Shown piece after piece: positions 1 to 48,072 of a stretch of 48,072 nucleotides of DNA. Numbering within the stretch: position 1 is the first letter of the stretch; each line of letters starts with the position of its first letter. The notes beneath the pieces are model-generated. The model was not told the origin of the DNA. It saw nothing but the letters and a program-made list of their open reading frames with translations, and did no database searches. Location of the stretch: assembly GCA_025201365.1 (NCBI GenBank), contig JAIXMF010000066.1, positions 1-48,072 on the forward strand, given 5' to 3'. Made by a program: the position numbers and the translations under genes. The stretch is from Syncephalis plumigaleata. Lineage: Eukaryota > Zoopagomycota > Zoopagomycetes > Zoopagales > Piptocephalidaceae.

Positions 1-1677
1 TGACCTCTTTCACATACTGTCTTATTCGTGCTAACTTCATTTCCCTTATCATTAAACAGTAAGTGCCTTCTTCTTAACTACATTCCACTTGTCAGTAAAC
101 AATACACGTCCACTTCCTCTTAACTATATGCTAGTTATTCCTTTTCCTTTTATTTACTTGTTTACTTTCTCAGTAATACGCGTCTTCTTCGTGTCATTCG
201 CATTCCACTTACTTCCTCTTTCACTTTAGCATACACATTCCTAATAGCAGCTATTCTGTCATACTATCTCTATGCCGTTTATTTATCTCTTTGTTTTCCT
301 CTTGCTCTAAACTATCTACATGCTCACTTGTCGTTATTATTACTATACCAGTAAGCCTTGTTTATTGTTCGTTCTAGTCTTTTGTTTCCTATCACTGTCC
401 TGCTTATTTATCAATGTTTAAGCGTTTACTGTTCTCGTTATAATATGCACATTTTACTTTACCACTCTTTTCCGTCATCTGTTTGTATGCCACCCTTACG
501 TCATGCTTTATTTGTATTTTTATTTGTTTACTGCCATCTACATACTCTGTTTACCACATACAAGCATACACTGCTTCTTCGAATAAACTGACATATGTGC
601 TCATGCACCCTTCCTTGCTCATTCCTTGCTCGTTTTCTCGTTACCACGTAACTATTACCGTGACACTCATAGACGATAGCAATGCTCGTCAATACACACA
701 CTCTCTCGTCAATTGCTTTCTATTCTTTTATTCGTCCTCTGACCACACATACACCACTACAACTCATGCTTTTCCTCTTACTCCACCTTCGTTTACAGTC
801 ATATACAGGCTACGCTTAGCTGCAAGCGTATACTACCTATCTTTGTGTTGTTCTCGGTTGGTCGTCTTGTTCCCGTCTAGTCTGCCGCTTTGCCAATGAC
901 TACTTGTCGATTATGTTGATTGTATGTCGCGTACTCGTATTTTGTATCGCTACTCGTCGGCAGCCTCACTCCAATCTGTATACTCTGTCATAGGCACACG
1001 TTGCTCTTCACGCTGTGTAGTAGTTGGTTCTTTATTCGTTGTCGATCAACGTGGCATATACGCCACTGGGTCTTCCATACTGGTCTATCCTCTATTCAGT
1101 TCTCTCTCTCTCGCTCCCTTGTCTACTTGCTTGCGACACTCCCTCACCCTCACTCGTGTATTTCTATTATTTCATGCCGTGTCCTTTATTCACGACGTTT
1201 GCTTGCCGCGTTGTACCACTTTATTCGTGTTGACTTGCTGATCTTTGCTCGTAGTATGTGGGGACACGTACGCATACGTAACACTCGCGCTATGCATTAG
1301 ACACCACGCTTGCTTGCCAGCATACAACGTCTCCACTCGCTGCTTTGCATTACTTACTCATGTTTTATGAATATATGCGAGTACGCGGTATTCGTGTTAA
1401 TCACTAGCCAGTGCTTTTGTTCATCCAATTGCGATATGTATACGTAACGAACACTACACCTTCTACTCGTGCGTTGTGAAAGTACGCGTACATACGTAAT
1501 ATCCGTGCTAACTACTACCTATCGCGTCGCTTACCACTTTGTATTTGTAGTGGTACTGTCTGACATTGTATTGCATATTGTAAATGTGTCGAGGAAATCC
1601 TATATGATGGCTATATCTTTATTTGCATAGTATACATCAATAGCTAATATGACACTAATAGATGGTAATAACGGCAT
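1..1677 (+). repeat. Dispersed non-coding repeat, copy C1 (runs off the window start)
   Basis: The longest of three related copies. Bases about 641-1677 match 23261-24263 in the same orientation with only scattered differences and short indels. Bases from near 1 to about 625 match the reverse strand of about 9349-9990. The plus strand is pyrimidine-rich (long T/C tracts), which leaves several overlapping frames open, including a 126-codon frame at 920-1300. Frames open in all phases argue against coding. The right edge is near the shared motif ggtaataacggcat; after it the flanks diverge. No reverse transcriptase, transposase, terminal inverted repeat or target duplication was seen, so the class is unknown. 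Confidence 0.8.
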
Positions 1678-2222
1678 AGATAGTTATGTTAACTACTATG
1701 CAAAACTATTTATTAATAAAAATAAAGGATAAAGACTAACAATGCTAATCGCTTGGAAAAACCCTGTACATAATTAGTACTTGTCTTCATACTAATAGAA
1801 ATGTTAAACATTGATCTACATGTACACATATACGCCTGCTATGACGATGATCATAATTTTTATTATGATATATAGCTGTTGTGTGTTCAATACAGTTTAT
1901 GACAATGTAGGAACACAAATATACGTACACACACACACGAAGATGAACACGAGAGCATAAGGGAAGAAAAGGAAGAGCATTGATAGACTGTGTGGTATAA
2001 CGGAGAGAACAGCAGCCTGCAGTCGCACATACACACACATACTCCTTGTCTAATGAGGCCTCATTTAATATTATAGATTTATACACTGACGGATATCATT
2101 GATAGCACAGTGACCTCAACTAATGTGGGGCATATCATTTAATGTGAAGAAAGCGAAAAGAAAGGAATCGGCGACAATAACAGATAGAAATATACGAAGA
2201 AGTAAAAGTAATTGCACAACTT
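1678..2222. other. Gene-less stretch between repeat C1 and the GH5 gene 3' end
   Basis: AT-rich, with a short CA tract near 1926-1939. It must hold the 3' untranslated region of the minus-strand glucanase. A 99-codon minus frame at 1787-2086 is low-complexity and has no family resemblance. Nothing else is supported. Confidence 0.5.
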
Positions 2223-4192
2223 CTACATGATAGGATGACGCTGTACGCTGACATTGGCAGGCCAGACATCACAATGGTTTGTACGATTCGATGGATTGGG
2301 CGGTAACCATCCTTTTTCCTAAATAGAAATACAACAGTATGAGATGAGGTTAGTGGCATTTGCGGCGAGCTTCCATGTTTCAAATGAATAAAATAGACGG
2401 ATGCAGCATTATTGCATAGAATACTTGGAAATACACCATGCTATCATCGTTTGTCATTACTATTATTGTTGTTACTTACCACGCCTAAGAAATAATCCCA
2501 TTGAGGATTGACGCCATTTTCCGTTTTGAAATTCCAGTAGAACCAGCCGAATCCACCGCCCTTCTCAAAGGAATCCATTTGTTTCTCGGAGAACTGCCGC
2601 AGGAATCCGATGTACTCGGGTGACCATGCCTTGACATCGGTACGACCGGCACAGGTGGCCCCTGGGTGAGCTGGCTCGCTGCCTTGATACGTGCCGTCCC
2701 AGCGCGCGCCCTTGCCTACGCCGTTGAGGAATTGTGCGCAATCGTCGGTGGCTACCGAGAATTCACCAACCATCGTGGGTCCGAATTTCTCTTCGCTCGC
2801 TCGAATATCATGCTGCCAAGTGGTACAGGTGAGATTGAGTTTACCGGGCATGTCTAATCCCACTAAGTATCTATCGAAAATAAAGTAATTGTGTACATCT
2901 TTTATCATATAACGTCATACACGCATAAAAGACAATTAGCGTTTGCCATCTATTTATCTATCTCGCTTAACCACTCATTGGTATGCGCACACACTTACCA
3001 AGTACCACACGATCGTATTTATGAGCTGGCATTTCCCCTTGCCATTTGGAGAGACCGGCGAATCCTTCGTGTACCACGAGAATGGGGCCGGCTCCTTTGA
3101 CATTCTTGGTGGTGGAACGTGCTAGCGCGTAGGCATCCTTCGTCCATTGCTTCACCTTGTCCAAACCTACTTTGGCGGCAAATGGTTCGTTAAGCACGCC
3201 AAATAGCGTGACGACATCGCTGTAACGCGGCTGCACCACGAATTCCAGTAGTCGTTGCATAATGCGTAGAGTACGCTCTCCGTGTGCCAGTCCCTTGGCT
3301 GTACCATCGAGCCAGCCTACCGTGCCCTCGCGACCACTATGATTCCAGCCGTTCTGCGAGCCAGGTGCCGTATGTAGCTCGATCATCACGCGTAGTCCGT
3401 ATTTACGCGCCCAATCCAATCCGCGGACCAGGTATTCCCAGCTGTCTTGCACGTAGGGCTCATCGCCCTGCACGTCAAGTGCCCAGTAACCCACTGGGAT
3501 ACGCACGTGGTCTAGGCCAAGATCGGCAACCTTACGAAAGTCGTCTTCCGTAACAAAAGTCTCGAAATGCCTAATAATAATAGTAACGGTACGGATTAGA
3601 ATGATGCCTAGATAGATCATGCTAACATTGTAGATGTATCCACTTACTCGCGCATAGCTTTACGACATTCATCACGTCCTAATTTCTGACAGAATGTCCA
3701 CTCGTCTACCACTTTGGCCTCGGGTGGAAATTGGGTAAACATGGACGGCTTAATGAATGGCTCGAGTAGAAGCCAGCCACCGATGTTCACGCCATGTACC
3801 GGTTTCATACCATAGGGGAATTTCTCATTTAACGGAATGAGATTGGCATGACGCTTCACGCCACCACCGCTACCGCCACCTGCTCCGTTACCACCACCGA
3901 CGCCACCATTAGTTTCGCCTAGGAGTGAGGAACCACTTTTTCGTGCCACGGCCATAACAATACCCGAACCGATACCGGCTGCTAATACTACGCCAACTAG
4001 AGCGATAATCCAACGATTACGTCGTTTATCCAGAAATGATGCACGTTTATTAGCTGTGCCCTGGTTGGCTGTCGTGGTCACTAGGGTTGCCGTTGATGAT
4101 GGCATAAGCTCTTCCTCGGGCAGTCGAAGCTCATCATTATGTAATGCAGTTCCACGTGCCATTGTGCCATTATCAGTTGAATGATCGAACAT
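2223..4192 (-). CDS. Membrane-anchored exo-1,3-beta-glucanase (glucan 1,3-beta-glucosidase, GH5)
   Basis: Exons on the minus strand: 3648-4192, 2999-3570, 2480-2898, 2223-2318. They join in frame to 543 aa. Residues 1-55 are a cytosolic leader, followed by one transmembrane segment (about 62-83, core IIALVGVVLAAGIGSGIVM) and a Gly/Ser-rich stalk. This type II topology resembles ExgD-type enzymes rather than secreted Exg1. The GH5 fold follows: HVRIPVGYW near 203, acid/base Glu310 in GVLNEP, nucleophile Glu418 in MVGEFS, then FLNGVGKGARWDGTY. The enzyme releases glucose from the non-reducing end of beta-1,3-glucan, so it should act in cell-wall remodelling from the plasma membrane. Exon 4 restores the usual C-terminus (GWLPPNPSNRTNHCDVW). 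All donors are GTAAGT-like. The ATG at 4192 is the first in frame after AT-rich leader. Confidence 0.93.
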
Positions 4193-4860
4193 TGTAAGTT
4201 GCTAATAATAACAATAACAACAACAACAACAAGAAATGAATACTCTAATAGATAGATATGATGAAGTGATAAGCGAGAGATATAATAATCTAATAGTCGT
4301 ACGCGTTACTAAATCCTTTAATCATGACCGAAACAGAATAGATGAAATAACAAATATACTCGAATACTTTGTACTTATACTGTAATCTAACTTGCAGATG
4401 ATAGTGATGATGGCTAGACAGCTCTGATACTGCGCCCTCCTTTCATGCTGTATAACCATCGTATATTTGACAACAGACAAATCTATTCCCCTATATTAAT
4501 ATGGTTACCAAATACTTTGTATGAATGTATAGGTAATATAGATGGATAGATGTAAAAACCAATTCATCAATTACCCTGGTATCACACTTATTCCTCTACC
4601 TAGTTACTAGATTCGACATGTATAGGTTGTTTAATAAACAATATAGCAATATAACTGAATATCACTACAGCTATTACTATTGATGTATGATGTCATTGGA
4701 ATGAACACACTTGATGCTTGAACCACTTGATATCATCACAATTGAGCAATATTATAATGTATTGTTATTGTTGTTATAGTAGATATACGAGAAAATAAAA
4801 CAAAAGTGTATCCACTTGTGTAAACAGATCTATGCAAAAAGCGATATACGCGAATCATTC
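4193..4860. other. Intergenic region between GH5 and TOP1
   Basis: 668 bp of AT-rich DNA with an AAC/AAT-type simple repeat at about 4206-4231 just upstream of the glucanase ATG. It must contain the glucanase promoter and the TOP1 3' UTR. No ORF or RNA gene is recognisable. Confidence 0.6.
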
Positions 4861-7800
4861 CTAGAACTTCCAGTTGGCGTCCACGTCCATTGCCCAACGG
4901 AATTTATCACGTAGTGTAGCATTGAACATCTTGGCGAGTGGCACATCATGAGTACGACACCAAGCGGTAGTGATACGAGGATCGATGTAGTTGATCTTGG
5001 ACGTACTTAATGCTGTCGTCTTATTCTCGTCCTATTATTGTTTTATATATATATATATATATTCATGAATTAGTAACACCGTATAGCATCATCATCATCA
5101 TCACTCACCTTATCGATCATGTCACTTTTAGCTGCAATAATTCTGTCGGATAACTTGTCGATCACATCCTTTAGTCGTTCCTCCGTTACCGTTCTTCTTA
5201 CTTCCAGTTTGCCTGTTTTACGCTCAGTCATGATACGCTCGTCGTATTCTTTGGCCTTATCGAGAACAGCTTGAATGACATCGTTCGATGGTGGTTTCTC
5301 CCCCTCCTCCTTGGCCTTCTCCCGCATCTTCTCCACTTTGGCCTCGGCTTTCTCGTATTCCTTTTTAATTAAACTGTCTTCATACTCGTTACACCAGTCT
5401 TCATCCAGATCTGACTCGGGAGCAACCAACTTAGGATTACTCTTCTTGATTTTAGGATTCAATTGCATCAACTCCCGTTTGGCCCTCCATCGAAGATACT
5501 TGATAGATTTTATCTATGCAATATAAATATATAAATACAACAATAACCAATGCTAATCTAGTGGCATACCTTATTGGAAACACGAATCATTTGATCGTCG
5601 TGTCGTTTAGGCACCGCACGCTGATGGTTGCACAACACGGCCACTTCACGATTGGCACGATTGTAGGCTAGCACCTTCTCGGCTATTGTGGTGTTTTTTG
5701 GTGTTTTCAACAATTCAAGCTCGAATGTATGAGATGCATTGTAAGTACGGAAGACCTTGGCGGTTAATCCTGGCATAAGCGAGGATAAATGTCGATTCAA
5801 CGTGGTGGTCTAGCAAATGGCAATAATTATGTCATAGTTTAGTTGTAGTTAATCATTCACACTTATTATTATTATTATTATTAACTTACCGTTAATTGAT
5901 CAAACAATGGATCACCCGCTTTCTTGGGTGGATCCTTGAAACTCTTCAGATTCTTCCACACTTGAGTGTCGACCTCGACTTCTCTATAGTATCTAATCGA
6001 ATCTTTACCGAGGAAATCAAAGATAACGCGATTGGGTGGTTCGAGGTTTATATGCTCGTAGCGTAATGTGCAACAACCGACCGTATCTGCCTCGTCTTCT
6101 CCCTTCTCATTGCCAGCTCGAAGGGCAAATCGATCGATCAAGTACATGGCGGTGGCGCGCTGACACGCTTGCAACGTACGACTCTTCAAATCCTTGGTGT
6201 ACTCTCGCCTTATCTTATCGATGCAAGTCTGAAACAGTGCAAGTGTTAATACTCGTATACGTATTAAACAAACAGTCAAATAACTTACCTTCAATTCACG
6301 AGCTTTCTCAAACTTGTTCATGTCACTTTGTCCCTTGATAGAGCTATTGGCCGCTAGGAATACATACTTGACCGTGTTATTGACATTCTCCTTCCACATA
6401 GCGAGCCATGTTACAGTTGGATCGTGTACAATGCCACCCCATTGATGCCCGGGAGGAGGGGGCGGAATGGGCGCGCCAGCATCCAAATTTAGCACGACCT
6501 GTTCAGGCTTAATTCGACTCTTGACACAGCCAGTTTTTGGATGTGCGCCACGACCACGGAAGAGCGACGGGGGTTCAATACGGAAGTTACCGACTTTCTC
6601 TCGTCTACCGTCTAGCATGCAATACGCATACTGCTCTTCAATGGCGACTTTCTCTTCTTTAAGGGCCTGTACCAATAATGAAGTTAGTCAGTGTACAATC
6701 TAGGAGTGATATCAATGAATTACCTTAAGCTCCTCCTTTGTCATTTGCTTCTTGCGCTCTCTTTCCTCTTCAAAATGCTGGGCAATCCGTGTAAAATCAC
6801 ACTTTTCAAATACTTGTATCGGTGTTGGCTGTTACATACATACATGTATAAAGGCAATGCTGTTAGCTATTCCATTATCCATTCTATGCTTATTCACCTA
6901 CCTTTTTACACGTTTTCAAAACCTTAAGGAAATCATTGAAGAAGTTCTTCTGAAATACTGGATTGGTGGCATGATCCATGTGTAGAATTTGAGCAAAGAA
7001 CGTGGCTATCTCCTCGGCTGCTGGCTCAAGTACAATTTCCTTTCCTACTAGTTGTTCAGTTTTCGCTGCTTACTTGTTGTCGCTGTCATTGTCGCTGCAG
7101 ATGACTTACCATCGTATATTAAAGGCACGCCATGTGGCTTATACTCGGGAGGGAATAGCACGCCATTGTGACGTAGTGTCTTCCATTTCACCGAGTTATC
7201 ACGATCTTGATTAAGCCACCATCGGTGTGTGTCATCTTCGGCGTCGTCATCATCTTCTTGTTTCTTAACCTTGACCTTGATCTCCTCCTTTACGGGTACA
7301 CCTGCTTTTGCAGACTTTCGTTCACGACCCGTTGACGTGTCATTCACCTTATTTTTCGTGGATTTCTCCAGTTTAACCGCACGCTTCTTAGCTTTCTCGG
7401 CTTCTTTCTTACTACTTGACAATTTACGTTTCTTGCTTGTACTCTAAGTGCACATGTTAAGTAAACAGCAACAATCAAGCTATGAACACAAGCACGAACT
7501 TACCTCAAGACTACTACTTGGTGTTGCCTTAATTCGTGTATGTGTGTATATATTAATTAGTTAGTGTCATAGCAATTAGATCACGAAATCGATTCTCTTA
7601 CAGGAGCAGTAGTTGCAGGTCGAGATTTAATGTAATTAGCCTGTAATTATGTTACAATTCAGTTAATATATATATATATATATAATAGATACTAGCAATG
7701 TATAGATACTTACTAAGGGCACATCCGAATCACTATCATCGCTATTTAATGGTTCATGCTTTACTCGCGTGGATTCAATACCATTCATCGGCATATCTGA

Positions 7801-8361
7801 CGGTTCACTTTTAACCGATACCGGTGTACCATTGGATCCATTCACGGCACCTGTCTTTAGTTTAACAGCTAAGGGCATTTCATCATCAGAGCTATCATCT
7901 GCTTCTATTATACAAAATAGTGGCATTGTTATTATAAACAAATAAACAAATAAACAAGCAATAACAACTTACGCTTAATACAGGTAATATCCTGGGTTGC
8001 TAGAATAAGCGTGAGTAAGTATAATGCGCTTAGTTAGTAACCATGTTGATACTGAATAGAATAGTTTTATAGAAGAATCATCTTCGTGATAGGTGCCACA
8101 AACTAGTAATAGTAAGGTGACTCGTCACTTACCGGAGTTAATGGCACTGAGCTTCGCTGCCAGTGGCATATCCTCATCGCTATCAACGACAGACGAGTTT
8201 TGCGTAGGAAAACCTGCCGGTAGTAACAGTAATAATGATAAAGGCAAGTCGACAAAATGCCCGTTAATATGACACAATAATAACTTTTCCTAGCAAGTTT
8301 ACTTACCTGAATCATGACTGAATTTCTGTGCTAGTGGCACATTATCGTCTGAATCCGACAT
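4861..8361 (-). CDS. TOP1: DNA topoisomerase I (type IB)
   Basis: Fourteen exons on the minus strand: 8307-8361, 8133-8213, 7973-7999, 7714-7904, 7602-7640, 7504-7527, 7110-7443, 6902-7044, 6724-6828, 6289-6666, 5890-6228, 5570-5809, 5109-5513, 4861-5031. They close in frame to 843 aa. The acidic/basic N-terminus carries four copies of a motif like [12 protein letters not shown]. The core begins near HRWWLNQ and contains LRAGNEK (Arg496), [10 protein letters not shown] (Lys534), [11 protein letters not shown] (Arg593) and CNHQR (His634). A charged linker (about 680-780) leads to the catalytic Tyr802 in [12 protein letters not shown]. These match human Arg488, Lys532, Arg590, His632 and Tyr723. 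The enzyme relaxes supercoils by a transient 3'-phosphotyrosyl nick, in the nucleus and nucleolus. Exons of 24, 27 and 39 nt lie in the N-terminal tail. The start MSDSDD is supported by the acidic repeat. Confidence 0.97.
5044..5062. repeat. (TA)n microsatellite in the last TOP1 intron
   Basis: Alternating TA dinucleotides inside the intron between exons 13 and 14. Confidence 0.9.
7664..7684. repeat. (TA)n microsatellite in a TOP1 intron
   Basis: Alternating AT run inside the intron between exons 4 and 5. Confidence 0.9.
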
Positions 8362-9348
8362 GATTATCGACTAGACTGTTTGCATATACGTGTATGGACG
8401 GTGCGTGCAGTAGACTAATGTAGCGTGTTGGTTCGCGACACTAAAGTGGATCGGTAAAAGCGAGCAAGAAAAAGCAAAAGAGAAAGAGAAAGAGAAACGA
8501 TTGTTTATACGCTTCGTTGAAGTGATAGAGTGCAAAAAGGAATAATGACCAGCAGGTGTGTCTATGCACTTCAAAAGACTACGTGTCGCAGCAAAGGAAA
8601 AGCAGGAGAACGCGAGCAGTGTATGTGTATGTCACCGCAGGGTGTCTATTGTTACAAACCAGCTCACAGGATGAAAAGCAAAACACGGAATCTACTGAAT
8701 TCAAGCAATGTGTCAACAGAAGACTATTCCAATAGAATAAGAAAGGAGGAAGTTGTGGATTGAAGTGGGTGTGAACGAGAAGTTAAAAGTGTTAGATCAG
8801 GGGGGTGAATTCATTCACTTAAGAGAATTCACTCTATATTAATGTCGCATTGATTGGCCAGTAATCAATTCCTGTCTCTAGTAATTGTTACATCCTACAA
8901 AGCTGCCATAACAATAATAAGCATGTTTCATTTTGCTCGTTTTATAATGACATACAGTGTTTTTCCATCCATTTTGCGCATTTATCCTTTAACATTTGCA
9001 GTTTATTAATAAATAGATTAACACAATTGTTAACACCATTATTACCATAGAAATGCCAATTGATATAGCATGATAATAATAACAATTCAGTATTAGTAAT
9101 GAATCATTTATTGATAGCGATAACTATCATCATCAATTCTATAAGGTAGATGATACAAGTGTACTAGTATAGTTGGATATTGCCATGTCATGTACTTACA
9201 AGTAGTAATAAACTAGCATGGTAGATAAATTATGATAATAATGCTTACGGTTACTTACATAGAGAGCAACGAGTGAACAAATAGAATACACGATAAACAA
9301 TGTAATAAACAAGCAGTAACTAGTAGAATGACTGAGTTGTCACGAATG
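8362..9348. other. Gene-less region upstream of TOP1
   Basis: It contains the TOP1 promoter (purine-rich on the plus strand near 8455-8500). A 77-codon plus frame near 8530-8763 lacks an ATG at its head and any recognisable motif. A short perfect inverted repeat is listed separately. The rest is AT-rich and unremarkable up to repeat copy C2. Confidence 0.5.
8805..8832. repeat. Short inverted repeat (hairpin)
   Basis: An 8-bp arm gtgaattc is repeated as gaattcac after 12 nt. It could be a hairpin or a trace of a small transposon. Function unknown. Confidence 0.5.
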
Positions 9349-9990
9349 AGCAAGGAATGAGCAAGAAAGGATGCATGAACACGTATGCTAGTTTATTCGA
9401 AGAAGCAGTGTATGCTTGTATGCGGTAAATAGAGTATGTAGATGGCAGTAAACAAATGAAAATACAAAAATAAAAGCATGACGTAAGGGTGGCATACAAA
9501 CAGATGACGGAAAAGAGTGGTAAAAGTAAAAGGTACATATTACAACGAGAGCAGTAAACGCTTAAACATTGATAAATAAGCAGGACAGTGATAGAGAACA
9601 AAGGACTAGAACGAGCAATAAACAAGGCTTACTGGTATACTAATAATAACGACAAGTGAGCATGTAGATAGTTTAGAGGAAGAGGAAAACAAAGAGATAA
9701 ATAAAAGTCATAAAGATAGTATGGCAGAATAGCTGCTATTAGGAATGTGTATGCTAAAGTGAAAGAGGAAGTAAGTGGAATGTGAAGGACACGAAGAAGA
9801 CGCGTATTACTGAGAAAGTAAAAGAACTAGCTAGCATATAGTCAAGAGGAAGTAGACGTGTGTTGTTAAAGAGAGAGAAAAAGAAAAGAAAAGAAAAGAA
9901 ACAAATAGAATGCAGTTGACACAAATAAGTGTGTTACTGAATGACAAGGGAAGTGAGGTTAGTACGAAGAAGACAGCATTGATAAAGAGA
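9349..9990 (-). repeat. Dispersed non-coding repeat, copy C2 (inverted, left part only)
   Basis: Read on the minus strand, this aligns with C1 from near its window start to about 625, for example the shared stretch over the ATG-CCACCC-TTACGTCATGC region and the AAGCATACACTGCTTCTTCGA block. It is more diverged from C1 than C3 is. It lacks the right half shared by C1 and C3. Similar pyrimidine-rich character continues on the minus strand to about 10262, possibly the part of the repeat that C1 has lost off the window edge. Confidence 0.75.
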
Positions 9991-10530
9991 GAGAAAGAGT
10001 GCTTTTATTGACTAATAAAGAAAATTAACAATTTATACATCAGTCGATAATGAGGAATGGAAATGTATTATCATTGGTAACGAAGTAAAGGAGGAGGAAA
10101 TAATGTAGGTAGTGAAGTAAAGGGGAAAGGGAAAGAGAAGCAGCAATGAAATGGATACTTGGAAATGGATTGATAGACCATTAACCAAGTGTTAACAAAT
10201 AGATAAGGAGAAGTTGATAATGGAGGCATTAGTAGAATGCAAATGAATATATTAACATCCATTACAAGACTCTGTTCATTTATTAATAACGAATATATTT
10301 AATAAAGTGTTAACAAGTTCAATAGTACTTATTAAAATGCTTACTGATTGCTAAATTATCATCGGCGTTATACCATTGCTACAATGACACTAGATGATAC
10401 GAGTCTTACTGTGCTGCGCTGTAAATGATACTACTTACCATAATAGATTCACCCTTCCTGTATGTGTCTGCACGAGCGTTTCACCCCTACGTCATCAGAT
10501 CCGCGCAGTTAGTACTACCAACGTGCCACG

Positions 10531-10537
10531 TATATAA
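10531..10537 (+). promoter_or_regulatory. TATA box of the Fanzor gene
   Basis: A clean tatataaa lies 114 bp upstream of the chosen ATG. A TACGTCA (CRE/ATF-like) site lies at about 10490. This suggests the nuclease has its own polymerase II promoter instead of relying on read-through from a neighbour. Confidence 0.6.
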
Positions 10538-10644
10538 AGAAGCGTCTATACTACAATAAAATAAAAGATTAATTAACCCTTCATATTGTAACTGTGCTCG
10601 TTTTAACATACTGCTATTCCATTGAATACTATTCCATTTCATCC

Positions 10645-12904
10645 ATGGCGTCACAGCCAGGCACTCATGGCTCGTCTACTTCTGCCGATAGTGAACGAGT
10701 TCTGGCTGTGAAGTCTTCTATCTCCGGCATTGGTTGGAAGAAGGAGCGTCGCGGTGCTTTACGCGATTTTGTAGACATCGTGCACACCACGACCTTCCAC
10801 GCCTACTCCTTCGCGAAATACATTTTTCTCCGTGAATATAAGGATAATCCGAACTTTAAGTTCGAAGAGTATATTTGTGAAGACTTTTTCAAGCAAGTAT
10901 GGCTTTCGTTAGTCACGCGTACGCGAAAAGGCAGGCCCAAACCGGAAACAATTAAACTTCGCAAGTTCATCAAGAAGCATTTGGATGATTACCTTAAATT
11001 TGCTCGCTATCAACCGCCGGAGTTAGCCTATGCCGATCAGTCAGCTACTTACGAGGCAACGAAGATGCACGTTGCTTACACCAACAACGTCAGGTTGCGC
11101 TTTGGCGAGTTCCTTCGGCGTGCTGTTAACAAGCATTTCAAGGTCAAGGAGATGCTAAAGGATATGAAGGAGAGGTTACCCAAGGACGTAAAAGCTGATG
11201 AGCTTCGCAAGGAAATCAAAGCAATCACTGATCCAGCAAAAGAGTTCAAGCTAGCGATGGTACACCGAGGGGGGATTGAAGCGTTGGCTAAAAAGGATCC
11301 CACCTTTACTGAGGCATTTGACACATTTAAAGACGTTTTGGATGCTTACACTGAGGGCTATGACTTTGGTGAAAACGGCCTTTATTACGACTGTAAAGCA
11401 AACCCGGTGAAGCACTTCAAAGCGTTCTTTAAGCTTGCGCGCCTCTTTGACGACCTCGAGTTAAAGCCTTTCAACTGTTTCCCCCTGCGCCGATCCTTCT
11501 CACCGTGTTACGTCCACATCGACACCGTTATCCTTTGTGAGAACATATTAGGACGCAGTTATGCGGATAAGAAGACTGATCAGCAGAAGGAATTGGAGAA
11601 GGAATGGTCCGATAAGCAGAGGAGGGAAGCCCTTAAGAAGAAAAAGAAGGGGCATTGGGAAGAAGTCGTGGAGCTCAATCGAAAGGTATTCAGGGATCAA
11701 AAGGGTGGCAAGCTCGAGTTTTTTTATTCGATTGAAACCGATGGCGTTGGGGTCACGGTCATCAAGAAGGGCACCAAGAGACGGGGAACGAAATCAGCAA
11801 AGGATCCCTTCCCGTATATCAGTAAATTGGGTACTGATGATCACAAGGCAATCAACGGCAAATGCGTGGCGGTGGACCCGGGAAGAAGGAACTTACTGTT
11901 TTGTGTACACGAAAACTCGACGGTGAAAAATAAGCGCAAATATCGGTACACGAAACTACATCAAGACAAGATGCGGAGGACGAAGAAATACCGCCAGATT
12001 CGCGAGGACTGCAAGAAGGGGAACCAGGCGGTGCAGCAGGCCGAGGTGGCTCTCTCAGGAACCAAGGGCAACTCGGTATCTCTACCGGAATATGAGGACT
12101 ATCTGAAGTGTCGCGCACAGCACTCAGATGTTCTCACCAGCTTTTACCGAGATACCACCACCGACCATCCTACCCAACATCCTCTCTTCAGGAAGTTGAA
12201 ACTGTCAGCCTACATCAGCAAGCAACAAAGTGATCAAAAGCTGATTGATGACTTAAGGAAGAAATTCGATAGGGATGCAGCATTTGTGATGGGAAACTGG
12301 TCCGCTCCTCACACCAAGTATCACGAGCCCATACGCGGTATTGGCTTTAGAAGGCTTTTGAAACGACATGGGTTTAAAGTCTTTCTAATCGACGAGCACA
12401 AGACCAGCAAGTGCTGCCCAGCTTGCAAGAATCCCACACTTGAGAAATTCAAGAAGGTCGCGAATCCTCGACTCAAGAAACATGAAGACAGCCATAGAAT
12501 TATCTGTCATGGTCTTTTAAGGTAAGTACAATTTATTACACTTTGCAATTTATTACAATATATTAATTAATTATTTTATTAGATGCACACATCAAACTTG
12601 TAATAAAGCCATGAAAGATATAAAGGCTAAGAAGGAGCGAGAGGGCAAGCTGGAGGTGGATTATAAAGAGGACCCGGAATTTAAAAGATACGAACACCGC
12701 TTATGGAATCGGGATATGGCTGCATGTCTGAATTTTATTCAGATTATTCGCAGTGTTCGTAAGGACAACCTTATTCCAACACAATTCCAACGACGTGCCG
12801 TTTCTCCTCCTGACCCTGGTACATCCGCCAAGCATTCACTGAATGAAGATCAAGATCAAGATGGACAAGATCAAGAGGGATCCAAACATCAAAAAACAAA
12901 TTAA
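10645..12904 (+). CDS. Fanzor (eukaryotic TnpB-like RNA-guided endonuclease), apparently intact
   Basis: Two exons, 10645-12521 and 12583-12904, encode 732 aa. The start is the ATG in atccatggcg; upstream in-frame codons reach only a GTG. The N-terminal half (about 30-390) is helical and Lys/Arg-rich, as expected for the guide-RNA/DNA-binding lobe. The RuvC core follows: Asp411 in VAVDPGRRN (RuvC-I); GNWS at about 550-553, where the canonical RuvC-II Glu would sit; and Glu584 in IDEHKTSKCCPAC, the displaced glutamate known from Fanzors. A zinc finger has Cys591/592 and Cys594 in the first half and CTHQTC from Cys627 in the second. RuvC-III Asp670 lies in WNRDMAACLNF. All catalytic positions are present. 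Fanzors cut DNA guided by an RNA encoded beside the gene and are usually spread by transposons. No transposase is visible here. Nuclear-localisation-like runs (KKKKK, KKGTKRRGTK) lie between about 320 and 380. The tail is Asp/Gln/Lys-rich. Confidence 0.93.
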
Positions 12905-13090
12905 CCAGATTGTATCGTCAATCGTCTAAAATACAGGAGTCCTTGTAAGTGTTAAATATTATTTATTTGTAGAACAGAAGGCTAACTGCGCAAATTGGAT
13001 GGAAAAAGTCTGTACAAATGAGATGTAGCTATAATGGATAGCATGGTATTCAGTTCAATAAACTAGTCGCCTTATTATATCTGCTTTGTA
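12905..13090 (+). ncRNA. Candidate guide-RNA (fRNA/omega-RNA) region 3' of Fanzor
   Basis: Placed by family knowledge only: in TnpB/Fanzor loci the guide RNA usually overlaps or follows the ORF 3' end and its 3' edge marks the element boundary. The stretch is non-coding, contains small GTAAGT/TAG splice-like signals, and carries ctaactgcgc (12982-12991), the reverse complement of gcgcagttag at 10503-10512. No secondary structure could be computed, so this is a place to look, not a demonstrated gene. Confidence 0.25.
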
Positions 13091-15350
13091 CATAATGCCA
13101 TGCCATGCCATACTACGCATCATTATCATCATCATCATCATACGCTATTGTCTATATGATTGTTCGTTCGTTTGTCTCCTTGATGAATGACTATGATACT
13201 CCATTGGATGCTTGCTCATGGTCCTATTGTAGCAGACAAGCGTACCTGATATCTATTTATACAGACAAATAGTCAATAAGTTGGTTATGCTCCATTTGTC
13301 CATATAAAACCGCATGCCGATTGGTGCATGTCTTTATTCAAACATTCCATGTGCCATACTCGTCGTGCCCGCCTACATCGGAGTATTTACGGGTTTGGCG
13401 GGGGATCTGTAGTTGTCTTTTTGTGCCTATAGCGAGCAGCATTGAACTCCACCGTCTACTCCGTTATTATATATTATTACCTGGCTGCAGCTGCAACAAA
13501 GACAACACCAGTAACTAGTTCTTCTTTTTTCCTTTTCGTTCCACTCTCCAACATAGAATTACCTGTTGTCTCCAGCAGCATTACCACTGTCGACCTATTT
13601 GTTATTGTCGTGTTGGTCCACGTTCGTTTGTACTCGTCGTCGTGTTTCTCATCGTCTATTCTGTCAAGTTGTCTCATCTCGTGTTGTGGTACTGTTTCCA
13701 ATCTGAAGTAACTTTGCCTTCAAAGTATGTATACCAAAGGAGCGGATACGCGCGTATATATTTGTAGTATGGTTCTCTGCCATTAAGGATTGATATGTTA
13801 CAACAATGATATAACAGGACCGTATCATCGTTGCTATTCTATGACAAATGCTTTATTTAAATCGCACAAGTAGACTGCGTCAGCTGATCATCTAGTCGCC
13901 CTTCTGACTCAATGTATCAAGTGACCTGCGTAACTAGATCAGCTGGAGGTACAAGCAATATACAGATATAGATGCATACATGCGATTCTATATTTGTTAC
14001 TCATATCTGTTTGTTATACATTGCTTTTCAGTTGATATCTCTAGGAGTAAGAGTAATAGTAACAGTATTAGGAGTGATATAGTTACATGCCATCAATTCA
14101 TTGTAGGTGTGATGTACCTTCAATGAGAATGTTAACAAGTGTGGTCACCACTACAATTTGATTTGTTATTTACCTTTCCATTTCATACTGCGCCGGTTCA
14201 AACAACGTCTCGCTCAACAATTTCTGTCCTTTTTCCTCTGCTACCCCTTTACTAACTGAGTATTATTGTGTCTGTCTCCCTCTCCCTCTCTCTGATTGCT
14301 TTATTTCTTTCCGTTTTCTCTATCATCAGCCGTCTAAGTAATCACACAACTACTTCTACGAATTCCCGTGCAAACATACATTGGCATTGACATATCCAGT
14401 AAGCATCTTCTAGTTGATTTCACTCTTTTGTGGTTTCCTTTCTATTATTGCAGCGAATGCATATATACTTTTGAGTATATTACTAGTACGGATGTACAGT
14501 TTCATCTGTTCATAATTACACGACGAATCCTCACGATCTACTACCGTACTATACATGACTATAGCTGCAGTCGAGTGTATTTTATTTGAGCAGTGTAGTC
14601 TACTATTTCAATGGTACATACGCATACACTCACTGATCACACAACGTACTTGTATTGTTTTGGTTTTTGTTAACCACTACCACGCCATTGGCTTTTGCCG
14701 AGTTTCTCTCCTCTATTGCCCTCTCTCCTTTCCCCTCATTGTTTGTTTGATTTGGGTACAACTTTTGTGCATGCGTAGTATACAAATATAGATATATAGA
14801 TATATGCGTACTTGAGTACACACGCGTGTATACGTGCGTTCACTACCGTAAAATATCCCTTGAATCCCGTTTATTACTGTCGCTTAGTATCCATCCTGAT
14901 TTCCGCATTAACGGTAACAACCGTTGTATTAATCATCCTTCTCCTTCTCCTTCTTCAGGTGAATTGATAATGCACTTTTCTGGTTAATGTGATCTTTCCT
15001 TTGTTGAACATTGTGTATTTCTTGTTATTTCTACCATACATACATACACATATATATATAATATTAGTATAAAATTGTTAATATTCTATCATAGTTTGAT
15101 TCATAAGAATAGGAAAACAACGTGGAATCTATTTCAGTCACGTTATCATTTAGAAGAAAAAAGGAAAAGAAATCCGTACAAGACTGGTAGGTGTAATCAA
15201 GCATGTCTACATTGAATCTATTCGTCTATCCTTCGCATTGATGAAGGATATGCATGTGTATTTCATGCCTAACTGACTAACTTTCATACGCACACACACA
15301 TACTTGTATATATATTGTTATTATTGTTATTAGTAACCATTTGACTGCCG
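13091..15350. other. Long gene-less region between Fanzor and the Polo-like kinase
   Basis: About 2.3 kb. It holds an ATC repeat near 13122-13141 and an open pyrimidine-rich stretch (13320-13710) with open frames on both strands but no family match. The T/C-rich tracts near 14160-14340 and 14930-14960 resemble fungal 5' leaders. Splice-like pairs such as gtaagc at about 14400 with an attgcag acceptor at about 14453 suggest a spliced 5' UTR of the kinase. No convincing gene was seen. Confidence 0.45.
13881..13945. repeat. Imperfect inverted repeat
   Basis: The arm cagctgatcatctagt (13881-13896) pairs with actagatcagctg (13933-13945), apart from a three-base bulge. The loop is about 36 nt. It lies in non-coding DNA about 1 kb downstream of Fanzor. 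It could be a transposon remnant or a structured RNA; neither is shown. Confidence 0.5.
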
Positions 15351-18093
<2,743 letters not shown>

Positions 18094-18782
18094 TCGTTAT
18101 TGTTTCTTCTTATTCGCATATTCGTATTGTCTCTGCTCTCTGCTCTCTCTCTCTTACTGCTAACATTACTTCTATTTCTATTACTATTCTACTATTATTC
18201 CTTCCTTTTTTTGAATGACGTTTTACTATCATTGAGCTCTTTTGTTGAACGTGACCAGGGCTGTTCCAACAACAGCAACAACAACAACATTCATCATGCT
18301 TATCATTTTCATTAGTATTACCATCATTATTACATATGTTGTCTGTTCTTTAATTCCTTTCCTTCTTTCCTTCTTTCTTTTTTATTATTATCAATCACGC
18401 GTATGTTGAATGGATACAGCAGCGTGATATCTTTTATATTTGCGTGTGTGTGTTTCTCTCTCTCTCTTGGCTTTTCTTCTGTCCCATATTAGCGGTGTAC
18501 AATTAAATATACTTGCACCTGCATGCGTAGAATTGAACAGAGTGTATTTGCGATGATCACAATAAGCACAATATAGGAATGGAAGGAGTTAGACAAAGAT
18601 ATGACTGACCCGGTCGCTGACCGATGTATTGCTGCACTAGCCGTAACTGCACAACAATAAACATTTTATTATTATTATTAAATAGAAAGAGAGTCAATAA
18701 TTAGTACAGCAACATGAAATGTAAATGTAACTAGCTAACTAATTAGTTGATGATTAGTGAATAAACAAGCGTAGAACTATCG
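18094..18782. other. Convergent 3' region between the Polo kinase and the seven-TM gene
   Basis: T/C-rich just after the kinase stop (18100-18200), then CAA and ATT repeats and a CTTT tract. It should hold both 3' UTRs. The frame at 18100-18315 is low-complexity and is not called. Confidence 0.5.
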
Positions 18783-19651
18783 CTAACCGCCTACTACTCG
18801 CATTTCCTGAACACGTTTAGTATATCGTTTACGAGCATTCTGCAAGTGTACGCATATTAGCGTTGAAGCCAGACAATCTATAATTAGCAGCAAGTGTATA
18901 TCATATGTATTAGTCAACTATGCTCATATATAGGAGGCGCGTATGCATCATTGTACCACTTACAATCTGCGCCATAGATGTGCATTTCCCAGTTGTGTGC
19001 ATGCTTCAAAAGAAGGATACTGAGAGCGCAAAGGATGTTGGAAATGATCACGCAAATGGCGTATATGAGACCCTCGCGTACAATGGTGGATCGTATACTA
19101 CTTTTGTACGTTCTAGCCTCGCGCATAATAACTACACCGAAGCAGTAGATGAGTATGGTGTTGAAGTAAAAGTCCAACGCACATCGAATGATAATCCAGG
19201 TGTCGTTTATGTGATAGCGGCATCTGGTATAGGCTATATACCCGATATCCATCGAAAAGTACCCGGCAATACCCATGAGGATGTAGCTGGTTATGAAGAC
19301 AAAAGCAGTCAAATGAATCCACATTTTCTGGTTTACACTATGATAGGCCTTAGTGAGTAGAATAGCCGAAATTGAGGGAATACCAATGGTAATAGACGTG
19401 ACATTAACATAGGCTACCGTGTTGCACGAGAAATAATCGGTTAATAGTTCGCGTCCTAACGCGCAAAAGAGCGCTATCACGGGTGCCGAAGCTTGGATTA
19501 AATTAAGCACGAAAACAGGTCGACGAACGGTTAGCAGTAGTTTGGCGGCATTGTACGTGTTCCAAAGGGTCAATATCATCATTAGCGTGCTACCGAATAC
19601 CCGTATGGACGACTGCTGATAGCCTTCTTGCACTGTCAATTCTTGAGTCAT
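18783..19651 (-). CDS. Seven-transmembrane protein of unknown function
   Basis: Two minus-strand exons, 18964-19651 and 18783-18877, give 260 aa. The ATG at 19651 starts MTQELTVQEGYQ; codons upstream reach only a TTG. Seven hydrophobic helices can be picked out, roughly 15-40, 44-66, 82-105, 114-136, 154-176, 190-214 and 226-244. A basic tail (NARKRYTKRVQEM) follows the last helix. The second exon supplies the end of helix 7 (DYCLASTLICVHL), which supports the join. The layout is receptor-like, but no GPCR class motif could be matched, so the role is left open. It opens an accessory block of surface and secreted proteins. Confidence 0.7.
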
Positions 19652-20047
19652 TGTACGATACGTGTGCCACAAGCTTTATATTTTTATAATTATGATGGAT
19701 ACCGATTAAACTAGTATATATTATTACTGCGACCGCACGCTATATACGAACTACGAGTTAAATAGAATAAAATAAAGTAGAGTAGAGTAGTAAATGAAAG
19801 AAATGCTAAAAGGAGGAGGATGTGCCAGCACAAAAGGAGAGCGTTAATTGATGTGCTCGGAAAGTAGAATTATATGAGGAGTGTAGAAGCAACAATCACG
19901 ACAATGCAATGCATAGATAGATGTGCGTATATATATTAAGCTACGACCACATAGCAATTAATAAGCAATGTCTTCAATAGTTGCTAGGAAAATTAGGATT
20001 TGATGGAGACGAATAAACGAGGAAAGAAAGAGAAATAGAAAACGCAA

Positions 20048-20073
20048 CAGAGAGAGAAAGAGAGAGAGAGAGC
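20048..20073. repeat. (GA)n microsatellite
   Basis: A run of agagagaaagagagagagagag type on the plus strand. Confidence 0.85.
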
Positions 20074-20123
20074 GTAGGGATATGAGTCGACAAAGGACTT
20101 TTAGGATAAATTAATAAATTACG

Positions 20124-20330
20124 CTAACCTAGCTTGTTCTCACTGTTCAGCGGTATTACCGTTGGAACGCGTGATTCTCTAAAATGTGCCAACCACAACC
20201 GGTTATCGAGAATGCGCCCAATTACTGGTGCTAACAGGATGGTTGTATGATGGCCAGAAATAGTATTGTGCTGTTTCGGAGTAAGCAGGCATAACACACA
20301 AACACACACACACAATACGCTAGTACTCAT
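20124..20330 (-). CDS. Small ORF, 68 aa, doubtful
   Basis: Starts with ATG. It opens with a hydrophobic signal-like stretch (MSTSVLCVCVCVLCLL), but that stretch is produced by a CA/TG microsatellite and may be accidental. The remainder (ILLAPVIGRILDNRLWLAHF and on) has balanced composition, which is why it is noted. No family match and no splice support. Confidence 0.2.
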   Translation of the reverse strand: MSTSVLCVCVCVLCLLTPKQHNTISGHHTTILLAPVIGRILDNRLWLAHFRESRVPTVIPLNSENKLG

Positions 20331-21021
20331 GTAAAGATTAGTGAAGAAACAAAGCTATCATAATGATATAGTAGGATGAAGATGAAGACGAAGGTATATC
20401 GTTATTCTTTATTAATTATGAATGTGTGCGCGTGTTGCAAGTCAAATGGGCATCATTGCCATTGTAATCAGGGTGAATGCGGATGAATGTGGTAGAGTGA
20501 GTGGCACATGACGAATTGTCCCGCCTTGGACATTGTAGTCACATTGATTGTGCTAGATTAAAACGTCGTTTGTACTTCGTGCTACTTGACCCTACCGATA
20601 TGGACATGGAACTATATTAATGAGCAGTACAATGATTGCACCTGTGATTGTGTATTAAAAGGAACACGGAGTGTAGTAACAGTAAGAATAAACATAGAAT
20701 TATCATTGATATGGACCACCACCGTGCATGTATAAGCCGGTTGATTGTTTGTTTCAATCGAAATGATACTAGTACTACATAGAATTAGTCAGATGACAAC
20801 GAATAATTACAATAATGGAATAACTACAACAATGGCTATTAATGGAATTGTAGTTACAGTATGCTACATTGCAACAGAAGATCACTAATAGATGTTTCCA
20901 TTAGTGAAAGGTGAACTGCATTACAAAAGTGTATAACACTAATAATGATCACGTTGCAATGGGTTATAATTAAGTTATTTATAGCTAATATATTCTTTAA
21001 ATATTAATGGTAAGCGAATTA

Positions 21022-22596
21022 TCATGAGAATGTTGTATCATCAAATAAGCTATTTGACAAGTAAATTGTGCCCAGTCGATACTGGAACATTTCGAGGTTG
21101 GTCAAGCGAGACTCGACTGACGATGTCGTACCAGACGACATAATGGTGGAATTAATATGATGTTGATTCAATGATAAGTGCGGTAAACGATTATTGTTTG
21201 CTATTAGTGCATTCAGCATTGCGGTAGTATTATCAGGACTGGTGTTGCCGCTTTCAAGTGCTGCCAACCGATCCGACATCATTGCAAATTGCTTCATTTG
21301 GGCTTCTATTTGCGCTTTCGCCTGCATTTTTTGTGCTTCCATCATTGATCTAAGCTGACTTATTTCATCGGTGCGAGGCTGAGTACTAGAGCTTTGGCGC
21401 TGTATTGGACCTATTACTGATGTTGTGTTTGGAACTTGGCTGGGATTTAATATAAATGTACTAAAATTCAAATCACCAGCGTGTTTTGGCATCCAGGATG
21501 TTGCGATACCAGGTTGAAGTGGATGCGGCTGATCGAGGTATGTCATATCGGTAATGGAGTCTTGATTGACTTCAGGTTTATACGCCGTTTTGAGACTAAC
21601 CATAGATTCTGGCAATTGTCTGAGAATCTTGTTGCGAAGAAGTCGTCGTTGTACGAATCCCCATGGCCGAAGACGAAACTGACCAAATAGAATCTTGAAG
21701 ACAAACATAAGAAGCGAAAAAGCACCACCAAGTGTACTAAGCACTTGAGCCCAGTCGAAAAGGCCCGCGGCTGTTTCGTGCCTCACCATGAATCCTTTTC
21801 CATCAATGAATCCTTGTTCATCAATGAAGACTTTATTGCGCGGCACAATCTCAAACTCAATAGTGCTTGCGTTGCTTGTTCTTCCTGATTCGAAAAAGCT
21901 TAAATCATAAGCTATGTCAGTTACGTCTCCGGTTATTCTGTTACTTTGAAGAAATCCAATGGAAGTATTATATCCAAATCTTGCAGTGAAGCGTGATTTA
22001 ACATCGACTGTAGCTAGATCAAATGGTGCACTCGAATTTGTTCTATTTACTATTGCCCTAGGATTATCGATTACAAATATGTCGACTGGAAGACCTAGAA
22101 CTGGAATGGAAGTGTTTGCAGATGGGACTGATAGTTGTATTTTAATCTTAGTGATAAGAGTTTTCCCCCCTACTGTGCTATTATACCATTCAGGTAGTTT
22201 AGGAACAAAGGCAAAATTAGCAGTTGCGTTTAGCATATGCATATAAAGCTGTAAATCTTTCTTTGATTCCGATGCTTGTTGACCGCCGATAAGCTTCCAA
22301 TCCTGTATTCGATAGCCGGAATCGATGACATTCTCGGTCCAATTAAGTTGAGGAAATGATGCTTTTGCACGAGAATTACGTAAAGTATAATTCTGGGATT
22401 GACTAATAAAGGTAACATTAGGTCTTATCAAGATATCCGGCGTCATTATAGATCGAAATATTATAGTTGGTATTGGAAGTGGCTCCAAATGATATTCCAC
22501 ATCATACACATCTTTCAGTTTAACACTATTTCTTATTCCCCGTGCCAATGCTAAACAAAATATTACAGAGGCTATGAGTATATAAAGAACTCTCAT
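21022..22596 (-). CDS. Surface protein with N-terminal signal/anchor and a second TM segment, unknown function
   Basis: An uninterrupted minus ORF. The ATG at 22596 begins a signal-like MRVLYILIASVIFCLALARG and gives 524 aa; the ATG at 22641 would add 15 residues. After the signal comes an extracellular region of about 290 aa with many N-glycosylation sequons (NYT, NWT, NST, NRT, NAS). A transmembrane helix follows at about 310-330 (VLSTLGGAFSLLMFVFKILFG), then a basic juxtamembrane RLRPWGFVQRRLLRN. The cytosolic tail has a coiled-coil-like Gln/Met/Glu-rich stretch (DEISQLRSMMEAQKMQAK). I recall similar two-TM proteins with an FGxxRLxPWG motif after the second helix in zygomycete-grade fungi; this is memory, not a search. 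No catalytic motif seen. Confidence 0.75.
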   Translation of the reverse strand: MRVLYILIASVIFCLALARGIRNSVKLKDVYDVEYHLEPLPIPTIIFRSIMTPDILIRPNVTFISQSQNYTLRNSRAKASFPQLNWTENVIDSGYRIQDWKLIGGQQASESKKDLQLYMHMLNATANFAFVPKLPEWYNSTVGGKTLITKIKIQLSVPSANTSIPVLGLPVDIFVIDNPRAIVNRTNSSAPFDLATVDVKSRFTARFGYNTSIGFLQSNRITGDVTDIAYDLSFFESGRTSNASTIEFEIVPRNKVFIDEQGFIDGKGFMVRHETAAGLFDWAQVLSTLGGAFSLLMFVFKILFGQFRLRPWGFVQRRLLRNKILRQLPESMVSLKTAYKPEVNQDSITDMTYLDQPHPLQPGIATSWMPKHAGDLNFSTFILNPSQVPNTTSVIGPIQRQSSSTQPRTDEISQLRSMMEAQKMQAKAQIEAQMKQFAMMSDRLAALESGNTSPDNTTAMLNALIANNNRLPHLSLNQHHINSTIMSSGTTSSVESRLTNLEMFQYRLGTIYLSNSLFDDTTFS

Positions 22597-23260
22597 TATT
22601 ACGAGGGAAGTCGGCTCATGTGAGATATTAAGTAGAGGCATATTGATTGTGTGAGGATGTGTGTATATGTATATAGGAACAAATGATAGTAAAATAGAAA
22701 CGAATAATGACAAAGTGGAGCAGACCAGCTAGTTCCAGTATGTGAAAGATACAGAAGACTACGAATATTGAATGATAGAATAGGAGAGATAAGAGGATGG
22801 AAAGAGACGATATGAAATGGTGCTAGAACCAATATGGCCATAAATGTTCGTTGATATAGCGTAAGGGATATGTTGTTAAAAATGTTACAAAACTGTTCGT
22901 ATGGTAGGACAGCATGCCTATCTGCATGCATTCCTTGACTGTAGTAACGAAGACAAAGAACAGGGAAGCATGTGCTCTCTATGTTAAACATGTTTACCAC
23001 ATACGCGTGACATTCGAGAGCGTGCACGGCGTAAATGATGATGATTCTGATATCATTTAAATACACTAGCAGCAGCATCACCATGTACGAGTACAAATAC
23101 TAAGTAAAAACACAGCTAAATGGATATACGGGGTTTTTCAACCAGTAAGCATTGTTAGCCTTTAACTATTAGTTTTATTAAGTTTGTTAATGCATCCATT
23201 AGTAGATTTGTTAGCTTTTATTCCTTTCGCTTTCTTACTATCTCATCTTTACGTGTTCAA
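22597..23260. other. Gene-less region before repeat C3
   Basis: Promoter region of the minus-strand surface-protein gene. A long minus frame (22599-23096) overlaps the gene start and lacks an ATG at its head; not called. A short motif accagtaagc near 23140 matches C1 at about 347, so C3 may begin here with an internal deletion relative to C1. Confidence 0.4.
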
Positions 23261-24263
23261 TCATCACGTAACTATTACCGTGACACACTCGTCTATTGCT
23301 TTTTATTCTTTTATTCGTTCTCTGATCACACATACACCTCTACAACTCATGCTTTTCCTCTTACTCCACCTTTGTTTACAGTCATATACAGGCTGCGCTT
23401 AGCTGCAAGCGTATACTACCTATCTTTGTGTTGTTCTCGGTTGGTCGTCTTGTTCCCGTCTAGTCTGCCGCTTTGCCAATGACTACTTGTCGATTATGTT
23501 GATTGTATGTCGCGTACTCGTATTTTGTATCGCTACTCGTCGGCAGCCTCACTCCAATCTGTATACTCTGTCATAGGCACACGTTGCTCTTCACGCTGTG
23601 TAGTAGTTGGTTCTTTATTCGTTGTCGATCAACGTGGCATATACGCCACTGGGTCTTTCATACTGGTCTATCCTCTATTCAGTTCTCTCTTTCTCGCTCC
23701 CTTGTCTATTTGCTTGCGACACTCCCTTGCCCTCACTCGTGTATTTCTATTATTTCCTGCCGTACCCTTTATTCACGACGTTTGCTTGCCGCGTTGTACC
23801 ACTTTATTCGCGTTGACTTGCTGATCTTTGCTTGTAGTATGTGGGGACACGTACGCATACATAACACTCGCGCTATGCATTAGGCACCACACTTGCTTGC
23901 CAGCATACAACGTCTCCACTCGCTGCTTTGCCTTACTTACTCGTGATTTATAACTATATATGCAAGTACGCGGTACTCGTGTTAATTACTAGCCAGTGCT
24001 GTTTGTTCATCCAATTGCGACATGTATACGTAACGAACACTACACCTTCTACTCGTGCGTTGTGAAAGTACGCGTACATACATAATATGCACGCTAACTA
24101 TTATCGATTACGTCACTTAGCATTTTGTATTTGTAGTGGCACTATCTGACATTGTATTGCATATTGTAAATGTACCGAGGAAGTCCTATATGATGGCTAT
24201 ATCTTTATTTGCATAGTATATATCAATAGCTAATATGGCACTAATAGAGGGTAATAACGGCAT
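23261..24263 (+). repeat. Dispersed non-coding repeat, copy C3 (right part)
   Basis: Aligns nearly end to end with C1 641-1677 in the same orientation. It differs by scattered substitutions, many of them C/T, and a deletion of about 40 bp near 23290. It shares the right edge ggtaataacggcat with C1. The open frames seen in C1 are also open here, as expected from high identity and pyrimidine bias. It sits inside the accessory block between the surface-protein gene and the secreted pseudokinase. Confidence 0.85.
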
Positions 24264-24663
24264 TAGTACATCCATTCATTGATCATTAGCATGGTATTAC
24301 AGATGTCTCCAACCGATTAACACTGTTAGTCATTAACACTTGCTCTTATTGATAAATAATCTTGCGTATTCATTAGCACCATTATTATTGAAGTCAATAT
24401 ATAATATTAGTGTCTGTGTACGTCATTAACGCTCTCTATAGTACATTCGTCCTATAACCACTATTGATCGTGTTCATTATATGACTGCGTATACACTATC
24501 TTAGTGTTATACATTGAACATCGTATGCTTATAAATATGATACTTTATTAGCATTCTAGATAAAACATTATATCTATTGGCAGTATGCTTAGAAGAAGAG
24601 AGAGAGATAAGAAAGCTTTATTGGTTGAATTCTACGTATGATAAATAAAATCTTTATCATTCA
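24264..24663. other. Gene-less stretch downstream of C3
   Basis: AT-rich 3' flank of the secreted kinase-like gene. Nothing recognisable. Confidence 0.5.
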
Positions 24664-26084
24664 TCATACTTGTGCATTAATTAGTTTATATGCATCAGTA
24701 TTCATAAAGTGCAGCACCATTAGAGGTTCTTCAAGATTTATCATTGCGTCTCTCAGCATTTTTAATATATCTTTCTGTAATTCGTATGCTTCCCACTGAC
24801 TACGTGGAGGAGGGTCATACGTAAAGTCCTTGTCTAATAGGCCATTGTAATTCGTGAATAGTTTGCCGATGAATTGACCAATTGCTTTGACATCATTCAT
24901 GAAAGAAGAAAGCATTGGCGCCAATTCAGGCGATGGTGACAAACCAACATTGGTCATTACTAATCTTCTGAAATCCTCGTAGATAATTGTATTACCAAAG
25001 TTGACCAGCTTGACGCCATTTATGTTATTCTTCTTGTCTTTAGAAACCCAGACATCTATTATGATAGTAGTTAGATTCATCCATATAATAATAGGAATGA
25101 CTTACGATCTCCTCCCATAATGTTGTACACGACTCCTATTTCATTAAGGGTTGAAACAGCTAAATAGTAGCAGTGTTATGGTTAGCATTAGTATTCAAAC
25201 TATTGCTACTACTGATATACATACCTTCCATTACTCGAGCAACCAAACGTGGTGTATTTTGGACTAACTTAAATTTAGGTTTTCGTTTAAGGTAAGCCGT
25301 CATAGAGTTATCCTCCTTGTTAGGCAGATCAAACACAAAGCATCCCATTTCTCCGTCTGCCGTTTGAGCACTATCAATACGCCTAAGTAAAATGGCATCT
25401 AATTTCTTCTTGTATTCTGGATCGTCTATTCTTTCGACATACTAAAAATGATAACAACAATAGTGTAAGTAAATGATATTGCGTATTATAGCTGTAACTT
25501 ACATCATAGAATCTCATCGTATTCTCGTATTTCTCGTTTCCTTTATTACATGTTACAAGGACACTTTTATTGCCCCGCCTTTCTTTTATTTGATACCGAA
25601 AAGTAGCCACAGATCCTTGCCATACCATCGGTTTAAACTTGTACTTTCCGGAGAAATGGATAGTTAGATCCCTCCTGCTCTTTGGATATGGTGTCGTATG
25701 TATAATCATTCTCTCTGCTGATCGGGGTTGTGACATATGTTGTGATTTGTCATATTTGTTACTTGGATGATCAGGAGATAATGCTGCTTTATTCCATTTA
25801 ACGGACCTAAATTTTATCTTAGCACTTGGTTGTTGATTCCATTGTTGTCCTTGGTTGTTGTTTGGATGCATTGGCGTAGCTGCAGTATTCCAGTTGTTGC
25901 TTCCAGATTGCATATTAGTATTTGGCTGTTGATTCCATTGTTGTCCTGCCATTTGTATCTGATTCGGATTGTTATTGGTAAATGATGATGGTGTACCCCA
26001 CATATCCATGCCATTTGTGTGATGGGATAGCATCATGCACACACACAGTGTGATTGCAGATAATGAAGTCGTGCTGTATCTCAT
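24664..26084 (-). CDS. Secreted protein with a kinase-like fold lacking catalytic residues (candidate secreted pseudokinase)
   Basis: Four minus-strand exons, 25503-26084, 25225-25441, 25106-25159 and 24664-25055, give 414 aa. The ATG at 26084 starts a signal peptide (MRYSTTSLSAITLCVCMMLS). Residues 30-90 are Asn/Gln-rich with a repeated GQQWNQQP unit. From about 140 the order follows a protein kinase. VLVTC (175-179) sits at strand beta-3 with Thr178 at the lysine position. GCFVFDLP sits at the hinge. GVVYNIMGGDHVWV (275-288) aligns gaplessly with the catalytic loop GIVHRDLKPENILV. GVKLVNFGN (298-306) aligns with VKLIDFG. HRD Asp becomes Ile280, the loop Lys becomes Gly282, Asn becomes His285 and DFG Asp becomes Asn303. 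Activity is not expected. A secreted binding or effector role is inference. Confidence 0.8.
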
Positions 26085-26534
26085 GATTATCTTGGTCGAG
26101 TAACTTGTTGATATGTCGTCAATAGATTCGATTCTTGTAGTCACACTTGTGCTGATCTATATCGACGACTAGTGCAGTGTATTGCGTATACTAAATGGAA
26201 TGGCTTTAACGTGTAGTTCTATGAGGAGACTTGACTACGGTAAAAAGAAAAAGAAGAAAGCGTACACTGCTATTATTGATAGTCAAGTGTTGACATTTTT
26301 ATGATCCATTTATAGCTGTATATACAATGATGGAGCTCAAATCTCTTACAATGACACGTGTAGTCCATACAAACACTCGTAGGTCGTGTACCATATTTGA
26401 ACTAAATCATGGTTATAGATAGCTGTTTTTGGATGCTGTATTCAAAATTGCCAGCACGCTACCCCCTTATGAATGTTCTATTGACCTTTCTATAAACCGT
26501 TTACATACACCAGATAGAGTAGAGAGGAAAAAGG
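26085..26534. promoter_or_regulatory. Divergent intergenic promoter region
   Basis: About 450 bp between the minus-strand secreted kinase-like gene and the plus-strand small ORF. No clear TATA box; AT-rich with poly-A tracts near 26240. Confidence 0.35.
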
Positions 26535-26848
26535 ATGGCGCACAGTGATAATAGCCTTACTAGTGCGAAACTAAGAGAATATAAGCAATATTTTTACTAT
26601 ACGAACTCGCAATGAAAGAAGTTACTACTGATCCCGGTGTTAAAGCAATATTGTATGGTTTATTAGAATTGTGCCAAGAGAGCAAGCTTATATATTCGTC
26701 TTTTAGTATAACAACTAGAGTAGCAATGCTATCAATATGTTCAAATGAGCAACTTCTCCTCGAAGAAGTGCATAATAGACAGCAAAAGTTAAAGGCTAGC
26801 AGCATTAACTGGTTGGAAAAGCTTCGTACTAAGAGCAATAACAAGTAA
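26535..26848 (+). CDS. Small helical protein, frame apparently broken once in this sequence
   Basis: An ATG in good context (aaaaaggatggcg, 26535) opens a 26-codon frame with sensible composition (MAHSDNSLTSAKLREYKQ). The frame then shifts into a second one, starting at 26612, that runs 78 codons to the stop at 26846-26848 and is helix-prone (EVHNRQQKLKASSINWLEKL). The two frames meet at the T-run 26591-26595; one extra T would make a continuous protein of about 104 aa. This may be a homopolymer error or a real one-base loss. The alternative is that only the 78-aa frame is used. No family recognised. Confidence 0.45.
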
Positions 26849-27135
26849 ACGACAATAATCAATGGTAATTGCAAAGGCATCATCAATGGCAATGACGAGC
26901 AATGCCAATCCTGATATTAATACTGGCCAATGATGGCACATTGTCTACAGCGGCCTTTTTAGTATATTAACACGACCATTTCAAAGTCTACACGATATCC
27001 GCACTTTTCGCATTTTGTTTTTATTGCATTACTTGTCCAGCATCTCTTCAACTGTTTAGCATTTCTCGCATTTCTTGCATACTGTTCATATATACTTCGC
27101 ATAACATCATCCTCTATAGCATTTCCAATTTCATT

Positions 27136-27723
27136 ATGTTGCTCAAACTTGTATTTATTGCATTCGCATTTGTAGCGACAGTAGCAGCATATCCTACATC
27201 CAAACCATTATCGCGGCAGAATACTGGGCTCAACGTCAAACCATCCTTGTATAGGAGACAAAATTTAGTAGATGCATATTCATGGGAGCTTGATGATGAT
27301 TCATTAGGAAGCGCAATCGAGTTTGTTTCTAAAAAAAACCTTTCTTTATTTTATGATATACTTGTTGGCTTTTTTAAAAGTAGTCCAAATGGCGTTCATC
27401 CTTTAAACGTCCATAATGCCATTGCTTTCGTTCCTATTGTTAGCTCTAATAGCTATTCCATCAGAACTACAGAGCAACTTCGGTATCATATGGTTTCAGG
27501 CACGGAATCACCCTTTAAGATACCGCCAAATGGCCAAGGTGTTATATACAGCTATAATGGTCTTCCAATTTATGTTAGAAGAAGAGGCGACACTTTATAC
27601 ATCAACTGCTCCAAGGTCCTCAGCCAGAGTAGCTATAGAGGCAATACCATCTTCACCATCGATAGGGTTCTAGATCCTGCGAGCAAACAATTTAACGAGG
27701 CATCCATGAACAAATGCCCATAA
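27136..27723 (+). CDS. Secreted fasciclin-like (FAS1) protein
   Basis: One exon, 195 aa. The signal peptide MLLKLVFIAFAFVATVAA is followed by a short pro-like stretch ending in a dibasic site (LYRRQ). The rest resembles one FAS1 domain: AFVPIVSSNSYSI at the first conserved block (usually TVFAPTNxAF), LRYHMVSG at the YH motif, YNGLPIYV, INCSKVL, and NTIFTIDRVLDP at the C-terminal block. FAS1 proteins mediate adhesion and cell-wall contact. No GPI signal is seen at the C-terminus (NKCP), so it is probably free or wall-bound. Its neighbours are other surface and secreted proteins. Confidence 0.72.
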   Translation: MLLKLVFIAFAFVATVAAYPTSKPLSRQNTGLNVKPSLYRRQNLVDAYSWELDDDSLGSAIEFVSKKNLSLFYDILVGFFKSSPNGVHPLNVHNAIAFVPIVSSNSYSIRTTEQLRYHMVSGTESPFKIPPNGQGVIYSYNGLPIYVRRRGDTLYINCSKVLSQSSYRGNTIFTIDRVLDPASKQFNEASMNKCP

Positions 27724-28183
27724 CAATAAATATCACTTGTTTTTACTCATTATTATTACTAGAATAGCTATAACACTCAATGTATATATTAATGAAATAA
27801 TAGAAATAACTGATCTAACATTAGAATTAATAGATGAGCCATTAGGTTGCATGATCTCTTCCTGTTACCGTTATCGTTACTGTTACTGTTTCATCTGCAG
27901 TCATTCAATTGGTGTAGTTTGATATACTCACGTGACTATTGAAAAAGAAAAAAACTAATCAGGCAAAGAGAAAATATAGTGGAGAGAGAGAGGAAGATTT
28001 ACTGACTCATTCCATTTCATACCACATTTTTATACTGGCCGTGTAGATTCCTATTGTTACTGTTTCGTCCAAGTCCTACTCGACTACTCATTCAGACATA
28101 CTCTCGTGATCTTATACTGATATCAAGCATATTGCAAAGAATACAATCAAGGCAAGTGCTACTTGCTGCGGCCAGTGAAAGAA
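27724..28183. other. Intergenic, 3' of the FAS1 gene and promoter of RRN3
   Basis: AT-rich near the FAS1 stop, then mixed. No gene recognised. Confidence 0.5.
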
Positions 28184-30719
28184 ATGGTGTCAACAGTCTC
28201 GACAAGTTCGGCCACCATGCAACAGAATGAGAGCGGATGTGCGACAGAGATCGGCAAGTCGATCGCTAAAATCGACGACACACAACTTATGCGCGAGAAT
28301 GCCGTCCTGTTAACCATGACATTTGCTAGTACCGCGTTAAAAGAACGTAAACAGGCAAGTGATAATCGCTTGGATGTGTAAGGTGTAGCATTGACACTAA
28401 CGTTGCTAAAATGCGCAACTACAGGGTGATTATCGTCGCTACAACGAGATGATTCATAGACTATCCAATCGCAACGATCTAACACCGGAGAAACAGCTCA
28501 ACTGGCTGGCCGCACTAACCAACTACGTGTCGGCACTGACGCCCGATTGCTCTGGTCTAGTCGAGGCGATACTCGGATGGCAATGGTCAGCCTGGGAGAA
28601 CTTGATGCTAGTCAAGGCGTACGCTACCTTTTTTGAGCATCTTGTATCTGCGCAAGCATTCTACGTCGTACCTGTTATGCGATCATTAGTTAGTTGTTTC
28701 CGATTCTGTAAGTGATCATTATCATTATCGTCATATGTCATTGTAAACTACGCTAACCGTTTTACTAATATATTATTCGCGATTCAGATGCAGGCGATGA
28801 ACAAGACAATGCTTACAAGCGGAAAACGACACCTGAAAAGGTGCAGATGGTACATGATCGTGTCCATCGCGCGCTACATCGTATTATCTCTTTGATTCCA
28901 ACGTCGACGCCTAAGCTGGCGACGGTGTTATCTGAAAACTTTCCATATAAACTAGACACTACAGTAGCACAGACTACATACTTGAAAAATGTACTCCGCG
29001 TGCTTGACTATGCACCCATGTTGCGCGATTCATTGATGCAAACGATTATTGAGCGTATTCTTCGTATTGATGTATGTATATATATAGAGATGTATAGAGA
29101 TAGTTTGTTTTTTACATGCTTGTATAGACAATGAGATTCGCGTAATTGATTTGATTAATAACTTTTATTGTACTATTCCTCCTTGTTCATCTATTAGGTT
29201 GATATTCAAGTTGAATTGGACGAATTGGATGAGGCTGAACGTGAGGAAGAAGAGGATGACATCGCCGATGATGACGATGTATTCGCCATGGAGCAGAATG
29301 AGCCTACTACGGATAAGGATACCGAAGAGGAAGAAGCGAACGGCAATGATGAAACGGAAGAGGAGAGTGACATGGATGATGGCTATGAAACGGAAGAAGA
29401 ACCGGAGGTATTGGCCGAGGAACCCGCCGAGATGAGTGTCGCCGAGATTCGTGACTTGTCCTATAAGCTGGATAGCATGCTTACTCTAGTGTTCGAGTAT
29501 TTCCGTAATAGACAAGCACGACAACCAACGGCGATTATCGACGATTTCTACCTGTTACTCGATATATTCGATCGTTCCATCTTGTGCACGTTCAAATCAC
29601 GTCACACACAATTCCTTCTATTCCATGCTGCCTCGGTGAACAATGAGCTAGCGGATATATTCCTTGGCCATTTGACTAACAAAGTGTGCACCACCGGACA
29701 TCCCAGTGTTATTCGTGTGGCATCGGCGTCTTATCTGGCCTCATTCGTGGCACGAGCCTCATTCCTTACACGCGACGCTATTTGCAATATGATGCGCGTA
29801 CTAATAGGCTGGGCGCAGATCTACGTCGATGAACACGAGACTAATGACACATTCCCGGATCCAGAGCGATATGCCGTCTTTTATGCCGCGGTACAAGCCA
29901 TCATTTACATATTCTGTTTCCGATGGCGTGATCTCTGTAATGATCCCATGTTTAATGATGTCACTGATAGTACAACAACTACAACTACAACCACAGCGAC
30001 TACAACTATTCTTGTTACATCATCCAATGATACACCATCTAAATTGGATTACACGTCGAGTAGCGATAGAAACAATGCTACAGCTAAGCAAACATGGGAT
30101 GCTGGTCTTACTGGTTTACAACCAATTTTAACATCAAGATTCAATCCATTAAAGGTAAGCTATTATTATTACTATTGGTACAAGCAATTTGTACTCATTC
30201 ATATTTACGATGATCATCTAGGTGTGTTCACCAGGTGTAGTGCAACAATTTGCGCGCCTTACACGCAAACTCAACTTCCTATACGTTTATCCGATTATTG
30301 AACGTAACAAGAATTTGTATTTGCCACACCGTCAGGGCAGTAATGGATCTACGAAACAAACTACACCATTACAATTGGAGACGTTCTTCCCCTTTGATCC
30401 CTATCGTCTCGGGCAGTCCAGTCGATATATCGATCCACTCTATCAGGAATGGCAACCTGATAGTGACGTTGAAGAAGAAGGGGAGGATGAAGAGGAGGAT
30501 TATGGTGCAGAATCAGCAGAAGATGAAGATGAAGATGATGAAGAAGAGGACGTGGAGCAAGGAGACGAGGATATGTCCTCGATTAGTATGGCAAATCCCA
30601 CACTAGCTCATCAGCTATTAGATCATTCACTCGATGACTCGACACTTGCCATGTCTATATCGCCTCAAGGCGGTCTACTAGATGCACAACGACGAGCGCT
30701 TTTATTTTTTAATGATTGA
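28184..30719 (+). CDS. RRN3: RNA polymerase I initiation factor Rrn3 (TIF-IA)
   Basis: Five exons, 28184-28354, 28425-28707, 28788-29071, 29198-30154 and 30222-30719, give 730 aa. The ATG at 28184 starts MVSTVSTSS; the frame upstream reaches only a TTG. HEAT-like helices run through most of the protein. A long Asp/Glu-rich insert (about 255-310) and a Thr-run loop (near 500) interrupt it. The family-defining block near the C-terminus is SRFNPLKVCSPGVVQQFA, then LNFLYVYPIIERN and FFPFDPYRLGQSSRYIDPLYQEW. A very acidic tail follows. Rrn3 binds Pol I and recruits it to rDNA promoters; in other species TOR-dependent phosphorylation controls it. Intron 1 has a GC donor (CAG|GCAAGT); reading from the next GT would bring a stop. 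Confidence 0.95.
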
Positions 30720-30868
30720 ATTGTGTTGTACTATGATTGCTAATACTGCTGTTGTTACTGTTGCTGCTGCTAATAATAATAAAGATAAAGATAATAAAGA
30801 TAACTCAAAAACGCATAATAAATGATAATAAATGAACGACTAACAAAAAGAGGTAACCGAAGAATCAA

Positions 30869-32632
30869 CTAATACGACATGGCATTAAATCGACGACGAC
30901 GCGTTGTAATGGAATGACGTGATGCCGCGCGTGTAATGGGACGAGATCGCGCTATAGCAGCTACAATGGCAAATGTATCTGATAAAGTAGGTGTGTGTGT
31001 AGTGGAAGTAGTAGAAGTGGAAGTGGCACCATTACCACTAGTATAAATAGAAGAAGAAGGAGTAGCGGTATGGATAGAAGAGGTATCAGTTGGTTTACGT
31101 TGAGATTTAGTAGAGCGTGTACGTACACGCGGTTCAGGTTCTGCATAATCATCGTCATTGGCATCGTCAGTATCGACTTCATCCTCGGAAGTGGTCGACA
31201 TGAATCCATCATCCGGTTCTAGATTGCTTGATTTAGTAGATAGTCTTGAAGAGGAGGAAGAAGCAGAAGAGGATCTAGTTTGTCGATCATGACGACGTGA
31301 TCGAAGGACGCGTGAATTACGTTGTGTGCTTGTAGATACTACTGCTATATTTGTGTATATATATATGTATGATATTAATCGTTAGTATTTATTCATGATC
31401 ATAGATCTGTTATTATACTAATAACGTATGTGTATATTACCATAAGATGATTCATCCGATGAATTAGACTCATGTGAAGGTGATGCAGGTGGTGAGGGTG
31501 GTAACTCTGTAGGTTTCGTCGTATCTTCCGATTTATACCGTGATTTCGATGAGGGTTCCGTACGCTTTCTTGAACGAGTTGTTGCTGTCGTCGTCGTAGT
31601 AGTCGATGTATTGTCAATAGTATCATCACTGCTACTACTACTACTACTACTGCTGCTATTATTATTATTAGTGGTGATTACACGACGACGTAATCGACGT
31701 ACAGCTGATGGCAAGGAATCTTGTTGGTTTGTTGATGAGGCTAACGTAGAGGATTCAGATACTACCGACGACTTTGTAGTACGTGGTCGTTTACGGCTTA
31801 CTTCCGTAGCATCATCCATAGTTACACTGTCAACAGCAGTCGTGTTATTCATATCGGATGAGGATGTAGATGGTTGCTGAACAAATCGACCTCGTAGCCA
31901 GAGACCAGGTGTATTCGAGGATGGTTGTGCAGTATGCGAGCTATGCTCTTGATGAGAACAGCTTACCGATGATGATGGTCGCTTGACAGGCAGTAGATTA
32001 TTAAGCACTTTATGTTGAAATTGTTCGCGCTCCAGTTGTTCCCGCCATCGACGATGTGCGAACACTTCCTCTTCCCGTAGACGTTCACGTTTCTCTTGCT
32101 TCTCGAATCGATTATGTCGACGAATGTAGGCGGCATCGTCTGTTCGTTCGTCATCCGACGCGTTCGATTCATCCCATGAATGAGTATTGCCATGAGATGA
32201 TGATGATGATGACGATGCATTATCAGCTGATAATTGCGGTAGCATATCCTATTCATCAATACTTGTTAACGCGATATTTTATTTCCTCCAATAGCGATAA
32301 CTTACCTCGCGTCGCCGCATAGAACGCCGTAGATTACTAGAGACTTGTAACTCTTTACGATCCCATTGTGTGCAACCAGGCACGTCAATAATCGCTTTCT
32401 GTTGTGCACGACCCGTAATAAGTGAGGATGATTTTGCCGTAGACGACTGTCGTTTATTCGATTTAGTGGCTGCTCTACGCAAAGGCGTTTCATTACTGGT
32501 CAAGGCAGGGGCCAGTACGTGAATAACTATGCGGCGAACATCGCGTGCATAACCTGTTGGATGAGACCAGCTAACACCCGCTCCCGAGGAATTCTCTTTT
32601 ACACTAGTGGAGTGTGTGGTACGACGTGGCAT
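30869..32632 (-). CDS. Low-complexity nuclear protein, possibly PEHE-like chromatin factor
   Basis: Three minus-strand exons, 32306-32632, 31441-32248 and 30869-31344, close in frame to 536 aa. The N-terminus has VRRIVIHVLAPAL, then DVPGCTQWDRKEL. After a Ser run come DDAAYIRRHNRFEKQEKRERLREEE and FAHRRWREQLE. This order (IVIP-like strand, a W-R segment, then an acidic stretch and an arginine-rich RH..E..ER helix) recalls the PEHE domain of MSL1/KANSL1 subunits of MOF acetyltransferase complexes, but the match is loose. The second half is Ser/Thr-rich with Arg-rich runs (TRSRKRTEPSSKSRYK, TTRRRRF) and poly-Ser from trinucleotide repeats. It lies tail-to-tail with RRN3 (about 150 bp apart). 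Confidence 0.65.
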
Positions 32633-34306
32633 GATCAGCGTAGATGTACTTTTCGACTCATCCACGTCTGTGTACGCATACACACGCACAAGTAAAGTGC
32701 TCAACGATAAAAGAAAATAAACTAGTAGGTAATTGGCGATTGAAGAGAAGAAAAAGTATGCTTTGTAAGAAGGTGAAAGAAATGATACCACTTATTATTA
32801 TTAGTTATTATGGTAGTAGTAGTAGTAGTAGCAATAGTGAACGAATATTATGATAATTATTACTAATATTATTGTTATGGTAGTGGTTAGCTTCTTCTTA
32901 ATGTTCAAGTCTGATATCTAGGCGATGAACAATGTCAACAAACCGTGTCCCGATATTGCTGTCTATTTCCTCCTAGACTGTAAGAGTAAGAATACAGACA
33001 AACAGAGACGCAACTTTGGCTATACCAAAATGAAGTGGGAAATAATGGGCTTGAAAAAAAAGAGTACAGGCGCATGTTGGCCGTGGTCCTCGCTTCACAT
33101 TCGGTCGCGGGAAACGTGATCAAAATGGGAGGATGCCATTTTTGGTGAAGAAACCACTGAGTATGAATATTACAGCATTATTCTTTTTCTTTCATTATAC
33201 GTTCAAGCTTATTATCAATCCATCATTATGTGTTCGGTTAGCATTGCTTATCATATCAGTGTTAGTACATATATACACACATATAAATATATGTTCACTG
33301 TATGTGATGGTATAATTGAAATATCTAGAGGATAGAATGTATATACTAAAGTGTTTCAAGATAAAACTTGTTCTATCCTTGATTATCATTGGATAGATTA
33401 AGCAATGTGTATCGCTATATAACAGTAATAGCAAGCATTGTTTATTATTATTATTGTTGTTATTGTTGTTTATTATATGGAGTATAAGGTTACCTGGGGA
33501 ATGAACCTCGCCATTTCTGGTTTATTTACTATGGTTCATTTCTGTTGTTTTGTTGATTAACAACGCGAATGTTGTAGATTACGCGTGATGAGTGAGCATT
33601 CTAATCATTTCCCAAGGCATCTATGAATTAATTAAACGTGCCAATCCATTGCTGTTCACTTGCATCGTAGAATTTCTGAGCAAACAAAGCAACAAATAAA
33701 TAATCACACTTATTAATAGAATAGTCAAGTGAACGATAGAGTGATTCTGCCTTTTGTCATATCTCCTTGGTATGTATCAGTGTATTACTCGTATCATACA
33801 TTCATCTAAACAGTCACCTGGTATTCATCGCTGATTGCTTTGAGTTAGTGTGCCTTATCACTACTGTTTGCAAATAGAACTATGCTAATGTTCTAGATTG
33901 TACAAACAACTTAAATGAAGTAAGAAAAGACTTGTTACACCATGTTTCGAAGACAATCAAACTATACCCTGGTGATTATTGTTTGTTGAATGAACGTACA
34001 TTGTCAATTCAATCATCTTAGCAAAGTATGACATCTTGGTGTCACCTGACTTGTCGTAACAATGGAAGTTGGGACAGCAGTGTACACAGATAAACAATTG
34101 TCATTATGTATGCGGTGTACTACGGACACGATGGAATACAGAATGGAAGCAACAATATCAGATATTACGTTTATAAGCCAGACTGACATTCAATTACCAC
34201 TACCACTACTACTGATTAGACATTACCATGCGGCATAGTCCATTATAAGCAATGCAATTGACAATAGCGTAGTTAGCTCCGCTTAATGACCAGAGTAGCC
34301 TGTACT

Positions 34307-34323
34307 CCAGGCTGAACAGGGCA
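34307..34323. repeat. Small hairpin
   Basis: agcctg, five-base loop, caggct. Function unknown. Confidence 0.4.
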
Positions 34324-35220
34324 TATCTCGGCAATTATTCACGTATATCCCTCAACTTAGTTGTTGGACAGAATAGAGCATTTGTACACATGGGCACACG
34401 CACATGAGGCGCACATTAGGCGCATCGTCTCAATGTACAAATACGATTATGGCAACACGTTTGTTGATTAGTCTATCGTCCAATGATTAGGCACTTTCAA
34501 CATTGCAAGACGGAAATGGTGTGGCTATTTTTTTCTAAAAACGAGTGTACCTCATCCGCTCGTCATAGACAAGGATCTACAATCGAATAACAATAGTCGA
34601 TATAGTTTATGTAGCACACTATAATACGGGGATTAATACGACTGCTACAGTGGCGACTATTAATGAATGAATGAAGATGATGGTGGTGGGAATGATCAGC
34701 CTTAGTCGGTCCTGTTACCATTAGAAACACCTGAATTCCACATTTCATGCCAACTACCGGATATCAATGCCCTAACTGCAAGTAAAGGGTACCTACATGG
34801 TGGCATGCCTCCATATAAATTATTTGCTTCTATTTCTTGATGGATGCTCGTTCTAATGACGTGCACTTTACAAAATACTCTAGGGAATCTTGTCATGTTT
34901 ATTGGCCGTATATAGTCGTTTTTTCTATTTTATTTTTTATGCTTTCGATGAAATTGGCCTACTGCCTACTGCCCAATAACGGCAATGACAACAACGTTGA
35001 AACATGCCGTCCTCATTCTCCTCACATTGCTTCCCCTCAATTCGTAAGTTTATTTATTGAGTAAGCACCGGTTATAGAAGTAAAACATACTAGTATCCCG
35101 CATTTACCGGAGATGGGTAAATCGTGCTACTCTTCCTCGAGTAATGTGGAGTGGCAATCTATCCAAGCGTATGAATCGGTTCACCTGATACACAACGCAA
35201 CATGATAATGCGAGTGGGTT

Positions 35221-35270
35221 GTTTGTGTTTGTGTTTGTGCGTGCGTGCGTGTAGGTGGGCGTAGGTGGGT
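35221..35270. repeat. GT/GTGC-rich simple repeat
   Basis: Imperfect gtttgtg, gcgtgcgt and gtaggtgg units in tandem upstream of the carrier gene promoter. Confidence 0.8.
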
Positions 35271-35531
35271 GTGTTCATTCAATGCCTGTACATCGACTTT
35301 CGCCTATCGCTTCCTTTTGCGGCTGAACGAACAGGTGGACTCGTGCTAGCGTATTTGGCAAAACATGTGATGCGAGCACGCAAACTAAGCTGGTTTACCA
35401 TGTCGGAATACAGGACTGCCCTCACCATTGTGGTTGTGAAGTTGGCAGGATTTTTCCACGCCAATACAGGATAGTTCTTATTACATGACACCGTATTCAT
35501 TCGTTGTACTATAGGAAGACGTCTCCTCATC

Positions 35532-35538
35532 TATAAAA
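35532..35538 (+). promoter_or_regulatory. TATA box of the DAACS carrier gene
   Basis: tataaaa inside ctataaaaagggcg, about 380 bp upstream of the start codon. It is followed by a T/C-rich leader typical of well-expressed fungal genes. A CAA repeat at about 35770-35786 lies in the leader. Confidence 0.65.
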
Positions 35539-35918
35539 AGGGCGTAACCACATGAATGATATCCACTCTTACAAAAATTTCTTCTTTTCTCTCCTCCAGT
35601 TTAATGATCATTGAGCTGCTCAGATTGTTTTTTTGTTACGTCAATTCTATTTCGTCATTTTGTGTTTACTCTTTGCTAGTATCATCATCCATCCCTAGTT
35701 TACTATTTTTTGCTTCCTTTCTTTAACAGCTTTTTCACTTGCTATTTACTTTGAACCTATTACGGTTATCAACAACAACAACAACAACGTCACTCCTACT
35801 ATTATCATCGCTATAACGATTCATTGACCATCAAGGAACAAATCTACATCGCTTCTTCATCATCAAGTACGCCACTTCCTTATCTGCGATACCCTCAAGC
35901 TACACGATCAATTGTGTG

Positions 35919-37441
35919 ATGACCCAGTCAACCAGTAATCCAAGCCATGAGGAAGGTCAAGCTGTAGCGCGAGTTGTCGACGAGAAGACGCCGTCTTTGG
36001 CATCGGTCGATCCAAAGAAGGGTAGATTCTCGAAGGCGATGTCTACCCTATTCAAACCGGTTACCATTGCATTCCGTTACCTAATGATGATCAAGGTAAG
36101 TCGAGCAATCATTACTAATGTAAACTATAAAAGACGATCATACTAACCACGATGATGATGGTTACCTAGCTTTCCTACTGGATCATCATTTCTATGGTTG
36201 TTGGTTTATTGATTGGATGGCTTGCTCCCGAGTTTGGTGTTCATTTAAAACCACTTGCTAATGTTTTCCTTCGTATGATTAAATCTCTGATTGTTCCACT
36301 GCTTTTCGCAACGTTAACTGTCGGTATCGCCGGTCATGGTGATGATTTGGCCGCGGTTGGCCGTATGTTCCTCAAGTCCATTGTCTACTTTGAGGTCATC
36401 ACGACCCTTGCCCTTGCTGTCGGTCTCATTGCCGTTAACATCACCAAGCCCGGTGCAGGTGTTAGTCTCGCCGGTCAGTCCGACACGCAAGGCAAGGATC
36501 TTGCTAAACATGAAATCTCCTGGGAGAACGAACTCTACTCCATTGTTCCCGATAGTTTCTTTAAGGCTGCTGCCGAGAATCAAGTGTTGCAGATTGTCGC
36601 TTGTTCCATCATTTTTGCCATTGGCATCATTAAAGTGCAGAATGGTCGGCTTAAACGTCCGATGATAGAGTTTTGCGAGTCTCTGAGCGAGATCATGTTC
36701 AAAGTGACCGCTATCGTCATGTACTTTGCCCCCATTGGTATTGGCGCTGCTATGGCGTCTACCATCGGTGCCAACGGTATCCACGTCATGGTGTCATTGG
36801 GCAAGCTTATCGGCACGCTATACGGTGCATTGGCCATCTTCATCCTACTCGTGTTCTTCCCGGTAATGCTGTTGACGCGCGTGCCATTGCGCGACTTTTT
36901 CAAGGCCGTGGGACAACCCGTGCTCATCGGTTTCTCGACCGCCTCCTCGGAAGCCGCCTTGCCCCTTGCCATGGAGAATCTCTACGAGCTTGGCTGTGCC
37001 CGGAAAGTGGTGGCATTCGTATTGCCCACCGGGTATAGTTTCAATCTTGACGGCACCACCCTCTACCTCTCGTTGGCGGCTGTGTTCTGTGCCCAGGCCG
37101 CTGGCATGGAGTTATCGGTCAGTCGACAAATCGTCATTATGCTCACCCTCATGCTTACGAGCAAGGGTGTGGCCGGTGTACCGCGTGCCTCGCTTGTCGT
37201 TCTCTCGGGTGCCCTCAGCAACTTTGACATCCCCATGGAGGCCATCCCGCTTATCATGGGTGTCGACGCTATCATGGACATGGCACGTACCGGTACTAAC
37301 TTGCTAGGCAACTGTCTAGCCACTGTAGTTGTCGCCAAATGGGAGAACGAATTCCGTACGGTCGAATGGGAGGAGGAACGAGCAGCTCAAGCCCGAGGAG
37401 AAACAAACGAGTCTACGCATAGAGAAGTAGAGGAAGTATAA
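35919..37441 (+). CDS. Dicarboxylate/amino acid:cation symporter (DAACS, SLC1 family), DctA/GltP-like
   Basis: Two exons, 35919-36095 and 36170-37441, give 482 aa; the ATG at 35919 follows a GTG. A soluble N-terminus (about 50 aa) precedes the usual eight helices and two re-entrant loops. Seen: KSLIVPLLFATLTVGIAG, the HP1 serine motif TASSEAALPLAMENL, PTGYSFNLDGTTLYLS, SKGVAGVPRAS in HP2, and DMARTGTNLLGNCLATVVVAKWE in helix 8. The LGN ending, instead of the VGD of animal EAATs, and the PTGYSFNLDGT form follow bacterial DctA/GltP carriers, which are proton-coupled. The substrate is probably C4-dicarboxylates, aspartate or glutamate at the plasma membrane. The main exon is C-rich at third positions and has a single early intron, unlike its intron-dense neighbours. 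Confidence 0.93.
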
Positions 37442-38574
37442 CCATGCCTTCCTCTCCCTCTTTCTACTCGCTCTACTTGCTACGATGTTGTTGTTTCCCG
37501 CATTAATTCCCTATTTCCAATTTTCGGTATCATTTTCGTAAACTATTACGTAAATAAAAGTCTTTTATTTATATATTATAGTATATTCTAATGTATAATA
37601 GATAATAATGATAGGTGACATTAATGCGCGTAAGCTGGTTATAATCATGTGACAATAACCATTAGGATTACTGCATGGTTATTGATCGCACTTTAGCATG
37701 AAAGCTTAATTCAATTTAGATTCTGTCCTCCTTTTGTTGCTTCTTGTAAGTGCTTTATCAATGTAACAATATGACATAGTTGCTTGCTACCTAAAGATGA
37801 GCTATCTCGGTAGTATTACCATTGGATTATATATACACAAGGTATGGTCTCCTTACTCTCGGCTGATCGGTGTTTATTTGTCCGTACTCATCATACGCAA
37901 AAACATATCACACTCCTTGAAGCAATACACGAGCAATTTCATGATGGCACCATCTAATTGGTGGATACAATTTATCACTACATCCGATATGTGTTGCATA
38001 ACATATGTGCACGTATACTGCATGATCCTTGCAAGTGTTGATGCGAAGCTTTAAAAGCCTACATATCATCACTTGGTTCAAGTACTTGTATTAGTCCTAA
38101 ACAAGCAATTCCTTATCTTTACATTTAGCATAGCTTACGATCATTTTGAACTAAAAGGTATGTTAATATATTGCACCTATCTTTGTTCATGTAGAGGAAG
38201 AAATATATGCATTGAATGTCTAGCCAGGTTCTCTTTCTCTCTCTCTTTCTCTTGTCAAGTAGACGAGTGTAACATGCCATGCATGCCAGACAGAGTAAAC
38301 GAACAAATAGGCAAAGCTTGCCTTACAGACTACTTAAGAATAATAGAGCATGCTCTCACTAATTAGATGTAGTCGCAAAGAAAGGCGTGGCATTTTCCCA
38401 TTGATGAAATCCATCAGATATTTCGTATAAAGGCAGGATCAGCGTTATGGCATACTAACTCCGCTTTGTTCTCGTTTATTCTCGTCTCCATTATTACTAT
38501 ACTTTAGAAGGTTTCTTTATTCGTTCTGGCTATTGAAGCTACATTGTTGCTTTCATCTCATCGATCTCTACCTG
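37442..38574. other. Intergenic region before the reductase gene
   Basis: AT-rich 3' flank of the carrier, then two medium open frames (37797-38054, 38073-38366) without recognisable domains; not called. A TATA-like gtataaag at about 38425-38432 lies upstream of a T/C-rich leader, probably the reductase promoter. Confidence 0.45.
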
Positions 38575-38785
38575 GTAAGTAGTCGAACACGGCACGTAAT
38601 AACAACTATTTGGTTTGTCATTACCATCGAGTATGAACTATTCTCGTGCTGGTTGTCACAAGTAGAAAGTCAAAGTGGCTAATTGTAGTTTGGCAACCGA
38701 ATACTACTCGTTGTAATCTAGCTAGTAATTGATCGTGCTTTCATTAAACTAATGCATATATTGTCTATATTCTCCATGCTATTAG
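38575..38785 (+). promoter_or_regulatory. Probable 5' UTR intron of the reductase gene
   Basis: A donor g|gtaagt at 38575 and acceptor attag at 38785 lie just 8 bp before the ATG at 38794. Splicing would remove the earlier in-frame ATG at 38752, so the shorter start is preferred. Confidence 0.55.
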
Positions 38786-38793
38786 ATTGCATA

Positions 38794-41244
38794 ATGTCAT
38801 CTGCTGTCTCGCTTGACACTCTAGTCGTCGCTGGCCTGGTGGTTAGTGGCGCGATATATCTGTTCAGAGGAGCACTATTCGGTGATCAGTCTGGACCGGC
38901 AAAAGCTATTGGTGGCAATGGCGCTACAGCCAATGGTGGACTTAACGGCGTACAACGCAAGAGACGCTCGCGTAATTTCGTACAAGTTATGAACGAAACA
39001 GTAAGTACTCTCTAGCAAAAATTTATTGCTATCGTATGCCTACATGCTACTATATTTGGGATTAACGCGCCGCCTTGCCTGCTATTAGGACAAGAATGTA
39101 ATTGTCTTTTTTGGCTCACAAACCGGCACTGCCGAGGATTATGCCAACCGTATTGCCAAGGAGGCGCAAAAACGCTACGGTCTTCGGTGCATGGTCGCTG
39201 ATATCGAGGATTACGACATGGAACGGCTGGATCGTTTGCCAAGCGATCACCTGGCCATTTTTGTGGTGGCTACCTATGGTGAGGGCGAGCCCACTGATAA
39301 TGCCACCGAGTTCTGGAACTTCCTCATTGTCGACTCGGAGGGTGATGTCCCCACCTTTAGTCGTCAGGACGAGGGTGACATCGAGGAGATGGACGAGGAG
39401 GGCAACTCCACGGAAGGTCGACCTCTGCACAATCTACGCTACGTCATGTTCGGTCTTGGCAATCGCACGTATGAACACTTTAACGCGGTAGCACGACGCT
39501 TGGATCAACGCTTTACGAGTTTAGGCGCACGTCGCATTGGTGAACGTGGTGAAGGCGATGACGATGGCAATCTCGAGGAAGATTTCATTTCATGGAAGAG
39601 TGGAGCATGGCAAGCTATCGCTGAAGTCATGCACGTAAGCGAGCAATCTGAATCGTAAGTGTAGTCATTACTCGATCATTTGGCATTAGTGACATTACTA
39701 ATAATGTTTCTTTATTATTATTAATTAGTGCTCATGACCGGAATATATCCTAACTGAATTAAACGAGGGCGAATACGATCCGAATAACGTTTATCACGGC
39801 GAGTTAACCGAGCGTCGTCTAGCTGGTGCCGGTACCGTTTATGACATTAAACGACCATATATGGCTAGTTACAGGTTACTCGACAGCTATTCGCCACTGA
39901 GGCACAACGGTACTGCGTGCATGCTGAAGTGGATCTACGCGGATCAAATATCTCCTACACTGCGGTGACCATTTAGCAATCTGGCCTGTAAACTCGGAGG
40001 ATGAAGTACTACGAATAGCGAATGCCTGCGGTATTAGCAAGGACAAACTAGACACGGTAGTGCGTGTAGTGAGTTCTGATGAGACCGCCGCTAAAAAGTA
40101 TCCATTCCCACAACCAACGACTTATCGTGATATCTTCCGCCATTACATTGATATAAACTCGTGTCCATCTCGTGAATTCGTGGCATTACTGGCGGCGCAG
40201 TTTGTTACCGATCCATCTGCAAAAGCCTATCTCACACGATTGGGCAGCGACAAAGAAGCGTATCATCGTGAAGTGCTAGAATGCACATGAATCTAGCAAC
40301 TCTCGTTGAACAAGCAAGAGCAGCAGCAGCAGCAACTGCAGCAACTGATGATGCCGATGACAAAGCAGCACCATGGACCATTCCAGTGGCTATAGCCATC
40401 GAAGGATTGGGTCGATTACAACCACGTTACTACAGTATTAGTTCCAGTCCCAAGATGAATCAGCATCATGCTCATCTACTGCAGTTGTCGTTGATCAAGA
40501 AGTGTCCTACAATCGTCGATTCCAGGGTGTAGCCACAAACTATCTACTGGCTGCGCACACTCGTCTAACTAGCGACAGTATTGTCAATGTCAATGGTCTC
40601 GCTAATGGTGATGTCACCACGGTCATCGAGTCACACTACGAAATGGAAACACACAAGCTAATTACGGAACAAGTTGCCGAGGAACTCAACGATATCAATC
40701 AATCCAGTAGTCTACGTGTACGTGTACCGGTATTCGTACGACCATGCTCGAACTTTAAATTGCCACGCGATACCACTCGTCCAGTCATTATGGTGGGACC
40801 TGGCACGGGTGTCGCTCCTTTCCGTGCATTTGTGCAGGAACGCGTATACTGGCGCGTAAAGGCGTGGAACTCGGTCCGACTATTCTCTTCTTCGGCTGTC
40901 GACATCGCGAGCACGATTTCTTGTATCGCGAGGAATGGGACGCGTACTTTAAGGAGTTGCCAGCCGATAAGAGTGAAATGATACTGGCATTCTCGCGCGA
41001 ACAAGACAAGAAGGTCTACGTGCAAGATCGTATGCATGAACGTCAAACCGATCTATGGCGTTGGTTGCACGACGAAAAAGGCTACTTCTACGTGTGCGGT
41101 GATGCTAAGAACATGGCTCGTGCCGTTAATAATCAACTTGTTGCCATGGCACAGGAAGTGGGTGGATTAGACGAAGAACAAGCGGTGCAATGGGTGAAGG
41201 ATCTACGCGCTCATGGTCGATATCAAGAGGATGTATGGTCGTAA
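38794..41244 (+). CDS. NADPH-cytochrome P450 reductase, frame broken several times in this sequence
   Basis: Exons 38794-39000, 39089-39654 and 39729-41244. An N-terminal ER anchor ([19 protein letters not shown]) is followed by the FMN domain ([45 protein letters not shown]). The FAD domain has [17 protein letters not shown] and GVATNYLL. The NADPH domain has [18 protein letters not shown] and ends in the family's invariant YQEDVWS. The enzyme passes electrons from NADPH through FAD and FMN to P450s and squalene epoxidase at the ER. Exon 3 reads through only if six single-base losses are allowed, near 39740, 39872, 39964, 40282, 40475 and 40848. Several fit a doubled base reduced to one (GGG to GG, CC to C). 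Protein similarity is strong on both sides of each, so sequence error is likelier than a pseudogene. Confidence 0.9.
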
Positions 41245-41474
41245 TTCTCGTTAGTCAACTACTACTACTACTATTATTACTATTGTTGCATCATCATTAA
41301 GATCTTCTTTATTATTACAAACGCGTATATACATTCATATATATTTAACTATAACCGATATTTCATGAAATGTTACCTATTCATTCATTCATTAACATAG
41401 CTCTATGTAATACGAATAATATTGACCAAATTTATTGATTACTGAATGTACTAATCAAATAACATATTCACTCA

Positions 41475-44400
41475 TTAATGTCCACCGGTCAATGTGACCT
41501 CTAGCGTATTAAATCGGAATGGGTCAGCACTACGCGTACGTGTAAAACGCAATTCTTGATTGTCCTCATCATCATCGTCCCAATCATCGCCGGCAGCTTG
41601 AATGTATCCGGTCGAAGACATCGTCGTTTAATCCAACGGTACAATTCACTAAGAATAATAAATATAACCACGGCAATGATGACCAATGCCCATTCCCAAG
41701 TCAATGGTTTATGCTTGAATACCTCGGTGTTTACCCTATTATAATAAACATGTTAAAGAGATGAATATGAATATGAATATGATAGCTAGTTAGCTAGCTA
41801 CTTACACTGGTATGTAGAGTGCAGGGAAGAGCAATAGAATGCCTAATAGCATGCTAAACACCACTGGCTTGCTCTTGTTTAAGCGTCGGAAGTTACGTGG
41901 TGTCCATTGTGGTGCACGCAATGAACGGCAATTCAATGTATGGATAAGAATTAATAGGGTAAGCGTGGCGTAACCTGTACCGCGTGCTTTGAATACAAGA
42001 TTACAGGCATCGGAGAAGTCGTGATTACAATTGCTGCCTAGTTGTCCATCGCCAAACCCGTAAATGACAAGTACGAAATTGGACAGTGAAAGTATTCCCA
42101 TCCAGAAACCGTAGTAGAAAATATCACAAACAACCTCGGGAGCAAATAGACCTCGGCCAATACGACGAGGTGGTCGAAGCATAATATCTCTGGTGGCGGG
42201 TTCCACACCCAATGCCATGGCAGGAGGTGAGCTATTAATGATCCGGTTATTAGTACTAATATACAAATATCATCACTGCTATATTGCTTACCTTGTAATC
42301 ATATTAAGGAATAGAATTTGTAATGGAGACATTGGATAGACGGATACACCTTCACTATCACTAAATACCAAACCGATAACAAGGGCAATCACTTCGGCTA
42401 CATTGGCTGTATAATCAAATTAACAAGTATAATTAGTTAATGCTTCATGATTACTACTGCTACTACAACACTTACTCGACATGAGATGTAGTACGAATTT
42501 CTGTATATTCGCAAAGATACGACGTCCTTCGGCAATGGCGCGAACAATCGTGGAAAAGTTATCATCGGTCAATACGATATCTGACGCTGTTTCGCCACAT
42601 CCGATCTCCTAATCCCATAGCAATACCGATATCGGCAATCTTTAAACTAGGTGAATCTAAATATACACGTAACAATAAGATATACGATTACTACATTAGT
42701 TGACTGAGATGACGATGCAAAAGTAAAGCAACAATGAGGAGTACTTACCATTGACGCCGTCACCTGTCATGGCAACAACACGATTACGTGCGTGTAAGGC
42801 ACCGATCATCTTGACCTTAGTATCGGGACTACAACGAGCCACCACCAATGGTAGTTCGCTAATGTTCTTCAACTCTTCGTCGCTCAACACGTCAAACTGA
42901 CTAGCAGACATGGTAAGTTGAGCAGTGGACACGGCAACACCATCAGCATTCGATTCCGCTTGACTTGTAGTAGTAATGGTGGTGGCATTTCTTTGATTAG
43001 TTCGATTATGCTGATGACGATTGACCCACTACTTGTTGATGTAGTATCGAGGTGACTTCATTGGATGATCGGAAGTACCACCGGTTAATGCGGCCCAACG
43101 CTTCTTCAAGCGTAAGCGACGACGACGCCAACGACGATGATGACGTCGCTTAGAGCCAGCCATCGCAAATACTGGACCTTCACCGGACCACTGCAGAATG
43201 CCGACCTCCTTGGCGATGGCCGTGGCAGTCGATGGATGATCACCCGTCAGCATGTGCACGGTGATACCCGCTCGATGACAACGTTTCACGCTAGGAAGCG
43301 ATTCAGCGCGAGGAGGATCGTAAATGCCCACTAATCCTAAGAGTGTCATATCTTGATCGATTCTTTCTCGATCCTCGAGTATCTCAGCATGACATTCTTC
43401 AGGATTGATCTCACGATAAGCAAGACCTAGTACACGCTGTAGTAGAAGAAAAATAGACATTAATTACTACTACAATTACTATTAGTGTTGTTGTAGTTTG
43501 ACTTACTAGACCATCCGATGCCATGTCATCGACTACCGGTTGAATCCAATCCCATACGGCAGAGCCTGGCACTGGCCACACCTTGCCGTGTTTATCGACC
43601 AGACGCGTGCATCGTTCGGCCACTCGCTCGGATGCTCCCTTAAGGAAGGCGATCGTTTTACCGGCGAGTGGACGTGTCGTATCGTCGTATGAGGCAGCGG
43701 GCACTTTATAGACGGAACTCATACGCTTCACGCTTACTATCGAATGGATGCTCGTAGAGCAGTTTAAAGTTTTGCACTGTATCAGTATTGGCCGTGAGTT
43801 GTTGACGACCATGCTTCAATTTCGTAGCGAATACTTGAAGGGCAATCTATATATATAATGATGAGATAATGATCATACACTCATTAGCTATTTGTAATAG
43901 ACATGCTTGGTTTATCGTTGTGCTTGAGATATTACCTCTGTGGGGTCACCCAATCCTTCCCATTCGCCTTTCTTCGATCTACGTATACTGGCGACATTGC
44001 ATAACGCTGCACACTCGACCAACAACTGAGCTGGCAGTGTCATTTGCGACCATTCAAACGCGTTGCGGTTGCATTTGATTCTCTCCGTGTCCTCTTGCGT
44101 TTCCGGTTTCTTCCTCTTCCTCTACCGCATCGATGGTATCGCTACTATCATTTTCACGATCATCGACACCATCAAGATCGGGTCGACCCTCCATTAATAT
44201 CTCGCCCACCGGTTCAATACCCGTGCCAGTAACCGAGAAATAACCATCGCTTGGTGTGTAGAAACGAGTCAGTACATTTTCGATTGAGTAAGTGTACCCG
44301 TCTACAATATGCCATTAGTATCTATGTATGTATATTACACTAAATAATTGCTTACCTTATCCGAGCAAATATTGGTCACTGCACCAAGTGCTTCAAGTGC

Positions 44401-45779
44401 ACTTAGTGTCGTACTATAGCTTTATTCTTGGCCATACTACGTACACCAATGGCCATAGTCAATGTTACCTAATGGTGCATGTTTCAGCATTAGCAATCAA
44501 TCAATAAGTAAATAAGTAAATAGAATACTTGAATGATATTACTACTTACCACTGCCACCATGCCTTCAGGAAATGACTGCAATCGCTAATGAAATGGCAT
44601 AGATTAGAATATCCGGTGTTACATTGAACTTATTGACACCGAATACAACGATAGCTAATAGAATAGCCACACCGAATAGAATGTAGGCCAATCGATCAAG
44701 ACTAGATGTTATTATTAGTTAGTTAGCTATAATCAGAATATATATATATGTGTGCATACCTCTTTTGCAACAATGTCTTTTGACTACTGGTCGTCTCGGT
44801 GAGTCTTTTGGCAATCTTGCCAATCTCTGTACTCATGCCTGTGTGCACGACAATACCTAGTATACGTCATTGATGAATTAGTAATGTGCCATAACTAGTC
44901 ATGTCTAATGTAATGCTTACCTTTACCTCGACCCTTCGTTACTAGTGTACTGGATACGTCATGTTAATACGATCACCAATACCCTCTTCTGGATTGGGAA
45001 TAACCATATACTATCATTATGTTAACCTATTAGCAATAGATTGTAGTGTAGTAATAAAGCAAAAACACTTACTCTTTGGCCACAGGTTACTGATTCACCG
45101 GTCAATAGCGCTTCGTCGATTTCCAGATTGACTACCTCGAATAAACGACAATCGGCGCAAATGATGTCACCTAGTTCAAAATAGAACTATATCACCCTAG
45201 ATAAACCACTTTTTAGTCAACTATCAAGTAAACGCAGCCATCATCATTGCTACTTACGGGTACAACCTCACGTGTAGGCAAGTAAGCAATACGACCATCT
45301 CGCATTACACGAGCAGTTGGACTTGACATACGACGAAGTGAATCCATGGTCTTTTCCGCTTTGAACTCTTGTATAAATCCAATCGCGGCATTGAACAGGA
45401 TAATCGCGGCAATTACACCGCCTTCAATGTAGTCACCTGCTGCAAATGCCACCGCCTAAGCAGTTCATATTCATGGTTAGACATAATACATGGCAATACA
45501 TCACTACTTTACCATAGCAATAACAGGACAAGATTAAAGCATTCATAAATTGGTGTAGCAACACTTTCCACGCGCTTACACCACTGCTGCCTTTCAGCTC
45601 GTTCGGACCTGACTCGTGCAATAGACGTTGTCGTGCAGTGGATGCCGAAAGTCCATCTTCCAGATCAGTTTTTAATATCTCGACCACTTGAACCGGCTCC
45701 ATCGTATGATATGCGGTGGAAGAGGATGCCTCGACCGGCTGGCGACGATCCGTCGACTTTTTCTCACACTATCTGACAT
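41475..45779 (-). CDS. ENA-type P-type ATPase (type IID sodium/potassium exporter), frame broken many times in this sequence
   Basis: About a dozen minus-strand exons from ATG 45779 to stop 41475; the first ones are 45513-45779, 45258-45455, 45073-45196, 44921-45010 and 44760-44856. Family signatures in order: cation-ATPase N-terminal DGLSASTARQRLL..GPNEL, AEKTMDSLRRMSSPTARVMRDG, DEALLTGES, PEGM in helix 4, ALEALGAVTNICSDK then TGTLTQSKM (phosphorylated Asp in the DKTGT motif, split by an intron), KGEWEGLGDPTE, KGASERV, MLTGDHP, and MTGDGVN then SPSLKIADIGIAMG. Six C-terminal helices end in an acidic tail rich in DDDDED. IID pumps export sodium or potassium at the plasma membrane under salt or alkaline stress. 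Roughly ten apparent one-base gains or losses plus an in-frame TAG at 43029-43031 interrupt it. Similarity continues across each, pointing to sequence error or very recent loss. Confidence 0.88.
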
Positions 45780-46041
45780 GACTACCGGTGATAATATCGA
45801 AACCTGGATGGACCGTAATGGTGAAAATGGTAAAGTGGAACAACGACAACAAGTGTAAAAACAACTTGATAGAGTAATAGCTTGATAAAGAATAGCTTAA
45901 TAGATACGATACAATACTGTTTCGTATTGATATAAAAAAAGCGAAAGAAATTGATAACTGTTGCTGCTGCTGCTGCTGATGTATCTGATAGATTGCCAAG
46001 GTATTTTAAAGCAAACCAATTGATGACGACAATTCCGCGGT
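45780..46041. promoter_or_regulatory. Upstream region of the ATPase gene
   Basis: AT-rich, with a GCT/CTG repeat at about 45961-45979. Likely 5' leader and promoter; no clear TATA box. Confidence 0.3.
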
Positions 46042-46229
46042 CTATTCATACATGAATGAAACTAGCCTGTGACTCATCTTCGCCTGTGCTCTAGATATTC
46101 GCTTAACGTGCCACTTGTATGACATCATGATAGAAAAGATACTAGCGCTCAACGAAAGTATGATTAATTGTTTCCATGGAACCTTCCATAGATGGACTGC
46201 TACTTTGTTCAACAGTTCATCTCCATAAT
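46042..46229 (-). CDS. Possible terminal exon of a small membrane protein, doubtful
   Basis: On the minus strand an acceptor (cacatag) at about 46230 is followed by an open frame to a stop at 46042, containing KVPWKQLIILSLSASIFSIMMSYKWHVKRISRAQAKM: one hydrophobic helix and a basic tail. Composition is more gene-like than the surroundings. An upstream exon could not be fixed; a 35-codon ATG frame near 46460-46370 is one option. Confidence 0.25.
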
Positions 46230-46588
46230 CTATGTGAATATTAATCTGCGTGCACAAGCAAGCGTGTGTGTATTCGTATAGGTATATCCATTCTATTGAT
46301 ATATATGAGTTCAAATACATGATGGTATTTAGGAGACCGATATTGTACATTGATACAAGATGTGCCATGGACTAGTCGATATGATTTGATTCTTTCTCTT
46401 CTTCTGGAAGATGCATCACCACTATGGGAATATAAGAATGGAGCTTTGTAGTACGCCTGTAATTATAGAATTCCATGGTCAAGGCGGAGAACCTCGGAGA
46501 ACAATGGAATTTCCCGAGTTATTCCGAATTAGTATTTGTACATACACGTTTCCATTCATCCTATTCCTATGGATTGATCACAATATAC

Positions 46589-46612
46589 ACGCGTGCGTGC
46601 GTGCGTGTGTGT
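46589..46612. repeat. (GCGT)n/(GT)n microsatellite
   Basis: cgcgtgcgtgcgtgcgtgtgtg-type run. Confidence 0.85.
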
Positions 46613-47526
46613 CTTACAACGAGTACACTAGATAATGCTAATGATGATGCAATTTACTGTATACGGCACAGGAGTGTGTAACAATGACGGATACGCGGTA
46701 GACTTGGTAAATTAAAGCGATAGCCACACTCTATCGATAAGAAGACAAGGGGACATTCGAATCTAGACCGTGAACGTAGCACGTTATAAGAATGAATGAT
46801 CATGTCATTCAATGTAGATTAAGGATCCACACGAAATTACGCGTAAAATGACGTTGACACAAATCAAGACGTGAGTAATTCATAGACAATCACTGAACTC
46901 TAAAATTAACATGTATATTATAGTAGTTTATGATGAATGATGATATGTACCAGTCGATTGCACTATCATTTATCATAGATCTACACTTTTCCTCTATTGC
47001 TAGGTCATTTATTAATGATGGATCTTAGTATCAAATATGAATACTTGTAGAACATGCGATCCAGTAATCAATCATACGATGAGATATATTCGCGTATTGC
47101 AATGTTATCTATACTTGATATTTCCGTATAGATTGCAACCATTGACTTGTTAGTTACAACATACGGAATAATAGTATCAAAACCTGTCATTACTATCATT
47201 TCATTGGCGGTAATTGCCACATTGTTTGCCGCAGGTTAAAAATGGACTTGCCGGTTCAATTGTTATGAATGCATAGTAGCATGCACTCCCTAAGCCTTTT
47301 CCAGCAGTTACAGCTGAAACAAGCCTTTGAGCAAGTTTAGATGCTAGCGCTACGCGTGCATCTTTTCACTTACTCCTGTATCATCCTGCTGTTTACACTT
47401 GTCTCCGTCTAGCCATCTATCTATCTATTGGTATACGTGCTCATGGTGGAATGGTTTCTTTTCTTTTATACAGAGGGCATTGCATTTGACAAAATTCCTC
47501 TTTATTTATCACAATCATTTGAACAT

Positions 47527-47557
47527 CACACACACGCACACGCACACGCACGCACAC
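47527..47557. repeat. (CA)n microsatellite with CG interruptions
   Basis: cacacacacgcacacgcaca-type run in the T/C-rich leader-like region. Confidence 0.9.
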
Positions 47558-48072
47558 TTGCACTTTGTTGCTCTCTATTTTACTTGTTTTTTTCCTTCTT
47601 TCTATTGTAGCGCAAAGTGGTGCCTTTCCATCGTTGCTACATCGTGCACGTCTCGGGCCATCTCTCTCTCTCTCTTCTCTTCTCTTCTCTCTCTCCTGTT
47701 CCCGCTTTCTATTCAATAGCCTCGTGTCGAACTGTCTTTCTTGTAACGACGGTAGTTATCGCGACAATTTATGCTTATTTACGCTTTTCACTCGTGTTAT
47801 TGGTATTCCTGGCATTCTAAATCACCTTTCTCTCCCTACTAGATTGCGATAATATACGCGTCTTTCCTTGCCACTACACTTGACGGTTTGCCTCCAACAA
47901 CAAACACAAAACGACAGATCTGTCTCTGCAGCTTGGTAAGCACTAATCTAGCCGCTATAGTGTGCATGTAACGCGTTTTCAATCATAGATAGATAGATAC
48001 ATTGTATAAGCAGCTATACGATGATATGATGGAATAGAAGCATTATAGATGATATAGCGTTGATTAATCGTG

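Follow-up and report, generated by a model that had tools for sequence, protein, structure and literature searches.

The Fanzor gene and its surroundings

The window analysed here, i.e. the whole stretch of 48,072 nucleotides from the fungus Syncephalis plumigaleata (assembly GCA_025201365.1, contig JAIXMF010000066.1), carries a Fanzor gene on its forward strand. The gene consists of exon 1 (10645..12521), an intron of 61 nt (12522..12582, GTAAGT...TTAG) and exon 2 (12583..12904). Its frame opens with the ATG at 10645, closes with the stop codon at 12902–12904 and encodes 732 residues after splicing. A complete 732-residue frame with one intron had been proposed in a sequence-only reading of this region, and spliced alignment with the protein as query gives an identical exon–intron model. 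All 37 models of sister genes that span codon 626 have an intron there, 60 or 61 nt long. A TATA-like box (TATATAAA, 10531..10538, forward strand) can be read upstream of the ATG.

The gene-model reading places the predicted catalytic residues Asp411 (codon 11875–11877) and Glu584 (codon 12394–12396) in exon 1 and the RuvC-III Asp670 in exon 2. The Cys-rich zinc finger is also present, as had been claimed together with the three acids, and we read C591/C594 and C627/C632 as its two probable cysteine couples.

Pfam matches identify seven neighbours in the window: a GH5 glycosidase (2967–3656), DNA topoisomerase I (5881–6684), a fasciclin domain (26971–27720), RRN3 (29198–30298), a sodium:dicarboxylate symporter (36170–37438), a flavodoxin domain (39089–39655) and a cation ATPase C-terminus (41802–42266). 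Three of the ten neighbouring frames scanned have no Pfam match.

Family assignment and the active site

A phmmer search of the Protein Data Bank (PDB) with the window protein returns the Fanzor1 of Parasitella parasitica (PpFz1, E = 4e-120) and SpuFz1 of Spizellomyces punctatus (E = 7e-36); the only further solved relative up to E = 1 is Guillardia theta Fanzor1 (GtFz1), a weak match at 0.03. Because of these E-values and the tens of paralogues in the same genome, the match is not a chance one, and the proposed Fanzor identity holds. With Pfam alone the protein would have gone unrecognised, since its sole match there, PF07282, scores 17.5 bits, below the cut-off of 26.3, and a PF07282 search of the S. 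plumigaleata genome gives no match.

Asp411 lies within CVAVDPGRRN, in which D411-P412-G413 forms the DPG of RuvC-I, and Asp670 lies within LWNRDMAAC. Glu584, within LIDEHKTSK, stands six residues before CPAC (E584-HKTSKC-CPAC, an E-x6-CxxC spacing). The canonical RuvC-II position (residues 550–553) reads GNWS, which is the common state in this genome; GDWS is found there in six sisters (L014, L015, L016, L023, L056 and L057) and, according to the PDB alignment, in SpuFz1. The phmmer alignment pairs D411 directly with residue 777 and E584 with residue 935 of SpuFz1 (chain 8gkh). The window protein's own alignment with SpuFz1 ends before D670, which matches the WNRD aspartate of PpFz1 in a strong stretch, and the equivalent of D670 in the sister L012 is matched to residue 1000 of SpuFz1 in a separate alignment segment that is weak. 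Chain residues 777, 935 and 1000, less a constant 394, are D383, E541 and D606 of SpuFz1, which PMC11423790 describes as the catalytic residues that act with two Mg ions in coordinating the scissile phosphate. D411/E584/D670 are the counterparts of this triad by alignment, the third residue only through PpFz1 and L012.

The displaced glutamate of the sequence-only reading is confirmed by the alignment of E584 with E541 and by its spacing, which is that of the alternative glutamate position defined for Fanzors in PMC10711439. As the same source describes it as a family-wide trait, it is no novelty of this gene. By sequence, the window protein is a Fanzor1 with a displaced glutamate; the family and the glutamate are known already, and what is new is this intact copy.

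PpFz1 is the closest known relative by sequence and, via a predicted model of L012, by fold, and it has the same triad. The L012 model was made with the intron read through and is of low confidence (mean pLDDT 55, pTM 0.51, much of the RuvC domain below 50), and all seven of its Foldseek matches at E ≤ 0.001 are Fanzors. PpFz1 carries a cyclophilin-binding FRI insertion of ~100 residues (PMC11423790), whereas the window protein has eight residues at that site (~501–508). A Fanzor1 that is near PpFz1 but has no FRI insertion is a useful comparison for what FRI adds. At the FRI-equivalent site, the Fanzors of this genome (examples are the window protein, L021–L027, L055, L059 and L061) vary from 8 to 41 residues, with the long forms rich in Pro and Thr, and the FRI domain could have grown out of such a linker.

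The gene is part of a TA-flanked transposon

The Fanzor gene belongs to a single transposon copy (8953–13014 including its TA flanks), a feature absent from the sequence-only reading. Homology of the window to sister copies runs from 8950–8953 through 13014. Between a left (8953..8954) and a right (13013..13014) TA copy lies an element of 4058 bp (8955..13012, forward strand), which is delimited by these homology limits, by readings of its ends and by an element-free locus on another contig (C13). The terminal inverted repeats (8955..8989 on the forward and 12978..13012 on the reverse strand) are 35 bp long, or 37 nt with the TA (8953–8989 and 12978–13014), and 86% complementary. Left ends of the family read TA-CAGTG-TTTTTCCATCCAATTTGCGCATTTATCC, and right ends mostly TA-CAGGC or CAGAC-TTTTTCCATCCAATTTGCGCAGTTAGCC, with CAGAC in the window and CAGGC in most sisters. 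The 5′ region of the element (8955..10644, forward strand) is conserved among copies. Beyond the Fanzor frame the element has no open stretch longer than 102 codons; no transposase was found inside it, and the Fanzor is its only recognised gene.

The target duplication of the family is TA, as the empty partner site of the sister L021 shows. L021 is flanked by AATCAAC-TA on the left and TA-GGCAGC on the right, and the element-free contig C112 reads AATCAAC-TA-GGCAGC with a clean single TA. The window element has TA at both ends.

A close parallel by description is the Spu-1 element of S. punctatus, which encodes SpuFz1. Like the window element, it is TA-flanked, has inverted ends and carries a Fanzor as its sole gene; it is further described as having many ghost elements and an omegaRNA that comes from its right end (PMC10432273, PMC3627910). 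The Spu-1 Fanzor is a single open reading frame, whereas the window Fanzor has one intron.

The right end as a putative guide-RNA scaffold

The last ~72 nt of the element and its right TA (12943..13014, forward strand) are conserved among distinct right ends and form a putative omegaRNA scaffold. Among the 43 right ends kept, a 5′ arm is recognisable in 41, and these reduce to 37 distinct sequences with a mean column identity of 87%. L001, the partner copies L008, L019, L060 and L063, and L064 were left out of this set, as were L039 and L047, which have no recognisable 5′ arm; on the left-end side, 12 mis-assigned rows were removed (56 to 44). From the alignment alone, RNAalifold predicts a 7-bp stem (12945–12951 with 12960–12966; stem-loop 1, 12945..12966), then a 4-bp stem (12967–12970 with 12999–13002; stem 2, 12967..13002), both on the forward strand, plus an inner 2-bp stem. 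All seven pairs of the first, GUAAGUG stem are present in 35 of the 37 distinct right ends, a count that depends on how its arms were found, with patterns tolerating one mismatch, and its loop varies in length and sequence.

A hand-drawn structure pairs in 95% of cells and slid versions of it in 34–51%, a comparison in which the structure was derived from these same sequences and has a second helix different from the one chosen by RNAalifold. None of its 12 pairs shows compensatory changes, and letter shuffles are not exceeded; likewise, none of the 13 RNAalifold pairs is changed on both sides. Single-strand folding is no better than that of shuffled sequences (z = +0.9), and in the column-shuffle test 62 of 200 shuffles score as low as the alignment (z = −0.35). 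Rfam gives no match in the window at the gathering threshold. In the PpFz1 omegaRNA, stem 1 is 7 bp and stem 2 is 4 bp long (PMC11423790), a likeness to the two stems predicted here that is one of stem lengths only. The right end is consistent with a scaffold of a Fanzor guide RNA, but neither covariation nor folding gives proof of it. By analogy with the known OMEGA layout, the predicted guide would be the host flank that follows the right TA (13015..13034, forward strand).

The left flanks of the family favour A next to the TA. Flanks of 100 of 171 left and 100 of 170 right strict matches were made unique, which gave 86 and 90 sequences, respectively. A occupies positions −1 to −3 left of the TA in 62, 62 and 57% of the former and the three positions right of it in 28, 42 and 33% of the latter (Fisher p = 9e-6 at −1). 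A comparison with the window's own N-TA background, made with rounded fractions, gives p = 6e-8 for the left side and p = 0.13 for the right. The TAM (target-adjacent motif) of PpFz1 is given as ATN in PMC11423790. A reading of the left-flank bias as a trace of a TAM was not upheld: among 64 unique left ends of the matches listed, on contigs that both the left-end and the hairpin listings reach, A is about as frequent in those with a matched hairpin partner (21/35) as in those without one (19/29). As the two groups are alike, the bias is treated as an integration preference unless shown otherwise.

Sister copies and selection on the protein

A search of the genome with the window protein returned at least 98 pieces, which group into about 40 Fanzor gene loci, the window included, and three tail-only loci. 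Besides the window, 41 sequences were modelled, with L029 and L064 being one place and L063 tail only. D411 is kept in all 37 loci covered and D670 in 36 of 37 covered, with Gly in the damaged L059. At position 584, Glu is present at 39 of 40 loci, and L023 has Lys. This last copy (C1:1615237–1617105) is otherwise intact, has one broken pair in stem 1 of its right end, and may be either a decaying or a naturally catalytically dead copy.

A filter for intactness (no frameshift, no stop and more than 600 aligned codons) is passed by 27 of the 42 sequences, the window included. Two that pass are partial: L007 ends at residue 626, and L054 starts at residue 81, at a Tc1-like insertion. The 15 that fail include L064, a second cut of one place, and the tail-only L063. 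Across 350 of the 351 pairs of the 27 sequences, the median dN/dS is 0.40 (range 0.22–0.68), which indicates that the Fanzor protein is under purifying selection. For the window copy, dN/dS is 0.28 to L018 and 0.44 to L012, at a dS of 0.25–0.26, and it stays within 0.28–0.44 across the 14 nearest sisters.

These data bear on the possibility that the gene is a passenger relic, i.e. that the protein is no nuclease in practice and its copies persist only through a helper transposase. The damaged or partial sisters, which are common, would fit such a history, as would the E584K change in an otherwise intact copy. Selection on the protein, seen between the window copy and its nearest sisters, and the retention of E584 in nearly all loci argue against it, and we consider it unlikely.

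Filled and empty partner contigs

Contig C13 matches both flanks of the Fanzor element at 98% identity and has no element between them (L074, C13:402819). A further 4 nt immediately next to the TA are missing from it; as the partner site differs at the junction in this way, the window's own TA duplication has no clean match. The joined window flanks differ from C13 by 55 substitutions and six indels over 4.6 kb. One of these indels lies exactly at the junction and another, of 12 nt, 64 bp away; by rough arithmetic, the chance of a junction indel by coincidence is about 1%. The 4-nt gap may be an excision scar or a cut-and-repair scar, and C13 may be an allele or a duplicated segment.

The flanks of four places were searched, and each has one second contig that is 98–100% identical. 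At least part of the genome is therefore represented by two versions in the assembly, and counts over the genome include doubles (L005/L008, L006/L019, L031/L063 and part of L010/L011). The partner contig of L012 carries the element's right end. At another partner site (L076 on C24, opposite the gene-less copy L032 on C383), 28 bp of the left end are followed by 27 nt of filler, which looks like the product of end joining after a break.

Recent activity or host use had been proposed for the window gene. Activity finds support only in that C13, at 98% identity, has no element; against it, the nearest intact paralogue is at a dS of 0.26, so that a fresh duplicate of the window copy is not seen, and no near-identical duplicate was found among the modelled sisters. 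Host use is unsupported, as transposon ends enclose the gene. A domesticated Fanzor, kept for a function in the cell within mere remnants of transposon ends, would account for the intact frame, the TATA-like box and the purifying selection among paralogues. However, the element has its two ends and its two TA copies, tens of similar copies lie elsewhere in the genome, and the corresponding locus on C13 is free of the element. Domestication is very improbable, and we rejected it on the element-free C13 locus.

Gene-less relatives and a candidate helper

The family has a large crowd of gene-less relatives, or ghosts. A 20-base core of the ends has 962 matches in the genome (483 + 479) at no more than two mismatches, and a strict pattern of the hairpin plus the right end has 277 (136 + 141), a count that takes gene-bearing and ghost copies together; the reversed controls of both patterns have none. 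Set against about 40 Fanzor loci, these numbers mean that gene-less ghosts outnumber the gene. Among the matches listed, 20 stretches have element lengths of 214–232 bp (three), 545–603 bp (eight), 1026–1226 bp (eight) and 4185 bp (one), and 19 of these 20 are short ghosts. In all eight members of the 545–603 bp class, the left ~253 bp of the Fanzor element are joined to its right 313 bp. The crowd is a larger counterpart of the ghost elements described for S. punctatus in PMC10432273 (42 Fz loci and 134 ghosts there versus 962 end-motif matches here).

A search of the genome for DDE_3 transposases gave 31 matches. One family (C90:380462–384986) is TA-flanked, ends in inverted repeats of ~278 bp and has a frame of 383 codons with a DDE_3 match at 1.5e-28 and HTH matches. 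By our own grouping of its relatives, it is encoded identically at five places, and 13 more have at least one partial match, mostly to the C-terminal half. The end of this family is 77% identical to the left end of the Fanzor element over 47 bp. A second DDE_3 family (L065, L066) shares only the first bases of its ends with the Fanzor element, and no ends were found for a third (L068). Among the frames of 13 of the 20 stretches and of six DDE_3 stretches, no transposase with exactly the Fanzor ends was found. The C90 family, whose ends are similar, is the best candidate helper, a plausible one by sequence. Mariner-type PUl-4 and PGv-1 have TA duplications like the window element, and PUl-4 is also Fanzor-only; the TIRs of PUl-4 are described as identical to those of confirmed mariners (PMC3627910), whereas the window ends are only 77% alike to those of the candidate helper.

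As no other gene is recognised in the element, the Fanzor might itself be the transposase. This is highly improbable: Fanzor-less relatives share its ends, as the short ghosts and the hundreds of end motifs show, a DDE_3 transposase with related ends exists, and the solved Fanzors are described as RNA-guided nucleases (PMC10432273, PMC11423790). Fanzor1 proteins are also described from DNA elements of Mucorales (ROr, PBl and MCi of Rhizopus, Phycomyces and Mucor), which are MuDR-type with 9-bp duplications or unclassified (PMC3627910) and are set apart here by that description. A MuDR-type element like ROr-4, PBl-3 and MCi-4 is scarcely credible for the window and was rejected, because the partner site of L021 shows a duplication of TA and not of 9 bp.

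Proposed reading: a guided nuclease in a helper-dependent element

The reading we prefer, with a probability of about 0.75, is that the window holds a complete Fanzor1 that is the sole recognised gene of a TA-targeting transposon, is guided by RNA from the element's right end and depends on a helper encoded elsewhere. Most likely, the Fanzor would bind the right-end RNA, whose 3′ tail would copy the host flank. The D411/E584/D670 RuvC site would then cut a matching empty site beside a short TAM, of which the TA would be a part or an immediate neighbour, and the break would favour re-copying of the element into the site it had left or into a homologous one. The element and its hundreds of gene-less relatives would be moved by a transposase encoded at another place, plausibly one of the DDE_3 family with similar ends.

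A bolder version is that one set of Fanzors serves guide-making ghosts across the genome in trans and drives them onto homologous empty sites. The 4-nt gap in C13 would then be a resistance-type allele, of a kind known for homing endonucleases, and the empty partner of the window would survive because the first guide-match bases, i.e. the 4 nt beside the TA, are missing. The empty partner of L021, which has an unaltered target, speaks against this version, and we hold it to be doubtful. If it were true, filled and empty pairs of one genome would allow a direct test of Fanzor function.

In the study that demonstrated the activity of Fanzors, their role is described as unknown (PMC10432273). Intact copies, a very large family of ghosts with a conserved guide-like right end, a plausible helper and filled/empty contig pairs all occur in the present genome, so that predictions on homing, trans-action and the TAM can be tested in one organism. 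The interest of the locus rests on the element, the ghost crowd and these pairs, and not on the glutamate.

Other insertions in the family

Two members of the family carry other insertions. The ghost L033 (C1:1009500–1013820) contains a long insertion with a 1163-codon frame, which by eye looks like a retroelement reverse transcriptase. In a sister Fanzor gene (L065/L054, C1:571900–575000), a Tc1-like element sits near codon 77; it has perfect inverted ends of 213 bp and a DDE_3 frame of 380 codons.
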